From: Deltaproteobacteria bacterium | GTDB taxonomy: Bacteria > Myxococcota_A > Polyangia > Polyangiales > JADJMO01 | Assembly: GCA_022843175.1 (NCBI GenBank) | Contig: JALHOE010000012.1 | Span: forward strand, 1 to 64,000 | DNA: 64,000 bases | Direction of reading: 5' to 3' | Part shown: positions 1 through 64,000 of the stretch, piece after piece | Numbering within the stretch: position 1 is the first letter of the stretch | How the letters are laid out: each line of letters starts with the position of its first letter | The notes under the pieces: model-generated | Told to the model about the DNA's origin: nothing | What the model saw: only the letters and a program-made list of their open reading frames with translations | The model's database searches: none | Position numbers and translations under genes: made by a program

Positions 1-2
1 CC

Positions 3-1232
3 CTTGCGCGCGCGGTCGAGGCCGGGGCCTCGCGCCCGCTCCTGCTCGCGCTCCCGCCGCACACCAACTCCCATCGCTTCGACCGCACGATCGAGGTCGC
101 CGCGCTCGCCGCGCTCGCGAGCCAGTGGGTGCCGCTCGAAGCGCGCGAGGCGAACAAGGCCCCGCGCACCGCCGAGAGCATCGGCGTAGTCGGCCTCGAG
201 GACGAACGCGCGCGGTACATCGAGGCGATCGAGGCCGGCAAACGGCTCGCGCGCGACATCGCGGGCACCGAACCGGAGCGAATGGCACCGCTCCGCGCCG
301 CCGCGCTCTGCGAAGAGGTCTTCGCCGGCACCGGCGTCGAGGTCACCGTGGAGCGGGACGTCAGCGCCTACCCGCTGCTCGCGGCCGTCGCGCGCGCCTC
401 GAACGTCGTCGAGCGCCACCGTCCGTGCGTCATTCGCCTCACCTATACGCCACCCGGCAAGGTCGAGCGCACGCTGATCCTCGCCGGCAAGGGCGTCACC
501 TACGACACCGGCGGCGCCGACTTGAAGACCGACGGCGGCATGGCCGGCATGTCGCGAGACAAGGGCGGCGCGGCCGCGGTCGCTGGGCTGCTGCGCACGG
601 TGGCCGCGCTCGGGCTCCCCGGCGTCCGGGTGATCGGGCTGCTCGGCATGGTGCGCAACAGCATCGGCGAGGACGCCTTCGTGAGCGACGAGATCATCCG
701 CTCGCGCGCGGGCGTGCGCGTACGCATTGGCAACACCGACGCGGAGGGCCGCCTGGTGCTCGCCGATCTCCTCGCCGCCGGCAAGGAGCTCGCCGAGGGC
801 GCCCCCGACCCCACGCTGATGTCGATCGCCACGCTGACCGGCCACGTCTATCGCGCGCACGGTCCCTATGTCGGCCTGATCAACAACGCCGCGTCGCGCG
901 CGCGCGGCGACACCGAGCTGCTCGATCGCCTCGCCGAGCTGTGGTCGGAGCCGCTCGAGCGCTCGCGCCCGCGCCGCGAGGACTACGCGCTCGTCGCGCC
1001 GCGCGGGCCGACCGAGGACTGCGTCTCCTCGAACCGGCTCGCGTCGGTCAACACGCCGCGCGGACACCAGTTCCCGTTCGCCTTCCTCGACGTCGCCGCC
1101 GGTCTCCGCGGCTCGACGATCCCCTTCCTCCACCTCGACATCGCCGGCGCCGCGGTGGACCCGCCGGACTGGCAGTTCGGCAAGCCGACCGGCGTCCCGA
1201 TCTCGACGCTCGCGGCCTGGCTCGCGGGCTGA
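3..1232 (+). CDS. Leucyl aminopeptidase family (peptidase M17), 5'-truncated by the window
   Basis: The frame is open from the first bases of the window, so the true start lies upstream. The C-terminal catalytic half is complete. Around nt 480-600 there is a KGVTYDTGG segment followed by ADLK and MSRDKGGAA, which match the first metal-binding Lys/Asp, the catalytic Lys and a further Asp ligand of E. coli PepA. At nt 732-755 the family signature NTDAEGRL supplies the remaining Asp/Glu ligands and the catalytic Arg. All residues needed for a two-metal aminopeptidase therefore appear present. The N-terminal domain cannot be judged. A GTG at 129 is in frame but internal to the conserved domain, so it is unlikely to be the start. 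The gene ends 4 bp from the convergent ATP-grasp gene. Confidence 0.93.
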   Translation, partial: LARAVEAGASRPLLLALPPHTNSHRFDRTIEVAALAALASQWVPLEAREANKAPRTAESIGVVGLEDERARYIEAIEAGKRLARDIAGTEPERMAPLRAAALCEEVFAGTGVEVTVERDVSAYPLLAAVARASNVVERHRPCVIRLTYTPPGKVERTLILAGKGVTYDTGGADLKTDGGMAGMSRDKGGAAAVAGLLRTVAALGLPGVRVIGLLGMVRNSIGEDAFVSDEIIRSRAGVRVRIGNTDAEGRLVLADLLAAGKELAEGAPDPTLMSIATLTGHVYRAHGPYVGLINNAASRARGDTELLDRLAELWSEPLERSRPRREDYALVAPRGPTEDCVSSNRLASVNTPRGHQFPFAFLDVAAGLRGSTIPFLHLDIAGAAVDPPDWQFGKPTGVPISTLAAWLAG

Positions 1233-1236
1233 GCGC

Positions 1237-2478
1237 TCAGGCGGTGGGCGACGCCGCTTGGGGGAGCACCGCCGCGAAGTCCTCGGTGAACCGGCGCTCG
1301 TAGTCGGCGAGCAGCTCGTCGATCCGCTCGGAGCGATCGGAGCGCACCGCGAGGCCGACGTGGTGGGCGTTGTCGCTCATGCGCCACGCGATCTCGGGCT
1401 CCCGGTACGCCGAGGTGTCGGGCGACTCCTGCTTGGCGAGGGTGACGATCAGCCCGCCGTAGTCCGCGCGGCGCGGGGGGAGCTTGTAGGGCTGCTCGCC
1501 CTGCGAGATCTCGATCTTCGCCCACTCGCGCCAGAGGTTGATGCCCGTCGTCGCCTCGACGAGGTCGGCGATGTGCACGCCGCCGACGCGGGCGGCCGTC
1601 TCGAGGAAGTAGATGGTGCCGTCGGCCGCGCGGATGAACTCGGTGTGCGTCACGCCGCGGACGATCCCGAGCTCCTTGATGACGCGCTTGTGCGTCTCGA
1701 GGAGCTGGCGCTCGAGCGCGCTGCCGCGCGGCACGGTGCGGGTCGCGAAGATGCCCCCGCCCTGCACGATCTGCAGCAGCGGACGGCGGTACTGGTGGCA
1801 CTCGGCGAACAGCACCTCGCGCTCGATGGTGATCGCGTCGACGTGGAAGACCTCGCCGGGCGTGAAGTGTTCGAGCAGGTAGAACGACGCGTCGTCTCCG
1901 AGCGCGTTGATCACGTCCCACACCTCTTGCGGCTGGTGGAGCTTCTTGATGCCCGAGGCCGAGGCCTCGCTGCGCGGCTTGAGCAGCCACGGCGCCGGCA
2001 CGCGCGCGAGGTACTCGTTGATCCGCGGGTGGTGGAGGATCGGCACGAACTCCGGGACCGGGATGCCGCGGTCCCTGGCGCGCGTGCGCATCGCGAGCTT
2101 GTCGCGAAAATAGCGCGCCGTCGTCTCGCCCATGCCGGGGATGCGGAGGTGCTCGCGGAGGTGGGCGACGACCTCGACGTCGTAGTCGTCGAGCGGCGCG
2201 ATGCGCTGGATGTCGTGGGTGCGCATCAGGTACGCAACGGCGTTGATCACCGCGCGGCGGTCGGTCATCGCGGTGCCGATGGGGAGCGCGAACACCTCAT
2301 CGATCGACTCCCGGACCCAGGGCTTCTGGAGCAGGCTCTCGAGCGTCAGAAGCAGAACTTTGCACCCCTCCTTCTTGCACTGATCGATGAAGTCGTTGCC
2401 CTTGAAGAAGCTGGCGACGCAGAGGATCGTGGTCGGCGCGGACGGGTCTTGCGGCGGGGCCGGCGGGATGGTGCTCAC
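1237..2478 (-). CDS. ATP-grasp domain protein (carboxylate-amine/thiol ligase-like)
   Basis: The protein is 413 aa. It has an N-terminal Rossmann-like lobe (TTILCVASFFKGNDFI) and a central ATP-grasp fold: a Lys in the APWLLKPRSEASASGIKK loop, an acidic stretch FYLLEHFTPGEVFHVD, and the metal-binding end EFIRAADGTIYFLETAARVGG, where E and N-like positions coordinate Mg-ATP. This resembles the biotin-carboxylase/carbamoyl-phosphate-synthetase-like ligases that activate a carboxylate as acyl phosphate. The substrate cannot be read. I chose GTG 2478; GTG 2496 is an alternative. No ATG exists nearby in frame. The gene is divergent from the IgGFc-type lipoprotein, with about 40 bp of shared promoter space, and has no metabolic neighbour to suggest its product. 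Confidence 0.85.
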   Translation of the reverse strand: MSTIPPAPPQDPSAPTTILCVASFFKGNDFIDQCKKEGCKVLLLTLESLLQKPWVRESIDEVFALPIGTAMTDRRAVINAVAYLMRTHDIQRIAPLDDYDVEVVAHLREHLRIPGMGETTARYFRDKLAMRTRARDRGIPVPEFVPILHHPRINEYLARVPAPWLLKPRSEASASGIKKLHQPQEVWDVINALGDDASFYLLEHFTPGEVFHVDAITIEREVLFAECHQYRRPLLQIVQGGGIFATRTVPRGSALERQLLETHKRVIKELGIVRGVTHTEFIRAADGTIYFLETAARVGGVHIADLVEATTGINLWREWAKIEISQGEQPYKLPPRRADYGGLIVTLAKQESPDTSAYREPEIAWRMSDNAHHVGLAVRSDRSERIDELLADYERRFTEDFAAVLPQAASPTA

Positions 2479-2501
2479 GACCGCCGACGGTATCACAGTG
2501 C

Positions 2502-2507
2502 TAGTCT
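2502..2507 (+). promoter_or_regulatory. -10-like hexamer TAGTCT ahead of the 2518 gene
   Basis: TAGTCT lies 10 nt before the ATG at 2518, so a transcript would begin at or next to the start codon. No Shine-Dalgarno sequence is visible. This is one member of a recurrent pattern in the window. Confidence 0.4.
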
Positions 2508-2517
2508 GCGCCCCGCG

Positions 2518-4221
2518 ATGCAGACCCTTCCCCCTTCCTTCCGCTTTGGGCTCGTGGCGGCCGCCGCCACCGCGTTCCTCTCCTTCTCCGCTTGCTCCGC
2601 GGGCAACGACAAAGAGCCGTCGGGCACGCTCGGCGGCGACGGCGGCGACCTCGACGGAGGGGGCATCAACCTCGATGGCAGCGGCATCGATCCCGACGCC
2701 GATCTCGACGGCGGCGTCCTGGTCGGAGACCCGCAGACCTGCGAGCAGGCCGCGATGGCCAAGGCCTACGTCGGCTGCGATTTCTGGCCCACGGTCGTCG
2801 CCAACAACGTGTGGTCCATCTTCGACTACGCGGTCGTGGTGGCCAACGCCGGCAGCGAGGACGCCGACGTCACGGTCACCGGCCCCGGCGGCGTGAGCAA
2901 GAGCGCGAAGGTCGCGTCCGGCAGCCTCGCGAAGATTTACCTGCCGTGGGTCACCGCCCTCAAGGGCGCCGATACCGACAGCTGCGGCGTCGCCACGCCC
3001 CTCCCCGGCTCGGTCCGCGCCAACAAGAGCGCGTATCACCTCGTCGCGTCGCGTCCGGTCACCGTCTATCAGTTCAACGCGCTCGAATACAAAGGTCAGG
3101 GCGGCGAGGCCGGCAAGAGCTGGGCAGCGTGCCCGGGCAACAAGACCTGCCCGACCAACGGCGGTCCGGTCGGCTGCTTCTCGTTCTCGAACGACGCCTC
3201 GCTGCTGTTGCCGAGCACGGCGATGACGGGGAACTACCGGGTCACCGGCATCCACGGCTGGACGGCCAACGGTCTGTTCGGCCCGCAGGACGTCCTCGGT
3301 GCGTACGTGGCGATCACCGCCACGCAGGACGGCACCACCGTGGCGTTCAAGGTCTCTTCCCGCGGCCGCGTGCTCGCGGGCGGTGGCATCGCCGCCACGT
3401 CGGCGGGCGGCACGGTGAACCTGACGATGAACGCCGGCGACGTCGTCGAGCTCGTCGGGGAGTCGAAGACCGCCTCCGATCTCAGCGGCTCGCTCGTCAC
3501 AGCCAACAAGCCGGTACAGGTCATCGCGGGCGTGCCGTGCATGCAAATGCCGCTCGGCACCCAGGCCTGCGATCACCTCGAGGAGTCGGTGTTCCCGGCC
3601 GAGACGCTCGGCAAGGACTACCTCGTCACGGTCCCGACGGGCCCCAAGGGCAACGTCGTCGGCCACGTCGTCCGGATCTATGGCAACCGCGACGGCACCA
3701 CGCTCACCTACGCGCCGACCAGGCCCGCCGGCGCGCCGACGACGATCAACGCCGGCGACGTCGTCGACGTCGGCGAGGTGCGCACCGACTTCCGCGTCAC
3801 CGGCAGCGCGGAGTTCGCCGTCGGCAGCTTCATGCTCGGTGGCGCCAAGCTCGATCCCACCACCGCCGCCCCGAACCAAAAGGGCGACCCGTCGATGAGC
3901 TTCGCGACCGCCATCGAGCAGTACCGCAAGCGCTACATCTTCCTCGCGCCGGACGACTACGACACGAGCTACGTCGACATCATCCACGAGTCCGGGACCA
4001 CGCTCACCCTCGACGGCACAACGCCGCCCGCGGGCATCGCGATCGGCGCGACCGGCTACAGCGTGTCGCGCGCGAGGCTCGGAGCGGGCAAGGCCGGCGC
4101 GCACGAGCTCACGGCGAGCAAACCGGTCGGCCTGCAGGTCATGGGATACGGCTCGTACACGAGCTACCAATACCCGGGCGGACTCAACCTCAAGTCCATC
4201 GCTCCCCCGCCGGTCAAATGA
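2518..4221 (+). CDS. IgGFc-binding-type surface lipoprotein
   Basis: The protein is 567 aa. It has a hydrophobic signal ending in a lipobox (LSFSAC, Cys near residue 28), then a Gly/Asp-rich linker (about 35-65), then one long beta-rich region. Segments such as VTVYQFNALEY, SNDASLLLPSTAM, GTTVAFKV and NKPVQVIAG recur in the bacterial IgGFc-binding-protein N-terminal family, which is common and multicopy in Myxococcota. The region is probably an extracellular adhesive or carbohydrate-binding module; IgG binding is only a name inherited from the animal family. Six or more cysteines suggest disulfides. Its TGA overlaps the ATG of the acyl-CoA dehydrogenase (ATGA), which is an odd partner. Confidence 0.82.
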   Translation: MQTLPPSFRFGLVAAAATAFLSFSACSAGNDKEPSGTLGGDGGDLDGGGINLDGSGIDPDADLDGGVLVGDPQTCEQAAMAKAYVGCDFWPTVVANNVWSIFDYAVVVANAGSEDADVTVTGPGGVSKSAKVASGSLAKIYLPWVTALKGADTDSCGVATPLPGSVRANKSAYHLVASRPVTVYQFNALEYKGQGGEAGKSWAACPGNKTCPTNGGPVGCFSFSNDASLLLPSTAMTGNYRVTGIHGWTANGLFGPQDVLGAYVAITATQDGTTVAFKVSSRGRVLAGGGIAATSAGGTVNLTMNAGDVVELVGESKTASDLSGSLVTANKPVQVIAGVPCMQMPLGTQACDHLEESVFPAETLGKDYLVTVPTGPKGNVVGHVVRIYGNRDGTTLTYAPTRPAGAPTTINAGDVVDVGEVRTDFRVTGSAEFAVGSFMLGGAKLDPTTAAPNQKGDPSMSFATAIEQYRKRYIFLAPDDYDTSYVDIIHESGTTLTLDGTTPPAGIAIGATGYSVSRARLGAGKAGAHELTASKPVGLQVMGYGSYTSYQYPGGLNLKSIAPPPVK

Positions 4222-5360
4222 TCCCGCTCCACGAGGACGACACCCACCGGGCGCTCCGCGAGCAGGCCCGCCGGTTCGCGCAGAAGTTCATCGCCCCGCA
4301 CGCGCACGGGTGGGAAGAGGCCAAGGAGTTCCCGCGCGAGCTCTATCGCGAGCTCGCCGACGCGGGCCTGATGGGCGTCGGCTACCCCGAGGCCGTCGTC
4401 GGCGGCGGCGGCGACGTGTCGCACGTGCTCGCGATCGCCGAGGAGATGATCCTCCACGGCAAGAGCGTCGGCACCGTCGTCGGGCTCGGCAGCCACGGCA
4501 TCGCCATCCCGCCGATCATCCGCGCCGGAACGCCCGAGCAGATCGATCGCTTCGTGCGGCCGGTCATCCGCGGCGAGAAGATCGCCGCGCTCGGGATCAC
4601 CGAACCGGGCGGCGGCAGCGACGTCGCCTCGTTGCGCACCAAGGCGGTCCGGGACGGCGACGTCTACGTCGTCGACGGCCAAAAGACGTTCATCACCTCC
4701 GGCGTCCGCGCCGACTTCGTCACCTGCGCGGTGCGCACCGGCGGCCCGGGCCACGGCGGCATCTCCCTGCTCGTGATCGAGCGCGGCACGCCCGGCTTCA
4801 CCGTCGGCAAAAAGCTCGAGAAGATGGGCTGGTGGGCCTCCGACACCGCGGAGCTGCACTTCGAAGCGTGCCGCGTGCCGGTCGCGAACCTCATCGGCGA
4901 CGAGGGCGCCGGCTTCCTCGCGATCATGATGAACTTCGCCACCGAGCGGCTCGCGCTCGCGGGCAACTGCGTCGCGATCGCCGAGCTCGCCTACCGCGAG
5001 TCCATCAGCTGGGCACGCGACCGGCGCGCGTTCGGCAAGTCGCTGTCGGGCTTCCAGGTCGTGCGGCACAAGCTCGCCGACATGGCGTCGAAGATCGCGG
5101 CGGCGCGCGCGCTCACCAACGAGGCGGTGATCCGCTACAACCGCGGCGAGCAAATCCCCTCGCTCGCGTCGATGGCGAAGAACGTCGCCACCGACATGTG
5201 CATGGCCGTCTGCGACGAGGCCGTGCAGATCCACGGCGGCTACGGCTACATGCGCGAATACGTGGTGGAGCGCCTGTTCCGCGACGCGCGGCTCTACCCG
5301 ATCGGCGGCGGCACGCGCGAGATCATGAACGAGATCATCGCCAAGATGGAAGGCTACTAG
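4218..5360 (+). CDS. Acyl-CoA dehydrogenase
   Basis: The protein is 380 aa, the standard family length. It should be a cytoplasmic FAD enzyme making the alpha,beta double bond of an acyl-CoA and passing electrons to ETF. Landmarks are GITEPGGGSDVAS and GQKTFITSG in the middle beta domain, RRAFGKSLSGFQVVRHKLADM, and EAVQIHGGYGYMREY near the FAD site. The position after the last motif, where MCAD has its catalytic Glu, reads IGGGTREI and lacks Glu. A Glu is present instead in the FATERLALAG segment, the place used by isovaleryl-CoA and long-chain dehydrogenases. The sequence therefore predicts the IVD/LCAD-type catalytic base and a branched or longer acyl substrate. It is translationally coupled (ATGA) to the lipoprotein gene upstream; the next gene starts 2 nt after its stop. 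Confidence 0.93.
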   Translation: MIPLHEDDTHRALREQARRFAQKFIAPHAHGWEEAKEFPRELYRELADAGLMGVGYPEAVVGGGGDVSHVLAIAEEMILHGKSVGTVVGLGSHGIAIPPIIRAGTPEQIDRFVRPVIRGEKIAALGITEPGGGSDVASLRTKAVRDGDVYVVDGQKTFITSGVRADFVTCAVRTGGPGHGGISLLVIERGTPGFTVGKKLEKMGWWASDTAELHFEACRVPVANLIGDEGAGFLAIMMNFATERLALAGNCVAIAELAYRESISWARDRRAFGKSLSGFQVVRHKLADMASKIAAARALTNEAVIRYNRGEQIPSLASMAKNVATDMCMAVCDEAVQIHGGYGYMREYVVERLFRDARLYPIGGGTREIMNEIIAKMEGY

Positions 5361-5361
5361 C

Positions 5362-6450
5362 GTGCGGCGTGCCGCCGTCGCGCTGCTGCTCCTCGGGTGC
5401 GGCGGTCGCACCGGGCTGTCGGTCCCCGAGAGCTTCGAGGTGGCGAGCGGCGACAGCGCCATGGAGTCCGAGACCTCGCTCGACACCGGGCTCGAGGACA
5501 CCAGCGTCGTCGACGACGCGCCGCTGACCGACGTCGGCTGCGCGACCGACGCCGAGTGCGACGACGGCATCTCGTGCACCCGCGACGTGTGCGACGTCGA
5601 CGTCGGCCGCTGCCGCAACGTGCCGATCGATGCCCTGTGCGACGACGGCTCGTTCTGCACCGGCGACGAGCGCTGCGTCGTCGGCGTCGGCTGCATGACC
5701 ACGCCCCGCGGCTGCACCGATCCCATCGCGTGCACGGTGGACCGCTGCGACGAGGCCGGTCGCCGCTGCGTGCACGAGCCGAACGACGCGCTCTGCCCCG
5801 TGAGCCACGGCTGCGACGTGATGCTCGGCTGTCAGGCGCGAGCGATCGCGCACACCGACACGGACCTCTACGAGATCCGCCTGCCCTCGGGCATCGTCAA
5901 GAAGATCGGGCCGACCACCGGCACGCTCACCGACGTCGCGCTGCACCCGATGGGCACGTTGTACGGCGTGCGGTTCGACGGGCTGTGCGTGGTGGACACC
6001 AAGACCGGCAGCTGCGGCTCGCTCACGCCGCTCAGCGGCAGCCCGGTCGGTCTCGACTTCGGCCCCGACGGCACGCTGTACGGCGCCGCCGGCAGCATCG
6101 TCTACTCGGTGAACCGCACGACCGGCATGACCACCACCGTCGCGCGGTTCCCCTCGCCCACGCAGGCCTCGGGCGATCTCGCGTTCCTGTCGTCGGGTCG
6201 CCTGCTCGGCACCGCGCGCGGCACCGGCGGCCCCGACGATCTGCTCGTGGAGTTCGACCTCAAGACCGGCACCGGCCGCACGCTCGGCCGCACCGGCTTC
6301 CGCTGCATCTGGGGCCTCGCCGCCTACGGCACCACCCTCTACGGCCTCACCTGCGAGGGACGCGTCCTCCAAATCAACACGGCCAACGGGTCCTCGAGCG
6401 AGCTGTCGCGCCTCGCCGGCACCGAGTTCTGGGGCGCCACCGCGCGCTAG
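5362..6450 (+). CDS. Cys-rich lipoprotein with beta-propeller-like C-terminus
   Basis: The protein is 362 aa and starts at GTG 1 nt after the dehydrogenase stop. The signal is very short, with lipobox LLLLGC at residues 9-14. Residues 20-55 are Asp/Glu/Ser/Thr-rich. Residues 60-165 carry repeated Cys units of the type CATDAECDDGISCTRDVC and CDDGSFCTGDERC, a disulfide module common in myxobacterial surface proteins. From about 170 on, repeats of DLYEIRLPSG, GTLYGVRFDG and GTLYGAAGS type, 40-50 residues apart, suggest blades of a beta-propeller. The function is unknown; an exported recognition protein is likely. It may be co-transcribed with the acyl-CoA dehydrogenase. Confidence 0.75.
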   Translation: MRRAAVALLLLGCGGRTGLSVPESFEVASGDSAMESETSLDTGLEDTSVVDDAPLTDVGCATDAECDDGISCTRDVCDVDVGRCRNVPIDALCDDGSFCTGDERCVVGVGCMTTPRGCTDPIACTVDRCDEAGRRCVHEPNDALCPVSHGCDVMLGCQARAIAHTDTDLYEIRLPSGIVKKIGPTTGTLTDVALHPMGTLYGVRFDGLCVVDTKTGSCGSLTPLSGSPVGLDFGPDGTLYGAAGSIVYSVNRTTGMTTTVARFPSPTQASGDLAFLSSGRLLGTARGTGGPDDLLVEFDLKTGTGRTLGRTGFRCIWGLAAYGTTLYGLTCEGRVLQINTANGSSSELSRLAGTEFWGATAR

Positions 6451-6458
6451 CGGGGCGA

Positions 6459-7385
6459 CTACTCGAGGCGGCCGAGCGCGATCGGAGTGCTGATCGCGCT
6501 GTAGCTGAGGCCGCCGCGCCAGTAGTAGGCGGTGGGCTTGCCGAGGCTGTCGGTCTTGAGCCCGATGTTGCCCGAGCCGACGCCGGTCATGTTGGTGCCG
6601 CGGCTGTCGTTCGCGTGCGGTGCGCTCGTGCTGTCGATCACCGGCACGATGACCTCGGCCTTGTCCGAGCGGCCGGCCGTCGGGTAGCCGTTGACCACCA
6701 TGATGTGGCCGGTGTTCTCCGAGGTGTTGCCCGCGGGCTGGAGCCACACGACCATGTCGCCGGGCTTCAGGTCCATCGCCCTCGTGAGCTTGCGCCAACG
6801 CGGCGTCGTCTGCGTCGAGGCCGAGGTGTAGCGGGTCGAGAGGTAGTTGTACCAGTCGCTCGCGAGCGGCTTGAACGTGTTCGGGTGCGGCACCTTGGCG
6901 AAGGCGGTGGGTTGCACGCGGTTGAGCGCGTAGCCGACGAAGCCCGAGCAGTCGGTGCGACGCGTGTGCGTCGACTCGTTCATGTACGTCGTGTGCGAGT
7001 AGTACGACGTGGACTTGTTGAGGAAGTTGGCCTGGCGCTTCACCTCGGCCGCGATCGACGCGCCGCGGGTGCTCAGCAGCGCGTCGCCGCGCGAGGCGAT
7101 GTCATCGCCGGGCTCGTCCGCGCTCTCGTCGGCGGGGGCGGTGCCGTCCTGCGCGAGCGCGGCGGCGAAGCCCTCGTCCTCACCCTCGCTGCCCTCGGCG
7201 ACGCCGTTGACCGGATCGTCCGCGGGCTGCTGCTCCGGCGCAGGGCTCGGCTCGGTCGTGGCGTTCTGCTCGGCGCTCGTGGGCGCGGTCTGGTCGCCCG
7301 CGCCGCCGCCACACGCGACTGCAGAGAGCGCGAGGACCGGGACGATGGCGAGGAGGCTACGGCGGAGTGCGTCGATTCGAACCAT
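6459..7385 (-). CDS. NlpC/P60-like cysteine peptidase lipoprotein
   Basis: The protein is 308 aa with a lipoprotein signal (VLALSAVAC) and a long acidic, Ala/Pro/Glu/Gln-rich linker at about 30-100. The catalytic-looking domain follows. The DCSGFVGYAL motif supplies the candidate nucleophile Cys, and NTGHIMVVNGYP, after LKPGDMVVW, supplies the His. This is the Cys-His order of NlpC/P60 and CHAP-type amidases and endopeptidases, many of which cleave peptidoglycan stems; the substrate here is inferred only. The gene is convergent with the 5362 gene (8 bp apart) and divergent from the phosphohexomutase. Confidence 0.7.
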   Translation of the reverse strand: MVRIDALRRSLLAIVPVLALSAVACGGGAGDQTAPTSAEQNATTEPSPAPEQQPADDPVNGVAEGSEGEDEGFAAALAQDGTAPADESADEPGDDIASRGDALLSTRGASIAAEVKRQANFLNKSTSYYSHTTYMNESTHTRRTDCSGFVGYALNRVQPTAFAKVPHPNTFKPLASDWYNYLSTRYTSASTQTTPRWRKLTRAMDLKPGDMVVWLQPAGNTSENTGHIMVVNGYPTAGRSDKAEVIVPVIDSTSAPHANDSRGTNMTGVGSGNIGLKTDSLGKPTAYYWRGGLSYSAISTPIALGRLE

Positions 7386-7528
7386 GGCCTGTCTCTAAAA
7401 CGCCCGGCGCTGACCGAAAGGGTGCACGTGTGCCTACGGGTGCGCCGCGACCGTGCGGAACTGGCGCGCTCGGAGGCACTCGATTTCTCGGCACCTCTGC
7501 GTGCACGCTCGGCCGTGCGCGCCGCTAC

Positions 7529-7561
7529 GGCCGCGACGCGGCCCAGTTTTTTTTCGCGGCC
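7529..7561 (+). terminator. Intrinsic terminator / attenuator-like structure upstream of the phosphohexomutase
   Basis: GGCCGCG (7529-7535) can pair with CGCGGCC (7537-7543), followed by CAG and eight T (7547-7554), a textbook intrinsic terminator in a genome almost free of T runs. A second identical CGCGGCC follows the T run (7555-7561). It can compete for the same left arm and would bury the T tract, giving two mutually exclusive folds. It sits in a divergent promoter region, where a plain terminator is not expected. It may be an attenuator or the end of a small leader RNA starting after 7386. Confidence 0.5.
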
Positions 7562-7590
7562 GAGCGCGTTTCGAGCCCAGCCATTCCGGG

Positions 7591-7596
7591 TATCCT
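7591..7596 (+). promoter_or_regulatory. -10-like hexamer TATCCT
   Basis: TATCCT lies 7 nt before the GTG at 7604. If it is used, the message is leaderless and starts downstream of the 7529-7561 structure, which would then belong to a second, upstream transcript. Confidence 0.35.
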
Positions 7597-7603
7597 CCGC
7601 GCC

Positions 7604-9325
7604 GTGAACGAGAACGAACTGGTCCGTAGGGCGCAGCAGTGGCTCGACGACGACATCGACGACGAGTCGAAGGACGAGCTCCGCGCGCTCATCCATCGCG
7701 GCGCCATGACCGAGCTGCGCGAGCGCTTCGCCGGCCCGCTCGAGTTCGGGACCGCCGGCCTCCGCGGCACGCTCGGCGCCGGCGAGAGCCGCATGAACCG
7801 CGCGGTCGTCGTGCGCACGACCGCTGGGCTCGCTCGGTTCCTCCTCGAGAACGTGCCCAACGCGGCCACGCGCGGGGTCGTGCTCGGCCGCGACGCGCGG
7901 CGCGGAAGCGCACAGTTCATCGAGGACGCGGCGGAGGTGCTCGCCGGGCTCGGCATCACCGCGCACGTCTTCCCCGACATCGTGCCGACGCCGCTCGTCT
8001 CGTATGCAGTGCGCACGCTCGGCGCCGCGGCGGGCGTGATGATCACCGCGAGCCACAACCCGCCGGAGTACAACGGCTACAAGGTCTACGCGGAGAACTC
8101 GGCGCAGATCATCCCCCCGACCGACGTCGGCATCGCGGCCGAGATCGCGCGGGTCGAGCCGGCGCGCTCGGTGCCGCGCCGCAAGGATCCAGCGCGCCGG
8201 CGCGCGATCCCCGAGTCGCTGGTCGACGCGTACTTCGACGAGGTCGTGCGCGCCTCGCGCCGCAGCGCCGGGCGCGATCAGATCACGATCGTCTACACCC
8301 CGATGCACGGCGTCGGCGACCGCTTTGCCCACGAGGTCTTCCGTCGCATGGGTCTCCGCGCGATCTCGGTGCCCGAGCAGCGGGAGCCCGACGGCGCCTT
8401 CCCCACGGTGCGGTTCCCCAACCCCGAGGAGCCCGGCGCGCTCGATCTCGCGCTGGCGCTCGCGCGCGCGCAGAACGCCGACGTCGTCATCGCGAACGAT
8501 CCCGACGCCGATCGATTGGCCGTGGCCGTGCCCGACGGCAAGGGCTCGTTCGTGCAGCTCAACGGCAACGAGCTGGGCGTGCTCCTCGGGCACTACCTGC
8601 TCGCCGACGACCCGCACCCGGCGCGCGATCGCCTCGCGATCACGACCATCGTGTCCTCGCCGCTCCTCGGCATCATGTGCCGCGCGCTCGGCGTCCGCTA
8701 CGGCGAGACGCTCACCGGCTTCAAGTGGATCACCAACCGCGCGATGGAGCTCGAGCGACAGACCGGAGCGCGCTTTGTCTTTGGGTACGAGGAGGCCCTC
8801 GGGTACACCGTCGACGCGCTGGTCCGCGACAAGGACGGCATCTCCGCCGCGGCCCGCATGGGCGAGCTCGTCGGCGCGCTCAAGGCGCGCGGCGAGACGG
8901 TCCTCGGGCGGCTCGAGCGGATCTACCGCGAGTTCGGGCTGGTGGTGTCGCGGCAACACAACGTCACGCGCCCGGGCAGCGAGGGCAAAGAGGCGATCAA
9001 GCGCGAGATGGCCGCGATGCGCGCGTCGCCGCCGTCGACGATCGGCGCCGAGCGGATCACCTCCGTGCGCGACTACCTGCCCGGCGACGAGCTGCCGTCG
9101 AGCGACGTGCTCACCTTCCACCTCGAGGGCGGCTCGCGCGTCACCATGCGCCCGAGCGGCACCGAGCCGAAGATTAAATACTACTTCGACGTCGTCGAGA
9201 CGCTCACGGCCGACGAGCCGTTCGAACACGGACGCGCCCGCGCGACCGCGCGCCTCGAGGCGCTGACGAAGGCCTTCATCGCCCTCACCGCCGGGCTGCC
9301 CGTCACCCCAACCACCGCCCCCTAG
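7604..9325 (+). CDS. Alpha-D-phosphohexomutase (phosphoglucomutase/phosphomannomutase, PgcA/PGM2 type)
   Basis: The protein is 573 aa, the length of the PGM2/PgcA branch rather than the 450-aa bacterial PMM branch. It should interconvert hexose 1- and 6-phosphates (possibly also pentose phosphates) through an enzyme-bound phosphoserine. Domain 1 has FGTAGLRGTLG and ITASHNPPEYNGYK, with the phosphorylated Ser near residue 149. The Mg loop NDPDADR is near 298, the sugar-specificity loop GFKWI near 372 with FGYEEALGY near 393, and the phosphate-binding RPSGTEPK near 516. All four active-site loops are intact. The frame stays open upstream, but GTG 7604 matches the family N-terminus and the -10 position. 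Its TAG lies inside the left arm of a long inverted repeat. Confidence 0.93.
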   Translation: MNENELVRRAQQWLDDDIDDESKDELRALIHRGAMTELRERFAGPLEFGTAGLRGTLGAGESRMNRAVVVRTTAGLARFLLENVPNAATRGVVLGRDARRGSAQFIEDAAEVLAGLGITAHVFPDIVPTPLVSYAVRTLGAAAGVMITASHNPPEYNGYKVYAENSAQIIPPTDVGIAAEIARVEPARSVPRRKDPARRRAIPESLVDAYFDEVVRASRRSAGRDQITIVYTPMHGVGDRFAHEVFRRMGLRAISVPEQREPDGAFPTVRFPNPEEPGALDLALALARAQNADVVIANDPDADRLAVAVPDGKGSFVQLNGNELGVLLGHYLLADDPHPARDRLAITTIVSSPLLGIMCRALGVRYGETLTGFKWITNRAMELERQTGARFVFGYEEALGYTVDALVRDKDGISAAARMGELVGALKARGETVLGRLERIYREFGLVVSRQHNVTRPGSEGKEAIKREMAAMRASPPSTIGAERITSVRDYLPGDELPSSDVLTFHLEGGSRVTMRPSGTEPKIKYYFDVVETLTADEPFEHGRARATARLEALTKAFIALTAGLPVTPTTAP

Positions 9326-9386
9326 CCGCGCGCGTCAGCGAGCGGCTTGTCGCGCCGCGTAGCCGCTCGCTCACGCGCGCGGCTAG
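9322..9386. repeat. Long GC-rich inverted repeat between convergent genes (likely bidirectional terminator)
   Basis: Arms 9322-9347 and 9361-9386 are complementary over 26 bp with a single mismatch, around a 13-nt loop. The shared core is CGCGCGTCAGCGAGCG. The left arm includes the stop codon of the phosphohexomutase, and the right arm ends 3 bp before the stop of the VWA gene on the other strand. The same arm sequence recurs at 22597-22796 and 37651-37674. It would form a very stable hairpin in either transcript. There is no T tract, so it would be a non-canonical or Rho-assisted terminator or an mRNA 3'-end stabiliser. Confidence 0.75.
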
Positions 9387-9389
9387 AGA

Positions 9390-10535
9390 CTACGCCGGCG
9401 GGCGGAACTTGGTCTCGCAGCCGAACTCGACGTTCACCTTGGCGCCGAGGTCGGCTTGCACCTTCTTGCACGCGTCGCCGCAGAGGATGATCTTCGTCTT
9501 GTCGGTGCTGTACTGCCAGCCGTTGGCGCCGCCCTCGCAGGGCTTGCTGTCGTCGCGGAGGAAGCTCTCGGTCATGCCGCTGCCCGGCACGTAGGTGACG
9601 TTGACCTTGTCCGGGTCGAGCTTCTCGCCCATCGGCGGCGGCGGCACGGTCAGCTCGCAGGCGACGCGGGTGGCGATCGACTTGGCCATTTCGGTGAACA
9701 CCGGGCCGAAGTCGGTGAGGCAGATCGGGAACCACTTGCTCCCTCCGGCTACGAGCTTGGTGAGCGCGATGTATTGGCTGCCGGTGTTGACCGCGTTGGA
9801 GCCGCACTTCGGCGACTCCATCGGGTACGCCGGGGCGCCCATGATCGGGTAGACGACGTAGTTGCGCTTGGCAGCGGTGCCGAAGTGGCCGCCCGGCTTG
9901 GCGAGCAGCTGGGTGTCGAAGCTCGCGGCGGCGAGGCTCGAGTTGTCGTCGGTGATCGGGACGATCGCCTTGACCGCGGCCGCGCGGAGCGCGCCCTGAT
10001 AGGGGCCGGGCGCGCCGTCGTACGTCTGGAGGATGCGAGTGAGCGCGTCGGTCGACTGAACGTTTTGCGGGACCTGCTTGAAGACCGGCGGGTTGTCCGC
10101 GCCGCAGCTCGCCCCGCCGAGCGGCGGGGGCACACACAGGCTGTACGTGGTGGTGCCGGGCGACGCGATGAGGATGACGCGGTAATCGAGTCCGGTCGCT
10201 TTGAGGTAATCGGAGAATTTGTTGACGTTGGCCTTCACGTTGGCGATGTCGTCGCTCATCGAGCCCGACTGATCGATCGCCATGATCACGTCGACCGGCG
10301 GCTTGATCGCCATGGCCGTGCTCTTCGCGCACGCCGCGTCGCTCACCAGCTTGCCGTCGCCGACGTTGACGTCGTCGCTCACGTCGAAGCCGCTGCCGCT
10401 GGAGTCGCCGAGCGGCGCGCCGTCCTCGGTGGCGACCGCGTCGGGGTCGCCGAGGATCTCCTCGGGACCGGAGTCCTTGCTGGCACCGCACGCGGCAAGA
10501 AAGAGGGAGGCGGTAAGCACGACCAAGCGCTTCAT
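9390..10535 (-). CDS. von Willebrand factor A domain lipoprotein
   Basis: The protein is 381 aa. The signal and lipobox LFLAAC (Cys16) are followed by an Asp/Ser/Gly-rich linker to about residue 62. The VWA fold starts at about 82 with the MIDAS motif DQSGSMS (D88, S90, S92), which binds a divalent cation. Its insertions carry several cysteines (CVPPP, SCGAD, CGSNA) and probably form disulfides. Myxobacteria encode many such secreted VWA lipoproteins, likely for adhesion or protein scaffolding; no ligand can be assigned. ATG 10535 fits the signal peptide and a TACACT element 8 nt upstream. The gene is divergent from gloB, only 64 bp away. Confidence 0.82.
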   Translation of the reverse strand: MKRLVVLTASLFLAACGASKDSGPEEILGDPDAVATEDGAPLGDSSGSGFDVSDDVNVGDGKLVSDAACAKSTAMAIKPPVDVIMAIDQSGSMSDDIANVKANVNKFSDYLKATGLDYRVILIASPGTTTYSLCVPPPLGGASCGADNPPVFKQVPQNVQSTDALTRILQTYDGAPGPYQGALRAAAVKAIVPITDDNSSLAAASFDTQLLAKPGGHFGTAAKRNYVVYPIMGAPAYPMESPKCGSNAVNTGSQYIALTKLVAGGSKWFPICLTDFGPVFTEMAKSIATRVACELTVPPPPMGEKLDPDKVNVTYVPGSGMTESFLRDDSKPCEGGANGWQYSTDKTKIILCGDACKKVQADLGAKVNVEFGCETKFRPPA

Positions 10536-10543
10536 GGGCGCGA

Positions 10544-10591
10544 AGTGTACCCCCGCAATCGCCACCGCGCCCGCCCCCATCGCGCTACATT
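10544..10591. promoter_or_regulatory. Divergent promoter pair (TACACT on minus, TACATT on plus)
   Basis: The minus-strand TACACT (10544-10549) lies 8 nt before the VWA ATG. The plus-strand TACATT (10586-10591) lies 8 nt before the gloB ATG. Both distances predict transcription starting at the start codon. The -35 regions would overlap, so the two promoters may interfere. Confidence 0.45.
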
Positions 10592-10599
10592 CCGTCCAA

Positions 10600-11310
10600 A
10601 TGCAGGTCGAGATCGTCCCGTGCCTCTCGGACAACTACGCCTACCTCCTGATCGACGAGGGCGTCTGCGCGCTGGTCGACGCCTGCGAGGCCGCGCCGAT
10701 CCGTGCGGCGCTCGGGGAGCGCAAGCTCACCGCGATCCTATCGACCCACCACCACCACGACCACGTCGGCGGCAACGAGGCCTTCCCGGGCATTCCGATC
10801 TACGGCCACCGCTCGGACGCAGACCGCCTGCCGGGGCTGAACCACCCGCTCGACGACGGCGACACCTTTCAGCTCGGGCCGCTCCGGATTCGCGCCCACC
10901 ACGTCCCCGGCCACACGCTCGGCGCCGTCGCCTACGAGGTGACGCCGAGGGTGGGGCCGCGTTGGGTGTTCACCGGAGACACGTTCTTCCTCGCGGGGTG
11001 CGGCCGTCTGTTCGAGGGGACGCCCGCGCAGATGTTCACGTCGTTGCATCGGATCGCCGCGCTCGGCGACGAGGTCCTCGTCGCGTGCGGTCACGAGTAC
11101 ACGGCGTCGAACCTCAAGTTCGCGGCGCACGCCGAGCCCGACAACGAGGCCGTCCGCGCGCGGATCGAGGCGGTCGCCAAGCTGCGCGCGAACAACGCGC
11201 CCACGGTGCCGGCGACGATCGCCGTCGAGAAGGAGACCAACCCCTTCCTCCGCGCCGCCGACGTCGCCACCCTCGCGCGCCTGCGCAGCGAGAAGGACAA
11301 CTTTCGCTAG
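10600..11310 (+). CDS. gloB: Hydroxyacylglutathione hydrolase (glyoxalase II)
   Basis: The protein is 236 aa, close to the usual 250. It is a metallo-beta-lactamase-fold enzyme that hydrolyses S-lactoylglutathione to lactate and glutathione in methylglyoxal detoxification. The signature THHHHDH (T49-H55) fits THxHxDH. Other ligands are in HVPGHTLG, in FTGDTFF (bridging Asp) and in CGHEYT (last His). The NPFLR segment near the C-terminus is typical of glyoxalase II substrate binding. No glyoxalase I is adjacent. The gene is likely monocistronic, since a GC-rich palindrome follows the stop. Confidence 0.9.
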   Translation: MQVEIVPCLSDNYAYLLIDEGVCALVDACEAAPIRAALGERKLTAILSTHHHHDHVGGNEAFPGIPIYGHRSDADRLPGLNHPLDDGDTFQLGPLRIRAHHVPGHTLGAVAYEVTPRVGPRWVFTGDTFFLAGCGRLFEGTPAQMFTSLHRIAALGDEVLVACGHEYTASNLKFAAHAEPDNEAVRARIEAVAKLRANNAPTVPATIAVEKETNPFLRAADVATLARLRSEKDNFR

Positions 11311-11314
11311 CCAG

Positions 11315-11334
11315 CCCGGGCGCGCGCGCCCGGG
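11315..11334. terminator. Perfect 20-bp palindrome after gloB
   Basis: CCCGGG, then CGCGCGCG, then CCCGGG reads identically on both strands and starts 5 nt after the gloB stop. It could act as a hairpin at the 3' end, but no T tract follows, so termination activity is a guess. Confidence 0.4.
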
Positions 11335-11371
11335 AAAGACGGTGTAAGCACGCGGTCGGGGGAACGCTCTC

Positions 11372-11377
11372 TACGCT
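11372..11377 (+). promoter_or_regulatory. -10-like hexamer TACGCT
   Basis: TACGCT lies 8 nt before the ATG at 11386. It separates this gene from gloB, together with the palindrome at 11315. Confidence 0.4.
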
Positions 11378-11385
11378 CGCGCGCC

Positions 11386-12984
11386 ATGTCGCCGCGGTCC
11401 GATCGCTCGCACCCGACTCGGACCGTTCTGCTGTTCGCCGTGCTCGCCACCTCGTGCATCGCGGGTCCGCTCCCGGGCTTGGCCGAGGAGCCGACCGACG
11501 CCGCGACCGACGACACCGCGACCGCCGACGACACCGCGACCGTCGACGACAGCACGACCGCCAACGACGCGGCCAGCGACACCGCGACCGTGGTCGACAC
11601 CGACGCGTCCGGGGACGGCGACGACGCGGACTCCGGGTGTCCCGCGCTCGAAGCGATCGACGACTCGCCATTGCCCGTCGAGTCCAGCGGGAGCCTCACC
11701 GAGTCCACCAAGAAGGACGGCTACGACGACGACTACGTCTACAACAAGGCCGGCGACCGCAAGCTCGGCCTGCGGCGCGACTGGGGCGGCTCGATCGTGT
11801 TCTTCGGTCGAACGATGGGCGGCCCGGGGATGAACGTCACCAACACCATCGACGGCGTCGAGGCGAACCGCCAGGTGCAGATCCTGCTCTACGATCGCCC
11901 CGAGCGCTCGTTCCAGGGCTGCGCGTACAACGCCTCCTGCAAGACGTCGCCGACGAAGTGCCCCGAGACCATGGCGTACCTGGGGTGGAACCCCACCCAG
12001 GGCGGCAATCGCTGCAACGTCGGCTCGGGGGTCGGCAGCATCTCGCTCGCCAACGGCGAGATCTCGTTGCTCACGCCGATGCTGCAGTGGAACCCCAACT
12101 GGGACTTCACGGACTGCAAGGAGTCGTGCGGCAGTCCGGCCAGCGATCGTCGCTTGTCCGACGTCGAGCTCACGCAACGGGTTCGCTTCGTGCGCCCGAA
12201 CGTCGTCGAGCTCGGGTACTCGGTTCGCAACCTCGGGAGCGTCGATCACGCGGCGAGCGTCCACGAGCTCCCCACGCTGTACGCGACGTTCGGTCGACAC
12301 GGCACGCCCGATCTGTACCGCCTCTTCGACTCCAGCTCGAAGGAGGTCACCTCCGGTTGGGCGACCGACGCGAACGACTATCGCTGGCAGAACTTCGCGA
12401 GCGGGGGCGGTTGGGCCACGTTGCAGAACAGCGCGACCGACTACGGCGTCGCGCTTTACTACGAGAGCGGCATGAGCCAGTTCCAGGCCTGGAACAAGCT
12501 CGAGAACCCCACCAAGTTCAACAACTTCCGCGGGCGCTACGCGTTCCCGCTCCGCGGGCTCTCCGTGGTGAACGCCCGCGCGTACCTGATCCTCGGCGGC
12601 CTCAAGGAGGTCGCCGCGGAGACTTCGTGGCTCGACAAGAACCTACCGCCGTTCGGCTTCCTCGACGCGCCCGCGGCCGGTGCGACCGTCGAGGGGAGCG
12701 TCACGGTGCACGGCTGGGCGCTCGACAACCGCTCGGTCTCCCGCGTCGTCGCGAGCGTGGACGGAGGCACGCCCGTCCCCCTGACGTATGGCACCGATCG
12801 ACCGGACGTGTGCGGCGCGTGGCCGGGATATCCGGCGTGCAGCCACGGGAAGGTCGGCTTCCAGGGCTCGCTCGACCTCGGCGCGCTGCCCGCGAAGGCG
12901 TGTGGTCACGTCCTCGAGGTCAGGGCCATCGACGGCGACGGCAACGAGAAGGTCATCGCGCGCCGTCGCGTCGGAAAGAAGTAG
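11386..12984 (+). CDS. Large lipoprotein with Asp/Thr-rich linker and C-terminal Ig-like domain
   Basis: The protein is 532 aa. An N-terminal signal with a Cys at LATSC is followed by a linker at about 35-85 made almost only of D, T, A, S and V. The central domain at about 95-420 is beta-rich with many Trp, Tyr and Asn residues, and paired cysteines (CAYNASCKTSPTKC, CKESC); I do not recognise the family. From about 425 a module beginning FLDAPAAGATV and GSVTVHGWALD resembles the bacterial Ig-like domains found at the ends of secreted carbohydrate-active and surface proteins. The role is unknown; exported, possibly glycan-related. It stands alone between gloB and an empty 0.3-kb stretch. Confidence 0.7.
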   Translation: MSPRSDRSHPTRTVLLFAVLATSCIAGPLPGLAEEPTDAATDDTATADDTATVDDSTTANDAASDTATVVDTDASGDGDDADSGCPALEAIDDSPLPVESSGSLTESTKKDGYDDDYVYNKAGDRKLGLRRDWGGSIVFFGRTMGGPGMNVTNTIDGVEANRQVQILLYDRPERSFQGCAYNASCKTSPTKCPETMAYLGWNPTQGGNRCNVGSGVGSISLANGEISLLTPMLQWNPNWDFTDCKESCGSPASDRRLSDVELTQRVRFVRPNVVELGYSVRNLGSVDHAASVHELPTLYATFGRHGTPDLYRLFDSSSKEVTSGWATDANDYRWQNFASGGGWATLQNSATDYGVALYYESGMSQFQAWNKLENPTKFNNFRGRYAFPLRGLSVVNARAYLILGGLKEVAAETSWLDKNLPPFGFLDAPAAGATVEGSVTVHGWALDNRSVSRVVASVDGGTPVPLTYGTDRPDVCGAWPGYPACSHGKVGFQGSLDLGALPAKACGHVLEVRAIDGDGNEKVIARRRVGKK

Positions 12985-13283
12985 AGACGAATGCGCGGAG
13001 AGTGGTTCTGCCGCTGCGATTGCCGGTTCCGTCCTGCGCGCGAGATGGCCCCGTCCGACGATGCCGGGCCCGCCCCCGCGAGGGAGCGTTCGCATGCGTG
13101 CTCGCGCGGAACGTCTGGTTCCCGTGTCGACCGGGTGAGGCACCGGCACGACGGACTTCGACCGGGGGTCCCACGCCTCCGCCGGCGGAGCCCACCATGA
13201 CGTGTGGGATCACGATCGTCGGCTGAGCCCACGCGCCCCGCTCACTCCGATCGAAGAGGAGGACTGAACGGGGCTCGGGATGT
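12985..13283. other. Intergenic stretch without a supported gene
   Basis: Three hundred bases between a plus-strand and a minus-strand 3' end. Short open frames exist on both strands (for example 12991-13200 plus) but are Arg/Pro-rich and look like GC-rich noise. No hairpin with a T tract and no repeat family member was seen. Confidence 0.4.
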
Positions 13284-14087
13284 TCAAACGGGCGCCGTGA
13301 GCGGCAGCGACGTGAGCACAACGGCGGTGTCGTTGGCCGCCGTCAGCGCGTAGCCGAGGCGATAGATCGCGAGCGCCGGCGCGACGTCGGCGACTCCGAG
13401 CGCAGAGGCGAACGCGAGGAACCCGAGCTCACGCGAGACCGAGCTGTTACGCGAGGGCGCGCGCACCGCGGAGAGGCGCTGCTGTACGTCGCGACGGAGT
13501 CGATGCGCCGCCTGCGTCGCTCCGTGATCGCAGACGAGCTCGGCGAGCGACGCGGCAAACAGCTCCTCTGCCCGCACGCCGAAGGTGAGCTCGGAGGAGA
13601 CCGACCACTCGACGCGGGCGCCGATCGCGACGCCGCGGACCGAGAGCGCGGCGCGGAGCTCTGCGACCGCGCGCTCGGCGCGCTCGACGCCCTCGGGATC
13701 GCTCGCCAACGTCGCCATCGCCTCCGCGGAGTCCGCGCCGAGCCGGCGCACAAAGCCCTCGGGGGCGACGCGCGCCCAGAAGCGCTCGAGCGGCTGCTCC
13801 GCTCGGTTGGATTCGAGCCCGCGGTCGGCGCCGATCGCGCGCGACGCGGCCAACCACTCGCGCTCGAGCGCGGTCATGTCGGCGCCGACCGCGCCGGTCC
13901 CCGCGGCGAAGACTGCCGCGCGTGCGTCGCCGATCCTCGACTCGATCTCCGCGAGCGTGCGGGCGCGGCTCTGCACGCGGTCGGCGCTCGCCGCGCGGTA
14001 GTCGTCGTGCTCCCGCAGGCAGCGCGCCGCCGCGGGCCGCGCGGGCCGGAGGACGCCGGCGAGGAGTTGATCCCAATCCGCCTTCAT
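13284..14087 (-). CDS. Hypothetical protein downstream of SelO
   Basis: The protein is 267 aa and matches no family I know. It is mostly alpha-helical and charged (Arg, Glu, Ala), with no signal peptide or membrane segment until a mildly hydrophobic C-terminus (LGFLAFASALGVADVAPALAI). ATG 14087 is preceded by TACGCT 6 nt upstream on the coding strand. It lies 14 bp downstream of selO in the same direction, so it is either co-transcribed or has its own leaderless promoter. The codon pattern (strong G/C at third positions) supports real coding. Confidence 0.6.
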   Translation of the reverse strand: MKADWDQLLAGVLRPARPAAARCLREHDDYRAASADRVQSRARTLAEIESRIGDARAAVFAAGTGAVGADMTALEREWLAASRAIGADRGLESNRAEQPLERFWARVAPEGFVRRLGADSAEAMATLASDPEGVERAERAVAELRAALSVRGVAIGARVEWSVSSELTFGVRAEELFAASLAELVCDHGATQAAHRLRRDVQQRLSAVRAPSRNSSVSRELGFLAFASALGVADVAPALAIYRLGYALTAANDTAVVLTSLPLTAPV

Positions 14088-14101
14088 TGGCGAAGCGTAG
14101 G

Positions 14102-15544
14102 CTACGTTCCGCAGAACGTCTGCGTGACGCGCTGCTCGGGCGCGGGCTCCTCGGCGAGATGCGCGTGCTCCGGCTGCTCCTCGTAGGGGCGCTCGAGGAG
14201 CCGCACCAGCGTCTCGAACGGCGTGAAATCCGCGCGCTCCACGGCGGCTTCGATCATCTCCTCGACCCGGTGGTTGCGCGGGATGAACGCGGGGTTGACG
14301 CGCTGCATCGCGCTCGCGCGCTCGGCGGGCGAGCGCGACTCCCGGCCGAGGCGCTGCCGCCACCGCTGTGCCCACTCGTGGAACGCCGCGGGGTCGCGGA
14401 ACATGGGCGCGATCTCGTCGTCGGTCGCGGTGCTCAGGCGACGGAAGAAGACCGTGTAGTCGACCGCGCTCTCGGCCATTCGCCCGAGCAGGTCGTTGTA
14501 GAGCGCGAGGTCTCCGTCCTCTTCGCGCGAGAGGCCGAGCTTCGCGCGGAATACCCGGCCGTACGCCGCTGCGAAGCGGGGACGGAAGGTGTCGAGCCGC
14601 TCCTCGGCGATCTGCACGGCGGCGCCCTCGTCGTCTGCGAGCAGCGGCAACAGCGCCTCGGCGAGCCGCACGACGTTCCATTGCGCCATGCCCGGCTGGT
14701 TGGAGAAGGCGTAGCGGCCGCGCATGTCGATCGAGCTGAAGACCTTGTCCGGGTGGTACTCGTCGAGGAACGCGCACGGTCCGAAGTCGATCGTCTCGCC
14801 GGAGATCGACGTGTTGTCGGTGTTCATCACGCCGTGCACGAAGCCGACGCCGATCCAGCGCGCGACGAGCTCCGCCTGCGCCGAGAGCACCCGATCGAGG
14901 AGGGCGACGGCGTCGTTGCCGGTGCCGACGGCGTCGGGGTAGTGCCGGGCGAGCGCATACGAGGTGAGCACGCGGACGGCCTCGTCGTCGCGCCGCGCCG
15001 CGAAGTACTGGAACGTGCCGACGCGAATGTGGCTCGCGGCGACGCGGGTGAGGACCGCGCCGGGCAGCACCCGATCGCGGAAGACCTGCTCGCCGGTCGT
15101 GACCGCCGCGAGCGCGCGCGTCGTCGGCACGCCGAGCGCGGCCATCGCCTCGCTCACCACGTATTCGCGGAGCACCGGCCCGAGCGCCGCGCGCCCGTCG
15201 CCGCCGCGCGAGAACGGCGTGCGACCCGAGCCCTTCAGCTGCACGTCGCGACGCTGACCGTCTTTGCCGATGACCTCGCCGAGGAGGATCGCGCGCCCGT
15301 CGCCGAGCTGGGGCACGAAGCCGCCGAACTGATGGCCTGCGTAGGCGAGCGCGATCGGTTCGGCGCCCTCGGGGACGGCGTTGCCCGAGAGGAGCTCGGG
15401 CGTGAGCTCCGCCGGATCGACGCCGAGCTCCGCCGCCAACGCGCGGTTGACCATGATCGTGCGCGGCTCGCGGACTCGCGCGGGCGCGACCTTGGCGAAG
15501 AAGCGCTCGGGGAGTCGAGCGTAGGTATTATCGAAGGAGAACAT
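14102..15544 (-). CDS. selO: SelO-family pseudokinase, protein adenylyltransferase (YdiU/SelO)
   Basis: The protein is 480 aa, the standard SelO length. SelO binds ATP upside down in a kinase fold and transfers AMP to Ser/Thr/Tyr of proteins in redox-stress control. Conserved blocks are ALAYAGHQFGGFVPQLGDGR near residue 65, LKGSGRTPFSRGGDGRAALG, the HGVMNTDNTSI catalytic-loop equivalent, and the metal motif TIDFGPC. The tail ends VTQTFCGT: the penultimate-region Cys typical of bacterial homologues (selenocysteine in animals) is kept as Cys. ATG 15544 starts at the conserved F-x-F-D-N-T-Y segment. Regulation is not evident. Confidence 0.95.
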   Translation of the reverse strand: MFSFDNTYARLPERFFAKVAPARVREPRTIMVNRALAAELGVDPAELTPELLSGNAVPEGAEPIALAYAGHQFGGFVPQLGDGRAILLGEVIGKDGQRRDVQLKGSGRTPFSRGGDGRAALGPVLREYVVSEAMAALGVPTTRALAAVTTGEQVFRDRVLPGAVLTRVAASHIRVGTFQYFAARRDDEAVRVLTSYALARHYPDAVGTGNDAVALLDRVLSAQAELVARWIGVGFVHGVMNTDNTSISGETIDFGPCAFLDEYHPDKVFSSIDMRGRYAFSNQPGMAQWNVVRLAEALLPLLADDEGAAVQIAEERLDTFRPRFAAAYGRVFRAKLGLSREEDGDLALYNDLLGRMAESAVDYTVFFRRLSTATDDEIAPMFRDPAAFHEWAQRWRQRLGRESRSPAERASAMQRVNPAFIPRNHRVEEMIEAAVERADFTPFETLVRLLERPYEEQPEHAHLAEEPAPEQRVTQTFCGT

Positions 15545-15616
15545 CCGTGCGTTGGGTGCACCGTCGACCGGTTTGGTCACGCCGGCAATGGCCCTTGAGC
15601 ACTTTCCGCTCGCGGA

Positions 15617-15692
15617 CCGCTCACCGTCTTCCGTTGGAAGCACGGCCGAATAGGCGCCCATGGGTCGGCACGGTCCACGGTTGACGGTTGAC
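15617..15692 (-). repeat. Dispersed heptamer-containing repeat, copy A
   Basis: On the minus strand, three heptamers of GTCAACC/GTGGACC type (15672-15692) are followed about 37 nt later by an 18-bp block (15617-15634) that matches 59116-59133 at 17 of 18 positions. The order and spacing resemble the copy at 59065-59133. It sits in the upstream region of selO. Confidence 0.55.
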
Positions 15693-15705
15693 GCCGGCAG
15701 TACCG

Positions 15706-16266
15706 CTAGAACGAATACCTCACGCCCACCGTGACCATCGTCGGCAACAGGGGTGAGAAGTACCCCCACGTCGGTACGCCGGGCGGGTGGTCGTCTCGGA
15801 ACTTGAAGCTGCGAAAATTCAAGATCGAGAGGTCCACGTACAGCTCGAGATCCTCCGAGGTCCGCACCGCGATTTCGGCGGAGGTGTCGAGGAACCACCC
15901 ATAGGTGTGCACGTTGCGTGGCCCCGCGGTGGTCGCCCACTTGGCGTCGTACGCGTACGCCGCCCCGCCAGCGACGCGCAGCGAGCCGCGGACGTCGCCC
16001 GCCGATCGAAGGACGACGACCGGACCGACGAGCACGACGCCCGGCTGGTGTTGAAAGCGCGAGACCCACTCGCCGGCCGCGGTGAGGCCGATATAGAGCC
16101 CACCCACCACGCGGCGGTCGTACTGCGCGCGGACGTGTCGAACGTACGCGGTCTTGATGTTCGACTCGACGTGGTCGTTGTCGCTCAGGCAGACGCACCC
16201 GCCCGCGCCGACCGCGATCGTCTGAGTGGGCAACGCAGCAGCGAGGACGAGCGCGGAAGTCAGCAC
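15706..16266 (-). CDS. Outer-membrane beta-barrel-like protein
   Basis: The protein is 186 aa, taking GTG 16266, which begins a signal-like hydrophobic stretch (LTSALVLAAALP). The frame stays open upstream, so the start is uncertain. After a small Cys pair (GCVCLSD) come alternating hydrophobic/polar strands such as VVGGLYIGLTAAGEWVSRF, VVLVGPVVVLRS and LELYVDLSIL. The protein ends VGVRYSF, and a C-terminal aromatic residue is the typical recognition signal for the Bam assembly machine. I infer a small outer-membrane barrel with no known partner. It follows the small lipoprotein gene at 16331 by 64 bp, on the same strand. Confidence 0.6.
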   Translation of the reverse strand: MLTSALVLAAALPTQTIAVGAGGCVCLSDNDHVESNIKTAYVRHVRAQYDRRVVGGLYIGLTAAGEWVSRFQHQPGVVLVGPVVVLRSAGDVRGSLRVAGGAAYAYDAKWATTAGPRNVHTYGWFLDTSAEIAVRTSEDLELYVDLSILNFRSFKFRDDHPPGVPTWGYFSPLLPTMVTVGVRYSF

Positions 16267-16330
16267 GTCGACGACCCATACACCGAATGCGCCAGGGGGC
16301 TCGCCCAAACGGCCACGTCGATGCCGCGCG

Positions 16331-16738
16331 TCACCGACAGGTGAGCGCCGCGAGCTCGACGTAACAGCACTCGTTGGTATCGGGACGCACGCAGCGGGCG
16401 CGCCGCGTCTCGAGCGCGCTGAACTGCCCGTCGTCCGTGATCGCACCGCCGGGCGAGACGCGCGGACGTGTCGGGGGACACTGGGCGAACGGCGCCCTCT
16501 GCCACGCCGCCGTCGTGTTCGACGGCCCGACGCACCGAACCGTGCGCGTCACGATGCACTCGAGCGGCGTCACCGTGGGCTCGGCGGGATCGTCGGGCGC
16601 GCGCGCAACAGAGGCGCAAGGTGTCGTCGGCGCGGGAGCGGGCACGCTCGCCACCGAAGCCGGATCGGCAGTCGGCGTCGGCCGGGTGGGCGCACTGCAT
16701 GCCACGAGCGACGAGAGGAGGAGGGACCACCGGGACAT
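16331..16738 (-). CDS. Small Cys-containing lipoprotein
   Basis: The protein is 135 aa. The signal has lipobox LSSLVAC (Cys14), then a Thr/Pro/Ala-rich linker. The C-terminal 80 residues hold seven cysteines, including TNECCYVELAALTC at the very end. I do not recognise the family. It is part of the minus-strand run from DUF2330 (16787) to the outer-membrane-like protein (15706), with gaps of about 50-65 bp, so a shared transcript is possible. Confidence 0.6.
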   Translation of the reverse strand: MSRWSLLLSSLVACSAPTRPTPTADPASVASVPAPAPTTPCASVARAPDDPAEPTVTPLECIVTRTVRCVGPSNTTAAWQRAPFAQCPPTRPRVSPGGAITDDGQFSALETRRARCVRPDTNECCYVELAALTCR

Positions 16739-16786
16739 CGCTTCAGCCTCCGCCCGCGCCGGTGTTGCGCCGATGAGGCGCGTCTC

Positions 16787-18247
16787 TCAGCGCTTGGTCG
16801 CGCGGCGCGCGAGGGCGGCGGCGACGGCGCCGAGGACGATCGCGACCGACGCGCGGATCGGCAGCGACGACTCCTCGCCCGCGTCGGCGATCGACATCGT
16901 GCCGGGACACACCGGGGCGGCCGTCGCGCGGTCGACCGGGATCGTGCGCGCGAGCACGGCCTGGTTCTCGTCGGCCTCGAGGAGCAGGTCGACGTCGAGA
17001 TACTTGGCAGGGAGCTCGGCGCGAAGCCGCGTGACGCGGCGCTGGCTGAACGTGCCGTACGCGATCTCGACGTCGCTGGCGTAGGGATCGACGGCCGGCG
17101 GCTTGCCCGCGTCGTACGTGGGCACGGCCGTGTCGGCGACGGCCGTGTCGGCGATCGCGGTGTCTGCGACGACAGCGTCCACCGCGGCGGCGTCCTCGCC
17201 GGTCTCGCCGTCGAGCGCGCCGTCGAGCGCGTCTGCGCCCGCGTCGCCCGGGATCACCGTCCCCGCGTCGGTGGGCAGCGGCTTGTCGGGGCGGATCAGC
17301 GGCAGGCTCGCGCGCGGCACGTCGAGGCTGCTCTCGAGCGAGAACGCGCGGCCGTCGAAGCTCGCCGCCATGTTGTCGCGGATGGTCGTGTAGTCGCTGC
17401 GCTGCTTCTCGAAGTCCCAGGTGAGGCCCATGGGATCGACGGAGAACGTGGGAAAATTGGAGGTCTTCCACCGACCGGAGCCGATGACGAAGAGCTTGAT
17501 GCCGACCTTCTCGCCGACGCCGGCGCGCACCATGCGGAGCGGCAGCGACGGGGTCGAGCCCTTCCAGCTGACGCGGATCGGCACCATCGCCTGCACGCCC
17601 GTCTTGGCGCGGAGCCGGACCGCGACGAAGTCGAAGCCCTCGGTCACGTACTTCGCGAGGATCGGCTCGATGTCGGTCGGGACCTGGAACTTCTTGTCGC
17701 GGAGCCAGCCGATGATCGAGCCCTCGTCGGTGCCGTGCACCTGGACGACGGCGTAGGGACCGACCACCTCGCGCGAGGTGACGAACACGCCGGAGTCCTC
17801 TTGGAAGCCGGCGTCGAAATCGAACTCGCCCGTCGCCTCGTCCGACGCGGCGCAGCCCGCGGTGTTGCTCCCGCCGCACGAGTCGGTGCGCGGGCGCGCG
17901 CAGCGGCGACGTGGCGCGGTGATCTGCGGGGCGGTCTGCTGGTCGAGCGCGTTGATGAACGCGTCGCTGCCGAGGCCCACCGTGACGCCGCCGCGCACCG
18001 GGAGCACCCACGCGAACTCCTCGGGGTCGCCGGCGTATTCGATCTGGTCCCACAGCGTCGTCATGTTCGACGCGAGCGCGACCACCATGCGGTGATCGGT
18101 CACCACCGAGGGGCTCTGCGTGGTGCCCGGCGCCGGCTGCGCGTGAAAGCAGCCTCCGCACGCGCGCGCGTCGCTCGGGGTGAGCGTGGAGATGGCGCCC
18201 GCGAGGGCGAACGAGGCGGCGGCGATCGCGAGTGCGCGGCGAATCAT
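16787..18247 (-). CDS. DUF2330 exported protein
   Basis: The protein is 486 aa with a cleavable signal ending in SDARACGGCF; the CGGCF segment directly after the signal is typical of DUF2330. The domain spans about residues 25-310 and includes FAWVLPV, a common block in this family. It is followed by a low-complexity Asp/Ala/Val/Thr linker (about 330-390, with ADTAVADTAV repeats). The C-terminus has a hydrophobic helix (ASVAIVLGAVAAALA) and a basic tail RRATKR, a sorting-signal-like architecture. The function of DUF2330 is unknown. An AGGGAG Shine-Dalgarno about 7 nt before the ATG supports this start, and TACATT lies further upstream, so this gene is not leaderless. Confidence 0.8.
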   Translation of the reverse strand: MIRRALAIAAASFALAGAISTLTPSDARACGGCFHAQPAPGTTQSPSVVTDHRMVVALASNMTTLWDQIEYAGDPEEFAWVLPVRGGVTVGLGSDAFINALDQQTAPQITAPRRRCARPRTDSCGGSNTAGCAASDEATGEFDFDAGFQEDSGVFVTSREVVGPYAVVQVHGTDEGSIIGWLRDKKFQVPTDIEPILAKYVTEGFDFVAVRLRAKTGVQAMVPIRVSWKGSTPSLPLRMVRAGVGEKVGIKLFVIGSGRWKTSNFPTFSVDPMGLTWDFEKQRSDYTTIRDNMAASFDGRAFSLESSLDVPRASLPLIRPDKPLPTDAGTVIPGDAGADALDGALDGETGEDAAAVDAVVADTAIADTAVADTAVPTYDAGKPPAVDPYASDVEIAYGTFSQRRVTRLRAELPAKYLDVDLLLEADENQAVLARTIPVDRATAAPVCPGTMSIADAGEESSLPIRASVAIVLGAVAAALARRATKR

Positions 18248-18365
18248 GGCGGGGCTCCCTGCGCAACGAATGTACCAGGGTCGCGGAGCCGAGCCGCCCC
18301 TGCGATACGGCTGGGTTTGTCGATCCCCCCATGGCGAAGCGGTCATAGAGACCGTCGCGCGGCGA

Positions 18366-20570
18366 TTACGGCAGCGAAGCCGTCCCGCCCGGCCGATCGA
18401 CGCCGACGCTCTTCGCGGCGCCGGTCGCCACCTCGGCCGGCGGCACGTAGCTCCACGAGCTCGCCGTGCGCGGCGTCCCCGCGATCTCGTAAGTCGCGGT
18501 GCCGGACGCCTTCACGAACACGCCGAAGGTCGGCAGCTTGCCGCGCGAGCCCGCGAACACCTCGGCCGCGCCGGCGCCGCCGAGCGAGAACTCGTTGGCC
18601 GCCTTGAACACGTCGTTCCCGCCGACGTTCACGAGCACGCCGAGCCCGTTGGCGTGGCCCGAGCCGAGCGAGAGGCCGGGGCCGCGGTAGGTGTCGTCGC
18701 CGCCCTCGTCGAGGTGCACGCTGACCGAGAAATCGTGGCCCACGCCGATCGACGTGGCCGCGATGGGGAAGGTCGGGTTGTACCGATCGTTGCCCGCTGC
18801 GTCGTGGAACAGCGCGACGCCGAGGTGCGCCGTCGAGCCCTGCACGTACCAGAGGCCCTCGTAGAGATCGTTGCCGCCGCCGTCGAGGAGCGCCCCGAAG
18901 CCGAGGAACCCGCAGCCCTGCGCGAAGACGCTGCCGGTGTAGACGTCGTCGCCCGCGGCGTCGCGGAGCACGCCGAGCCCACCGAGGAAGCCGATCCCCT
19001 CCGGCACGGTGTCGTGGCGCCGACCGTACCCACACCCCTGCCCCATCGACGTGTTGCCCTTCCCCGGCAGCTGCGCCGAGGCGTAGAGCGGATCGCCGTC
19101 CTTCAACGCGGGATCGCCGGGGTTGAGGAAGTAGGCGTCGCGACCCGCGAGATCGATCAGGCCGCCGATGCCCTGCGTGAAGCCGAACCCCTGCATCTCG
19201 TTGTAGCCGCGGTAGGTGTCGTCGCCCGCACGATCGAGCAGGAGCCCGATCCCGAACGCCGCCGCGCCCTGCGACAGGGTCTCGCTCTCGTAGCGATCGT
19301 TGCCGCCCTCGTCGAACAGCGCGCCGACGCCGAGCACGCCCACGCCCTGCGACACCGCGAGCGAGCGATACGTGTCGTCGGCGACGCCGTAGTCGTAGCC
19401 GAGCGCGATCCCGAGCACCGCGCTCCCCTGCCTCCCGACGCGCGAGCTCGTGCGCCCGCCGCTTCGTCCGCTGCCGTCGCTCGGCAGCCGCGTGCCCTTG
19501 CCGTCGTCCGCGTGCGCCTTCTCGACGTAGCCGTAGGTGTCCTTGCCGGCGAGGTCGATCGCGACCGACACCGGGCGCGGATGGGACGCCGCGGCCGTCG
19601 GAACGCGATAGACGTCGTCGCCTCCGAGATCGAGGAGCAGCGCCGCGCCCTCCGCTTTCGAGCCCGGGGCGTAGTCATCCCGACCGCCGCCGTGAATGAC
19701 GAGCGCACCGAACGGCGTGTCGATCTCGACCGGCGCGAGCTCGCTGCCGGCGAACCGCGAGAGCTTCCCGAGCTCGATCGCGGTCGCGAGCTGCACCGCG
19801 GCGGTCGTCATGCGCGCGACGTCGACCGCGTCGAGCGCGTCGAGGTAGCTGTCGTCGAGCCGCATGGTGCGCGAGCCGATGATCCAGCTCGGCATGCCGA
19901 TCAGCTGGTTGAGGTTGCGCGAGTCCGGCGCGCCGCGCGCGGCGAGGACCTCGCTGTGCGCGTGGGCGAGCGCGCGTACGATCGGCGCGAGCGCCTGCTG
20001 CAGCTCGCGCGGCATCGTGGCCACCGCGGAGACGTCGGCGTCGGGCGCCACCGCGAGGATCGCGGCCGCGAGCGGCTCCTTGTCGTCGAGCACGTACCAC
20101 GCCCCCTCGCCGCACGCGGTCACCGGCTTGCCGCGGAGCGCCGCGGCCGACGCGAGGGCGCGCGACACCGGGTGCTCGGACGCGACGGCCTCGTCGACCC
20201 ACTTCGCAGCCTGCCTCCCGTACGAAGGGAGCCGAAGCGGTCGCATCAACAGCGGCTCGAAGTCGGGAAGCCGCCGCGGATCGGCGAGGTCCCAGCCGCT
20301 CGAGGGGACGTGCTTGCGGTTGAAGCCGAGCGTGCAGCGATCGAGCCCGATGCTCCCGAGCGCCTCGTCGAGCGTATCCGGCGCGGCGGGCTTCGGGGCG
20401 TCGCACGCGCCGCTCGGGAACGGGGCCGGCGTCGGCGAGGTGATGCACGCGGGCGCAGCGGGCGGTCCCGTGTCCACTGCGACGTCCTCGACCGGAGCCG
20501 CGTCCGGCGCGCTCGCGGTCTCCTTGCTCGAACAGGCCGACAGCACGAGGGCAAGCCAAGCGGCGCGCAT
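18366..20570 (-). CDS. Repeat-rich lipoprotein with GxDxY motifs
   Basis: The protein is 734 aa with a short signal and lipobox VLSAC. Residues 30-310 form a helical region of unknown type. From about 320 to 690 a motif of the form (G)G-[ND]-D-x-[YF] recurs (GGDDVYR, AGKDTYG, VADDTYR, GGNDRYE, AGDDTYR, AGRDAYF, AGDDVYT, GGNDLYE, AGNDRYN, GGDDTYR, GGNDVFK), mostly 28-40 residues apart and separated by QGxGxxGxGxLxD-like strands. The Asp/Gly loops recall RTX calcium turns but the spacing is too long; a right-handed beta-helix with metal-binding turns is plausible. It is exported and of unknown function. It is divergent from the GntR regulator over 88 bp that contain a palindromic operator. Confidence 0.75.
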   Translation of the reverse strand: MRAAWLALVLSACSSKETASAPDAAPVEDVAVDTGPPAAPACITSPTPAPFPSGACDAPKPAAPDTLDEALGSIGLDRCTLGFNRKHVPSSGWDLADPRRLPDFEPLLMRPLRLPSYGRQAAKWVDEAVASEHPVSRALASAAALRGKPVTACGEGAWYVLDDKEPLAAAILAVAPDADVSAVATMPRELQQALAPIVRALAHAHSEVLAARGAPDSRNLNQLIGMPSWIIGSRTMRLDDSYLDALDAVDVARMTTAAVQLATAIELGKLSRFAGSELAPVEIDTPFGALVIHGGGRDDYAPGSKAEGAALLLDLGGDDVYRVPTAAASHPRPVSVAIDLAGKDTYGYVEKAHADDGKGTRLPSDGSGRSGGRTSSRVGRQGSAVLGIALGYDYGVADDTYRSLAVSQGVGVLGVGALFDEGGNDRYESETLSQGAAAFGIGLLLDRAGDDTYRGYNEMQGFGFTQGIGGLIDLAGRDAYFLNPGDPALKDGDPLYASAQLPGKGNTSMGQGCGYGRRHDTVPEGIGFLGGLGVLRDAAGDDVYTGSVFAQGCGFLGFGALLDGGGNDLYEGLWYVQGSTAHLGVALFHDAAGNDRYNPTFPIAATSIGVGHDFSVSVHLDEGGDDTYRGPGLSLGSGHANGLGVLVNVGGNDVFKAANEFSLGGAGAAEVFAGSRGKLPTFGVFVKASGTATYEIAGTPRTASSWSYVPPAEVATGAAKSVGVDRPGGTASLP

Positions 20571-20631
20571 CCCCGCATGGTGCCTGCCCCCGGCGGGTTC
20601 GGCTCGCCCTTCTATTTTTGCCCTTGCACCA

Positions 20632-20646
20632 ACTTGGTAACCAAGT
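20632..20646. promoter_or_regulatory. Palindromic candidate operator for the GntR/FadR-type regulator
   Basis: A perfect 7+1+7 palindrome, ACTTGGT-A-ACCAAGT, lies between a possible -35 (TTGCAC, 20624-20629) and a -10-like TACCGT (20646-20651), 7 nt before the ATG at 20659. GntR-family sites typically contain GGT/ACC half-sites of this kind. Binding would block the regulator's own promoter, so autorepression is likely, and the divergent lipoprotein gene could also be affected. Confidence 0.6.
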
Positions 20647-20658
20647 ACCGTAGTTGTC

Positions 20659-21378
20659 ATGACCCCCGCTGCCGAGAGCTTCCACGCGATCGAGCGCGGT
20701 CACGCGGCCGACAGCGTCTTCGCCCAGCTCGCCGGCGCGATCCTCCGCGGCGAGCGCGTCGCCGGCTCGTCGCTCCCCCCCGAGCGCGTCCTCGCCGAAC
20801 AGTTCGGCACCTCGCGGGTGATCGTTCGGCAGGCCGTTCACCGGCTCGCCGAGCTCGGGCTGGTGCGCGTGCGTCAGGGTGGCGCCACGCTGGTGTGCGA
20901 TCCGAACGACGCGGCCGACGTGCGGGTCGTCGAGCTCTATTACCGCTACGGAGCGCGGGCGACGGCGGAGGACATCCGTCAGCTCACCGAGCGGCAGGTG
21001 CTCAACACCATCGGCATCGTGGCCGTCGCCGCGCGCCACGCCTCCGCCGAGGATCTCGCGTCGCTGGCGGCGATCGTCGAGGACTGGGCCTCGAGCGGCG
21101 ATCTCGAGGCCTCGTTCCTCGAGTTCGAGATCCGCTTCTGGTCCACCCTCGCCCGCATCGGCGGCAACCGGATCTACGCGATGGAGAGCGCGTGGTGGTT
21201 CCGCCTCCTGCGCGAACGCCCCGATCTCCAGCACGCGAAGCTCGCGCCGCCCCGCGCGCGGCTCGGGTTCGTCCGCGAGCTCGTGCGCCGGCTCATCGCG
21301 CGCGACGATCCCGCCAAATTCTGCTTCGACATCACCACCACGTTCCTTGGCTCGCTCGATTCGGAGGTCACGAGATGA
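20659..21378 (+). CDS. GntR-family transcriptional regulator, FadR subfamily (FCD-type)
   Basis: The protein is 239 aa. The winged helix at about residues 15-80 shows the GntR pattern: SVFAQLAGAILRGERVAGSS, LPPERVLAEQFGTSRVIVRQ, and LGLVRVRQGGATLV as the wing. The all-helical C-terminal half (about 95-235) has the length and composition of an FCD/FadR effector domain, usually sensing small organic acids or acyl-CoAs through a metal site; its histidines are few, so the ligand is unclear. Its TGA overlaps the ATG of the copper monooxygenase-like gene, implying that it regulates or is tuned with it. The 15-bp palindrome upstream suggests autoregulation. Confidence 0.88.
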   Translation: MTPAAESFHAIERGHAADSVFAQLAGAILRGERVAGSSLPPERVLAEQFGTSRVIVRQAVHRLAELGLVRVRQGGATLVCDPNDAADVRVVELYYRYGARATAEDIRQLTERQVLNTIGIVAVAARHASAEDLASLAAIVEDWASSGDLEASFLEFEIRFWSTLARIGGNRIYAMESAWWFRLLRERPDLQHAKLAPPRARLGFVRELVRRLIARDDPAKFCFDITTTFLGSLDSEVTR

Positions 21379-22598
21379 AGTCGTACCTGGCGCTGTCCCT
21401 CATGCTCCTCGCGTGCTCCTCGAACGACGGCGGAACCCCGCCCGCGCAGGCGCCGGACACCGGCGTCACCGCCGACAACTCGATCAAGCTCACGATGAAC
21501 GTGAAGGTCGCGCCGGGGACCGAGGTGCACCGCTGCCAGTTCATCCAGCTGCCGAAGCACGCCGACGGCGAGATCTTCGTCGGCGCCCGCTCGCACAACT
21601 ACACGCCGGGCAGCCACCACTTCCTCGTCTTCCGCACCGACCTCACCTCGATCCCGGCAGAGCTCAGCAAGCAGGTGGGCTGCTTCGAGGGCGAGGGCGT
21701 GATGAAGCACCAGCGCGGCTACGTGCACGGCGGGCAGACGCCCACCGGCGCCGAGGAGTTCCCGGCCGGCGTGGCGATGGCGTTCAAGTCCGAGGAGGTC
21801 CTGCTGATGCAGGCCCACTACGTCAACCCCGGCAAGACCGAGCTCGATGCGACGGTGAACGTGGCGTGGAAGCCGATCGACAAGGCCTCGGTGAAGCACC
21901 GCGCCGGCGTCACCAACTTCTACAACCCCTTCATCTACGTGCCGGCCAAGTCGGACGCCAAGGCGCGCATGTCGTGCCCGTTCTCGCAGGACGTCACCAT
22001 CCTCGGCGCCGGTCCGCACATGCACAAGCGCGGCGTTCACTACGAGGCGTTCATCGACGAGGCCGGCAAGCCCCCCGCCGCGACGCCGTTCTACACGACC
22101 GACGACTGGGAGCACCCGATCACCTACGTCGGCCCGATGCAGCTCAAGGCCGGCACGCGCGTGCGCTTCGCCTGCCACTACAAGAACACCGACGACCGCA
22201 CGTACATCCAGGGTCAGAGCGCGGACAACGACGAGATGTGCATGTTCAGCGCCGTGTACTACCCCGAGATGAAGCTCGAGGAGAACCAGTGCCGCACCGG
22301 CATGGCGCAGATCGGACAGGGCACGCTCAAGTGCAGCGACCTCTCCGCCTGCATGCAGGCCTGCCCGGAGCGCGCCGACGCCTCGGTGTTCCCGCCGAAG
22401 ATCAGCGAGTGCGTGCAGAAGTGCGCGGTCGACTCGTGCCCGTCGGCGATGGAGAAGTTCATGCCCCAGCTGTTCTGCCTGCAGTCGAACTGCGCGACCG
22501 AGTGCAAGCCCGGCGCGCCCGAGGACGGCTGCCGCACCTGCATGGGCAACAAGTGCCTCTCCCAGAGCGCCGCCTGCCTCACCCACACCTGCGAATAG
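21375..22598 (+). CDS. PHM-like type II copper monooxygenase lipoprotein with Cys-rich tail
   Basis: The protein is 407 aa. The signal and lipobox (LMLLAC, Cys14) are followed by a two-domain core like peptidylglycine monooxygenase and dopamine beta-hydroxylase. All copper ligands can be matched: His81-His82 (GSHHFLVF) and His148 (MQAHYVN) for the first copper, and His215 and His217 (GPHMHKRG) plus Met288 (NDEMCMF) for the second. It is thus predicted to be an active ascorbate- or other reductant-dependent C-H hydroxylase on the cell surface. Residues 306-407 are an added segment with about 18 cysteines, not part of the animal enzymes. It is coupled by ATGA to the GntR-type regulator. The substrate is unknown. 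Confidence 0.85.
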   Translation: MKSYLALSLMLLACSSNDGGTPPAQAPDTGVTADNSIKLTMNVKVAPGTEVHRCQFIQLPKHADGEIFVGARSHNYTPGSHHFLVFRTDLTSIPAELSKQVGCFEGEGVMKHQRGYVHGGQTPTGAEEFPAGVAMAFKSEEVLLMQAHYVNPGKTELDATVNVAWKPIDKASVKHRAGVTNFYNPFIYVPAKSDAKARMSCPFSQDVTILGAGPHMHKRGVHYEAFIDEAGKPPAATPFYTTDDWEHPITYVGPMQLKAGTRVRFACHYKNTDDRTYIQGQSADNDEMCMFSAVYYPEMKLEENQCRTGMAQIGQGTLKCSDLSACMQACPERADASVFPPKISECVQKCAVDSCPSAMEKFMPQLFCLQSNCATECKPGAPEDGCRTCMGNKCLSQSAACLTHTCE

Positions 22599-22676
22599 GC
22601 GCGCGCGTCAGCGAGCGCCTACGCCGCAGTGCTCCCGTATTCACTCACGTCCAGGCGCTCGCTCACGCGCGCGCCT
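22597..22676. repeat. Long inverted repeat, intergenic family, copy 2
   Basis: Arms 22597-22620 and 22653-22676 (24 bp) are complementary except at one position, the same G/C mismatch as in the copy at 9322. The core is CGCGCGTCAGCGAGCG. The left arm begins inside the stop codon of the copper monooxygenase gene. The 32-nt loop contains GTATTC. Confidence 0.75.
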
Positions 22677-22873
22677 CGCCTGCGACGCCGTATTCCCGCC
22701 TCACAGGCGCGCGCGTCAGCGAGCGCCTGACGCCGTAGTCCTCGCCGTATTCACGTCCCCGGATTCAGGTCCAGGCGCTCGCTTACGCGCGCGCCTATTT
22801 GGGCTCGTTGTATTCCGCGCGTATACGAGAATACAGCCGGCCCGGTAGCCGACGCGGCCGGGGCGACGTATTC
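22637..22873. repeat. Cluster of GTATTC motifs before the TIGR02147 gene
   Basis: GTATTC occurs at 22637, 22690, 22747, 22810 and 22868 on the plus strand and at 22829-22834 on the minus strand, with GTATAC at 22821. Six copies within 237 bp is striking in a GC-rich genome. The copies end 12 nt before the start codon at 22886. They may be regulator sites or part of the degenerate repeat units. Confidence 0.45.
22705..22796. repeat. Long inverted repeat, intergenic family, copy 3
   Basis: Arms 22705-22728 and 22773-22796 repeat the 24-bp arm of copy 2, with T at the mismatch position and a 44-nt loop sharing words such as CGTATTCAC and GTCCAGGCG with copy 2. Copies 2 and 3 are a tandem duplication of about 110 bp. 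Confidence 0.7.
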
Positions 22874-22885
22874 CTAGAAGCGTCG

Positions 22886-23773
22886 ATGAGCGCCACCAAG
22901 ACGCCGAAGCGGGAGCGGTCCGCGCCCAGCGTGAACGTCTTCGAGTTCCTCGACTATCGCGCCTTCCTCCGCGCCTTCTACACGGCCGAGAAGGCGCGAC
23001 GCCCGGCGTTCTCCCACCGGTTCTTCTCCCGCCAGGCGGGCCTCAAGTCGCCGAACTTCCTCAAGCTGGTGATGGACGGCGAGCGCAACCTCGGCAACGA
23101 GACGGTGCCCAAGTTCGTGCAGGCCATCGGTCTCACCGGCGAGGCGGCGACGTTCTTCGCCGATCTCGTCGCGTTCAACCAGGCCGACACCGTGGCCGAG
23201 AAGAACCGCGCGTTCGAGGCCATCTCCGCGTCGCGCCGGTTCCGCAGCGCCAAGCGGATCGAGGGCGATCTCTTCCGCTACCTGTCGCACTGGTACTACC
23301 CGGCGATCCGCGAGCTCGCCGCCCGCCGCGACTTCAACGAGAGCCCGAAGTGGATCGCGAGCCACCTCCGTCCGAAGATCTCCCCCACCGACGCGCAGTC
23401 GGCCCTCAACCTCCTGCTCTCCCTCGGGCTGTTGGTACGGGACGAGCAAACGGGGAAGATCGTGCGCGGCGAGCCGACCCTCACCACCGACCACCAGACG
23501 GTCCGCTCGCTCGCCGTGACCAACTTCCACCGGCAAATGCTGGAGCGCGCGAGCAGCAGCATCGAGACGGTCAAGGCGATCCACCGCGACCTCGCCGCGC
23601 TCACCGTCTGCGTCTCGCCCGAGACGGCGGCCGTCGTGAAGGACCGGATCCACCGCTTCCGTGAAGAGCTGACCCAGATCTGCGACGCGGACACGGCCGG
23701 CACGGTCGTCTATCAATTGAACGTGCAGTGGTTTCCCCTCTCGGCGGTGCCGGGCGAGGAGGATGAGAAATGA
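22886..23773 (+). CDS. TIGR02147 (DUF4423) family regulator-like protein
   Basis: The protein is 295 aa. The N-terminal block VFEFLDYRAFLRAFY followed by FSHRFFSRQAGLKSPNFLKLVMDGERNL is the hallmark of TIGR02147, a family expanded in Fibrobacter and myxobacteria; the latter segment looks like a helix-turn-helix. The C-terminal 170 residues are the DUF4423 domain (HWYYPAIRELA, LNLLLSLGLLV as a second winged-helix-like unit, ending VVYQLNVQWFPLS). No signal is present. It is probably a cytoplasmic DNA-binding regulator. ATG 22886 is the first good start; upstream lies a 290-bp repeat-rich leader. It is coupled to the following lipoprotein by ATGA, a pairing known for this family. Confidence 0.85.
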   Translation: MSATKTPKRERSAPSVNVFEFLDYRAFLRAFYTAEKARRPAFSHRFFSRQAGLKSPNFLKLVMDGERNLGNETVPKFVQAIGLTGEAATFFADLVAFNQADTVAEKNRAFEAISASRRFRSAKRIEGDLFRYLSHWYYPAIRELAARRDFNESPKWIASHLRPKISPTDAQSALNLLLSLGLLVRDEQTGKIVRGEPTLTTDHQTVRSLAVTNFHRQMLERASSSIETVKAIHRDLAALTVCVSPETAAVVKDRIHRFREELTQICDADTAGTVVYQLNVQWFPLSAVPGEEDEK

Positions 23774-24630
23774 TGCGCAAGCAACTCGCGCTACTTCTGT
23801 TGTGCGGCACGGGGTGCGCGAGCACCGGCGTCGGAAACCCCGGGGCGGACGACAAGGAGCTCACCCAGACCGAGCAGGCGCTCGTCGCGGACGGCGACGA
23901 CGGCACCAAGGCCGGCGACTCCGCCTCCGCCATCGTGGGCGTGCCGCTGCTCGCCCTGGGCGCCGCGGACCTCACCGACGAGACCGCCGCCGCGACGCGG
24001 GTCGCCGGCGGCACCCCGGTGCTCTTCCCGTCCGGCTGCGTGACGGCGGTGCGCGACGCCAACAAGGTCACGCTCACGTTCAACAACTGCGGCGGCAAGT
24101 TCGGCCTCTCCGGCGTGCGGGGTCAGCTCGTGGCGACGTACACGGTGAGCTCCCCCGGCGCGATCGCGGTCGCGGTCGCCACCCAGCCCGGCTTCACCGT
24201 CGAGGGCCTCGGGCGCGATCTCCGGCCGCTCACCTTCAACGTCTCGCTCACCGGCAGCGCCGTCATCCGGTTCGAGGGAGGGGTGCGGCGCATCAGCTGG
24301 AACGGCGACTACACCGCGACGGTCGCCACCTTCGTCGTCACGCACAAGCCGGCCTACGACGTCGCCCTCGACGACAGCAACTGCGTCTCGCTGAACGGCA
24401 GCGCGGTCACCAACCTCGACAAGCCCAACGAGGTCACCACCACGATCTCCGGCTACGTGCGCTGCGGGCCGAAGAACATCTGCCCCAACGCCGGCGGCAA
24501 GGTCACCCACGCGCGGCGGGACGGCACCCAGCTGACCATCGAGTTCCTCGGTGGGACGGCGGCCCGCGTCACCGGCCCGAAGCGGGGCTCCATCGTCGTG
24601 CCGAACCTCCTCAAGTGCAGCCCCGGTTGA
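23770..24630 (+). CDS. Lipoprotein coupled to the TIGR02147 regulator
   Basis: The protein is 286 aa. It starts ATGATG on the regulator's stop codon. Signal and lipobox LLLCGTGC are followed by ASTGVGNPG, where the G-N-P-G after the lipid anchor is common in surface lipoproteins regulated by TIGR02147-type genes. The rest is beta-rich with few charged clusters and three Cys pairs (CVTAV...NNC, NC, CGPKNIC). It may form a beta-sandwich. No catalytic signature was seen, and I do not know the function. Close coupling suggests dosage control by the regulator. Confidence 0.65.
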   Translation: MMRKQLALLLLCGTGCASTGVGNPGADDKELTQTEQALVADGDDGTKAGDSASAIVGVPLLALGAADLTDETAAATRVAGGTPVLFPSGCVTAVRDANKVTLTFNNCGGKFGLSGVRGQLVATYTVSSPGAIAVAVATQPGFTVEGLGRDLRPLTFNVSLTGSAVIRFEGGVRRISWNGDYTATVATFVVTHKPAYDVALDDSNCVSLNGSAVTNLDKPNEVTTTISGYVRCGPKNICPNAGGKVTHARRDGTQLTIEFLGGTAARVTGPKRGSIVVPNLLKCSPG

Positions 24631-24643
24631 GCACGAAAGCGCG

Positions 24644-24649
24644 TATAGT
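24644..24649 (+). promoter_or_regulatory. -10-like hexamer TATAGT
   Basis: TATAGT, the closest to the consensus in the window, lies 9 nt before the GTG at 24659. It separates the transporter gene from the lipoprotein upstream, which ends only 28 bp earlier. Confidence 0.5.
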
Positions 24650-24658
24650 CCGCGCGCC

Positions 24659-26047
24659 GTGAGTCACCTCCCCGCCTGGTTGCAGGAGATGATCCCGATC
24701 CTCGGGCTCCTCCTGGTCATCGTCGTCCTCGTCCGCCGCCTGCCCAAGGTCGACGTCGGGCACTCCGACGCGTTCATGAAGCGGCGGCGGCTCAACTGGC
24801 TCTTCGTCGGCCTCACGTACGCGTTCCTCTACATGGGGCGCTACAACCTCACGGTCGCCAAGAACGCCCTCGGCGACCGCATCACCACCGACGACTTCGG
24901 CAAGATCTTCGGCGTCGGCACCATCGTCTACGGCGTGTCGTTCGTGCTCAACGGCCCCCTCACCGACCGCTTCGGCGGCCGGGCCACCATCCTCGTGTCG
25001 GCCGGCGGCGTCGTGCTCACCAACATCGCGATGGGCCTCACGCTCAAATACGGCGCCTACGGCTCGCTCGTGAGCTCGTTCACCCTGCTCTACGCGGTGA
25101 ACATGTATTTCCAGTCCTTCGGCGCGGTGTCGATCGTCAAGGTCAACGCGGCGTGGTTCCACCTCCGCGAGCGCGGCACGTTCGGCGGCATCTTCGGCAT
25201 CCTCATCTCGCTCGGCATCTACTTCGCCTTCGACTGGGGGCGTCTCATCGTCGAGCGGGCGCCGGTGCCGTGGGTGTTCTTCGTGCCGTCGATGATCCTC
25301 ACCGCGTTCTTCATCATCGACTGGATCGTCGTGCGGGACACGCCCGGCGAGGCCGGCCTGAAGGACTTCGACACCGCCGACGCCTCGAGCGGCGACGACG
25401 GCGCGAAGCTCACCGTCACCCAGGTCGCGGCCAAGATGCTCCGCGATCCGGTCATCGTCACCATCGCGCTCGTCGAGTTCTGCAGCGGCTACATCCGCAA
25501 CGCGGTGATGCAGTTCTTCCCCATCTTCGCCAAGCAAACGGGCAGCGCGGTCTACGTCTACAAGCACTGGGGCATGCTCAACTGCGTGGCCGGCATCACC
25601 GGCGGCATGCTCGCCGGCGTCATCAGCGACCGCGTCTTCGGCTCGCGACGCGGCCCGGTGTCGGCGGTGCTCTACGGCGCGCTGATCGGCGGCGCGGGCA
25701 TGGCGATGGCCACCCTCACCACCCCGATCATCGGCTGGGTGGTCGTGGTGATGAGCCTCTGCATCATCGGCGTGCACGGCATGCTCTCGGGCACCGCGAG
25801 CATGGATTTCGGCGGCAAGAAGAACGTGGGCGTGGCCGTCGGCATCATCGACGGCCTCGTCTACCTCGGCACCGGCACCGTCTCGTTCATCCTCGGCAAG
25901 GTCCTCCCCGCCAAGGAGGCCGCAAAGATCGCTGCCAACTGGAAGCCCTGGCCGCTCGTCATCCTGCCGGCGACTGTCATAGGTTTCTTACTCGCCCTCC
26001 GGCTGTGGAACGCGCGCCCGAAGTCACGGGCCGCCGCCGCGCACTGA
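24659..26047 (+). CDS. MFS transporter of the organophosphate:phosphate antiporter type (GlpT/UhpT-like)
   Basis: The protein is 462 aa with an extra N-terminal membrane helix (IPILGLLLVIVVLV) before the 12-helix MFS core. The core has YAFLYMGRYNLTVAKN in helix 1, which matches the Arg-bearing helix of OPA antiporters that binds the phosphate, and GPLTDRFGGR, the MFS loop 2-3 signature. The second half begins near MLRDPVIVTIALVEFCSGYIRN. Likely substrates are glycerol-3-phosphate or hexose phosphates; sugar-phosphate sensing cannot be excluded. It has no glycerol or hexose catabolic neighbours. GTG 24659 is supported by the nearby TATAGT. Confidence 0.85.
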   Translation: MSHLPAWLQEMIPILGLLLVIVVLVRRLPKVDVGHSDAFMKRRRLNWLFVGLTYAFLYMGRYNLTVAKNALGDRITTDDFGKIFGVGTIVYGVSFVLNGPLTDRFGGRATILVSAGGVVLTNIAMGLTLKYGAYGSLVSSFTLLYAVNMYFQSFGAVSIVKVNAAWFHLRERGTFGGIFGILISLGIYFAFDWGRLIVERAPVPWVFFVPSMILTAFFIIDWIVVRDTPGEAGLKDFDTADASSGDDGAKLTVTQVAAKMLRDPVIVTIALVEFCSGYIRNAVMQFFPIFAKQTGSAVYVYKHWGMLNCVAGITGGMLAGVISDRVFGSRRGPVSAVLYGALIGGAGMAMATLTTPIIGWVVVVMSLCIIGVHGMLSGTASMDFGGKKNVGVAVGIIDGLVYLGTGTVSFILGKVLPAKEAAKIAANWKPWPLVILPATVIGFLLALRLWNARPKSRAAAAH

Positions 26048-26062
26048 GCTACACTCGAGGTC

Positions 26063-27076
26063 GTGCGGCGGCTCGCGCTCCTGACTGCGATCGTTTCGAT
26101 CGGGTGCGTCACCGGCGGCGCGACCGACGAGCCCACCTCCCGTCGCGACGCGATCGGCCTGCCCGACGACTTCATCGAGGACCCGCCCGACGAGGGCACC
26201 TCCGAAGAGGGCACGCCCGCAGAGACCTCCGTCGGCGAGGACTCCGCCACGCCGGATCCGGACGCCGGGTCGGACACCCTCGTGGTGGTCGAGGACACCT
26301 CGCCCCCGCCGATGGACACCGCGTGCACCCCCACCTGCGTCGCGTGCGGCGCCGACGACGGCTGTGGCAACCCGTGCATGACCGGCAGCTGCGCGAGCGG
26401 CACCTGCGTCGCCGGCAAGTGCACCACGCCGGTCACCCCGACCAAGAGCTACATCGCGCCCGGCGACTACGCGTTCGGCACCGGCTGGGCGCGCGGCATC
26501 ACGTGGACCATCGGCGCCGAAGCCGCCGCGACCATCCGCTACACGCTCGACGGCAGCACCCCCGGCCCGACGTCGGCGAGCAAGGCGGCGCCCGCCGAGC
26601 TGTTCGTGTCCACCTCGGGCACCGTCATCAAGTGGTACGCGGACAACGGAGCCAAAGAGGCCACCGTCCACTCGATGACCGCGAACATCCTCACATCGGG
26701 CCAGGCGAACTACGGCTACATCGTCGAGAAGACGAACCTCGGCGGAAAGGGCCCCGTGATCGTGGCCTCGCCGGGCGCCACGATCACCGGCTCCGCCGCC
26801 TACCAGGCGTGGAACTCGTCGGGCTGTCCGATGTGCCGCTTCCAGGTGGTCTACGGCGTCGGAACGAGCGCGGCCGGCTGCCTCTACGACTGGTCGCCCG
26901 GCGCGTGGCCGGGCGCGTCGGGGAGCGGCTCCATCTCGGTCAAGGCACCGAGCGCCCCCGGCGTCTACGACCTCAACGTCTCGTACACGCTGCAAGTGGG
27001 CTGCGCAGAGGGCATCGCCACCGCCCCGATCGAGGTGCGCCCCACGGCGTCGATCGGCAAGATCGTGGTCCGCTGA
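26063..27076 (+). CDS. Lipoprotein with Cys module and chitobiase-C-terminal-like domain
   Basis: The protein is 337 aa and starts at GTG, with a TACACT -10-like element at 26050-26055, 7 nt upstream. Lipobox IVSIGC is followed by an acidic Glu/Asp/Thr/Ser/Pro linker (20-85). A Cys module (CTPTCVACGADDGCGNPC) spans about 88-125. The segment ATIRYTLDGSTPGPTSAS is typical of the CHB_HEX_C fold, a beta-sandwich attached to surface glycan enzymes. The C-terminal third is beta-rich with more cysteines. It is probably a surface-binding protein; no catalytic domain is seen. Confidence 0.72.
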   Translation: MRRLALLTAIVSIGCVTGGATDEPTSRRDAIGLPDDFIEDPPDEGTSEEGTPAETSVGEDSATPDPDAGSDTLVVVEDTSPPPMDTACTPTCVACGADDGCGNPCMTGSCASGTCVAGKCTTPVTPTKSYIAPGDYAFGTGWARGITWTIGAEAAATIRYTLDGSTPGPTSASKAAPAELFVSTSGTVIKWYADNGAKEATVHSMTANILTSGQANYGYIVEKTNLGGKGPVIVASPGATITGSAAYQAWNSSGCPMCRFQVVYGVGTSAAGCLYDWSPGAWPGASGSGSISVKAPSAPGVYDLNVSYTLQVGCAEGIATAPIEVRPTASIGKIVVR

Positions 27077-27095
27077 GTACACTGTCGGCCGCTCG

Positions 27096-27770
27096 ATGAC
27101 CTACCACCTCGAAGCGTGGCAGCGCGCGCTCGATCTCGTGCTGATGCTCGTGATGTCGATCGGCTTCGGCATGGTCATCGTCGCGATCCGCGGGCCGCGG
27201 CGCGGGCGTTGGACGGTCGAACAACGCAAGAAGCTCGGCATGGCCGGCGGCGCCGTGTTCGCGGTCGGGCTCGCCGCGCGCCTGCTCGCGGCCGACTCGC
27301 TCCAGCCGATCGCCCGCCCGCCGCCGCCCGCGCCCCCGCCCGCCGACACGATCACCGACCGCAGCTTCTCGAGCCCCGCGCCGCCCGCCGTGAGCATCGA
27401 CGCGCCCGACGGCTACGCCCTCTCGTTCGCGCCCGACTCGCGCCGCCTCACGCTCGGCGACAACGCGGGCACGACGCTGGTCATCTTCTCGCGCCAGCTC
27501 GATGCGGGCGGCACCGCCGCGTCGGTCCTCGCCACGCTACGCGCAGAGCTCCAGAAGGCGGGCATCGCCACCACCGAGTTCGCGGACTCCGTCGACGGCC
27601 GCCCCGCGCTCGGCCTCGTGGCGAGCGACGGCGCCTCGGGCGTCGCCAGCTTCGTCATCGACCGCGGCGCCAACTACGTGAGCGTGCTCCAGTGCCGCGC
27701 GAAGGGCGACGCCCGCACCGCCTGCCGGCCGGCGCTGCTGAAGCTGAAGTGGCTCACGCCGGCGCGGTGA
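27096..27770 (+). CDS. Membrane-anchored protein of unknown function
   Basis: The protein is 224 aa. Two transmembrane helices (LDLVLMLVMSIGFGMVIVAI near 13-32, GGAVFAVGLAARLLAA near 51-66) are separated by a basic loop. A proline-rich stretch and a C-terminal soluble domain of about 140 residues (beta/alpha; SIDAPDGYALSFAPDS to LLKLKWLTPA) follow, probably on the outside. The paired Cys (QCRAKGDARTAC) may form a disulfide. I do not recognise the family. TACACT at 27078-27083, 12 nt before the ATG, suggests its own promoter. Its stop directly abuts the stop of the convergent S9 peptidase, with no spacer. Confidence 0.62.
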   Translation: MTYHLEAWQRALDLVLMLVMSIGFGMVIVAIRGPRRGRWTVEQRKKLGMAGGAVFAVGLAARLLAADSLQPIARPPPPAPPPADTITDRSFSSPAPPAVSIDAPDGYALSFAPDSRRLTLGDNAGTTLVIFSRQLDAGGTAASVLATLRAELQKAGIATTEFADSVDGRPALGLVASDGASGVASFVIDRGANYVSVLQCRAKGDARTACRPALLKLKWLTPAR

Positions 27771-29792
27771 TCACTTCTTGCCGCGGACGTGCTGGTCGAG
27801 GAACTTCACCATCGCGGGGTAGGCGACGAGGCGGTTCTTCAGCTTGGAGAGGCCGTGGCCCTCGTCGTCGAAGGTCATCAGCTGCACCGGCACCGCGCGC
27901 TTCTCGAGGGCTGCGGCGATCTGCTTGGCCTCGCCGATCGGCACCCGCGGATCGTTGGTCCCGTGGATGACCATCAGCGGCGCACGGATTTTGTCGACTT
28001 TATGGATCGGACTGATCTTTTCGAGGAGCGCTCCGTCCTTCTCGAGCGAGCCGTACTCGGCCTCGCGGAGCGCGCGGCGATAGGGCGCGGTCTGCTCGAG
28101 GAACGTCTTGAAGTTCGCGATGCCGACGATGTCGACACCGGCGGCCCATAGGTCGGGGAAGAGCGTGAGCCCCGCGAGCACCATGTAGCCGCCGTACGAG
28201 CCGCCGTAGAGCGCGATCCGCTTGGGGTCGATCTCCGGGCGCAGCGCGAGGGCCCTACCGAGCTCCGCGATGTCGCGCACCGAGTCCTCGCGCCGCTCCT
28301 TGTCGTCGAGGTGCGAGAACGATTTGCCGTAGCCGAGCGAGCCGCGCACGTTCGGCGCGACGACCGCGTAGCCGGCGAGCGCGAGGTACTGGCGGACGCC
28401 CGAGAACCACGGCTGCGCCTGCGCCTCGGGGCCGCCGTGGATCTCGATCACCGCGGCGAGCTTGTCGCCGGTCTTCGGGATCCACGCGAGGTACGAGATC
28501 ATCTTGCCGTCGAACGTCTTGTACGAGAGCAGCTGGTGGTCGATGAGCTTGCTCTCCTCGACGCCGGCGTGATCGCTCACGGTCTTGCGCGACACCTCGA
28601 GCGTCCCGAGGTCCACCCGATACACCTCGGTCGGGTGCGTCGAGCCCTCGGCCGCGATGAACGCCGTCTTGCCCGTGGGGGCGATGTCGATGGTGCCGAT
28701 CACGCCCTCGATGTTCGGCGACGAGCGCTTGACCACCTTGCGCTTGGCGTCGAGCGTGACCACGGAGACCTTCTCGACGCCGTCGACGTTCACGCCGAAC
28801 ATCACCAGGTCGTCGGGATCGCCCTTCTTCGCGGGCCCGGACCAGCGCGGCATCGCGAGCGCCACGAGGTCGTGGTCCTCGGCGATGACCTCGGTGCGCT
28901 TCGTCGACGCGACGTCGATCGCGACGAGCGACATGAACTCGCGTGCCCCATCGGTGAGCGCGTAGACCGCCTTGCCGTCGCGGGAGAACCGCGCGCCCTC
29001 GAAGCGCTCGTCGCCGGTGTGCTTGGTGAGCAGCTTCTTCTGCTTGCTCTTGACGTCGATGACCCACACGTCCTGGTCGACGTTGGAGCGGGCCTCGACG
29101 ACCAGCACCCGATCGCCGGAGAAGTCGGTCACCACGTAGTTGCCCGAGAGCTCGACGAGCGGCTTGCTCGGCTTCTGCGGATCCTCGGCGGCGCCCGGCC
29201 AGGCCTGGACGTAGAGGTCCATGTCCTTGCCGTTGCGGCCGTTGGAGGTGAACGCGATGCGCTTGCCCGGCCCGTCGAACGACGGGATCGTGTGCTTGAC
29301 CTTGGGACGTGCGGTGAGCGCCACGGGCGCCGTGGCCGAGAGGTCGAGCCGGTAGAGCTGGTCGTTCTCGTCGCCGCCCTGGTCCTTGAGGAACACGACC
29401 TCTTTGCCGCCCGGCATCACGCGGTAGTTGCCGACGCGATCGGCGAACGTGGTGAGCTGCTTGGGCGCCTCGCCGTCCTTCGCGGGCGCGGCGTGCAGCT
29501 GCGCGGTGCCCGGCGCGTCGTACAGGTAGAGGAACGCGGCGTCGTCGATGGCGCGGGGCGCGTTGGAGCGGCGCACCTTGAGCAGCTGCTCGATGCTGTA
29601 GACCGGCGCGGTCTCGACCGGCGCTGCCGCCGCCGGGGCCGAGGCCGAGGCGCTCACCGGCGGTCGCGGGATCGGGCCCGGCGTCCACGGCTGGCAGTCG
29701 TTGCACGGCGGCATCTTCGGCGCCCCTGTGCAGCCGAGCGAAAGCCCCACCACCACTCCCACCACCCCGGCCGCGAGCGTCAGCGAGCGCAT
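27771..29792 (-). CDS. Prolyl oligopeptidase family (S9) serine peptidase lipoprotein
   Basis: The protein is 673 aa. The signal has lipobox GLSLGC, then a Pro/Ala/Ser linker. Residues about 65-400 form a seven-bladed propeller (repeats such as GKRIAFTSNGRNGKDMDLYV). The alpha/beta-hydrolase domain follows, with nucleophile Ser in GGSYGGYMV, Asp in HGTNDPRVP and His in FDDEGHGL. It should hydrolyse short peptides, often after Pro or Ala, outside the cytoplasm. The gene start (coding strand ATGCGCTCGCTGACGCTCGC) differs by one base from the core of the intergenic inverted-repeat family; this may be chance. It lies 10 bp downstream of the next lipoprotein gene in the same direction. Confidence 0.9.
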   Translation of the reverse strand: MRSLTLAAGVVGVVVGLSLGCTGAPKMPPCNDCQPWTPGPIPRPPVSASASAPAAAAPVETAPVYSIEQLLKVRRSNAPRAIDDAAFLYLYDAPGTAQLHAAPAKDGEAPKQLTTFADRVGNYRVMPGGKEVVFLKDQGGDENDQLYRLDLSATAPVALTARPKVKHTIPSFDGPGKRIAFTSNGRNGKDMDLYVQAWPGAAEDPQKPSKPLVELSGNYVVTDFSGDRVLVVEARSNVDQDVWVIDVKSKQKKLLTKHTGDERFEGARFSRDGKAVYALTDGAREFMSLVAIDVASTKRTEVIAEDHDLVALAMPRWSGPAKKGDPDDLVMFGVNVDGVEKVSVVTLDAKRKVVKRSSPNIEGVIGTIDIAPTGKTAFIAAEGSTHPTEVYRVDLGTLEVSRKTVSDHAGVEESKLIDHQLLSYKTFDGKMISYLAWIPKTGDKLAAVIEIHGGPEAQAQPWFSGVRQYLALAGYAVVAPNVRGSLGYGKSFSHLDDKERREDSVRDIAELGRALALRPEIDPKRIALYGGSYGGYMVLAGLTLFPDLWAAGVDIVGIANFKTFLEQTAPYRRALREAEYGSLEKDGALLEKISPIHKVDKIRAPLMVIHGTNDPRVPIGEAKQIAAALEKRAVPVQLMTFDDEGHGLSKLKNRLVAYPAMVKFLDQHVRGKK

Positions 29793-29802
29793 GGCGGAGA
29801 CC

Positions 29803-30528
29803 CTAGTCGACGTCGCTCCTCGCCTCCAGCGCCAGCGCCCCCGCGTTGGCCTTCACCGTCAGAGCCGGCAGCGCATCGCGCACGAGACGATCGCGCAGCG
29901 CCCTCGCCTCCTCGGTGGCCCCGCCCTCGGGGACCGCGAAGCCGACCGCGAGACACGCCTCCTGCCACGCCGGATAGATCGCGTAGGCGGCCGCGTACCG
30001 CTTGGTGCCGAGGATCGACCGACGGCGCGCGTCGACCACGTAGATCTTCGCGCGCGACTTGCCCGAGCCGTCGGGCCACGCGAGCTCCTCGACACGCGGC
30101 TCGCTGATCTCGACGTCGTAGAGCTTGGCTCGCTCCTCGCCCCAGTCCCACAGCCGCTTGGCGCAGCCGTCGACCGTGGCCGCGGCGCCCTTCGGTGGCG
30201 CGAACGAGAAGATCGCGAGCGCGACGTGGTGGTCGTCGCCGTAGCGGTAGCCGGCGAGGGTGGTCACGCCGTAGTACTTGACGTGCGTCCACGCGGCGCC
30301 GTCCGGGAGCGGCAGCGAGACGGTGCGCCGCCGATCGATGCGCGTCGCCCACGGGGCCTCGAGCAGGTGCGAGACCGCGTCGATGTGCGAGCTGCTGGGC
30401 CCGCCGTTCTCTCCGCCGGGGTGGGCCATGGCCTGCGTGCTCGCGACGGTCTTGACCGGCGTCGGCGGCTTGCCCGAGCAACCCGCCGAGAGGAGCACCA
30501 TGCACGCCGCGGCTGCCCTCACGCGCAT
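29803..30528 (-). CDS. Lipoprotein upstream of the S9 peptidase
   Basis: The protein is 241 aa from ATG 30528 (the frame is open to 30591, but this Met starts a clear signal with lipobox MVLLSAGC). It is a mixed alpha/beta protein with HHVALAIFSFAPPKG and a Cys near the middle (DGCAKRL). No recognised domain. It is placed 10 bp before the S9 peptidase gene on the same strand, so the two are probably one transcript and may act together outside the cell. Confidence 0.65.
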   Translation of the reverse strand: MRVRAAAACMVLLSAGCSGKPPTPVKTVASTQAMAHPGGENGGPSSSHIDAVSHLLEAPWATRIDRRRTVSLPLPDGAAWTHVKYYGVTTLAGYRYGDDHHVALAIFSFAPPKGAAATVDGCAKRLWDWGEERAKLYDVEISEPRVEELAWPDGSGKSRAKIYVVDARRRSILGTKRYAAAYAIYPAWQEACLAVGFAVPEGGATEEARALRDRLVRDALPALTVKANAGALALEARSDVD

Positions 30529-30611
30529 CACGCCCCGTTGGACGGCGCCCGGCGCGAAAACAATCACCCCTTTTCGCAGCGACGGCCGCATGCGACAGAT
30601 CTTGCCATCCC

Positions 30612-31604
30612 ATGGCCGGCCCGTCCCGTACCTCTTCCACAGCGCTCCTGGCCGGTGTCGACCTCGTCACTTTCGACTGCTTCGGCACGCTGGTCGACTG
30701 GCAGCAGGCGCTTCCCGCCCTCTCCGTGGATGCGTCGCGCATGCCGGTGTTCCTGCGGGAGAGCGAGCGCAGGCAGCGCCCCGATCGCCGCGACGCACCC
30801 TTCCTGTCCTACCGCACGATCCTCGAGGAGGTCGGCGCGGTGCTGCAGCCCGACCTCGATCCGGTCGAGGTCGCGCGGTGGGCCCGTCGCTTCGGGGAGC
30901 TGCCGTTCTACCCCGACGTCCCGGCCGGCATCGCGCTCCTCGGGTCGGTGGTCGACATCGGCGTCATCTCCAACTGCGATGCGGTCCACCAGCTCGACGT
31001 CGTCCGTCGGCTCGGCCGGCCGTGGGACATCTGCGTCGTCTCCGAGGAGCTCGGGGCGTACAAGCCCACCGATCGCGCGTGGGATCGCGCGGTGCAGCTG
31101 GTGAAGGAGCGCGGCTACGACCGCGAGCGCTGGCTCCACGTGTCCGCGTGGGACGACTACGACCTGGCGCCGGCCTGCGCGCGCGGCCTTCGCACGGTGT
31201 TCATCCCGCGCCCCGGCGGCGTCGTTCCGCAGCTCGGCGGCGTCGACGTCACCGTCGCCGACGTGCTCACCCTCGCGCGCACCATCGCCGACGCCAAGGA
31301 CGGTCCGCTCTCCTACGAGGTCGAGGCCGAAGCGTGCGACGCCGTGGTCTTCGAGCGGTTCGCCGCGTGGATGTGCGACGAGCACCTGGCAGACGTCCGC
31401 GCGTGCGCCGGCGTCCGGCGCGCCGAGTTGATCCAGTTCGACAGCGTGCGCGCGCGAATGGTCTATCGGTTCGAGAGCCGCGCGGCGTTCGCGCGCTACC
31501 TCGAGCGTGACGCCCCGAGGCTCCGCGCGCGCGGCCGGGAACTCTTCCGCGAGGACGAGGTCAAGCTGTCTCGCACCGAAGGAACCGTCCGCCATGTTCT
31601 CTGA
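30612..31604 (+). CDS. HAD hydrolase (2-haloacid dehalogenase-like) fused to a DUF4286-like domain
   Basis: The protein is 330 aa. Residues 15-225 are a HAD-IA fold: motif I VTFDCFGTLVDW (nucleophile Asp, DxFGT as in haloacid dehalogenases), motif II VISNCD (Ser/Asn), Lys in LGAYKPTDRAW, and acidic motif IV in SAWDDYDLAP. The C-terminal part (about 230-320) begins LSYEVEAEA and continues with FAAWMCDEHLADVR, GVRRAELIQFD and FARYLERDA. This is like the ferredoxin-fold DUF4286 family, which normally stands alone. The fusion is unusual. The substrate is unknown. It is coupled by an 11-bp overlap to a small zinc-ribbon protein. Confidence 0.78.
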   Translation: MAGPSRTSSTALLAGVDLVTFDCFGTLVDWQQALPALSVDASRMPVFLRESERRQRPDRRDAPFLSYRTILEEVGAVLQPDLDPVEVARWARRFGELPFYPDVPAGIALLGSVVDIGVISNCDAVHQLDVVRRLGRPWDICVVSEELGAYKPTDRAWDRAVQLVKERGYDRERWLHVSAWDDYDLAPACARGLRTVFIPRPGGVVPQLGGVDVTVADVLTLARTIADAKDGPLSYEVEAEACDAVVFERFAAWMCDEHLADVRACAGVRRAELIQFDSVRARMVYRFESRAAFARYLERDAPRLRARGRELFREDEVKLSRTEGTVRHVL

Positions 31605-31896
31605 CATCCCTCCCATGGCGTGGGTGATCCTCGCGCTCGGCCTCGCGTGGCTCGCGCTGCGCGCGTGGCAGAAAAGGCAGGCCGAAGCCCGCGCCGAGGC
31701 GCGCGAGCTCCGCATGGCCGAGCTGATGGCGGAGCGCGAAAAGATGGCGCACGAGCCCCCGCCGAGCTCGATCGGCGCGGTGGTCTCGGACTCGAAGGTG
31801 CCGGTCGAGGAGCCGAAGGAGAAGCGCTGCCTCGGCTGCCGAACCGTCAACCCCGCGTCTTCAACGACGTGCGCGGGCTGCGGGCTCGAGCTCTGA
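31594..31896 (+). CDS. Small membrane protein with C-terminal zinc ribbon
   Basis: The protein is 100 aa. One transmembrane helix (PPMAWVILALGLAWLALRAW, residues 6-25), then a charged coiled-coil-like stretch (RQAEARAEARELRMAELMAE), then a zinc-ribbon CLGCRTVNP and CAGCGLEL. The start overlaps the HAD gene by 11 bp. It may act as a membrane adaptor. Its 3' end overlaps the convergent receiver gene by 50 bp. Confidence 0.68.
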   Translation: MFSDIPPMAWVILALGLAWLALRAWQKRQAEARAEARELRMAELMAEREKMAHEPPPSSIGAVVSDSKVPVEEPKEKRCLGCRTVNPASSTTCAGCGLEL

Positions 31897-32269
31897 GCTT
31901 CTGCGACTCGCGCACCGCGCGCGTCGCGTCGGCGAGCGCGTAGCTGAGCGCGTCGTCCGACGAGAAGCTGACGCCGGCGATGCGCGCGCGCGTCTGTTCG
32001 CGCGCGTCCTCGTCGTCCTCGATGCAGACGATCGGCACCATCCTGGTGGCGCGCAGCTCACGCAGCGCGCTGCCCACCTCGCGACCGTGCGACGGCTTGC
32101 GCCGCAGATCGATCACGACGGCGTCGGGCACGCTGGTGCGGATGTGTCGATAGGCGCGCCCGCCGTTCTCGGACTCCACATGAACCTGCCATCCGTCGCG
32201 GCGGAGCGCATCGGCGTGCGACGCCGCTGCATCCGCGTCCCAATCGACGAGGAAGAGCTTCCCCTTCAT
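31847..32269 (-). CDS. Receiver-like protein, probably degenerate
   Basis: The protein is 140 aa from ATG 32269. GGAGG 6 nt upstream favours this ATG over the GTG at 32272. The REC-like fold has KLFLVDWDAD at the acidic pocket and DAVVIDLRR carrying the phospho-acceptor Asp, but the conserved Lys after strand 5 is replaced (GVSFSSDD). Phosphorylation-dependent switching may thus be weak or altered. No output domain is present. The extra C-terminal tail (SQKLRARARSPRTSLKTRG) is basic and overlaps the zinc-ribbon gene on the other strand. Confidence 0.65.
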   Translation of the reverse strand: MKGKLFLVDWDADAAASHADALRRDGWQVHVESENGGRAYRHIRTSVPDAVVIDLRRKPSHGREVGSALRELRATRMVPIVCIEDDEDAREQTRARIAGVSFSSDDALSYALADATRAVRESQKLRARARSPRTSLKTRG

Positions 32270-32381
32270 CACGAGCCTCCTTCAACACTGGATCGGTCGT
32301 GCTCGGACTGAAGCTAACGAGACGCTAGTCGATGCGTTCATTCTACGGAGCACCGGCGCCACTTCCACCACCATTCGCGCT

Positions 32382-33104
32382 ATGACGCGGTGCATGGCGC
32401 TCCTCGCGGGCTCGGTGCGTGGCATCTCTTTTGATTACGGGCACGTGCTCGGCGCGCTCGATCTCGACGAGCTACGCGCTCGCCTGCGCGTCGGCGAGGT
32501 TGCCGTGAGCACGATGCGTGCAGCGATGCCCACGGCCTACCGCATGCATGACGAGGCGATCGCGCGTGGCGAGGGGCACGAGGCCGGCTGGCGCGCGCTG
32601 ATGGACACCTTGCTCGAGGCCGCCGGCGTCACCGATCGCGCGGCCGTCGTCGATCGCCTGTGGGCCCAGCAACCTGCCCGTAACCTCTGGCGCCACGTCC
32701 CGGACGAGGCGCGCGCCCTCCTCGACGAGCTGTCGGCCACCGGAGTCCCCATGGTCATCACCTCCAACAGCGAGGGACGGGTCCGCGAGCTCCTCGAAGA
32801 GGTGGGCATCGCAGGTCATTTCTCCACGATTCTCGACTCGGGCGTGCTCGGGTTCGCAAAGCCCGATCGTCGAATCTTCGAGCGGGCCGCCGCGGCGCTC
32901 GCGATCCCGCTCGACGCGATGGTCCACATCGGGGACTCCGAGGCCGCCGACATTGTCGGTGCGCGACGCGCAGGTGCGCGCACGATTCGCTTCGACGCCT
33001 TCGTCCCCGGCGCCGCAGAGCGTCCGACCGTCGCGGACGTGCGCGTCTCGAGCTTCCCCGAGCTTCGCGCGCACTTGTTCGCGGCACTCGCCCGCGTACC
33101 ATGA
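32382..33104 (+). CDS. HAD-superfamily phosphatase (subclass IA, YihX-like)
   Basis: The protein is 240 aa. Motif I is GISFDYGHVL (nucleophile Asp in the D-x-G-x-V-L form seen in YihX-type sugar phosphatases), motif II MVITSNSEG, Lys of motif III in GFAKPDRRIF, and motif IV VHIGDSEAADIVGARRAG. The helical cap (about 20-110) identifies a C1-type cap. It probably dephosphorylates a small metabolite. It precedes the DUF2378 gene by 10 bp on the same strand. Confidence 0.85.
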   Translation: MTRCMALLAGSVRGISFDYGHVLGALDLDELRARLRVGEVAVSTMRAAMPTAYRMHDEAIARGEGHEAGWRALMDTLLEAAGVTDRAAVVDRLWAQQPARNLWRHVPDEARALLDELSATGVPMVITSNSEGRVRELLEEVGIAGHFSTILDSGVLGFAKPDRRIFERAAAALAIPLDAMVHIGDSEAADIVGARRAGARTIRFDAFVPGAAERPTVADVRVSSFPELRAHLFAALARVP

Positions 33105-33114
33105 CGTTGTGGCG

Positions 33115-33681
33115 ATGAGGGTGGACGCCGCGAGAGGGAGGGAGCGCGATCGCGAGCTCGAGCGGCGGCTCGCTGCGACGCCGATCGACGCCGAGATCCG
33201 CGCGGTGTTCCTCCACGTGATCGACGACGGGCTGCGCCGCGAGTCGCGCGCGCCGCTCTCGAAGCGCCCCCGCGGCTACACCTCGATTCCGGTCCGGCAA
33301 TACCTCGCCGACGTGCACGAGGCCGGCGCGCTCGTCGGCCCCACCCCCGACGCAGGGATCGCGCGGCTGCACGCGGCGACCGCGACCTTCCTCCTCGATC
33401 ACCCGGGCGCGCGTCTGTTCGTCGGCCCGCGCGATCGCGACCCGCTCGTGCTCCTCGGCCGCTTCGAGCGTTCGCGTTCGATGTTGGCGTCGTACGGCGA
33501 CTGGCGCGTGGGCGGTCGACGCGGCGACGTCGCGATCACGATCCGCGACGAGTGGGTGTGGATCGATGCGATGTGGTGCTCGGTCATCCGCTCGGTGTTC
33601 GACGCGTGCGGCGTGCCCTGCGGCGAGGTGATCCACGAGAGCGAGGGCCCCTTCGCCGCGACGGTGCGCGTCCGATGGTGA
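33115..33681 (+). CDS. TIGR02265 / DUF2378 myxococcal paralogue
   Basis: The protein is 188 aa from ATG 33115; GTG 33109 is possible. The pattern fits this family, found almost only in myxobacteria, as a stand-alone or a domain in kinases: SIPVRQYLADVHEAGALV, ARLHAATATFLLDHPGARLF, LGRFERSRSMLASYGDWRVG, and an ending like WIDAMWCSVIRSVFDACGV. The function is not known. Its TGA overlaps the following hybrid kinase gene (ATGGTGA), which suggests it is a signalling partner of that protein. Confidence 0.75.
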   Translation: MRVDAARGRERDRELERRLAATPIDAEIRAVFLHVIDDGLRRESRAPLSKRPRGYTSIPVRQYLADVHEAGALVGPTPDAGIARLHAATATFLLDHPGARLFVGPRDRDPLVLLGRFERSRSMLASYGDWRVGGRRGDVAITIRDEWVWIDAMWCSVIRSVFDACGVPCGEVIHESEGPFAATVRVRW

Positions 33682-35102
33682 GGCGCGCGCCGGTTGCGGT
33701 CGTGGTGCTCACCACCGGGCGCGCGACGGCGACGCTGCGCACGCTGGTCTCCGAGCTCGGCCCGCCGCTGTCGCGCTCGACGATCGTCGAACGCATGACC
33801 GGCCCGGTGATCGCCGTCGTCGACGAGGCGCGGCGGTCGACGCCGTCGCGCGGGGTCGTCGCGGTGGTGTCGTCCGACGACGAGGTCGACAAGTTGATCG
33901 CCAGCGGCGTCGACGAGGTCCTCGTCGAGCCGGTCGACGCGCAGACGCTCCAGCGAGCGGTGCGTCGGGCGTCGCTCCGCGCCGCGGTGCGCGACGACCA
34001 CGCCATCGAGGCGCGCACCCTCGAGCAGGTCCTCGACGGCATGTCGCACGCGGCGGAGGGCCCGCTCGCCGCCCTCGCGCTCGATCTCGACGCCGTTCGC
34101 TCGGGCACGGTCTCCTTCGAGACGATCGAGGAGTTCGACGCCGCGCTCGACGACAGCAGCGCCTCGGTCGAGCACCTCGCCCGGGTCATCCGCGACGCGC
34201 ACCTGCTCGCGCGGGTGAGCCACGACGAGCCGCGCGAACCCGTCGCGCTCATCGTGCTCATCGACGAGGTGCTCCGCGCCCTCGGCGGCGGGGGTGCCCT
34301 GCTCGCGCATGTCGAGGTGCACGCCGAGCCGGGGACAACCGCAGCCATCGCGCCGCGCCGCCTGCTCGCCCGCACGCTCGCGCAGATCATGGTCCAGGCG
34401 CTCGACGCGATCCCCGCCGAACCGCCGCCGTCGCTGCGCCGGCTGCGCGTCGCGGTGCGAAACCTCCCCGAGGCGGCGGCGGTGGTGATCGACGCGCGCC
34501 CCGGCCTCGACGCGGCGCCCCCGTCGACCCCGTTCACCGTGACCGTCGAGGGGCGCCTCGCCGTCGCGCGCGCGGCGCTCCGCAGCTTCGACGGCGAGCT
34601 CGTGGCGGAGCGCGCGGCCGATGGCGGGGTTCGGTTCGTCGCGTTCGTGCCGCGCCCCGAGAGCGCCTACGACGGACCGGTCGAGGCTGCGCCGACGTTC
34701 GCCGCGCTCGCTCCGCACCGCGCGCGGGTGCTGGTCGTCGACGCCGATCCCCGCTTCCTCCGGGCGGCGACGCGCGCGCTGAGCGATCGCTTCGACGTCG
34801 TCGTCGCGTCGTCGGGGGTCGAGGCGCTCTCCGCGGTCCGCGAGGGCGGGCTCCAAGCGGTGCTGCTGGATGCGCGGATTCCCGACATGACCGCAGCTGC
34901 GTTCATAGACGAGCTACGTCGAATCGACGGCTCGCTCGCCGCCAAGGTCCTGCTCGCGTGCCAAGCGACCGACGCCATCGGCAGCGGCGCGGCGCGAACG
35001 CTGAGCAAGCCAATTCGCCGCGCCCTTCTCCTCGCTTCCATGGACGAGTTGCTGACGTCTCGCGTTGAACAAGCGGATGCGTCGCGGCGTCTATTGAACT
35101 GA
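33675..35102 (+). CDS. Degenerate hybrid histidine kinase with C-terminal receiver
   Basis: The protein is 475 aa. Residues 1-110 look like a pseudo-receiver (AVVVLTTGR... VVAVVSSDDE... VDEVLVEPVDAQTL). A HisKA-like helix pair follows (LEQVLDGMSHAAEGPLAALA), with His in the phospho-acceptor place. The ATPase region (about 205-330) has weak blocks: QIMVQALDAI where N-box Asn should be, and no clear G1/G2 boxes, so ATP binding is doubtful. Residues 350-460 form a full receiver: VVDADP, phospho-acceptor LLDARIPDM, and LSKPI with the conserved Lys. It may be a scaffold or phosphatase rather than a kinase. It overlaps the DUF2378 gene upstream. Confidence 0.7.
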   Translation: MVRRAPVAVVVLTTGRATATLRTLVSELGPPLSRSTIVERMTGPVIAVVDEARRSTPSRGVVAVVSSDDEVDKLIASGVDEVLVEPVDAQTLQRAVRRASLRAAVRDDHAIEARTLEQVLDGMSHAAEGPLAALALDLDAVRSGTVSFETIEEFDAALDDSSASVEHLARVIRDAHLLARVSHDEPREPVALIVLIDEVLRALGGGGALLAHVEVHAEPGTTAAIAPRRLLARTLAQIMVQALDAIPAEPPPSLRRLRVAVRNLPEAAAVVIDARPGLDAAPPSTPFTVTVEGRLAVARAALRSFDGELVAERAADGGVRFVAFVPRPESAYDGPVEAAPTFAALAPHRARVLVVDADPRFLRAATRALSDRFDVVVASSGVEALSAVREGGLQAVLLDARIPDMTAAAFIDELRRIDGSLAAKVLLACQATDAIGSGAARTLSKPIRRALLLASMDELLTSRVEQADASRRLLN

Positions 35103-35182
35103 TGCAAAGTCGCGCTTGTAAACATCGCCGGCTCGGCTAACCATAGCGATGGGGGCGCAGGGCTCGCGCCGCGGACCGAGAA

Positions 35183-35884
35183 GTGATCGATCCCTTCCTA
35201 GACGAAAGAAACGACATTCGTCAGGGCGAGCCGGCCGCGATGGAGTTCCACTCCATGGCGGGGAAAACGGCTTGCGTCGTTTGGGAAGTTGTCACTTTGG
35301 AACGCACGGAACAGAAGGACCCTGTGGTCGAACAGCCCCCCCGCTTGCTTCGCCTCGCTCAGGTCGCGGCGATGCTCCAGGTCCATCCGAAGACGGTCTA
35401 CTACTGGGTTCGGACCGGTCGCCTCAACGCCCTCACCTCACCGGGTGGTTTGCTCCGGGTGCGCGCGGAGGACGCGCGAGCGCTCTGTCAGAGCGCCGGC
35501 ATGCCGGTGCCCGCCGAGCTCGCGACGGTGAAGCGTCGGGTGCACGTCGTCGAGACCGACAAGACGGTCTCTCGCTCGCTCGTCCGCAACCTCAAGGCCA
35601 AGGGCTTCGACGTCCGCACCTTCGAGGATCCGTACGAGGCCCTCATCGCCACCGCGAAGGAGCCACCCGAGCTCCTCATCGTCGACGTGCGCGCCGAGGG
35701 CACGGCGGGCTTCGAGTCGAGCCGGGCGATCGCCGCGCTCCGGCGCGACGACACCACCAAGCGCACCCGCGTGCTCGTGTGGAGCGACATCGAGGCCAAC
35801 GAGCAGAACGCGCTGCTCGAGGCCGGCGTCGAGGCGGTGATCCCCCGCGGCGACGCGGCGGCGCTCACCAAAGCGGTCAAGTAG
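35183..35884 (+). CDS. MerR/excisionase-type HTH protein with a C-terminal receiver-like domain
   Basis: The protein is 233 aa from GTG 35183, but the N-terminus before residue 48 lacks features and the real start may be TTG 35298 or GTG 35322. The helix-turn-helix LRLAQVAAMLQVHPKTVYYW followed by a short wing (RTGRLNALTSPGGLLRV) is of the HTH_17/BldC kind. From about 120 a receiver-like domain follows: VHVVETDKTVSRSLV, LLIVDVRAEG with the acceptor Asp, but no clear Lys near EAVIPRG. DNA-binding domain first and receiver last is the reverse of the usual order. A possible promoter TTGTAA/TAACCA is at 35116-35143. Confidence 0.72.
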   Translation: MIDPFLDERNDIRQGEPAAMEFHSMAGKTACVVWEVVTLERTEQKDPVVEQPPRLLRLAQVAAMLQVHPKTVYYWVRTGRLNALTSPGGLLRVRAEDARALCQSAGMPVPAELATVKRRVHVVETDKTVSRSLVRNLKAKGFDVRTFEDPYEALIATAKEPPELLIVDVRAEGTAGFESSRAIAALRRDDTTKRTRVLVWSDIEANEQNALLEAGVEAVIPRGDAAALTKAVK

Positions 35885-36491
35885 GCCGCACCGCACAGTG
35901 CTTCGTGGCCGTGTCGCAGACGGCCCGAAGCGAGGTGGGGTACGCGGGCAGGCACTCCGGGCACGCCGTCATCGCCTTGCAGCGTTCGCCGGTGTACGCG
36001 GAGACCTTGCTCTTGGCGAGCGCGAGGATGTTGAAGTCGCCGCCGGCGCCGCACTCGCAGCACGCCTCGTAGCGGAGCACGCAGTCGGCGTCGCTGGCGC
36101 AGGACGAGAGGTCGTCGGCGCGCACGTCGACCGCGGTGCAGCGCCCGCCCCGACAGAACGCCTGGAGGTTCGGCTCGATCGCGCTCGGGCAGTCCGGGCA
36201 CGGCTCGGGCACCGGGCAGATCGCCGCGGAGTACGCGGCCACGTGCTTCTCGTTGACGGCGTTGACGTCGGTGAGCTTCGGCGCGCCGCACACGCCACAG
36301 CAGGTCTTGCTGGCGAGCACGCAGCTGCCCGGCTCGGTGCACGACACGAAGTCCGGCGTGGTGTCGCCGGAGGGGAAGGTGTCGGCGACCACGGAGTCGC
36401 CCGTGACCGAGCTGTCGGTGACGACGACGGGCCCCTCGGTCGTCTTGCCGCCGCAGCCGAGGAGCAGCGTGAGCACGATGGCGATGCGCAT
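35877..36491 (-). CDS. Cys-rich lipoprotein with internal duplication
   Basis: The protein is 204 aa. Lipobox LTLLLGC (Cys13) is followed by a Thr/Ser/Val/Asp linker. Two related Cys modules of about 70 residues follow: SCVLASKTCCGVCG with CPDCPSAIEPNLQAFC, and DCVLRYEACCECGAG with CPECLPAYPTSLRAVC. Both have the order C-x6-CC-xx-C, a helical spacer, C-xx-C, C. This looks like an internal duplication of a disulfide-rich or metal-binding fold. GATACT 6 nt before the ATG suggests leaderless transcription. It lies 1 nt downstream of the membrane protein gene and overlaps the convergent HTH-receiver gene by 8 bp. Confidence 0.68.
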   Translation of the reverse strand: MRIAIVLTLLLGCGGKTTEGPVVVTDSSVTGDSVVADTFPSGDTTPDFVSCTEPGSCVLASKTCCGVCGAPKLTDVNAVNEKHVAAYSAAICPVPEPCPDCPSAIEPNLQAFCRGGRCTAVDVRADDLSSCASDADCVLRYEACCECGAGGDFNILALAKSKVSAYTGERCKAMTACPECLPAYPTSLRAVCDTATKHCAVRPT

Positions 36492-36492
36492 G

Positions 36493-37596
36493 TCACAAGT
36501 ATCGCGCGAGATCGGGGTTTTTGGCGCGCTTCCAAATTTCGCCGTCCAGCACGTAGTGGACGGCCTGCGGGAGCGCGAGCAGCGGGACGAGCCAGCCGAG
36601 CGCACGGGCCGAAATCACGTTGCCCTCGCCGAAGATCGTCTCGTGGTCGTGCCAGACATAGAAATCCCACAGCCCCTCTTCGATGAGCGCGATGGCCGCG
36701 ACGAGCGCGAACGCGACCAGAAACCCAAAGCGCAGGAGGGCGCGCCCGACGCGCGGCGCGTCGTCGCCCTGGTAGCGCTTGCGCGCGTACACGGCGATGA
36801 GGACCACGTAGGGGATGCCGTGCGGCAGCACGTTGGTGACGGTGAACGCCCAGTCCTCGTTGATCGCCACGATGCCGAGCCACCACAGCGCGAAGGTGGT
36901 GAGCACGACGATCGCCTTGCCCACGTTGACGCCGCGCCGCGTGGCCGCGAGCTGCAGCTGCCGGGCGACGAACAAGAGGAGCAGCGCGAGCCAGATCGGC
37001 TGCGCGACAGCGACCACCAGCTTCGGCAGCCCCGGAACGAAGTCTCCGGCGGCGAACCAGTTGAACCGACGCGGCAACCGGGCGTGCCAGTGGAGGATCG
37101 GATAGAGGGCCGCCGCGTAGGTCGCCGCGGGATCGAGCCACGCATCGAGCTTGCGACTCTCGTCGTTCCGCTCGCCGAAGCGACCGCGATAGAGGTTCAC
37201 CCACCCGACCTGCTGCCGCACGAAGTGCCAGACGGCGACGTACGCGAGGACGCGCCAGAACAGCGCCCCGCCGCCGTAGTGATGGAGCGCCGCGCCGAGG
37301 GAGTACGCGACGACCGGGGTGCCGAAATAGAGGAGCGGCCTGCGCTTGAGCTCGACGGGATCGAGGTACACGCGGAACGCCGTGGTGTGGACGTGCGCGA
37401 CGTCGACGAGCACGACGCACAGCAGAAACCCCCACGACGGCGTGCTCTTGAGCCCGACCGCCCTACCCGCGAGCAAGAGCACGAGCGCGAGCACGAACGG
37501 GAAGACGAAGGCGAAGAGGTCGGCGCGCGGCCCGAACAGCCACACCGCACGAAACCCGCTGGAGCGCGCTCCCTCGTGGGTGGTGACGGCGGCCAT
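36493..37596 (-). CDS. Polytopic membrane protein with conserved-looking histidines
   Basis: The protein is 367 aa with about nine hydrophobic helices. Polar histidines sit at helix ends: DVAHVHTT, LHHYGGG, WHFVRQQVGW, LHWHARLP, YVWHDHETIF and QAVHYVLDGEIWK. Their number is high enough to suggest a metal or heme/quinone site, as in membrane di-iron or copper oxidases, but I recognise no family. I take ATG 37596 since TACAAT (37607-37612) lies 10 nt upstream and overlaps the alternative ATG 37608. It is the first gene of a pair with the Cys-rich lipoprotein. A copy of the intergenic repeat arm lies just upstream. Confidence 0.6.
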   Translation of the reverse strand: MAAVTTHEGARSSGFRAVWLFGPRADLFAFVFPFVLALVLLLAGRAVGLKSTPSWGFLLCVVLVDVAHVHTTAFRVYLDPVELKRRPLLYFGTPVVAYSLGAALHHYGGGALFWRVLAYVAVWHFVRQQVGWVNLYRGRFGERNDESRKLDAWLDPAATYAAALYPILHWHARLPRRFNWFAAGDFVPGLPKLVVAVAQPIWLALLLLFVARQLQLAATRRGVNVGKAIVVLTTFALWWLGIVAINEDWAFTVTNVLPHGIPYVVLIAVYARKRYQGDDAPRVGRALLRFGFLVAFALVAAIALIEEGLWDFYVWHDHETIFGEGNVISARALGWLVPLLALPQAVHYVLDGEIWKRAKNPDLARYL

Positions 37597-37650
37597 GGCG
37601 GGGGGCATTGTACGCCGGCGCCGGAGGATCGGTTGACGTTGGGCGACGCT

Positions 37651-37674
37651 GGGCGCGCGCGTCAGCGAGCGCCC
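37651..37674. repeat. Single arm of the intergenic inverted-repeat family, copy 4
   Basis: The 24-bp arm starts GGGCGCGCGC and contains GTCAGCGAGC, differing from copies 2 and 3 only in its outer bases (GGG/CCC in place of AGG/CCT, a compensated change that keeps the terminal 6-bp stem). The matching right arm is missing. It lies between the FAD oxidoreductase stop and the membrane protein start. Confidence 0.65.
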
Positions 37675-37696
37675 GAGCCGGTACGCCCGCGCTCCC

Positions 37697-39304
37697 CTAG
37701 CGAATCGTGGGCGAAGCAATCTCGAGCGCCGCGAGCACCTCTTCGGCGGCGCGCACGCCGTGGTCGTGGGCCTCTTCGAAGAGGGCCACCCCGGAGAGAT
37801 CGGTGTGCGCGAAGTGGAGCTTGCCGATCGCGGTCGCCGGCGACGCCTTCGCGAGGGCGACGCGGGCGCCGACCCGCGGACGCGTCATCGCGTGGCCCCA
37901 GCGGAACACGTCGATGCGGTCGACCAGCGTCGCGAACTCGCGGTGCGTCGGGGCGAGATCGCTGTAGGCGACGTCGGCCCAATCACGGTGCGTCGCCTTC
38001 AGCAGCTTCTCGCGGGTCGGTTTGCCGTCCTCGGCGATCGCGTAGTACCAGGTCCACACGGTGGGGCCGTGATCTCGCCCGGCCTGGTGCGTCGCCACCA
38101 CGTAGCCGAGCGACTTGCTCTCGTAGAGCACGTTGTCCCAGGCGAACGGGACGCCATAGGACGTGGGCCGATCGCGGAGGTGGAGGTTGGCGACCACCCA
38201 CGCGCCGTAGTCGAACGCGGCGGACTCCTCGCGCCCGCGGAGCGACGTGACCACGTTGCGCGCGACGAAGCGGGGCAGCGCCACGATCACTCGTTCGGCC
38301 GAGATCCGCTTGGCGACGCCGTCGCGATCGAGCACGCCGAGGGTGCCGTCGTCGTCGATCTGGCCGACCGTCATCCCCGTGCGGAGGCGATCGCCAACGC
38401 TTCCGGCGAGGCGGCGCACCAGCTCGCCGTTGCCGTCGGGCCACGTGATGAGCTCGGCCGACTGGCTGTCGGCGCCCATGCGCGAGACGAAGTAGAAGAG
38501 GCCGGCCCACGCCGACGCCTGCTCGAGCGAGAGCGCGTAGTCGTCGCGGCAGCCGTAGTCGACAAGCCACCGCAGGCGCGGCGAGTCGAAGCCGCGCGCC
38601 CTCATCCAGGCGTCCATCGACATCGCGTCGAGCGCCAGCACCTCGGGGTCGTCGCTGGCGCGCGAGAGCGGGATCACGAACGCGTGGCGGCCCTTCGGAT
38701 CGCGCCACTTGTTCCACTTCGCGAGCTCCTTCTTGAAGGCGCGGAACTGCGCGAGGTCGCGCGGCGAGGCGCCCGCGTGGAGGTAGAGGCCCTCGTACCA
38801 GGTGCCGCGGTAGAACAGGCGCTCCTCGGGCGCGCGACAGAGGACCTGCTCGGCGATGATCGGCGTGCCGTCCGGCTCGCGGCCCTCGACGAGGCCGAGC
38901 TCGTCGAACAAGGTGATGAGCGCGCGCGCCTCGGGGCCCGGCACCGGAACGTAGTGCGCGCCGAGCGGGTAGCGCGAGACCGCCGACTCGCCGCCGCGCG
39001 AGGTGCCGCCGGCCACGTCCTCGAGCTCGAGGATCACGAAGTCGCGGACGCCGGCGCGGAGCAGGCGCCACGCCGCGGAGAGGCCGGCCGGCCCGCCGCC
39101 GACGATCGCGACGCGGACCTTCTCGACCGGCAACGGCCCCGCGAGCTTCGCCCGGAGCTCGGGCTCGCGCAGGCGATGACCGCGCTCGAAATTCGCTCCT
39201 CCGAGCTCGCCGACGAGGTTCGGCGAGGGCGGCGCGCGCTTGCACGCGACCGCGGAGGCCGTGGCGCCGAGGAACGTGGTGAGGAAGTCGCGCCGGTCGA
39301 TCAC
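37697..39304 (-). CDS. Tat-signal FAD-dependent oxidoreductase (flavin amine oxidase/desaturase-like)
   Basis: The protein is 535 aa from GTG 39304. The N-terminus RRDFLTTFLGATASAVAC joins a twin-arginine motif (residues 4-5) to a lipobox Cys at 21, so the folded, FAD-loaded enzyme is predicted to be exported and lipidated. The dinucleotide motif is VAIVGGGPAGLSAAWRL (residues 65-80) followed by the Glu of ILELEDVAGGTS. The rest fits the amine oxidase/phytoene desaturase family, with a C-terminal region (HTDLSGVALFEEAHDHGVRA) that closes the FAD site. Its start overlaps the stop of the di-iron gene by GTGA, so the two are made together. Its substrate is unknown. Confidence 0.82.
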   Translation of the reverse strand: MIDRRDFLTTFLGATASAVACKRAPPSPNLVGELGGANFERGHRLREPELRAKLAGPLPVEKVRVAIVGGGPAGLSAAWRLLRAGVRDFVILELEDVAGGTSRGGESAVSRYPLGAHYVPVPGPEARALITLFDELGLVEGREPDGTPIIAEQVLCRAPEERLFYRGTWYEGLYLHAGASPRDLAQFRAFKKELAKWNKWRDPKGRHAFVIPLSRASDDPEVLALDAMSMDAWMRARGFDSPRLRWLVDYGCRDDYALSLEQASAWAGLFYFVSRMGADSQSAELITWPDGNGELVRRLAGSVGDRLRTGMTVGQIDDDGTLGVLDRDGVAKRISAERVIVALPRFVARNVVTSLRGREESAAFDYGAWVVANLHLRDRPTSYGVPFAWDNVLYESKSLGYVVATHQAGRDHGPTVWTWYYAIAEDGKPTREKLLKATHRDWADVAYSDLAPTHREFATLVDRIDVFRWGHAMTRPRVGARVALAKASPATAIGKLHFAHTDLSGVALFEEAHDHGVRAAEEVLAALEIASPTIR

Positions 39305-40215
39305 AGCGCGTTGACGATCACGCGCTCGCGGTCGACCGCCGCCTCCGCCGCCAGGACGCTCACCGCGGACAGGTCCTCGGCCCTGGCGAGCTCGCTGCGG
39401 CGGAGGCCGAAGAGACGGAGGATCGCCGTGGAGGGCCTGAGCGCGAGGTCGCTCTCGTGGATGAAGAGCTTGCCGAGGTGCTCGGCGTACGCCTTCGACA
39501 GGTCTGCGAAGGGGATCTTGTCGAACTTGAGGGCGCGACGCCGCGAGGCGTAGGCCGACGCGATGAGCGTGCCGTAGAGGAGGTGATAGAGCGGCTTGAG
39601 GCGCTGGCGCGAGATCCACGGGGTGCGCGCGAGCACCTGCCGGAGGAAGTGCACGTTGAGCGGGACGTGGAACGACTCGTCGCGCGTGAGGATGGTGAGC
39701 ATCTGCCGCACCGCGGGGTGCGTGGCGCGACGGAGCGCGAGGCGATAGGTGGTGGAGCCGATCGTCTCGAACATGAGGTTCGTGAGGACGATCGTCTCCA
39801 TGCGCTCGGCGCGCCCGTAGAGTTTGTAGAACGTGCCGGTGACGCGCCCCATCGGCTTGATGGTGCCGCCGATCCACGCGAGGAACTCGGTGAGCAACTC
39901 GCGGTGCCAGCCCTCTTCGTTGCCGTAGAGGCGGAGGCACTCGGCGAGGTCCGGGTCCCACGCGGCCACCTCTTGGGCGAGCTCGTGGGCCTGGGTCAGA
40001 CCGGACTCCTCGGCGCGGTAGGCGGCGTTGAAGAAGGCGATCGCCGCGGCCCGCTCCTCTTCGCTCTCCCACACAATCGGCTGGGATAGATCGAGCTTCT
40101 CGTCGTACATCCGCTCGGCGCGCTTGCGCAGCATGGCGAGCCACCAGGACGTGGGACGATTCGAGGCCGACACGCGATTCCCCGCGTTGGACGGGGACGA
40201 CTCCGCCGCATTCAC
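39301..40215 (-). CDS. Ferritin-like di-iron protein (candidate oxygenase/desaturase)
   Basis: The protein is 304 aa, taking GTG 40215 because TACGCT (40223-40228) lies 7 nt upstream; GTG 40233 is also in frame. A four-helix-bundle di-iron site can be read: Glu69/Glu70 (RAEESG), E101-x-x-H104 (EEGWH), Glu150 (LMFETIG) and E180-x-x-H183 (DESFH). This is the E/ExxH/E/ExxH set of di-iron N-oxygenases, desaturases and rubrerythrin relatives. No signal peptide is present, so it should be cytoplasmic. It is coupled to the exported FAD oxidoreductase and 41 bp after a VOC gene. An oxygenase pathway is inferred; the chemistry is open. Confidence 0.75.
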   Translation of the reverse strand: MNAAESSPSNAGNRVSASNRPTSWWLAMLRKRAERMYDEKLDLSQPIVWESEEERAAAIAFFNAAYRAEESGLTQAHELAQEVAAWDPDLAECLRLYGNEEGWHRELLTEFLAWIGGTIKPMGRVTGTFYKLYGRAERMETIVLTNLMFETIGSTTYRLALRRATHPAVRQMLTILTRDESFHVPLNVHFLRQVLARTPWISRQRLKPLYHLLYGTLIASAYASRRRALKFDKIPFADLSKAYAEHLGKLFIHESDLALRPSTAILRLFGLRRSELARAEDLSAVSVLAAEAAVDRERVIVNAL

Positions 40216-40256
40216 GGGGCGGAGCGTAAGCACAATCGCGCCGCCGTTGCCAGGGA

Positions 40257-40691
40257 CTACCCCGCGTGGGCCCGGTCGAGCGTCGCGATGTCGAGCTTCT
40301 GCATCTGGAGCATCGCCTGCACGACGCGCTGCACCCGCGCGGGATCCTTGTCGTTGAGATAGCGGCCGAGGACCCCGGGGACGACCTGCCACGAGAGCCC
40401 GTAGCGGTCCTTCAGCCAGCCGCACTTGCTCTCCGAGCCGCCGCCCTCGAGGAGCGCGCGCCAGTAGTAGTCGACCTCGTCCTGCGTCTCGCAGTCGATG
40501 AAGAACGACACCGACTCGTTGAACTTGTGCGGGCCGCCGCTCAGGAGGTGCAGCCTCTGCCCCTCGAGCTCGAGGGTGGCCGACATCTTCGAGACGCTGA
40601 CGACCTTCGCGTGCTTGAACACCGAGGAATAGAAGCGGGCGACCTCTTCGAGGTCGGCGTCGAGCCACAGAAACGGCGTGATCTTGGGCAT
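40257..40691 (-). CDS. VOC-superfamily protein (PhnB / 3-demethylubiquinone methyltransferase-like)
   Basis: The protein is 144 aa. ITPFLWLDADLEEVARFYSSVF starts the typical VOC fold of this subgroup. NESVSFFIDCETQDEVDYYW and CGWLKDRYGLSWQVVP complete the second beta-alpha-beta-beta-beta unit. The family members are dimeric and most have no proven enzyme activity; the old methyltransferase name is misleading. It lies upstream of the di-iron and FAD genes in the same direction. Confidence 0.85.
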   Translation of the reverse strand: MPKITPFLWLDADLEEVARFYSSVFKHAKVVSVSKMSATLELEGQRLHLLSGGPHKFNESVSFFIDCETQDEVDYYWRALLEGGGSESKCGWLKDRYGLSWQVVPGVLGRYLNDKDPARVQRVVQAMLQMQKLDIATLDRAHAG

Positions 40692-40777
40692 GGGAGATCT
40701 CCTCTCCTGCTACGTCGAACGCGCCCCGCCGTTCTCGACATGGCCACCGAACAAAAGGCGAGAGGGTCGGAGAGTCC

Positions 40778-42433
40778 TCAGAGATACCGCTTCCACTCAG
40801 CTTCGTAGTAGTGGACGAGCACCTGGTTATCGAGCCGGTTGATCTCGACCTCGAGGCTCTCCATGTCGCGCGCGAGCACGAACAGCTGGCGGAGCGACGG
40901 GTCGTCGAGGTACTTCGGCTTGAAGGGCAGCGCCGGGAGCTTCTGCGGGATGAGCGGCGTCGGCGCCGGACCCGCGGCCCGCGCGAGGGTGAACCCCCAC
41001 TCGCCGAACGATGGCACGAACACGTGGTAGGGCGCGACCTCGAGGCCGGCCTTCTCCATGGTGCGGGCGATGCACCAGAACGAGCGACGCGCGAAGAGCG
41101 GCGACGTCGACTGGACGGAGATCACCCCGCCCTCCCCGAGGTGTTGCTTCATCAGCGCGTACATGCGCGTGGTGTAGAGCTTGCCGAGCGCGTAGTGGTT
41201 CGGATCGGGGAAGTCGGCGATGACCACGTCGTAGCGGAGCGCCTCGTTCCGCTTGTCGCCGAGCCACACGTAGGCGTCGTCGTTCACCACGTGCACGCGC
41301 GGATCGAAGAACGAGCCCTCGTTGAGGTTGCGGAGGAGCGGCATCGTCTTGGCGAGCGCGGTCATGCCCGGGTCGAGGTCGACGATGGTGATGCTCTCGA
41401 GGCCGGGCGACTTGAGCAGCTCGCGAAGGCCGAGCCCGTCGCCGCCGCCGAGGACCAGCACGTTGCGCGTCGGGAGGCCCGCCTCGGCGCGCGCGGCGAG
41501 CGCCGGCCACACCAGCGCCTCGTGGTAGCGATACTCGTCGGCGCTGGAGAACTGGAGGTTGCCGTTGAGGAACAGCTGGAAGCTCGAGCGACCGCGGGTG
41601 ACGACGATGCGCTGATACGTCGTCTGCTTGGCGTAGACGATCTCGTCGGCGTAGAGGCCCTCCTCGGCGAGCAAGGTGATCCGCTCGGCGCCGACCGTCC
41701 CGGCGATGAGGATGGCCAGGACCAGCCCGGCGCGCGCGAGGAGGCCCGTTTTGTGCGGCTTCACGTCCTCTGCGAGGAGGAAGGTGCTGCCGATCGCGGT
41801 GAGCGCGTTGATGCCGCCGATCACCAGCGAGGTGCGCACCAACCCCAGCTTGGGCACGAAGAAGATCGGGAACGCCAGCGAGCCGACGAGCGCGCCGAGG
41901 TAGTCGACCGTGAGCACCCGCGCGATGAGGTCCTTGAACGCGTAGCGCTCGCGGAGGATGCGCAGGAGCAGCGGGATCTCCATGCCCACCAGGATGCCGA
42001 TGACCAGCACGATCGCGTACAGCACCACCCGAAACCACGACAGGTGCGCGAACGCCATGAAGAGCACGGGCGCGGACAAGCCGCCGACGAGCGCGACCGC
42101 GATCTCGATCTCGACGAACGTGCGGGCGACGCCGCCCTCGACGCGGCCCGAGAGCCACGCGCCGATGCCCATCGCCGAGAGGTACACGCCGATGACGGTC
42201 GAGTACTGCATCACCGCGTCGCCGAGGACGAAGCTCGCGAGCGTGGAGGCGAGCAGCTCGTAGACCAGGCCGCACGTCGCGATGATGAGGACGGTGACGA
42301 GGAGCAGCGTCGCGGTCGCCTTCTCGGGGACGCGCTCGGGGGCCGCGGGCGCGGCTTGAGGTCCCCACACGCGCCGCTTGGGCGGGTCGAGGAGGGACAC
42401 CTCTTTGGGCTCGTCGCTCACGACGAGGGTCAT
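40778..42433 (-). CDS. speE: Membrane-anchored polyamine aminopropyltransferase-like protein (SpeE fused to membrane domain)
   Basis: The protein is 551 aa. Residues 40-255 hold seven or so transmembrane helices (for example LLLVTVLIIATCGLVYELL, VVLYAIVLVIGILVGMEIP). Residues 280-500 form a spermidine-synthase fold: SSADEYRYHEALVWPAL, the dcSAM-binding VLVLGGGDGLGLREL, ITIVDLDPGM, and the catalytic-Asp block VVIADFPDPNHY. All main residues for aminopropyl transfer appear present, but the binding segment differs from soluble SpeE, so the acceptor may not be putrescine. It is the last gene of an operon with SpeD, which makes the decarboxylated SAM donor. An envelope-located acceptor is likely. 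Confidence 0.85.
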   Translation of the reverse strand: MTLVVSDEPKEVSLLDPPKRRVWGPQAAPAAPERVPEKATATLLLVTVLIIATCGLVYELLASTLASFVLGDAVMQYSTVIGVYLSAMGIGAWLSGRVEGGVARTFVEIEIAVALVGGLSAPVLFMAFAHLSWFRVVLYAIVLVIGILVGMEIPLLLRILRERYAFKDLIARVLTVDYLGALVGSLAFPIFFVPKLGLVRTSLVIGGINALTAIGSTFLLAEDVKPHKTGLLARAGLVLAILIAGTVGAERITLLAEEGLYADEIVYAKQTTYQRIVVTRGRSSFQLFLNGNLQFSSADEYRYHEALVWPALAARAEAGLPTRNVLVLGGGDGLGLRELLKSPGLESITIVDLDPGMTALAKTMPLLRNLNEGSFFDPRVHVVNDDAYVWLGDKRNEALRYDVVIADFPDPNHYALGKLYTTRMYALMKQHLGEGGVISVQSTSPLFARRSFWCIARTMEKAGLEVAPYHVFVPSFGEWGFTLARAAGPAPTPLIPQKLPALPFKPKYLDDPSLRQLFVLARDMESLEVEINRLDNQVLVHYYEAEWKRYL

Positions 42434-42471
42434 AGTCGAGCCGGGGCGCGGCCGTCAGTAGCGCCGCGTGG

Positions 42472-42654
42472 TCAGCGTCGGCGGGAGGGCGGGACCTTCT
42501 CGTTGCCGCTGGCGGTGTAGCTCGAGACGCCGCCGCCGCAGCCGCCGCTGCCGCCCACGGCGCCATCCGCGGCGGAGCCGACGGCCGGTTTCTTCAGCGG
42601 AACCGTCTTCTCCGGATCCGTCGGTTCCTCTGCCATGGGCTTTTCGTCGGCCAT
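42472..42654 (-). CDS. Small Gly/Cys-containing protein in the SpeD-DUF4178 operon
   Basis: The protein is 60 aa, charged at the start (MADEKPMAEEPTDPEK), then has a Gly-rich core GGSGGCGGGVSSY and a basic end. It is predicted disordered. It fits exactly between DUF350 and the SpeE-like gene with spacings of 46 and 38 bp and the same strand. I do not recognise it. It could be a substrate or linker of the system; this is a guess based on position and composition. Confidence 0.5.
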   Translation of the reverse strand: MADEKPMAEEPTDPEKTVPLKKPAVGSAADGAVGGSGGCGGGVSSYTASGNEKVPPSRRR

Positions 42655-42700
42655 GCTCTCGGAGAGTGCATCGCCGATGCCATGTGCGCGAAGCGACCGC

Positions 42701-42922
42701 TCAGCGGATGGCGTTGGAGAGGATCAGCGCGAGGCCGATGATGATCGACCCGAGCACGATGCCGAGCGAGGTGTTCTGGTCCTCTTCGATCTCCTTGCGA
42801 AGGGAGAACGGCAGCACCTTGCTGACGATCCACATCGCCAGGGCGAACATGAGCATGCCGATGCCCGAGAAGATCAGGCTGCCGAGGATGGCGTTGAGGA
42901 TCGCGTCGAGCTTGGCACCCAT
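42701..42922 (-). CDS. DUF350 membrane protein (single unit)
   Basis: The protein is 73 aa, two transmembrane helices (LGSLIFSGIGMLMFALAMWI and GIVLGSIIIGLALILSNAI) joined by a short polar loop with EIEEDQNTSLG; the loop Glu-Glu-Asp-x-N is typical of DUF350. Members usually have one or more two-helix units and often neighbour SpeD/SpeE-like and DUF4178 genes. The role is unknown; a membrane partner or channel-like oligomer has been considered for the family. GGAGGG 3-8 nt upstream of ATG 42922 gives a Shine-Dalgarno. Confidence 0.8.
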   Translation of the reverse strand: MGAKLDAILNAILGSLIFSGIGMLMFALAMWIVSKVLPFSLRKEIEEDQNTSLGIVLGSIIIGLALILSNAIR

Positions 42923-42965
42923 GGGGAGCCCTCCCTTTCAGTTGCGCTCCGACTCCGCGGAGCGA

Positions 42966-43148
42966 CTACTTCCCGGCCTGGTAGCCGGCGTGCCAGAAGA
43001 AGAAACTGCGATAACCACCGGGTGACTGCCGGACCGAGGGCGGCAGCTTGTAGCTCTTGCCGCCGGGGTCCCAGCCCATCTGCGACGTCGCCGTCCAGAA
43101 CAGGAGGGAGCCTCCCCCAATCACGGCGTAAATGACTTTGCCAACCAT
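42966..43148 (-). CDS. Small membrane protein between DUF350 and DUF4178 genes
   Basis: The protein is 60 aa with one hydrophobic helix (VIYAVIGGGSLLFWTAT) and an aromatic-rich soluble end (GGYRSFFFWHAGYQAGK). It begins 13 bp after the DUF4178 gene and ends 43 bp before DUF350, on the same strand. AGAGGAATCC upstream gives an AGAGGA Shine-Dalgarno. Family unknown; position supports a role in the same membrane complex. Confidence 0.6.
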   Translation of the reverse strand: MVGKVIYAVIGGGSLLFWTATSQMGWDPGGKSYKLPPSVRQSPGGYRSFFFWHAGYQAGK

Positions 43149-43161
43149 GTTCGGATTCCTC

Positions 43162-45213
43162 TCAGTCGCTGCTCGATCGAACCGTTGAATCTGCCCATCG
43201 CTTGGACTCGAACGCGCCCATCCGCACGAGCGCGATGATCGGCGTGATGAGGAACAGGAGCAGCGACAGGATGCCCGGCCAGATGATGGCCATGTCGTTC
43301 TTCAGCTTGATCTTGAAGCTCGTGGGGCACGTGGTGCCGGGCGCGCTGCACATTGTGGGGCTGTCGGTGACCGGCTGGAGGCGGAGCACGTAGGTGCCGG
43401 GCGACAGACCGCCGACGCTCGTCGTCTGCCGCGGCGAGCCCTCGCTCCACGACTCGCCGTCGGTGACGCCGGCGTAGTAGCTGGCCTCGGCCTCCATCTC
43501 GAAGACCTCTTGGGTCTTCTCGTTGATGAGCGCCATGCCGACCCAGAGGTAGCTGTTCTGCAGCTGGTTCGCGACGATCTCGGCCTGCACGTTGCTGCCG
43601 ACCGGGATCTTGAACTTCTCGCTGAAGAACGCCGGCTCGGGCTTCTCTTTCTTGCCGCTCGGCTCGTCGGCGTCCTCGACCGGATCCTCGGCGGGGAGCG
43701 GGAGGTCGATCGTCTCCTCGTAGACCGTCTTCTCCTTGGCGGAGCCGGCCGCCATGATGAAGCAGACGATCCACAGGGCGAAGAAGCCGAGCGACATGAG
43801 GCCGATCGTCTTCGCGCTCTGCTTGGCGGCGTTGGGCTGGTTCGGCGCGACGCCGTAGGGCGACGGCGGCGCCGACTTCTGGCCGAACGCCTCGTAGAGC
43901 TTCTTCGGGTCGACGTAGTGGGCGACCGTCCAGTTGATCTCCTCGCGGTCGCCGTACTCGTCGTGCTCGTGCTCGCGGCCGAGCGAGAGGCCCTTCTGCG
44001 GGTGGATGTACTCGCGGGCCTCGGACTCCTCGCCGATCTCGACCGACCAGTAGAACTCGCCGAGCACCCGGGTGACGGTGGCCTCGACCTGCGAGAACTT
44101 CTTGAACTGCATGCCGCGCCAGGTGGCGACGTCGTCGAACACCTGACCGACCTGCACCGAGCCCGCCTCGATGGGCACGACGATCGACCAGTGGCCGTTC
44201 TGCTCGGTGAGGAAGCGGAAGCCGCGCGTCGTCTCGTAGAGCAGGTACTCGTCCCAGTAGTACCAGCTGCCGTCGACGTTGCAGGCCTTGGTCATGTAGC
44301 CAATGACCGTCCACACCGGGGCGTGACCGGTCTCGACCGCCTCGCCGATCAGCGCGTGGATCTGGCCCTGCGCGCCGATCGGGATCTTGGGGATGGTCTG
44401 CTGCTGCTCGAGGACCTCGAGCCACTTGAGCGGACCGCTCGACGCGTCGAGCATCGAGTTGCAGTAGGGGCACGCGATGCGCTTGGTGGCGCCGGGCGCC
44501 TTGCACTCGAGGTTGCCGCCGCAGTTGGGGCACTTGAGCGCGGTGCCCTCGGGACCGGCCGAGGCGCCGCCCGCCATCGCCGCCAACCGCTTGGCGTTGG
44601 GGTCGAACGGGAGCCCGAGCTCCTGGAAGGGAACTATATAACCAACGTATGCTTCCTCGGGGGCGTAACCGGAGCCCTGCCCGTAGTCGAGCGTGCCGAA
44701 GGTGCCGTTGGGGCCGCTGATGTCGATGTAGCCGAAGTACTCGCCGGGCGTGCCGACGACCGGGAGCTCGCCCTCGAAGGTGACGAACTGGCCCGAGCCC
44801 TTCTCGGCGACCGTGAACGGCTGGTTGTTGACGACGATTTGGTGGCCGAGGACCGCGTGGTCGTACGGGATCGCCGGCGGCTGCACCGCGAAGGTGAAGT
44901 AGTAGCGGCCCTGCGCCTCGGCGAGCCAACCCCAGCGACCGTCGCTGAAGGAGCAATACCACTCGTCCCAGGGCCCCTGCCCGTGGTCGAGCTGCTGGCG
45001 ACCGACGATGCGGTAGCCCATGCCGCGGAAGGTGCCGCTCAGGCCGACGTACAGGGGCGAGTCGGTGGCCGCGAGCTCGGCGACCTTACCGACGAGGCGG
45101 ATGTCGCGGTCGCTGCGGACCACACAGAACTTGCAGTTCGCGCAGACGACGGCGACCGAGGAGCCGGCCTTGAACTCGACCGGCGCTCCGCAGCTCGGGC
45201 AACCGACGGTCAC
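43162..45213 (-). CDS. Large zinc-ribbon/DUF4178 membrane protein
   Basis: The protein is 683 aa from GTG 45213. The N-terminal zinc ribbon (C5, C8, C24, C27; CPSCG and CANC) is followed by a first DUF4178 unit (about 60-190, with the WDEWYCSFSDGRWGWLAEAQG core). A second zinc ribbon (CPNCGG and CPYCN, near 230-255) precedes a second DUF4178 unit (about 275-410, with GSWYYWDEYLLYE). Two transmembrane helices enclose a further beta-rich domain: TIGLMSLGFFALWIVCFIMA and IIWPGILSLLLFLITPIIALV. DUF4178 is linked by genome context to SpeD, SpeE-like and DUF350 genes; its chemistry is not known. The GTGA overlap couples it to SpeD. Confidence 0.82.
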   Translation of the reverse strand: MTVGCPSCGAPVEFKAGSSVAVVCANCKFCVVRSDRDIRLVGKVAELAATDSPLYVGLSGTFRGMGYRIVGRQQLDHGQGPWDEWYCSFSDGRWGWLAEAQGRYYFTFAVQPPAIPYDHAVLGHQIVVNNQPFTVAEKGSGQFVTFEGELPVVGTPGEYFGYIDISGPNGTFGTLDYGQGSGYAPEEAYVGYIVPFQELGLPFDPNAKRLAAMAGGASAGPEGTALKCPNCGGNLECKAPGATKRIACPYCNSMLDASSGPLKWLEVLEQQQTIPKIPIGAQGQIHALIGEAVETGHAPVWTVIGYMTKACNVDGSWYYWDEYLLYETTRGFRFLTEQNGHWSIVVPIEAGSVQVGQVFDDVATWRGMQFKKFSQVEATVTRVLGEFYWSVEIGEESEAREYIHPQKGLSLGREHEHDEYGDREEINWTVAHYVDPKKLYEAFGQKSAPPSPYGVAPNQPNAAKQSAKTIGLMSLGFFALWIVCFIMAAGSAKEKTVYEETIDLPLPAEDPVEDADEPSGKKEKPEPAFFSEKFKIPVGSNVQAEIVANQLQNSYLWVGMALINEKTQEVFEMEAEASYYAGVTDGESWSEGSPRQTTSVGGLSPGTYVLRLQPVTDSPTMCSAPGTTCPTSFKIKLKNDMAIIWPGILSLLLFLITPIIALVRMGAFESKRWADSTVRSSSD

Positions 45214-45632
45214 GAGCGCCCCTCCGCTTCGAGGTCGGTGCGATCGGTGGGCGGCGCGTCGTCGTCGGTGGGGGCCAGCGCGTGCACGCCGCGCTCGAGC
45301 TCGCGCACGTGGACCCTGGTGGCCGACAGGAGCTGCCCGAGCCGCTCCTCCCACGGCCAGGCCGGACGGGGGCGGCAGCAGTACAAGTTGAAGGTGGCGA
45401 GCCCGAGCTCGGGGAAGGTGTGCACCGTGACGTGCGACTCCGAGAGCATGACCATCCCGGTGATCCCGGCCTCGCCGGGGAACACGTGCCACTGGGGGCT
45501 GCCGAGCGGCGATAGGCGCATTTCGGAGATGAGCAGCGCGACCACGCCCTGCACTCGCGCCAGATCGCGGAGGGCCTCGGGCGACGCCCCGGTGGCGTCG
45601 ACGATCCATTCCCGGCCCGCGTCCGTCAGCAC
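45210..45632 (-). CDS. speD: S-adenosylmethionine decarboxylase proenzyme (SpeD, class 1B)
   Basis: The protein is 140 aa. The pyruvoyl enzyme decarboxylates SAM to give the aminopropyl donor. The self-cleavage site is LSESHVTVHTFPE: Ser66 would become the pyruvoyl group, with His71 and Cys86 at +5 and +20, the same spacing as Ser63/His68/Cys83 of the Thermotoga enzyme. The C-terminal tail (ALAPTDDDAPPTDRTDLE) is longer and more acidic than usual. GTG 45632 has TATATC (45641-45646) 8 nt upstream. It is the first gene of the DUF4178 operon, overlapping that gene by GTGA. Confidence 0.93.
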   Translation of the reverse strand: MLTDAGREWIVDATGASPEALRDLARVQGVVALLISEMRLSPLGSPQWHVFPGEAGITGMVMLSESHVTVHTFPELGLATFNLYCCRPRPAWPWEERLGQLLSATRVHVRELERGVHALAPTDDDAPPTDRTDLEAEGRS

Positions 45633-45640
45633 AGCGCGAA

Positions 45641-45646
45641 GATATA
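45641..45646 (-). promoter_or_regulatory. -10-like hexamer TATATC of the speD operon
   Basis: TATATC on the minus strand lies 8 nt before the GTG of speD, inside the 45-bp gap to the response-regulator gene. It suggests that the polyamine-type operon has its own leaderless transcript in addition to any read-through. Confidence 0.45.
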
Positions 45647-45677
45647 CCTCACTCGTCCGTGCCCAGTCACCAGTCCG

Positions 45678-46382
45678 CTAACCCGAGGCGAACTCCTCGA
45701 CCAGGGTCGCCTCGGACAGGTCGCCGAGGAACACCTCGCGCTCGCCGTTGCAGCTGCGGATCAGCGTGGGGGTCATCGCCACGCCGTCCACCCGCGCGCG
45801 CCCCGCGTCGTGAAGGATGTCGATGACCTCGAGGTTGCGGTCGTGGAGGACGCGTCGGACGGTGCGCTCGGCCCGGTCGGAAGCCACGCTTCCGGGCGTA
45901 ACGTAGAGCGCGAAACTCTGACGCTTCGGCCGGAGCGACAGCCGCACGCTCGGGGGCGCGGCCGGCGGGCGCGGGAGGAGGGTCGGACGGACAAACTGAG
46001 CGATGGTCGACAGGAGCGCGTCGATGTCGAACGGCTTGCGGATGATCGCGTCGACCCGCGCCTTGAGGGTCTCGAGCCGGTGCTCCGCGGTGAGCACGAC
46101 GATTGGCACGTTCTCCGTCCGCACGTTCGAGCGCACCCGGGCGCAGAGCTGGTGGCCGTCGACGTTCGGCATCTGCAGGTCGGTGATGATCAGCGCCGGG
46201 ACCTCCCGCGCGATCTGCTGGAGCGCCTCGGCGCCGTCGGCCGCGACGACGACCTGATAGCCCTCGACCTCGAGCACCTCCCGGAGCGCGAGGCGGATCG
46301 GCTCGTCGTCCTCCGCGACGAGGATCGTCGCCTCCGACGCGTCGTCAGCGACGAGGCGCAGGTGCGGAAAGGCGGACGACAC
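45678..46382 (-). CDS. Response regulator fused to a KaiB-like domain
   Basis: The protein is 234 aa. Residues 18-132 are a complete receiver: ILVAEDDEPIR, phospho-acceptor Asp68 in IITDLQMPNVDG, Thr98 and Lys116 (IIRKPFD). After a Pro-rich linker, residues 155-231 read SFALYVTPGSVASDRAERTV, then LEVIDILHDAG, MTPTLIR and FLGDLSEATLVEEF. These match the KaiB/SasA-N pattern: KLYVAG-NTP, VIDV, ATPTL, GDLS. KaiB domains are thioredoxin-like and can switch fold. No DNA-binding or enzyme domain is present, so output would be by protein contact. It is on the strand of, and 45 bp upstream from, speD. Confidence 0.78.
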   Translation of the reverse strand: MSSAFPHLRLVADDASEATILVAEDDEPIRLALREVLEVEGYQVVVAADGAEALQQIAREVPALIITDLQMPNVDGHQLCARVRSNVRTENVPIVVLTAEHRLETLKARVDAIIRKPFDIDALLSTIAQFVRPTLLPRPPAAPPSVRLSLRPKRQSFALYVTPGSVASDRAERTVRRVLHDRNLEVIDILHDAGRARVDGVAMTPTLIRSCNGEREVFLGDLSEATLVEEFASG

Positions 46383-46452
46383 GCCGACTACGATGTGTCG
46401 CGCGCCGAGATGTCGCGTGCCCCGGACTTCGGTGCGGGGGTATTTTCAGGTC

Positions 46453-47982
46453 TCAGCCCCCGGCCCGCATGCACGCCTCGAGGTCTACCCCGTTGCGGAC
46501 CCGCACATCCTGCTCGGAGCCGCTTCCGGTGACCTCGACGCAAGAGCCGAACGCGTCCACCGGCAGCTCCATCCGCGCCCCTCCCAGCGCAACGTCGCGG
46601 ACCACGTCGCCGGCCTTGTCGCCGATTTCGCCGCGGATGAGGCGGACCATCACCTCGGGATCGATCGGGGGCTCGTTGTTGCGGGCGCGCGTGAGGAGCA
46701 GACGCATGAAGTCGTCGAGGCTCCGCTGCCCCTTCGTCTGCTTGCGCATCGTCGAGTCCACGTACGCGGCGACGAGCGAGCCGCGCAGATACGGGAGCTG
46801 CACGGCGGTGCCGCCCCAGCGCATGTCGGCCTTGTCGTTCGGCGTCTCGGCGTCAGGGTGGCGGTGATAGCGGCGCAAGCGATCGCGGACCGCCTCGAGC
46901 CAGTCGCGCGCGCGCCACACGCCCGCGCGCCGCATCAGCTCGTCGGTGTAGTGCTCGGTGAACCCCTCGGAGAACCAGTAGGTCTCGGCGTCGGTGCCGG
47001 CGCCGGCCGTGCGCTCGATGATCTGACCGTTGTAGAGGTGGAACATCTCGTGCGCGGCGAGGCGCGCGTCGTCCGCTGTCCACGCGGCGCCCTTGGCGCG
47101 CCAGACGACGGCCGACGCGCTGAGCGAGGTGCCGTGCGAGCCGCCCCCGGGCGGCATGCCGACGACGAGCAGGCGGAGCGTCTCCGGTCGCTCGTCGCCG
47201 AAGACCTTGCCCTCGGCCTCGAGCAGGCGGAAGAGATCGCGCGACGCGGCCGCGAGATCGAACGACGCCGAGTCGGGCAGGCGCGCTTCGAGCGTGAGGT
47301 TGCCGGCCGTGTGCTTGATGGTCGCGAACTTGCCGGCCACGAAATACGCGTGGCGAAGCGCGCGGGTGGTCGTCTCGTGCGCGCCCGGCCCGAGCGAATA
47401 GGTTCCCTCGGCGCCCGGCATCGCGGCGAGATCGAAGTCGACCTGCACTCGCGCCCGGGTCTCGTCGGGCACGTCGGGCAGGATGAGGGTGGTCTCGGCG
47501 ATCGCCATCACCAGCTCCTTGCTGGCGATGACGTCGAACTCGTAGCCCCACTCGAGCCCGGGTCTCGGCGGGCGCACCACATACCGGGCGACGGCGTTCT
47601 TGCATCGGATCGGCGTGGCCCAGCCGGTGTGGGTGTCGAGATCGTCGGAGGTGACGTCGGCGTCGGTGCCGTCGCACTCGATCCGCGGGGCGGTGAGGTG
47701 ATCGAGGACCTCCTCGTCACCGGCCCACTTCTTCTGCACGACCCAGCGACGCGGCAGATCGTCGGAGCTGGCGCGGACCTCGATCTCGATGCGCGGATCG
47801 TTACCGACCGAGGGTCGGACCATCACGTTGAGATCGACCCGACGCGGCGCCGTGGTGATGTAACGGTGCTCGGCGCCCGCGACGCCGGCGGCGGGACGCG
47901 GCGGCGGCTGTCGGCCGCAGGCCAACGTGACCAGCGCTCCAAACACGACGGTTCCGAACAGGCGGGAGGGCACGGACTTCAT
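46453..47982 (-). CDS. M61/M1-like gluzincin metallopeptidase lipoprotein
   Basis: The protein is 509 aa. The signal has lipobox LVTLAC. An N-terminal beta-rich domain (to about 200) resembles that of glycyl aminopeptidases of the M61 family. The zinc site is AHEMFHLYNG near residue 309 (HExxH) with the third ligand Glu in WFSEGFTEHYTDEL about 35 residues later. A PDZ-like C-terminal part is not obvious. The catalytic residues are intact, so it is likely an active extracytoplasmic peptidase. The gene stands alone on the minus strand, 70-76 bp from its neighbours. Confidence 0.82.
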   Translation of the reverse strand: MKSVPSRLFGTVVFGALVTLACGRQPPPRPAAGVAGAEHRYITTAPRRVDLNVMVRPSVGNDPRIEIEVRASSDDLPRRWVVQKKWAGDEEVLDHLTAPRIECDGTDADVTSDDLDTHTGWATPIRCKNAVARYVVRPPRPGLEWGYEFDVIASKELVMAIAETTLILPDVPDETRARVQVDFDLAAMPGAEGTYSLGPGAHETTTRALRHAYFVAGKFATIKHTAGNLTLEARLPDSASFDLAAASRDLFRLLEAEGKVFGDERPETLRLLVVGMPPGGGSHGTSLSASAVVWRAKGAAWTADDARLAAHEMFHLYNGQIIERTAGAGTDAETYWFSEGFTEHYTDELMRRAGVWRARDWLEAVRDRLRRYHRHPDAETPNDKADMRWGGTAVQLPYLRGSLVAAYVDSTMRKQTKGQRSLDDFMRLLLTRARNNEPPIDPEVMVRLIRGEIGDKAGDVVRDVALGGARMELPVDAFGSCVEVTGSGSEQDVRVRNGVDLEACMRAGG

Positions 47983-48058
47983 TAACGATGTCGCACGCAC
48001 GGGCATCGGTGCCACCGCTCGCGGCGAGAATGTCCGGCACGGATGCGCGCGAGCAGCG

Positions 48059-48817
48059 TCACCGCTTCGGAGCGGCCTTGCCGTCGACGTGCACCTGCGC
48101 CTTGTCATCGATCTTCTTTCCGACTTTTTCGAGCGCACCTGCAAGGAACTGGCCCGTGAGGTCACGCGGTTTGACGTCGTGCTCCGACAGGCTCGCGATG
48201 ACGGGCTGCGTCGTCTTGAAGGCGATCTCGGTCGGCGCGTCGGGCGGGCCCTTGAAGGAGACGTCCACCTCGACCGACTTCTTGGCGGACCGCCCGTGAA
48301 CGCGGAGGGTGCCCTTGGCCGAGAAGTGAACGGTGCGGACGCCGGACTCTTCCTTGGCTGCCGCGAGCGAGGCGGCGCTCGTCCGCTCGATGCTCTCGAT
48401 GGTGAAGCGCGCCATCCGATAGTCGTCGCGCTTCACCTTCTCGACCTTCTCGCCGAGCTCGAACCAGTTGCGGGCGTGCTCGGTCTGGCTCTCGTTCTTG
48501 TCGCCGTCGGCGAACGTGTGGGTCGTGAAGGCGTCGAGATCGGCCACCACCTCGCCGGTCGACGCCGCGAGGTTTCCGAGGTCGACGTCGAACACCCCGG
48601 AGAGCTTCTCGGTCTTGCCCTGAAACTTCTCGAGCGGCGCGTCGATCGTGACCGACAGCGCGCCGGCCGAGTCGATCACGAAGCGGCGCTTGCCCTGCTC
48701 GACGCCCTTGGAGCTCGCGGCGATCGGCGCCGGGGTCTCCTTGATCGGCGAGATCTCCGGATCCTTCTTGCAGGCCGGCAGAACGAGGAGCGCGAGGAGG
48801 AGGGTGCGTGCGGTCAT
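48059..48817 (-). CDS. YceI-like lipoprotein in the bufferin-type operon
   Basis: The protein is 252 aa. Lipobox LLVLPAC (Cys16) is followed by a short linker. The sequence then follows the YceI lipocalin-like course: RFVIDSAGALSVTI, LSGVFDVDLGNL, ARNWFELGEKVEKVKRDDYRMARFTIESI, and VHFSAKGTLRVHGRSAKKSVEVDVSF. YceI proteins bind isoprenoids or other hydrophobic ligands in the periplasm. Its ATG overlaps the DUF2063 stop (ATGA), placing it in one operon with the MNIO pair; it takes the place where bufferin operons often have a DoxX-type membrane protein. Confidence 0.72.
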   Translation of the reverse strand: MTARTLLLALLVLPACKKDPEISPIKETPAPIAASSKGVEQGKRRFVIDSAGALSVTIDAPLEKFQGKTEKLSGVFDVDLGNLAASTGEVVADLDAFTTHTFADGDKNESQTEHARNWFELGEKVEKVKRDDYRMARFTIESIERTSAASLAAAKEESGVRTVHFSAKGTLRVHGRSAKKSVEVDVSFKGPPDAPTEIAFKTTQPVIASLSEHDVKPRDLTGQFLAGALEKVGKKIDDKAQVHVDGKAAPKR

Positions 48818-49620
48818 CTCGTGTCCCCTACGACGAAACCTTCGACAGGTTTCGCTCCCAACCAAACGCCGCGGTCGGCGAGGTCCGACACCAACTCGGC
48901 GAACGAGCCCACCAGCGCCCCGTCGATCTCGAAGCGCTCGCGGGCGGCCGCGGCGCGGACCGCCTCGACCACCGTCGCGTCGCCGCGCGCGACCTCCTCG
49001 AGGATCGCCGCCGCGACCGGCGAGAGCTCGAGCACCCGCACCTCGTGGGAGGCGGGATCGCGGTACAGGCAGAGCGCGAACGGGCCCTCCTCGACCACGG
49101 CGTCGCGGTCGAGGTCGTCGGGCAGGCGGTGCACCGCGTAGCGCGCGCGGAGGATCTTGTGCGCCGGCGTGAGCACCGCCGGGCGGTTGAAGTCGAGCTC
49201 GCCGATCTCGCGGACGTCGTCGGCGCCGGACTCCTGACCCGCGTACTCGACCTCCAGCATCGCCTGCTCGTGACGCGCGAGCTCGAGGACCCACGGCGGC
49301 GCGGTGGCCGGCAGCACGTCGGGGCGGAGGAAGCGGAGGAGCTCGGCCGCGACGTCGCGGAGGTAGGGGGAGCGCGGCGGCGATTCGTCGAACCATCGCT
49401 CCACGATCGGCTCGAGATCCCCGAGCACCGCCGCGAGGCGGGGGAAGCATCCCTCCACCACGTCGGTGAGGCGGTGGCGCGCCATGCGTCGGTAGACGCG
49501 GAAGCGCCGCTCGGCCCGCGCGTCCGTGGAGCCCTCGCAGAGCACCGCGAGCTGCTTCTCGAAGTCCTTCTTGAAGAGGAGCTCGAGGAACGCTCGCTGG
49601 TATTCGGCGAGGTCGGTCAT
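48814..49620 (-). CDS. DUF2063 protein, partner of the MNIO enzyme (BufC/HvfC type)
   Basis: The protein is 268 aa. The N-terminal DUF2063 helical domain is recognised from YQRAFLELLF, RFRVYRRMARHRLTDVVEGCFPRLAAVLGD and PPRSPYLRDVAAELLRFL. The C-terminal half (GELDFNRPAVLTPAHKILRARYAVHRL, FALCLYRDPASHEVRVLELSP) resembles a winged-helix/RRE-like unit used to hold precursor peptides. In characterised DUF692 systems this protein forms a complex with the enzyme and the leader peptide. It overlaps both neighbours by ATGA, a sign of fixed stoichiometry. Confidence 0.83.
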   Translation of the reverse strand: MTDLAEYQRAFLELLFKKDFEKQLAVLCEGSTDARAERRFRVYRRMARHRLTDVVEGCFPRLAAVLGDLEPIVERWFDESPPRSPYLRDVAAELLRFLRPDVLPATAPPWVLELARHEQAMLEVEYAGQESGADDVREIGELDFNRPAVLTPAHKILRARYAVHRLPDDLDRDAVVEEGPFALCLYRDPASHEVRVLELSPVAAAILEEVARGDATVVEAVRAAAARERFEIDGALVGSFAELVSDLADRGVWLGAKPVEGFVVGDTR

Positions 49621-50480
49621 CGCTCCCTCTCCGGGCGCTTCTCGGGCGCGCTCCGCCAGATCCGGTCGAGGCGCTCGACCTCGGCGTACAGCTCGTCGAG
49701 GGCGGGGAAGTCGTCGTCGCGCTCGAGGAGCACCGGCACCCTGCCCGTGCGCTCGAGCGTCCACGCGAGGAGCTCGTAGACGTCGTCGCAGAGCGGCTCG
49801 GCGTGGGTGTCGATGATGAAGTCGGGCTCTTCGTAGTAGTGGCCCGCGACGTGGATCTGCACGACGCGGTCGAGCGGCATCTTCGCCAGCACGACACGCG
49901 GGTCGTGGCCATGATTCCGAGCATTTACGTAGACATTATTCACGTCCAGCATCAGCTTGCAGCCGGACTGACTCACGACGGCGTCGACGAACTCGCCATC
50001 GTCGAGCGTCGAGCCGCGGGGCTTCAAGTAATAGCTGATGTTCTCCACCGCGAGCTCGCATGGCAGCTGGTCTTGCGCCTTCCGAATGCGCGCGGCGAAG
50101 TGCGCGGCCGTCTCCTCGTTCCACGGCATCGGCAACAGGTCGTGCGACGCGGCGCCGTGCGCGGTCGAGAAGCAGAGGTGGTCGGAGTGCCACGGGGTCT
50201 CGAGCTCGCGGAGGAAGCGATCGAGGGTGCGGAGGTAGTTCGCGTCGAGCGGGTCGACCCCACCGAGCGACATCGCGAGCCCGTGGGTGGCGATGGGCCA
50301 GCGCTCGCGGCACTTGCGGAGGTTGTCCGGCCAGCGGCCGCCGCGGCGCATGTAGTTCTCGGGGTGGACCTCGAGCCAGCGAATCGCCGGCACCGCGCCC
50401 GCCGCGTGCCGCTCGAGCAGCTCGTCGACGAGCGGATACCGGAGGCCGAGGCCGACGCCCGCGATGTGGGGAGGGCTCAT
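49617..50480 (-). CDS. DUF692 multinuclear iron oxidative enzyme (MNIO; BufB/HvfB-type)
   Basis: The protein is 287 aa, a TIM-barrel family that modifies Cys residues of ribosomally made peptides with O2 and two or three irons. Metal-binding candidates are seen in order: WLEVHPENYM, PIATHGLAMSLGG, PWHSDHLCF, LAVENISYYLKPRG, LMLDVNNVYVNARNHG, VVQIHVAGHYYEE and DTHAEPLCDDVYEL. The set of His, Glu, Asp and Asn residues is complete compared with what I know of MbnB and HvfB. Known products of relatives are oxazolone/thioamides or 5-thiooxazoles that bind copper. The precursor gene lies 168 bp upstream. Confidence 0.92.
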   Translation of the reverse strand: MSPPHIAGVGLGLRYPLVDELLERHAAGAVPAIRWLEVHPENYMRRGGRWPDNLRKCRERWPIATHGLAMSLGGVDPLDANYLRTLDRFLRELETPWHSDHLCFSTAHGAASHDLLPMPWNEETAAHFAARIRKAQDQLPCELAVENISYYLKPRGSTLDDGEFVDAVVSQSGCKLMLDVNNVYVNARNHGHDPRVVLAKMPLDRVVQIHVAGHYYEEPDFIIDTHAEPLCDDVYELLAWTLERTGRVPVLLERDDDFPALDELYAEVERLDRIWRSAPEKRPERER

Positions 50481-50523
50481 GTTGCCGCTCCGCCCGCTGC
50501 GGCGCGGCCGTCGACCAGCGGCC

Positions 50524-50639
50524 GGCGACCGGCGACCGGCGACCGGGCGAGAGGAGAGGGAGAAGGGGGTGCCATGGTGGACAGCGATGAGGGCGCCGCC
50601 GCGTGTGCGGGGCGCCCTCTTGGACGGTCGACGGTCGAC
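50524..50639. repeat. Heptamer repeats and a strong hairpin between precursor and MNIO genes
   Basis: GGCGACC is repeated three times at 50524-50544 and GGTCGAC twice at 50626-50639. Between them, 50591-50602 and 50607-50617 form an 11-bp stem with one bulge (GGGCGCC pairs with GGCGCCC; CCGC with GCGG). The hairpin could stop or slow transcription or protect the precursor mRNA, giving more precursor than enzyme. Confidence 0.5.
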
Positions 50640-50648
50640 CGCTTCAGA

Positions 50649-51197
50649 TCACTTCTTCTTCTTCGCGGCGCACGAGCCGGCGCCGCAGCCCGCCTCGGAC
50701 GCGCCGCCCTTGGCCGCGGGGGCTGCGGGCTTGCTGTCCTTCTTGGCGTCGGCCTTGGCGTCCTTGACGTCCTTCTTCGCGTCCTTCGCGTCGGCCTTGG
50801 CCTCTTTGACCTCCGCCTTCGCTTCCTTGACCTCGGCCTTGGCTTCCTTGACCTCGGCCTTCGCGTCCTTCGCGTCGGCCTTGGCGTCCTTCACGTCGGC
50901 CTTGGCGTCCTTGGTCGCGCCGCAGGAGCCGTCCTTCTTCGCGCCGCAGGAGCCCTCCTTCTTGACGGCGTCCTCCTTCTTGCCGGAACAGGAGCCGTCC
51001 TTCTTCGCGCCGCAGGAGCCGTCCTTCTTCGCGCCGCACGAGTGCTCGCCGGCGCCGCCGGCGGCCTTGGGCTCGGTCGCGGACACGGGCGTCTTCGGGT
51101 CGGTGTTGCTGCCGCCACACGCGGCGACGCTCACACCGAACGCGGCCGCGGCCGCGGCAAGGATCGCGCTCTTGGTCATGCTGCTCTTCTTGGTCAT
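50649..51197 (-). CDS. Bufferin-like RiPP precursor lipoprotein with Cys octapeptides and Ala/Lys/Asp heptads
   Basis: The protein is 182 aa. A signal sequence (SAILAAAAAAFGVSVAAC) has a lipobox with Cys27. Residues 51-96 hold octapeptides of the form [DE]-G-S-C-G-A-K-K, with Cys at 54, 62, 70, 84 and 92; these recall the EGKCG units of bufferin precursors. Residues 97-152 are eight heptads such as DAKADVK and EAKAEVK, predicting one long charged helix. The tail has two more Cys (171, 176) and ends in KKKK. ATG 51197 has GGAG about 9 nt upstream; ATG 51179 is second best. The lipid anchor and heptad arm are unlike the bufferins I know. It is 168 bp upstream of the DUF692 gene. Confidence 0.75.
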   Translation of the reverse strand: MTKKSSMTKSAILAAAAAAFGVSVAACGGSNTDPKTPVSATEPKAAGGAGEHSCGAKKDGSCGAKKDGSCSGKKEDAVKKEGSCGAKKDGSCGATKDAKADVKDAKADAKDAKAEVKEAKAEVKEAKAEVKEAKADAKDAKKDVKDAKADAKKDSKPAAPAAKGGASEAGCGAGSCAAKKKK

Positions 51198-51256
51198 CGT
51201 GCTTTCTCCTGTCGCCGTTCTCGTAAGCCTCAGTACGCCGCCCGCGGGCGGCGGTT

Positions 51257-53311
<2,055 letters not shown>

Positions 53312-53425
53312 CACGCCTTCCTGCACCTGGCGAGGAACGTTACGGGGCGGCCTCGGTTTCGGATCGGGCCCCCCCGGCAAATAAAAGATCTGCGCGCCGG
53401 AGCATACGCCCCCCGATGAGATCGG

Positions 53426-54301
53426 TCATGTTTTGCCGAGCGCGGCCGGCGGACGGCCCCGCCCGCGCAGCGTGGCGAGGGCGACGAGGGTAAGCAGATA
53501 GGGGAGCGCTTGGACCACCTGGTGCGCCACGGCCTTCTGATCCTGCAGCGCGATCTGAGCGGCCTCGGCCGTGCCGAAGAGGAGCGCGAAGGCGACCGCC
53601 GGGAGCGGGCGCCAGCCGGCGATGATCACGGTCGCGAGGGCGATGAAGCCGCGTCCGCCGCTCATGCCGCTCGAGAACTGCCGCTGATCGAAGGCGAGCC
53701 ACGCCCCGGCGAGCCCGGCGGCCGCACCCGCGAGCGCGAGCGCGGCGATGCGCGTGGTGACGACCGACACGCCGACGCTCTCGGCCGCCTCGGGGTGCTC
53801 GCCCACCGCGCGTACGCGCAGGCCGAGCCGCGTGCGCTCCAGGCCGAGGACGGTCGCGACCACGACCGCCGCGACGAACCAGGTCATCGGATCGAGCAGC
53901 GTCACGACCGCGAGCGAGCCGGTGCGGCTGCCGAGCACCGGGATCTGCGGCGAGTTCGACGACGAGTCGTAGAACGCGCGAAGCAGAAAGCGCGTGCCGC
54001 CCGACGCGATCAGGTTGAGCGCGAGCCCGCTGACGATGGCGTTGGCCCGGCCATACAACACCGCGGCGGCGTGGGTGAGCTGCACCGCGACGCCGCTCGC
54101 GAGCCCTATCGCGAGGCCCGCCACCGGCGAGCCGGTGGACGTGGTGCCGGCGACGGTGCCGAGCGCGGCGAAGAGCATCGTCCCCTCGAGCGCGACGTTC
54201 GGCACGCCCGCGCGCTCGCTCCAGATCCCGCCCATCGCCGCCGCGAGGTAGGGCAGCGCGATCCGCAGCGACTGGGCGACGAAGTCGAGCGTGCGACTCA
54301 C
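53426..54301 (-). CDS. ABC transporter permease, nucleoside/BMP type (second subunit)
   Basis: The protein is 291 aa from GTG 54301 with about eight hydrophobic helices. PYLAAAMGGIWSERAGVPN is the typical start of the BmpD/NupQ-like permease, with VALEGTMLFAALG and GVSVVTTRIAALALAGAAAGLAGA (EAA-like loop) following. It overlaps the first permease by GTGA. It is the last gene of the transporter operon. No substrate-binding lipoprotein is encoded next to it. Confidence 0.88.
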   Translation of the reverse strand: MSRTLDFVAQSLRIALPYLAAAMGGIWSERAGVPNVALEGTMLFAALGTVAGTTSTGSPVAGLAIGLASGVAVQLTHAAAVLYGRANAIVSGLALNLIASGGTRFLLRAFYDSSSNSPQIPVLGSRTGSLAVVTLLDPMTWFVAAVVVATVLGLERTRLGLRVRAVGEHPEAAESVGVSVVTTRIAALALAGAAAGLAGAWLAFDQRQFSSGMSGGRGFIALATVIIAGWRPLPAVAFALLFGTAEAAQIALQDQKAVAHQVVQALPYLLTLVALATLRGRGRPPAALGKT

Positions 54302-55308
54302 CGCGCCTCCAGCTTGCGATCGACCGCTGGCGCGATCGCGACGAAGAGGATCGTGAGGCCGATCACCACGTCGACGATCTCCATCGGCACGCGCGCGTTG
54401 ATCGAGAGGCCGCCCTGCGAGAGGGTGGCGAAGAACAGCGAGGCGACGAGGAGCCCGGCGCCGGAGCGCCCGGCGAGGAGCGCGGCCGCGAGCCCGGTGA
54501 AGCCGACGCCGGCGGAGAGCCCCTCCTCGGCGTAGCCCTTGTAGCCCATGACGTCGTTGAGGGCGCACAGCCCGGCGATGGCGCCGGAGATCGAGAGCAC
54601 CACGATCTGCTTGCGCCCGACGGGGATGCCCGCCGCCCCCGCCGCCGACTCCGACGCGCCGAGCGCCTGAATCTCGCGCCCGAGGAGCGTCCGCCGCATC
54701 ACCCACGCGACGGCGAACGCGATCGCGATCGCGACGACGAGCGCGAGGTTGACGGCCGAACCCGGGAAGAACGCGAAGCGGGAGATGCGGGCGCCCTGCG
54801 GCAGCGGCGGCGTGTGCACCGAGGCCTTCTCGGCGAGCCCGGCCGCGAAGAGATAGCCGACGAGCGCGCCCGCGATCTTGTTGAGCATGATCCCGCTGAT
54901 CACCTCGTGGGCGCCGAACCGAGCGCGCAGAACGCCGATCGGGAGCGACCACAACGCACCCGCGGCGGCGCCGATCGCCGCGAGCAGCGGCCAGGCGAGC
55001 AGCGGCGAGATCCCGAGCGGCAGCCGCGCGCCGATCGCGCCGACGGCGAGCGCCGCGACCGCGATCGCGCCGTCGACGCCGATCTGGAACAGGCCCGCGC
55101 GGAGCGCGATCTGCGCCGCGGCGCCGGCGATGGCGATCGACGTCGCCTTGAACAGCACCTGACCGAGCCCGTAGCGCGTGCCCCAGGTGCCGGCGAAGAG
55201 CTGCGACACGACCGAGCCGGGCGACTCGCCGAACGCGAGCACCGCGAGCTCGAACGACAGCGCCGAGAGCAGCGCCGCGAGGAGCAGCACCCGCAGCCGC
55301 GCGGTCAT
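54298..55308 (-). CDS. ABC transporter permease, nucleoside/BMP type (first subunit)
   Basis: The protein is 336 aa with about nine helices. ALRAGLFQIGVDGAIAVAAL and FGAHEVISGIMLNKIAGALVGYL are strong matches to the BmpC-associated permease that forms a heterodimer with the next subunit. GASESAAGAAGIPVGRKQI contains the coupling-helix motif to the ATPase. It overlaps the ATPase gene (ATGA) and the second permease (GTGA). Confidence 0.88.
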   Translation of the reverse strand: MTARLRVLLLAALLSALSFELAVLAFGESPGSVVSQLFAGTWGTRYGLGQVLFKATSIAIAGAAAQIALRAGLFQIGVDGAIAVAALAVGAIGARLPLGISPLLAWPLLAAIGAAAGALWSLPIGVLRARFGAHEVISGIMLNKIAGALVGYLFAAGLAEKASVHTPPLPQGARISRFAFFPGSAVNLALVVAIAIAFAVAWVMRRTLLGREIQALGASESAAGAAGIPVGRKQIVVLSISGAIAGLCALNDVMGYKGYAEEGLSAGVGFTGLAAALLAGRSGAGLLVASLFFATLSQGGLSINARVPMEIVDVVIGLTILFVAIAPAVDRKLEAR

Positions 55309-56690
55309 CCCTCCCCCAGCATCGCGTCGCCGATCTCGGCGATCGTCGCGTCGGGCGAGAGCTGCCGCACGATCTTGCCCTTGCGGAGCACCGCGATGCG
55401 ATCGGACAGCGCACGCAGCTCCTCGAGGTCGCTCGAGATGACCACCACCGCGGCGCCGGACCGCGCGGTCGAGAGGATGGCGCGACGGATGGTCGCGGCG
55501 GCGCGCACGTCGACGCCGCGGGTCGGGTGCGCGGCGACGAGCAGGCGCGGCGTGCGCCGGAGCTCGCGCGCGACGACCAGCTTCTGCTGGTTGCCGCCGG
55601 AGAACGAGGTCGCGAGGAGCGCGCCGTCGTCGGGGCGGATCTCGTAGCCGGCGACCGCCTCGGCGAACGACGCGTCGAGGGCCGCCTCGTCGATCCACGG
55701 TCCGCGGGTCGGCCACGCGCCGAGACGGACGACGTCGCGGGCCGGCAGCTCGGAGAGCCCGTGGGCGTGCCGATCGGAGGGGATCCATCCGACCGCCGTC
55801 CGCGGCAGCGAGCCCACGAGGGCGTGCTCGAGCGCCTGTTGACCGTTGCCCTCGACGCCGGCGACGCCGACGATCTCTCCCGCGCGCACGCTGAGCGCTT
55901 CGGTGCGGACGGCGATCTCGCCGAGCTCGTGCGCCTCGCGCTCGATCGGCTCGGGCTCCTCGCCCACCGCCTCGCGCGCGAGTCGTTTGACGTCGCGAAC
56001 GCCCTCGCCCTCGTGATGGGCGACGACGGCCCCGCGCCGAAGCACGGTGACCTCGTCGGCGAACCGCGCGACCTCGTCGAGGTGATGGGTGACGAGCGCG
56101 ACCGCCATCCCGCGCGCGGCGAGCTTTCGGGCGAGCGCGAGGACCGCGTCGGCCTCGCTCGGAGCGAGCACCGCCGTCGGCTCGTCGAGGATGAGAACCT
56201 TCGGCGTGTGGACGAGCGCGCGGAGCAGCTCGAGGCGCTGCCGCTCGCCGATCGACAGCTCGCGGATCGGCACCCGAAGAGGCACCGAGAGCGAGAGCTC
56301 GCGCGCGACCTGCTCGATCCGGTCCTCGAGAGGACGGAGATCGAGCAGCCCGAGGCGCGTGCGCTCGCTGCCGAGCGCGAGGTTCTCGAGCCCGGTGAGG
56401 GTGTCGACCAGCATGAAGTGCTGGTGGACCATGGCGACGCCACGGCGGATCGCTTCGGTGGGAGTGGCTGGTGAGAGCTCCCGCCCGAACACGAGGACTC
56501 GCCCCGCGTCGGCCGTCACCACGCCTCCCGCGATCTTCAGCAGCGTCGATTTGCCGGCGCCGTTCTCGCCCACCACTGCGTGGACGCGGCCCGGAGAGAG
56601 CGCGAGCGACGCGCGATCGACGGCGCGCGTGCTGCCAAAGTGCTTCTCGATGTCCTTGAGCTCGATCGCGGGCGACAATGGGCGTTGCAT
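55305..56690 (-). CDS. ABC transporter ATPase with two NBDs, nucleoside/BMP type
   Basis: The protein is 461 aa, slightly shorter than the usual 500. NBD1 is intact: Walker A GENGAGKST, Q-loop MVHQHFMLVDTLTG, signature LSIGERQRLELLRAL, Walker B VLILDEPTAVL, H-loop VTHHLDEV. NBD2 has a degenerate Walker A (GVEGNGQQAL) but a good signature FSGGNQQKLVVAREL, and its Walker B lacks the catalytic Glu (LLVAAHPTRGVD). The asymmetry is typical of this class, where one site hydrolyses ATP. It likely powers uptake of nucleosides or similar compounds. ATG 56690 is used; the gene lies 50 bp downstream of the small gene at 56740. Confidence 0.9.
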   Translation of the reverse strand: MQRPLSPAIELKDIEKHFGSTRAVDRASLALSPGRVHAVVGENGAGKSTLLKIAGGVVTADAGRVLVFGRELSPATPTEAIRRGVAMVHQHFMLVDTLTGLENLALGSERTRLGLLDLRPLEDRIEQVARELSLSVPLRVPIRELSIGERQRLELLRALVHTPKVLILDEPTAVLAPSEADAVLALARKLAARGMAVALVTHHLDEVARFADEVTVLRRGAVVAHHEGEGVRDVKRLAREAVGEEPEPIEREAHELGEIAVRTEALSVRAGEIVGVAGVEGNGQQALEHALVGSLPRTAVGWIPSDRHAHGLSELPARDVVRLGAWPTRGPWIDEAALDASFAEAVAGYEIRPDDGALLATSFSGGNQQKLVVARELRRTPRLLVAAHPTRGVDVRAAATIRRAILSTARSGAAVVVISSDLEELRALSDRIAVLRKGKIVRQLSPDATIAEIGDAMLGEG

Positions 56691-56739
56691 GCTCGCGCAT
56701 GCGTCGCCGAGCGCCTAGCGCCAAGCGCTGGGCTCGAGG

Positions 56740-57000
56740 TCAGGCGGTCGGCGGCTCGGGCTTGTCCTCGGGCTTGGGCTCGGCGACCTTCTCGATCTTC
56801 TGCGCGACGACGCCGAGCAGATCCGACGTGGTCTCGAGCGCCTTGGCCGACTGCTTGAGGGCGAGGCGACCGATGGTGATGCCGTACTTCGCCCAACCGA
56901 CGCCGAGCTCGGTGACGAGGCGCGCGACGCGATCGGCGGTGAACTCGCTGGGGGTCGCGTCCTTGGGGTCGGGATACGCGGTGTGGATTTGCTCGCTCAT
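56740..57000 (-). CDS. Small soluble protein of unknown function
   Basis: The protein is 86 aa. ATG 57000 has AAAGGAG about 8 nt upstream, a strong Shine-Dalgarno. It is amphipathic and helical (FTADRVARLVTELGVGWAKYG, LALKQSAKALETTSDLLGVV) and ends in a Pro/Glu/Lys-rich tail. It slightly resembles short phasin-like or coiled-coil proteins but I would not assign it. It lies 35 bp downstream of the ribbon-helix-helix gene, so the two probably share a transcript. Confidence 0.62.
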   Translation of the reverse strand: MSEQIHTAYPDPKDATPSEFTADRVARLVTELGVGWAKYGITIGRLALKQSAKALETTSDLLGVVAQKIEKVAEPKPEDKPEPPTA

Positions 57001-57035
57001 GATGACTGCTCCTTTGCTGTGGGGGTGCTGGGCGC

Positions 57036-57506
57036 TCAGGCGCGCCGTTTGGGGACACATGCGTCGCAGACCACGACGCGGGGGGCGTTGGCGTCGGACG
57101 AGATGCCGAGGTTGGCGTCGTCGCCCGGGTGGAGCGCGGTGAGGCACTTGGCGCAGACCGCCTCGCCGGCGAGCGTGAGCTTCTGGAAGCCGATCACACC
57201 CTCGAGCGCCTTCTGGGTGACGACCTTCTCCTTCTTGGCGAGGATCGCCTCGCGCTGCGTGGAGAGGTTGCTCGCTGCCTTGTGCAGCCCCTCTTCGACG
57301 CCGCGGCCCGCGCGATCGGCGACGGCCACCGCGTCCTCGAGGATCGCGCGGACGAGGTTGGAGACCGGGACCCGGATGTTCTCGGCGAGACGCTTGAGCT
57401 CCTGCTCGAGGACGGCCGGCACGCGTGTGTGGATCACGCGCTCCTTCTTCTTTTCGCCGTCGGGCTCGCGCTCGGACGACGGGGGGGTTGAATCACGGTC
57501 GGTCAC
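57036..57506 (-). CDS. Ribbon-helix-helix-like protein with a C-terminal zinc-ribbon
   Basis: The protein is 156 aa from GTG 57506; TTG 57518 is possible. After an acidic/basic head (SEREPDGEKKKE), residues 24-65 read RVIHTRVPAVLEQELKRLAENIRVPVSNLVRAIL, a strand-helix-helix pattern like CopG/Arc repressors. A helical middle (THREAILAKKEK-like region, QKALEGVIGFQKLTL) leads to a metal-binding pair, CAKCLTAL and CDACVPK. It may be a metal- or redox-sensing repressor. A perfect 10-bp inverted repeat overlies its start codon, which suggests autoregulation. Confidence 0.65.
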   Translation of the reverse strand: MTDRDSTPPSSEREPDGEKKKERVIHTRVPAVLEQELKRLAENIRVPVSNLVRAILEDAVAVADRAGRGVEEGLHKAASNLSTQREAILAKKEKVVTQKALEGVIGFQKLTLAGEAVCAKCLTALHPGDDANLGISSDANAPRVVVCDACVPKRRA

Positions 57507-57533
57507 GACGTGATGCAATGTGACACGTCGTGA
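57503..57533. promoter_or_regulatory. Inverted-repeat operator at the ribbon-helix-helix gene start
   Basis: TCACGACGTG (57503-57512) and CACGTCGTGA (57524-57533) are perfect reverse complements with an 11-bp spacer, so centres are about two helical turns apart. Each arm is itself nearly palindromic. Such paired sites suit two ribbon-helix-helix dimers. The sites cover both candidate start codons. Confidence 0.6.
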
Positions 57534-57540
57534 TACGAAG

Positions 57541-57810
57541 TCAAGGGGCCGGGTCGCCCTCGCCCTTCGCGTCGACCACGCCCTCGCAGCCGCGGAGGTT
57601 TCCGACGACCTGCGCCACCTGCCGCGGCGTCGTCCACACGACGCCCTCGAGGTCGCCGTCCTCGTGATGTTGCCAATCCGCGGCTTTTGCCTCGCCGACG
57701 ACCATCACCATGTAGCCGCCGATTTTTCGGGTAGCCGGGGATCCGGCGAAGGAGGTGCCGAGTCGGAGCTGAACACGGACGACCGCTCGTCGATCGGTCG
57801 GGACGTTCAT
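57541..57810 (-). CDS. Small hypothetical protein
   Basis: The protein is 89 aa from ATG 57810, where TACTCT (57819-57824) lies 8 nt upstream on the coding strand. It is beta-rich (AVVRVQLRLGTSF, KIGGYMVMVVGEAK), with one late Cys (LRGCEGV). No known family. The promoter-like element and low Arg content compared with shadow frames support a real gene. It is divergent from the receiver gene at 57873 by 62 bp and ends just upstream of the operator at 57503-57533. Confidence 0.5.
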   Translation of the reverse strand: MNVPTDRRAVVRVQLRLGTSFAGSPATRKIGGYMVMVVGEAKAADWQHHEDGDLEGVVWTTPRQVAQVVGNLRGCEGVVDAKGEGDPAP

Positions 57811-57872
57811 TGGCAGCCAGAGTAGGTCCAAAGCGCAACCGACGCGACCCGTGGGCGTCACAAGCGAGCACG

Positions 57873-58235
57873 ATGGAGCCGGCCACCGCCTCGGTGCTCA
57901 TTGTCGAGGACGATCCGCAGATCGCTTCGGCGATCCACGGCGCGCTCGAGGACGAGGGCATCGAGTCCGAGATCGCGGGCACGGTCGCCGAGGCCCATCG
58001 CCTGTTCGAGGCGCGGCGCCCGACCCTGATCCTCCTCGACTGGAACCTCCCCGACGGCTCGGGAGAGGACGTGGTGCGCGCGGTGCGTCCGCGCGACGCG
58101 TCGGTCCCGATCGTCGTCATGTCGGCGGCGCGCGACGCGATCGTCGCGAGCTACGGCGTCGATGCGCGCGAGCGCCTGTCCAAGCCGTTCGATCTCGATC
58201 GCCTGGTGACGCTCGTGCGCCGGTACTGCGGCTGA
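57873..58235 (+). CDS. Single-domain response regulator
   Basis: The protein is 120 aa. It is a complete CheY-like receiver: acidic pair in LIVEDDPQIA, phospho-acceptor in ILLDWNLPDGSG, Ser/Ala switch region VVMSAARD, and Lys in RLSKPFDLDRL. No output domain, so it acts through protein contacts with an unknown partner. No kinase is adjacent. It lies 17 bp before the cyclophilin gene, which seems to have its own -10-like element. Confidence 0.9.
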   Translation: MEPATASVLIVEDDPQIASAIHGALEDEGIESEIAGTVAEAHRLFEARRPTLILLDWNLPDGSGEDVVRAVRPRDASVPIVVMSAARDAIVASYGVDARERLSKPFDLDRLVTLVRRYCG

Positions 58236-58237
58236 AG

Positions 58238-58243
58238 TAGGCT
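58238..58243 (+). promoter_or_regulatory. -10-like hexamer TAGGCT
   Basis: TAGGCT starts 2 nt after the receiver gene's stop and lies 9 nt before the ATG at 58253, fitting the leaderless pattern of the window. Confidence 0.35.
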
Positions 58244-58252
58244 GCGCGCGCC

Positions 58253-59038
58253 ATGCGCGCCCTACCCCTCCTGTTCGTCGCTCTCTGCTCCTGCTCCTCG
58301 AAGGAAGAGGCCGTCACCGCCACCGACGCCGCGGTCGACACCGAACGCGACACGATGCCGGTGATCGCCGAGACCTCGGTGACCGACTCGGCCATGGAGG
58401 CGGAGGTCTCGTTCGCCGATCCGTTCACCAAGTGCACCAGGGATCCGGGGCCCGGCACGGTCGCCCCGCCCGTGTCCGATGGCGGCGACGATCCCACCGG
58501 CGGCGCGGCGATGTTCACGCTGTCGATGGCGCTCCAGGGCTTCACCGGCGCCGGCACGCTCAAGGCGGCGATCACCACGCAGAAGGGGATCATCGTCTGC
58601 ACGCTCGACGAGGCGAAGGCGCCGATCACGGTCGCCAACTTCGTCGGCCTCGCGCGCGGCACGCGGCCGTTCCTCGCCTCGGGCGCGTGGCAGCTCAAGC
58701 GCTTCTACGACGGTCTCAAGTGGCACCGCGTGATCCCCGATTTCGTCATCCAGGGCGGCGATCCCCGCGGCAACGGCACCGGCGGCCCGGGCTACAGCCT
58801 GCCGAAGGAGAACCAGATCCCCGAGCCCGCCGGCACGCTGGCGATGGCCGCGAGCACCGAGGTGAGCGGGAGCCAGTTCTACATCACGGTCGGCCCGACC
58901 TCGCTCAAGGAGTACAACGTCTTCGGCTCGTGCGAGCTCCCGGTGGCGGAGCAGATCTCGCTCGTCGAGACCAAGACCGGCGACGTGCCCGTGGTGCCGG
59001 TCCACATGCAGAAGGTGGAGTTCGCGCGCTGCCCGTGA
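58253..59038 (+). CDS. Cyclophilin-type peptidyl-prolyl isomerase lipoprotein
   Basis: The protein is 261 aa. Lipobox FVALCSC, then a Thr/Asp/Ala-rich linker to about 60, then a cyclophilin domain: IITVCTL-type first strand (KGIIVCTLDEAKAPITVANF), FYDGLKWHRVIPDFVIQGGD with the catalytic Arg/Phe/Gln set, GGPGYSLPKE, and SGSQFYITVGPTSL. The domain catalyses cis/trans isomerisation of prolyl bonds; here it would assist folding in the periplasm or at the surface. The N-terminal linker is like those of other lipoproteins in the window. Confidence 0.92.
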   Translation: MRALPLLFVALCSCSSKEEAVTATDAAVDTERDTMPVIAETSVTDSAMEAEVSFADPFTKCTRDPGPGTVAPPVSDGGDDPTGGAAMFTLSMALQGFTGAGTLKAAITTQKGIIVCTLDEAKAPITVANFVGLARGTRPFLASGAWQLKRFYDGLKWHRVIPDFVIQGGDPRGNGTGGPGYSLPKENQIPEPAGTLAMAASTEVSGSQFYITVGPTSLKEYNVFGSCELPVAEQISLVETKTGDVPVVPVHMQKVEFARCP

Positions 59039-59064
59039 ACGGCGGGTGGCGCAGCGTTGCCACA

Positions 59065-59133
59065 CGACCGTCGACCGTCGACCGTCGACCGTCGACCGTC
59101 TCGAGATTCCGCACGACGGAAGACGGTGAACGG
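59065..59133 (+). repeat. Dispersed heptamer-containing repeat, copy B
   Basis: Five exact tandem copies of CGACCGT (59065-59099) are followed by 16 nt and the block ACGGAAGACGGTGAACGG (59116-59133). The block matches the reverse complement of 15617-15634 at 17 of 18 positions. It lies between the cyclophilin gene and the next lipoprotein gene. Confidence 0.7.
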
Positions 59134-59177
59134 ACAACGACCGCGCGACGGCACGATGCCTGCTTGGGCGGACCGGA

Positions 59178-60056
59178 ATGACGCCCCGGATAGCGCTCGC
59201 AATGCTGGTGACGATCGGCTGCTACGGCGAGCCCGAGGCGTTCGGGCCGAAGTGCACGCGCAACGCGGGCGTGTGTCGCTCGGGGGACGACGTCACCCGC
59301 TCGGTCTCGACGGACTCGGCCGGCCGCGTGGCGACGACCGCGCGGGAGGTGTGGCCAGCGCTCGCGTCGCAGCCAAAGCTGCCGCCCCCCGCGGAGCTCG
59401 CGCGCGCCTGCGTTCGGCTCCACAGCTGCACCCTGTTTCCGATGAAGGACTGCCTCGCGCCGCCCCCGAGCGAGGAGAACGGCGTCCCCTTCGGCACGAG
59501 CAACGAGCGGGTGCTGTTCCTCGTGCTCGCGGCGCTCGATCCGGCCAACGACTGCGCGGCGCTCAAGAAGCTCCAGACCGAGCGCTCCCCCTCGATCAAG
59601 TGCGAGTCGCACGGCTGCGAGTGGCTCTCGGCGACCGATCCGGTGCCGACGGTCACCTGTGCGGGCACCGTCGCCACGCTCACCGCGAAGAGCGGCACCT
59701 CCACCCGTGACTGCTCGCACGCGTTCGCCGAGTGCGATCCCGCGTCGCCGACCGGATGCACCGACCGACCGCTCATCAAGTGCCCGAGCACCGCGACCGA
59801 CTCCTGCGACGGCGACGTGCAGCTCGGCTGCCGTCAAATCGGCTTCGTCAGCTTCCGCAACTGCGCCCTCTACGGCGGCACCTGCGAGCCGACCGGCATG
59901 GCCGGCAACGCGACGTGCACCTACGCCGAGACCTGCCCGACGGTGCCGCCCTCCTGCAACGGCACCGCCGCGCGCGTGTGCACCATGGGCCAGACGGTCG
60001 AGGTGGACTGCAAGTCGCTCGGCTTCACCAGCTGCACCGCGGGCGCCTGCCGCTGA
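59178..60056 (+). CDS. Cys-rich lipoprotein
   Basis: The protein is 292 aa. Lipobox MLVTIGC (Cys15) is followed by about 23 further cysteines. The N-terminal half has ACVRLHSCTLFPMKDC; the C-terminal half (about 165-290) has units of the type SCDGDVQLGCRQIGFVSFRNC and SCNGTAARVCTMGQTVEVDC, which occur widely in myxobacterial surface proteins (C-D/N-G-x-x-A/V-x-x-C). The family is unnamed to me. It is followed by a C-rich/G-rich stretch and a T7 run (60113-60119). Confidence 0.68.
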   Translation: MTPRIALAMLVTIGCYGEPEAFGPKCTRNAGVCRSGDDVTRSVSTDSAGRVATTAREVWPALASQPKLPPPAELARACVRLHSCTLFPMKDCLAPPPSEENGVPFGTSNERVLFLVLAALDPANDCAALKKLQTERSPSIKCESHGCEWLSATDPVPTVTCAGTVATLTAKSGTSTRDCSHAFAECDPASPTGCTDRPLIKCPSTATDSCDGDVQLGCRQIGFVSFRNCALYGGTCEPTGMAGNATCTYAETCPTVPPSCNGTAARVCTMGQTVEVDCKSLGFTSCTAGACR

Positions 60057-60164
60057 CGAAATAGGCGCAGAAAGCCTCGCGGCGGGGCGCCCCCCCCGGG
60101 AGCGAACGCGCATTTTTTTGGGGCTGGACGCAAGCCGCGGGGGTGAGTGACCGTAGATATCCTC

Positions 60165-61790
60165 ATGAAGCTCAGAGCTCCGGTCTTTTTCATCGCCCCT
60201 ATCCTCGCGCTCACTGCCTGCGCGAGCGGCGACGCGAGCACTCCGACGGCCGAGGTGGAGGTCGGCGTCGACACCGGTGGCGGCGACAGCAGCGCGGTCG
60301 ACAGCGGGACGACCATGACCGATACCGGCACGCCGATGGCGGACGCCGGGGACGCGGAGGCCGCGCCGCCCGCGCCAACCTGCACCGACCTCATCAAGAA
60401 CGGCGCAGAGAGCGATGTCGACTGCGGCGGCGGCACCTGTCCGAAGTGCGCGCTCACCAGGGCGTGCGCCCTCGCCGCCGACTGCGCGAGCGGGATCTGC
60501 ACCGGCGGTCGTTGTGTCGCGCCGTCGTGCACCGACACGGCGAAGAACGGCACCGAGACCGACGTCGACTGCGGCGGCGGCAGCTGTCCCTCGTGTGCCG
60601 ACGGCAAGACCTGCGGCGGGGCAGCCGACTGCGCGTCCGGCATCTGCACGGCGACCAAGTGCGCCGCGCCGAGCTGCATCGACACCGTCAAGAACGGCGG
60701 CGAGACCGACGTCGACTGCGGCGGCACGTGTCCGAAGTGCATCGAGGGCAAGGGCTGCTCGGCCGCGGCCGACTGTGCCTCGGGCTTCTGCAGCAGTGGC
60801 AAGTGCGTGGCCCCGAGCTGCAGCGACGGCGCGAAGAACGGCACCGAGACCGACGTGGACTGCGGCGGCAGCTGCGGCAAGTGCGCGATCGGCAAGGGCT
60901 GCTCGGCGCCCGCGGACTGCGCGTCCGGCACCTGCACGAGCGGCGTCTGCGCCGCGAGCTGCACCGACACCATCAAGAACGGCACCGAGACGGACGTCGA
61001 CTGTGGCGGTAGCTGCGCCGGGTGCGCGGTCGGCAAGGGCTGCGGCGCGGACACCGACTGCGCGGGCTCGCTCTGCATCGGCGGCAAGTGCGGCTACGCC
61101 GCGACCTGCAAGGAGCTCCACACCAAGACGCCAACGCTCACGACCGGCAAGTACACGATCGACCCCGACGGCACGGGCCCGATCGCACCGTTCGAGGCCT
61201 ATTGCGACATGACCACCGAGGGCGGCGGCTGGACGCTCGTGCTCAAGGCCAACGGCGGGAGCTCTGCGTTCACCTACGACTCCCTCTTCTGGCTCGACGG
61301 AAACGTCCTCAACGAGACCTCGACGAACGCCGACTACACGGACGCCAAGCTGAAGGCGTATCTGTCGGTGCCGTTCACCGCGATGATGCTGTCGCTCGCC
61401 GAGGGCGGCGCGACGCGCTCTCTGGTCATGCCGCTCGGCGGCTCCTCGATGGTCGGTCGCATGACGAGCACCTACGCGGCGACCAGCCTCGGGCGGGAGA
61501 AGTGGAAGAGCCTGCTGTCCTCCGGCTCGCTGCAGCCGAACTGCAACCGCGAGGGCATCAACGCGCTCGGAAACCCGCCGAACGACACCGGGCCGTGGAC
61601 GCGGGTGCGCATCGGCATCATCAGCAATCAGGAGGGCGACTGCGACACGCCGGACTCCTTCATCGGCGTCGGCGGCTACTCCAACGTGTGCGGCGCGGAC
61701 CCGGCGATCTCGGCCGGCAACGTCGCGACCTGCTCGCCGGACTCCGGCGATCGCGCGACCCCGGCGTTCGCGTTCGTCTGGGTGCGCTGA
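60165..61790 (+). CDS. Lipoprotein with five Cys repeats and a fibrinogen-like C-terminal domain
   Basis: The protein is 541 aa from ATG 60165. Lipobox ILALTAC, then a Thr/Asp/Gly linker. Five tandem units of about 42-46 residues follow (about 70-305): each has C-T-D-x-x-K-N-G-x-E-[TS]-D-V-D-C-G-G, then CPKC or CGKC, then DCASGxC and KC. This unit is a well-known myxobacterial Cys repeat. From about 310, CKELHTKTPTLTTGKYTIDP and FEAYCDMTTEGGGWTLVLKA match the start of a fibrinogen-related domain, a lectin-like fold in animals. A surface binding role is likely. A TAGATATCCT stretch lies just before the ATG. Confidence 0.82.
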   Translation: MKLRAPVFFIAPILALTACASGDASTPTAEVEVGVDTGGGDSSAVDSGTTMTDTGTPMADAGDAEAAPPAPTCTDLIKNGAESDVDCGGGTCPKCALTRACALAADCASGICTGGRCVAPSCTDTAKNGTETDVDCGGGSCPSCADGKTCGGAADCASGICTATKCAAPSCIDTVKNGGETDVDCGGTCPKCIEGKGCSAAADCASGFCSSGKCVAPSCSDGAKNGTETDVDCGGSCGKCAIGKGCSAPADCASGTCTSGVCAASCTDTIKNGTETDVDCGGSCAGCAVGKGCGADTDCAGSLCIGGKCGYAATCKELHTKTPTLTTGKYTIDPDGTGPIAPFEAYCDMTTEGGGWTLVLKANGGSSAFTYDSLFWLDGNVLNETSTNADYTDAKLKAYLSVPFTAMMLSLAEGGATRSLVMPLGGSSMVGRMTSTYAATSLGREKWKSLLSSGSLQPNCNREGINALGNPPNDTGPWTRVRIGIISNQEGDCDTPDSFIGVGGYSNVCGADPAISAGNVATCSPDSGDRATPAFAFVWVR

Positions 61791-61882
61791 GGCGAGGAAC
61801 GTCGTTCTAGATCTGGGGCGGCACGGGCGACGGTCGACGGCGGCGAAAGGGCCGGCGTCGATCGTCGAACGCGGAGAGTGCT

Positions 61883-62296
61883 CTACTGGGGCAGCTGCAC
61901 GTCGAGGTCGGCGTACCGCTCCTTCATGAACGCGAGCGCGAGAGTCGTGTGGCAGCGGCGCACGTCGGGGTTCTTCGCCGTGGGGCAGTTGCAGCCGAGA
62001 TAGACGCTCTCGTTCCGCGCGCGCGCGGCGAGGGCGTCGAACGCCGCGCGCTCGGTCCGATACCGCGCGTCGAGCAGCGCGCGATACGCCTTCGCGAACG
62101 CGCGCCACGCCGTGTCGTCATCGGTTCGGCCGAGGAACGCCTCGACCAACTCCGGCGTCGGCCGCAGGACGTGTTTGGTGTGCTTGCGGGTGTCCATGCG
62201 AACACCGGCGGGCAAGGTCGACGCGGGAGCCCCGCGGACGATCGAATAGCGAGCCAACACGGGAGCGATCGTGACCTCCCGGCGGTCGTGCGTCAC
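61883..62296 (-). CDS. DUF488-like protein
   Basis: The protein is 137 aa from GTG 62296. The C-terminal portion NESVYLGCNCPTAKNPDVRRCHTTLALAFMKE resembles the DUF488 ending (LLC...CHR...A), with the same Cys and Cys-His positions; the N-terminal TIAPVLARYSIVRG is also compatible. FGRTDDDTAWRAFAKAYRAL-like text fits the family's middle. The function of DUF488 is unknown. The Cys pair in the GCNC segment is extra. It is divergent from the MATE gene by 87 bp. Confidence 0.65.
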   Translation of the reverse strand: MTHDRREVTIAPVLARYSIVRGAPASTLPAGVRMDTRKHTKHVLRPTPELVEAFLGRTDDDTAWRAFAKAYRALLDARYRTERAAFDALAARARNESVYLGCNCPTAKNPDVRRCHTTLALAFMKERYADLDVQLPQ

Positions 62297-62369
62297 GGTC
62301 GATCAGCGCGGCTGCCACGCCGAGGAACGCACGTCCACAACGCGCCGTGACGGAGCGAACGGGCCGCGC

Positions 62370-62375
62370 TATGAA
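62370..62375 (+). promoter_or_regulatory. -10-like hexamer TATGAA
   Basis: TATGAA lies 8 nt before the ATG at 62384. Confidence 0.35.
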
Positions 62376-62383
62376 CGCGCGCC

Positions 62384-63751
62384 ATGCTGCACGACATGAC
62401 GAAGGGCAGCGTGCGCGGACACGTGGTGCGCATGACCATGTTCATGCTCGCTGGGTTCGTGATTCAGACGCTCTATTCGTTGATCGACATCTACTGGGTC
62501 GGCCGGCTCGGCAAGGCTGCGGTCGCGGCCGTCGCGCTGTCGACGAACCTGATGTTCGTGTCCCTCGCGCTAACGCAGTCGCTGTCGGTCGGGTGCGTCG
62601 CGCTCGTGTCGCAGGCCGCGGGTCGCAAGGACGAGGCCGAGGTGCAGCGCCTCTTCAACCAGGCGCAGAGCCTCTCGTTCTTCGCCGGCGTGTTGTTCCT
62701 CTCCGTGGCGCTCGCGACGATGCGCACGTACGCCGAGCGGCTCTCGGGCGACGCCGAGACCGCGCGCCTCGCGCGGGAGTTCCTCGTCTGGTTCATTCCC
62801 GCGCTCGGCCTCCAGTTCACCATGATCGCGCTCGCGTCGGCGCTCCGCGGGATCGGCGATATGAAGCCCGGCCTCGTCGCGCAGCTCGCGTCGGTGCTCG
62901 GCAACATGGCGCTCGCGCCGTTCCTCATCTTCGGCTGGGGCACCGGCAAACCGCTCGGCGTCGCCGGCGCGGCGATCTCCACGTTCGTCGCGACGCTCGG
63001 CGCGGTGTTCGGTCTGTCGCTGTACCTCGCACGCGCGGGAACCTACCTGCGGCTGCGCCTCTCGCTCCTCCGGCCCCACCTCTCGAGCTGGCGCAAGATG
63101 GTCTCCATCGGTCTGCCCTCGGGCGCCGAGTTCCTCTTGATGTCGGTGACGATGGGCTTCGTCTACGTGGTCGTGAAGCCCTTCGGATCGCCGGCGCAGG
63201 CGGGGTACGGCATCGGCTCGCGCGTCTTCCAGGCGGGGATCATGCCGGCCGTGGCCATGAGCTTCGGCGTCGCCGCGGTCGCCGGGCAGAACTTCGGCTC
63301 CGGTCATCACGCTCGAGTGCGCGCCGTGTTCCGCGAGGCCGGCAAGCTGATCGCCGTGCTGATGATCGCGTTCACCGTGCTCTGTCAGCTCGCCGCCGCG
63401 AAGCTGGTCCGGCCGTTCTCCGCAGACCCGATCGTGCTCGACGTCGCGGCCGACTACGTGCGCACGGTCTCGTTCGTCTACGTCTTCTCCGGCCTGGTCC
63501 TGGTGTGCGCCGGCGTATTTCAGGGCGTCGGCAACACCGTGCCCTCGCTGATCGCGTCCGCGGTGCGGGTCGTCGCCTTCGTGGGCTCGGTGCTCGTCGC
63601 CTCGCGCCGCCCGGACTTCACGCTGCGGTTCATCTGGATCGCGTCGGTCGCCACGGTCGTTCTCCAGGTCTGCATCGCGGTCTGGCTGCTCCGCGTGCAG
63701 CTCGCGGAGAACACGGGGCCGGAGCGGCTCGCCGCACCCGACGCGACGTAA
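62384..63751 (+). CDS. MATE-family multidrug/Na+ antiporter
   Basis: The protein is 455 aa, 12 helices in two halves. MTKGSVRGHVVRMTMFMLAG and LYSLIDIYWVGRLGKAAVAAV are the classic N-terminal block; ALRGIGDMKPGLVAQLASVLGN the end of the first half; MVSIGLPSGAEFLLMSVTMG and FGVAAVAGQNFGSGH mirror them in the second half. It should export cationic or amphipathic compounds using an ion gradient. No MarR or TetR regulator is adjacent. Confidence 0.93.
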   Translation: MLHDMTKGSVRGHVVRMTMFMLAGFVIQTLYSLIDIYWVGRLGKAAVAAVALSTNLMFVSLALTQSLSVGCVALVSQAAGRKDEAEVQRLFNQAQSLSFFAGVLFLSVALATMRTYAERLSGDAETARLAREFLVWFIPALGLQFTMIALASALRGIGDMKPGLVAQLASVLGNMALAPFLIFGWGTGKPLGVAGAAISTFVATLGAVFGLSLYLARAGTYLRLRLSLLRPHLSSWRKMVSIGLPSGAEFLLMSVTMGFVYVVVKPFGSPAQAGYGIGSRVFQAGIMPAVAMSFGVAAVAGQNFGSGHHARVRAVFREAGKLIAVLMIAFTVLCQLAAAKLVRPFSADPIVLDVAADYVRTVSFVYVFSGLVLVCAGVFQGVGNTVPSLIASAVRVVAFVGSVLVASRRPDFTLRFIWIASVATVVLQVCIAVWLLRVQLAENTGPERLAAPDAT

Positions 63752-63846
63752 TCGTTGCACGCGCCGCCGCCCGCGTTCATCGCGATCCGACACTGAATGC
63801 GTACGTTCGCACTCGCACCGATTGGCCCCGAATCACGGAGGCCTAC

Positions 63847-64000
63847 ATGCAACGCCCCGCAGTCATCATCCTCGTTCTCACCTCCCTCGTCGGCTGCGCC
63901 ACCGCGATCCCGCTCGACGAGCCGCCCACCACGAGCTGCGCCCCGACCAAGGGCGGCCAAGCGGCGACCCCCGACAGCGGTCTGGCTCCCGACACAGAGT
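63847..64000 (+). CDS. Lipoprotein, 3'-truncated by the window
   Basis: ATG 63847 is preceded by GGAGG with a 5-nt spacer. The visible 51 codons encode a signal with lipobox LTSLVGC (Cys17), then a Thr/Pro/Asp-rich linker (TPDSGLAPDTE), as in other lipoproteins here. The rest lies beyond the window. Confidence 0.7.
   Translation, partial: MQRPAVIILVLTSLVGCATAIPLDEPPTTSCAPTKGGQAATPDSGLAPDTE

Follow-up and report, generated by a model that had tools for sequence, protein, structure and literature searches.

A receiver-KaiB fusion protein of a Polyangiales bacterium, a candidate response regulator with a putative KaiC-docking output domain

What would a response regulator do with a KaiB-like domain as its output? 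The question is raised by an open reading frame on the minus strand at 45678-46382 of a 64,000-nucleotide stretch of a Polyangiales genome (the window). To our knowledge, little is known about signal input and output of KaiA-less KaiBC systems outside cyanobacteria. A first-pass annotation of the window had described the frame, which does exist, as a complete receiver followed by a KaiB-like domain, and had proposed that phosphorylation might control a fold switch or a KaiC-like partner elsewhere. Based on sequence comparison, structure models and analogy, we give about an even chance to the reading that receiver-KaiB fusions (REC-KaiB) are phospho-controlled response regulators whose output is a KaiC-docking domain, the window protein being a diverged second copy. 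The features of the locus are given in Table 1.

Table 1. Features of the REC-KaiB locus in the window.
Feature	Position	Strand	Evidence and remarks
REC-KaiB response regulator, 234 aa	45678..46382	minus	GTG start, uncertain (the open frame has 255 codons); ortholog on L037/L038 64% identical
Receiver domain, residues 20-127	46002..46325	minus	PF00072 (Response_reg), 83.9 bits
Pro/Arg-rich linker, about residues 128-155	45918..46001	minus	Alignment; partly pLDDT <50 in the full model
KaiB-like domain, residues 159-229	45696..45908	minus	PF07689, hhalign, AF2 of the domain alone, Foldseek
Upstream neighbour, M61-peptidase-like	46453..48165	minus	PF05299; gene order kept in the ortholog's genome (L038)
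Downstream neighbour, S-adenosylmethionine decarboxylase (speD-like)	45210..45632	minus	PF02675; ortholog in L038

The receiver carries every residue needed for phosphorylation, as first annotated. The Pfam match and the alignment place the acidic pair at D25 and D26 (preceded by E24), the phospho-acceptor at D68, the Thr/Ser position at T98 and the lysine at K116. E24, D25, D26, D68 and K116 are invariant in the alignment of all eight REC-KaiBs described below, and the remaining members, judged by eye, have a Thr or Ser nearby at the T98 position. The speD-like gene lies 45 bp downstream and is possibly co-transcribed with the REC-KaiB gene; a promoter scan found no match. Directly downstream of REC-KaiB, a row of speD-like (PF02675), DUF4178, DUF350 and spermine-synthase-like genes occupies 40778-45632 (minus strand), and the first three of these are also kept in the congeneric genome G403, which encodes the ortholog.

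The C-terminal domain is a divergent but genuine member of the KaiB family, judging from its sequence. The KaiB model PF07689 matches the window protein with 24.1 bits when the whole protein is searched (Pfam cut-off 27) and with 27.0 bits (E 3.6e-6), equal to the cut-off, when the C-terminal 90 aa are used alone, and the corresponding domain of the ortholog exceeds the cut-off with 28.5 bits. This borderline Pfam result is strengthened by profile comparison: a profile of the window protein and its ortholog aligns with nine KaiBs at 98.6% in hhalign (E 1e-15), and in an hmmsearch of PDB sequences its ten highest-ranking matches are all KaiB (best 7.5e-5). When the complete genome (9.75 Mb) is searched in six frames with PF07689, the window copy ranks third at 4.8e-5. 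A true KaiB leads with 1.4e-22, a second REC-KaiB follows with 1.5e-7, and the fourth match drops to 0.021. The LYVTPGS, TPTL and GDLS motifs that mark the family are retained. The NCBIfam KaiB models match the protein weakly and far below their own cut-offs, so the domain is not a standard KaiB. It forms the C-terminal third of a receiver protein, whereas a clock KaiB is free-standing and about 100 aa long. A chance match to KaiB was rejected on the six-frame, hhalign and PDB results. Membership in another thioredoxin-like family, which would have contradicted the initial assignment, was also rejected, as Pfam and NCBIfam return only KaiB for the C-terminal part, and a redox thioredoxin was rejected because the domain has no CXXC motif and a single cysteine (C211) that is absent from the ortholog.

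The fusion is conserved. We searched closely within one class of 317 genomes and by sample in the phylum (377 genomes). Eight REC-KaiB proteins were found in seven of the 317 genomes: the window copy, a second copy on contig C104 of the same genome, the ortholog in G403, and one each in G370, G446, G381, G382 and G383. Pfam recognises both domains in all eight, with the KaiB part of the window copy below cut-off. A profile of the KaiB-like domain, applied at 1e-5, matches 43 of the 317 genomes; the eight REC-KaiBs score 98-140 bits and the next match 64 bits, a gap that is partly built in, as the profile was made from the same eight proteins. Because open frames are unreliable in these GC-rich genomes, the frames of 44 loci (L025-L068) were checked with our own REC and KaiB profiles; in this subset of the KaiB matches, chosen in part mostly for a long frame, a receiver stands ahead of a KaiB domain only in the eight known proteins. 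The G403 ortholog appears on both L037 and L038 (record JACPFM010000027.1) and was counted once. A scan of genome contigs yielded a single locus, apparently contig C31 of G403 once more, as its length (19045) and gene agree. Other arrangements were also seen at these loci. A KaiB-PAS-kinase-receiver hybrid at 1281-3431 (minus strand) of L034 has its receiver behind the KaiB domain. At 4223-4849 (minus strand) of L033, a KaiB domain follows a 120-aa N-terminal part without Pfam match, which is perhaps a degenerate receiver. Searching plasmid sequences by tblastn with the C104 REC-KaiB as query gave matches in 802 records. In none of them is 80% of the query covered at one site, and the matches listed are response regulators and similar proteins.

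Clock KaiB is encoded with kaiC, and the same holds for six of the eight REC-KaiB genes, which adjoin kaiC. In G383 (L039) and G381 (L040), the genes run in the order kinase, kaiB, kaiC and recKaiB with short overlaps, kaiC and recKaiB being among the overlapping pairs. G382 (L041) has the same order, with kaiB at 1335-1565 and a kinase frame truncated where the contig stops. The recKaiB gene lies upstream of kaiC in G370 (L027), overlapping it by a few bases, and likewise upstream and overlapping in G446 (L042); the domain profiles detect no KaiB in G370 and G446 besides REC-KaiB. In the KaiC of L027, both the loop region and an ST pair are present. The window copy and its G403 ortholog are the two members not beside kaiC, and both lie between M61-peptidase-like and speD-like genes. 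Two more genomes from the family, G292 and G402, also contain the M61 homologue; in the stretches read, it is not followed by a REC-KaiB.

The Kai system of the window's own genome lies on another contig. No KaiC match was found on the window contig (C12), in agreement with the first annotation, and six-frame profile searches located the true KaiB, a KaiC and the second REC-KaiB on C104. There (L025), genes for a REC-PAS-histidine kinase, KaiB and KaiC follow one another on one strand, and the REC-KaiB gene is convergent, overlapping kaiC by 12 bp. This KaiC aligns end to end with the clock KaiC 8zn5 (9e-200), including the HIST phosphosite and the stretch that we take to be the B-loop region from its location in cyanobacterial KaiC. 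The suggestion of a KaiC-like partner elsewhere is thus borne out as far as the genome holds a kaiBC operon, although the neighbourhood link belongs to the relatives and not to the window copy. A second KaiC-like gene, with its first half spread over two frames, lies at 5297-9152 of L026 (G000:C52), followed by a histidine-kinase-like ORF; by eye, its product has no ST pair.

Only the fold-switched, thioredoxin-like form of KaiB is reported to bind the CI domain of KaiC, at a site common to SasA (PMC6378743). The Xaa-Pro bonds described as isomerising in KaiB are 62-63, 69-70 and 71-72 (PMC8059507); KaiB residue numbers here follow the consulted sections of the cited papers and the PDB alignments. 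Eleven further KaiBs from the phylum were tabulated, and each of them keeps P63, P70 and P72. Among the eight REC-KaiBs, the P63 equivalent is kept in every member, P70 in six (lost in the window copy and G403) and P72 in five (lost in these two and in the C104 copy). In place of G89, all eight carry a bulkier hydrophobic side chain (V, L, M or F). The window copy has F for G89 and S for D91, so that among the tested switching residues only the P63 equivalent is left. The K58 position is occupied by Arg in five kaiC-linked members and by Gly in G370, which is also kaiC-linked, as well as in the window copy and G403. The AF2 model of the KaiB-like domain alone, made from a two-sequence alignment, takes the thioredoxin-like form (pLDDT 73.8), and Foldseek ranks KaiB 4kun first and the fold-switched KaiB 5jyt second for it, with 5jwo and 8fwj listed among many thioredoxins. 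The full-length model, also from two sequences and of low confidence (60.5), shows the thioredoxin-like form too, and response regulators are among the Foldseek matches listed for it. Since AF2 may be reproducing KaiB structures from its training set (PMC12288660), the thioredoxin-like prediction is weak when taken alone.

Sequence and models together suggest that the KaiB-like domains of REC-KaiBs stay in the form that binds KaiC. The first-pass idea that phosphorylation of the receiver flips the domain between the ground-state and fold-switched KaiB folds draws on the complete receiver and on the reported ability of KaiB to switch folds (PMC6378743, PMC8059507). It nevertheless seems very improbable, because prolines 70 and 72 are missing from both the window copy and the ortholog, G89 is enlarged throughout the family, and both models, with the caveat on AF2 memory (PMC12288660), are already thioredoxin-like. 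If the domain is indeed fixed in this form, control would come from the receiver and not from a fold switch.

For the favoured reading, a phospho-controlled regulator docking on KaiC, we propose the following scheme. A histidine kinase would phosphorylate the receiver of REC-KaiB; for the kaiC-linked members, this kinase is probably the one in the same operon. Phosphorylation would alter the packing of the receiver on the KaiB-like domain, or dimerisation with it, while the domain itself would stay throughout in the thioredoxin-like form, that of fold-switched KaiB and of SasA. The altered state of the receiver would then set how well the domain occupies the KaiB/SasA site on the CI ring, and REC-KaiB on KaiC would either compete with free KaiB or read out the state of KaiC. 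As a diverged second copy away from kaiC, the window protein would most likely act on the kaiBC system in trans, and it may have moved to another partner. A broader generalisation is possible and is put forward tentatively: REC-KaiBs may form a class of clock-docking regulators, in which the operon kinase sets the competition of a KaiB mimic on the KaiC ring, providing two-component input or readout in KaiA-less heterotrophs, with REC-KaiB replacing KaiB in two species.

To investigate the relationships of the window copy, the two domains were placed in separate trees. In the KaiB-domain tree, a branch with support 86/92 (not starred) divides all eight REC-KaiBs from 13 other KaiB domains. The receiver tree, which took in six other receivers out of 150 listed, groups the six kaiC-linked receivers (87/96). 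In path length, the window pair is closer to ordinary receivers than to those of the other REC-KaiBs, and with support of 19/15 the tree speaks neither for nor against a grouping of all eight. From its placement, the window copy may stem from a separate fusion event or have had its receiver exchanged. Between the window and G403, the dN/dS of REC-KaiB is 0.54, exceeding six of the seven neighbours compared, namely M61 (0.33), speD (0.21), DUF2063 (0.37), MNIO (0.28), the kinase (0.36) and DUF350 (0.04), which range from 0.04 to 0.37. The seventh, the DUF4178 frame, has 0.64 and contains an out-of-frame stretch. These ratios suggest looser constraint on the window REC-KaiB. They would also suit a decaying or dispensable paralogue without specific role, as would the divergent KaiB score, but such a fate seems quite unlikely: the open frame and the receiver residues are intact in both species, the ratio stays below 1, and the position is conserved.

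It is possible, if somewhat doubtful, that the window copy no longer belongs to the KaiC system. It would then be a paralogue whose thioredoxin-like domain binds another partner, such as a kinase or one of the proteins encoded around speD and M61, in a phospho-controlled contact. Its position away from kaiC, found only in the genus, points this way, as do the loss of K58 and of prolines 70 and 72. The Kai complement of G403 points the same way: no KaiB was detected there, the single domain match being REC-KaiB itself, and the one KaiC with two domains in this genome can be aligned with clock KaiC past the B-loop region only and has no ST pair. The G403 genome is, however, only 91% complete, an intact kaiBC operon and a paralogue next to kaiC are present in the genome of the window itself, and the family motifs are kept in the window domain.

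Several known systems share parts of this architecture. With KaiB (PF07689; 5jyt, 5jwo, 4kun), the window domain shares homology over its full length and a predicted fold resembling the KaiC-bound form; unlike KaiB, it is fused to a receiver, is not kaiC-linked, and lacks two of the three switching prolines, G89, D91 and the C-terminal GLDL segment. SasA, which is reported to compete with fold-switched KaiB for KaiC CI (PMC6378743), likewise joins a thioredoxin-like KaiB-like domain to a two-component protein. In SasA the partner module is a kinase (HisKA/HATPase); in REC-KaiB it is a receiver and the domain order is reversed, and Pfam and NCBIfam find no kinase domain in the window protein. 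By this analogy, REC-KaiB is best read as SasA turned round, with the regulator and not the kinase carrying the KaiB-like domain. KaiA3 is described as combining a phosphorylatable receiver with a KaiA-like domain, and it is encoded with kaiB3/kaiC3 in several genomes (PMC11372060). It is thus also a receiver with a Kai output domain, but the output of REC-KaiB is KaiB-like; a C-terminal KaiA domain is absent from the Pfam and NCBIfam matches of the window protein. The kaiC contexts reported for heterotrophs include genes for histidine kinases or for stand-alone receivers (PMC3164672); the consulted sections of that paper link KaiC to two-component genes in the same way and contain no receiver-KaiB fusion. 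Myxobacteria are described as having many kaiC, few kaiB and no kaiA (PMC11832031). In the literature searched (subscription papers lay outside its scope), including the consulted sections of PMC5520375, PMC3164672, PMC8113500, PMC11372060 and PMC11832031, the REC-KaiB fusion was not found. The parts are known, and relative to this literature the fusion is new, its nearest published counterparts being KaiA3 and the kaiC contexts with kinases or stand-alone receivers.

If the favoured reading holds, REC-KaiB would offer a KaiB-like domain that nature has apparently arrested in the fold for KaiC binding, which would inform which residues make KaiB switch. Together with KaiC and the histidine kinase, it makes up a system of just three or four purifiable proteins for testing phosphorelay control of KaiC. 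Through proteins of this type, ordinary signals may gain access to a KaiC timer.

Two further observations concern the window itself. A second, single-domain response regulator is encoded at 57810-58235 (plus strand). At 48814-51170 (minus strand), genes for an MbnB/TglH/ChrH-type enzyme (PF05114) and a DUF2063/NGO1945_C protein lie near an ORF with repeated SCGAKKDG-like motifs; the region looks like a RiPP precursor plus modifying pair, presumably bufferin-like.

Follow-up and report, generated by a model that had tools for sequence, protein, structure and literature searches.

Operon and precursor

Four genes, encoding a precursor, an MNIO, a PME1 partner and a YceI-like protein, lie in that order on the minus strand of the window, which is the whole 64,000-nucleotide stretch of DNA analyzed. 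They comprise a 182-aa RiPP precursor with a predicted lipoprotein signal (50649–51197; ATG at 51197, AGGAG upstream), an MNIO (DUF692) of 287 aa (49617–50480), PME1 with a DUF2063 and an RRE-type domain (48814–49620), and a YceI-like lipocalin lipoprotein (48059–48817). ATGA overlaps connect MNIO to PME1 (49620–49617) and PME1 to the YceI-like gene (48817–48814). The gene content, the ATGA linkage and the lipobox-bearing precursor described in the original prediction are thus confirmed by coordinates and Pfam matches. A further minus-strand gene, overlooked there, lies 59 bp upstream of the precursor (51257–53380, likely start ATG 53311) and encodes a Ser/Thr kinase (PF00069), a transmembrane segment at about residues 392–410 by hydropathy, and an FGE-fold domain (PF03781). 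No sigma-70 promoter was detected, and terminator-like sites are no commoner than in shuffled sequence.

The precursor has cysteines at positions 27, 54, 62, 70, 84, 92, 171 and 176. The first ends the lipobox VAAC (residues 24–27) and is, by pattern, the candidate lipidation site. The next five can be read directly as [DE]xSC(G/S) units in residues 52–94 (50916–51044, minus strand): EHSCGAKK, DGSCGAKK, DGSCSGKK, EGSCGAKK and DGSCGATK. GSCGAK units also occur in four related loci (L033, L034, L039, L121). While these five had been listed correctly, the C-terminal pair Cys171/Cys176, in AGCGAGSC (50667–50690, minus strand), had been missed, and this CGAGSC motif is the most conserved feature of the precursor family.

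Homologous precursors precede homologous MNIOs in more than 40 Myxococcota loci, which is more than chance, and further related precursor loci were found at class and phylum level. Among 41 related Myxococcota precursors, 40 have a cysteine at the lipobox position, as expected of MNIO precursors with a lipoprotein signal (DAG-RiPPs), and 34 have a C-terminal CxxxxC, mostly [AG]SCG[AE]G[ST]C. The precursor has no DUF2282 Pfam match, which sets it apart from Buf1 precursors (DUF2282, four conserved Cys), and no KCG, having [DE]GSCG instead of the repeated EGKCG of the oxazolins. Searches against PHROGs and NCBIfam returned only coiled-coil noise.

One could argue that the 182-aa protein is not the MNIO substrate: it would be an ordinary envelope lipoprotein rich in Cys and Lys, and the enzyme would act on another protein. 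The precursor is large and of low complexity, and its motif has changed from Lys to Ser, both of which fit such a reading. Against this, its place directly before the MNIO is kept in dozens of loci, with spacing down to 5 bp, the Cys motif is what the relatives conserve, and no second precursor-like gene was found in the genome; we regard this explanation as improbable.

Between the two sets of cysteines are eight exact heptads, [DE]AKx[DE][AV]K, at residues 97–152 (50742–50909, minus strand), encoded by a 21-bp unit repeated in tandem 8.2 times, and in the structure model a single helix spans residues 93–154 (62 residues). The heptads and the predicted helix of the original prediction therefore stand, but its reading of them as a functional element does not: alignment shows GDAKA repeats in their place in a same-genus relative and A/T/P-rich linkers in family relatives, which rules out the helix as a conserved element. 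The hairpin between precursor and MNIO (50589–50619, minus strand) is a strong and real structure (z −4.2; equal stability in 0 of 200 shuffles), but not a shared one. It is missing in two relatives (L006, L113), whose precursor and MNIO genes are separated by about 5 bp, and it differs in L033, ruling out a conserved attenuator.

It had also been proposed that the lipid anchor and the heptad arm define a new class of surface-displayed metallophore. The lipobox and the predicted 62-residue helix favor this, but the heptads are not conserved, and MNIO peptides with such an anchor have been described before: NedA has been made in a lipidated and modified form, and lipoprotein signals occur in 16% of Buf2 (PMC12636315, PMC12452194), so lipidation is no novelty. 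Surface exposure is unsupported. Both lipoprotein sorting cues reported for M. xanthus, Lys at +2 (inner membrane) and Ala at +7 (extracellular), are absent from the precursor, and therefore only the outer membrane is left, as the default. We consider such a class very improbable.

Modifying enzymes and substrate specificity

The MNIO has a full-length PF05114 domain (E = 3.6e-96), placing it in the superfamily. The iron-site residues tested in HvfB are present (Asn of DVNN, Asp and His of DTH), and further His, Asp and Glu residues align with those of 3BWW, the nearest solved structure, in agreement with the metal-ligand set originally described. It scores below the NCBIfam cut-offs for both HvfB (NF003818; 293.9 bits vs. 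360) and BufB (NF050167; 287.5 bits vs. 310), and in our tree the related Myxococcota MNIOs form a group apart from the Buf1, Buf2 and EGKCG enzymes. PME1 matches DUF2063 (PF09836, 2.9e-15) and NGO1945_C (PF22106, 7.8e-11), both over the cut-off, as is typical of PME-type 1 partners; it is HvfC-like, yet under the HvfC model cut-off. A separate canonical precursor elsewhere in the genome would have spoken against the bufferin-like reading. None was found: the sole other MNIO is next to a TIGR04222 protein of its own and lacks a DUF2063 partner.

At the published specificity sites, the window MNIO has Arg-Tyr/Asp-Asp where an EGKCG enzyme (Bowmanella) has Arg-Arg/Asp-Phe; the Arg-Arg and Asp-Phe residues of the HvfB/EGKCG (Lys-Cys) maturases are thus absent. 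Two features of the substrate count against the function proposed below: Ser rather than Lys stands before Cys, and in the DGSCSGKK unit Ser also follows it. FonBC accepts Ala, Thr and Arg in place of Lys before Cys and requires a small residue after it; by analogy, the DGSCSGKK unit, with Ser following Cys, would probably not suit FonBC.

YceI-like lipoprotein and kinase neighbor

The YceI-like protein, which has an LPAC lipobox (Cys16), is barely over the Pfam cut-off (PF04264, E = 3e-5, 24.8 bits vs. 23.7), and a sequence search of the PDB gave no match; the relationship came from fold comparison. Its AF2 model (pLDDT 80) has YceI and BcnA as best Foldseek matches (E about 1e-9), so that Pfam score and predicted fold together identify a YceI lipocalin. 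YceI-like and MNIO genes occur within 5 kb of each other 15 times, against about 0.4 expected, in three families (f1, f3, f12) and in varied placements, including beside Buf2-type MNIOs (L145, L147). DoxX was not found in Myxococcota operons of this type. A YceI-like gene where DoxX might have been expected, pointed out originally for this locus, is therefore part of a recurrent association, stronger than was then known. We found no paper joining YceI with MNIO or bufferins.

The kinase-FGE orthologue adjoins the operon in seven of the nine genomes that have a close orthologue; a phmmer search of its FGE part against the PDB gave no match. Both neighbors might be passengers that share no function with the operon, which would be compatible with the RiPP explanation. 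The YceI gene is not beside the orthologous MNIO in the same-genus relative L033, it is missing in many members of the order, and arrangements vary. Set against this are its recurrence in three families and beside Buf2-type enzymes, and the adjacency of the kinase in seven of nine genomes, leaving the passenger reading less likely than not.

The neighborhood also bears on the metal. No copper gene lies near the operon within the window, and none is among the top Pfam families of the 64 genes neighboring the operons of relatives; Lactamase_B_2 is not among the matches listed on the operon contigs, complete chromosomes apart. The same modified, anchored peptide might then serve against another soft metal or against thiol/redox or lipid-peroxide stress, or be a signal read by the kinase, rather than buffer copper. 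The adjoining kinase-FGE gene would fit, as would BcnA, a YceI-fold relative that handles lipid peroxyl radicals (PMC9113575). The tested MNIO–PME1 products from the closest groups are copper peptides, however, and we consider a non-copper role rather unlikely.

Proposed function and comparison with known systems

Taken together, the MNIO/PME1 pair and the relatives across Myxococcota support, at the sequence level, the original idea of a bufferin-like, lipid-anchored Cys-motif RiPP. We think it reasonably likely that the operon, as part of a branch of the captophorin/bufferin systems in Myxococcota, makes a lipid-anchored, Cys-modified soft-metal buffer peptide; the branch is phylum-wide and, apparently, so far undescribed among these copper-peptide systems. 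In the cytoplasm, the RRE-bearing PME1 would bring the precursor to the MNIO, which would oxidize up to seven cysteines, those in the [DE]GSCG units and in CGAGSC at the C-terminus, each changing by about −4 Da, with 5-thiooxazoles as the expected products. Sec export, then lipidation and cleavage at Cys27, would keep the peptide in the envelope as a buffer, by analogy most likely for copper, instead of letting it diffuse off, with the heptad stretch as a variable spacer. The YceI-like lipocalin would probably shield membrane lipids or quinones under the same stress, and the transmembrane kinase is a candidate sensor. More tentatively, anchored SCG captophorins, Myxococcota-specific MNIOs, the YceI lipoprotein and a kinase whose periplasmic FGE-fold domain senses metal or modified peptide may form one phylum-level module, so far undescribed and controlled through that kinase.

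Such a branch would add to the MNIO copper-peptide systems a coherent group where a membrane anchor is the norm, not the exception. The natural Lys-to-Ser substrate change, coupled with differing enzyme residues, offers a direct test of the published specificity model, and the two unreported partners may connect metal buffering, lipid protection and signaling.

The captophorins or Buf_EGKCG-oxazolins (FonA, HvfA, MmrA; PMC13097082, PMC12452194) have in common with the window operon a Sec-type precursor with paired C-G-x-G-x-C units, an MNIO with a DUF2063–RRE partner, and the gene order; captophorins are defined by conversion of Cys to 5-thiooxazole, absorbing at about 305 nm. FonA EAKCGEGKCG resembles [AG]SCG[AE]G[ST]C with Lys replaced by Ser, the residue preceding Cys in the window motif. 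In contrast to captophorins, the window MNIO has neither the second Arg nor the Phe that mark the Lys-Cys group, outside which it falls in the tree, DoxX is absent, and the precursor has a long variable linker with the conserved pair at its C-terminus. Among DAG-RiPPs, lipo-NedA of Neisseria dentiae (PMC12636315) is an MNIO/PME1-modified peptide with a lipoprotein signal, as predicted here; NedA is tri-acylated, with −12 Da at three EGKCG (PMC12636315). It is an EGKCG oxazolin, whereas the window peptide, whose lipidation is predicted, belongs to an SCG branch in Myxococcota that has YceI and kinase genes as neighbors.

Compared by description, the uncharacterized CxxxxC precursors (PMC12452194; Cluster X, PMC12636315) likewise combine a signal or lipoprotein signal, CxxxxC and a PME1 partner, but have been reported together with DoxX and, for 54%, with Lactamase_B_2. 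Beside operons of the window type DoxX was not seen, nor was Lactamase_B_2 among the matches listed. Buf2 (Buf_6/12Cys), some of which have lipoprotein signals (see above), occur in the same order as the window organism, some with YceI (L145, L147). Their precursors are CK-rich with six Cys, unlike ours, and the Buf2-type MNIO of L147, from the same family as the window organism, reaches the BufB cut-off, which the window MNIO does not. Finally, the YceI/BcnA lipocalins (1Y0G, 5IXH) are alike in predicted fold; they are found beside cytochrome b561, whereas the window protein is a lipoprotein with insertions, encoded beside an MNIO.

The operon and its predicted maturation enzyme

The operon lies on the minus strand: a 182-aa precursor (51197–50649, from sequence reading and ORF calls), the MNIO (DUF692) enzyme (50480–49617; Pfam MbnB_TglH_ChrH, 3.6e-96), its partner PME1 (49620–48814; DUF2063, 2.9e-15, with NGO1945_C, 7.8e-11) and a YceI-like lipoprotein (48817–48059; Pfam YceI, 3e-5), with two ATGA overlaps. 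ORF calls and Pfam bear out this gene set as originally predicted, and its content, order and conservation are directly observed.

Aligned with 3BWW, the MNIO keeps the Asn of DVNN and the Asp and His of DTH; loss of any of these kills the maturase HvfB (PMC13419390). At the two published specificity sites it has Arg-Tyr and Asp-Asp, where the Bowmanella EGKCG enzyme has Arg-Arg and Asp-Phe; its group has mostly Arg-[Tyr/His/Met/Trp/other] and Asp-[Asn/Gln/Gly/Asp]. One branch of the MNIO tree (support 89, quick method) parts the SCG enzymes, the Myxococcota group with [AG]SCG-type precursors, from the Buf1, Buf2-like and EGKCG enzymes, the exception being this genome's second MNIO, which sits on a long branch among the SCG enzymes. 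Judged by sequence, the enzyme appears to work like a captophorin/bufferin maturase, yet it is filed as neither HvfB nor BufB because it scores below both curated cut-offs; a Buf2-type MNIO from the same bacterial family (L147) passes that of BufB. At locus L143 (G037:C3, ~7440–9365), MNIO and PME1 appear to be fused naturally, with the MNIO and DUF2063 parts in a single 642-aa open frame.

The second MNIO (G000:C18, locus L136, 7724–9064) has a C-terminal extension, lacks a DUF2063 partner and adjoins a membrane protein of the TIGR04222 family, a known MNIO-associated type, whose gene ends at 10760 and whose Gly/Cys-rich tail ends in CGGGGGCGGGGGCGG. This MNIO belongs to a separate system, and no second precursor copy was found in the genome; hence the analysis turned up no separate canonical precursor for the window MNIO.

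A conserved cysteine pair and a variable linker

The precursor has eight cysteines: 27 (lipobox VAAC), 54, 62, 70, 84, 92, 171 and 176. MNIO relatives, with flanks, were drawn from 57 genomes of the order, GTDB contigs and a phylum sample. Counting near-duplicate loci, 40/41 order-level precursors directly upstream of an MNIO have the lipobox-position Cys (the other is a probable miscall), and 34/41 a C-terminal CxxxxC, typically [AG]SCG[AE]G[ST]C. Here that pair is Cys171/Cys176, absent from the original list of cysteines. Internal GSCGAK units differ in number between relatives, some of which carry the C-terminal pair only.

The eight heptads are exact (residues 97–152, a 21-bp tandem array in the DNA), and single-sequence AlphaFold2 predicts one helix at 93–154 (pLDDT 84–94 over most of it), the rest being disordered. 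The linker is, however, wholly variable, with GDAKA repeats in same-genus L033 (MNIO 77% identical) and Ala/Thr/Pro-rich stretches in L034 and L006/L113, so the heptads are a local expansion. Similarly, the hairpin between precursor and MNIO (50589–50619) is more stable than 200/200 shuffles (z -4.2) but is not general, the gap being ~5 bp in L113, which makes co-transcription likely.

Other arrangements occur: two tandem lipoprotein precursors before one MNIO (L124, G053:C34); a 107-aa precursor whose repeats read EGSCKG, with Lys after Cys, instead of GSCG (L176, G253), and which may bridge the SCG and Cys-Lys motif types; and a 180-aa lipoprotein with ~ten TSAGCPG repeats before an MNIO (L043, Polyangia), a further, unassigned type of motif.

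Recurrent neighbours, predicted location and putative metal

The YceI-like protein model (pLDDT 80) matches YceI and BcnA structures. Pfam finds 171 YceI genes in the 57 genomes, which also have 89 MNIO matches; 15 YceI–MNIO pairs lie within 5 kb versus ~0.4 expected under random placement. The pairs, which are not independent, were hand-counted from tables, and nine come from a profile made with genes next to MNIOs. Pairs occur in families f1, f3 and f12, with YceI upstream or downstream and beside SCG and Buf2-type MNIOs alike; given these differing placements, several events are likely even so. The YceI-like gene is missing at L033. DoxX, in whose place it had been noted, lies within 5 kb of no SCG operon and adjoins other MNIOs (G001:C179, G014, G019). 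In G003, a YceI-like gene is seemingly split between the end of C86 and the start of C38, which are therefore probably adjacent.

Next to the precursor, 59 bp upstream, lies a gene whose product joins a Ser/Thr kinase to an FGE-fold domain, with a TM segment near residue 392. Close orthologues (E<1e-100) adjoin the SCG operon in 7/9 genomes; in f1 they lie upstream of it, and in f12 most are downstream. True FGEs have a Cys pair as their copper site; the FGE part here (RGGAWNGAFPTWVRPSFRYS) lacks it, and a sensor role is thus a guess. A response regulator lies nearby (45678–46382), and its L033 homologue (9288–10064) has a C-terminal KaiB domain.

The precursor cysteines would be oxidised before export, Cys27 would be lipidated, and the modified peptide may bind metal. 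In M. xanthus, Lys at +2 is reported to direct lipoproteins to the inner membrane and Ala at +7 to the extracellular space (PMC3222651). The precursor, with Gly +2 and Asp +7, has neither cue and would be sorted by default to the outer membrane; the YceI-like lipoprotein (Lys +2) would be kept in the inner membrane. The proposed surface display is not supported. Copper is suggested by analogy with the known peptides; no copper gene was found near the operon in the window or among the top Pfam families of relatives' neighbouring genes.

Relation to known MNIO peptides

EASCGEGSCG, which occurs in many relatives, differs from EAKCGEGKCG, the FonA substrate, in that both lysines are replaced by serine. 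FonBC tolerates Ala, Arg or Thr at the Lys position and requires Gly or Ala after Cys (PMC13097082), so captophorin-type chemistry on the SCG motif is plausible; by the same analogy the unit DGSCSGKK may be skipped. Close relatives also hold Buf2-type CK-rich bufferin operons (L145, L146 (G001), L147 (G002) and L148 (G003)), with lipobox precursors at L147 and L148 and YceI-like genes adjoining L145 and L147.

The reading as a bufferin-like lipidated RiPP was sound as an observation and partly over-read: lipidation has precedents, NedA having been isolated tri-acylated and modified (PMC12636315) and 16% of Buf2 precursors bearing lipoprotein signals (PMC12452194). The operon is a Myxococcota SCG, putatively lipid-anchored variant of captophorin/bufferin systems, and such operons bring two unreported recurrent neighbours, the YceI-like and kinase-FGE genes. 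The CxxxxC precursors mentioned in two papers stand in DoxX and Lactamase_B_2 contexts (PMC12452194; PMC12636315); compared by description, the present operon type, among the matches listed, has neither.
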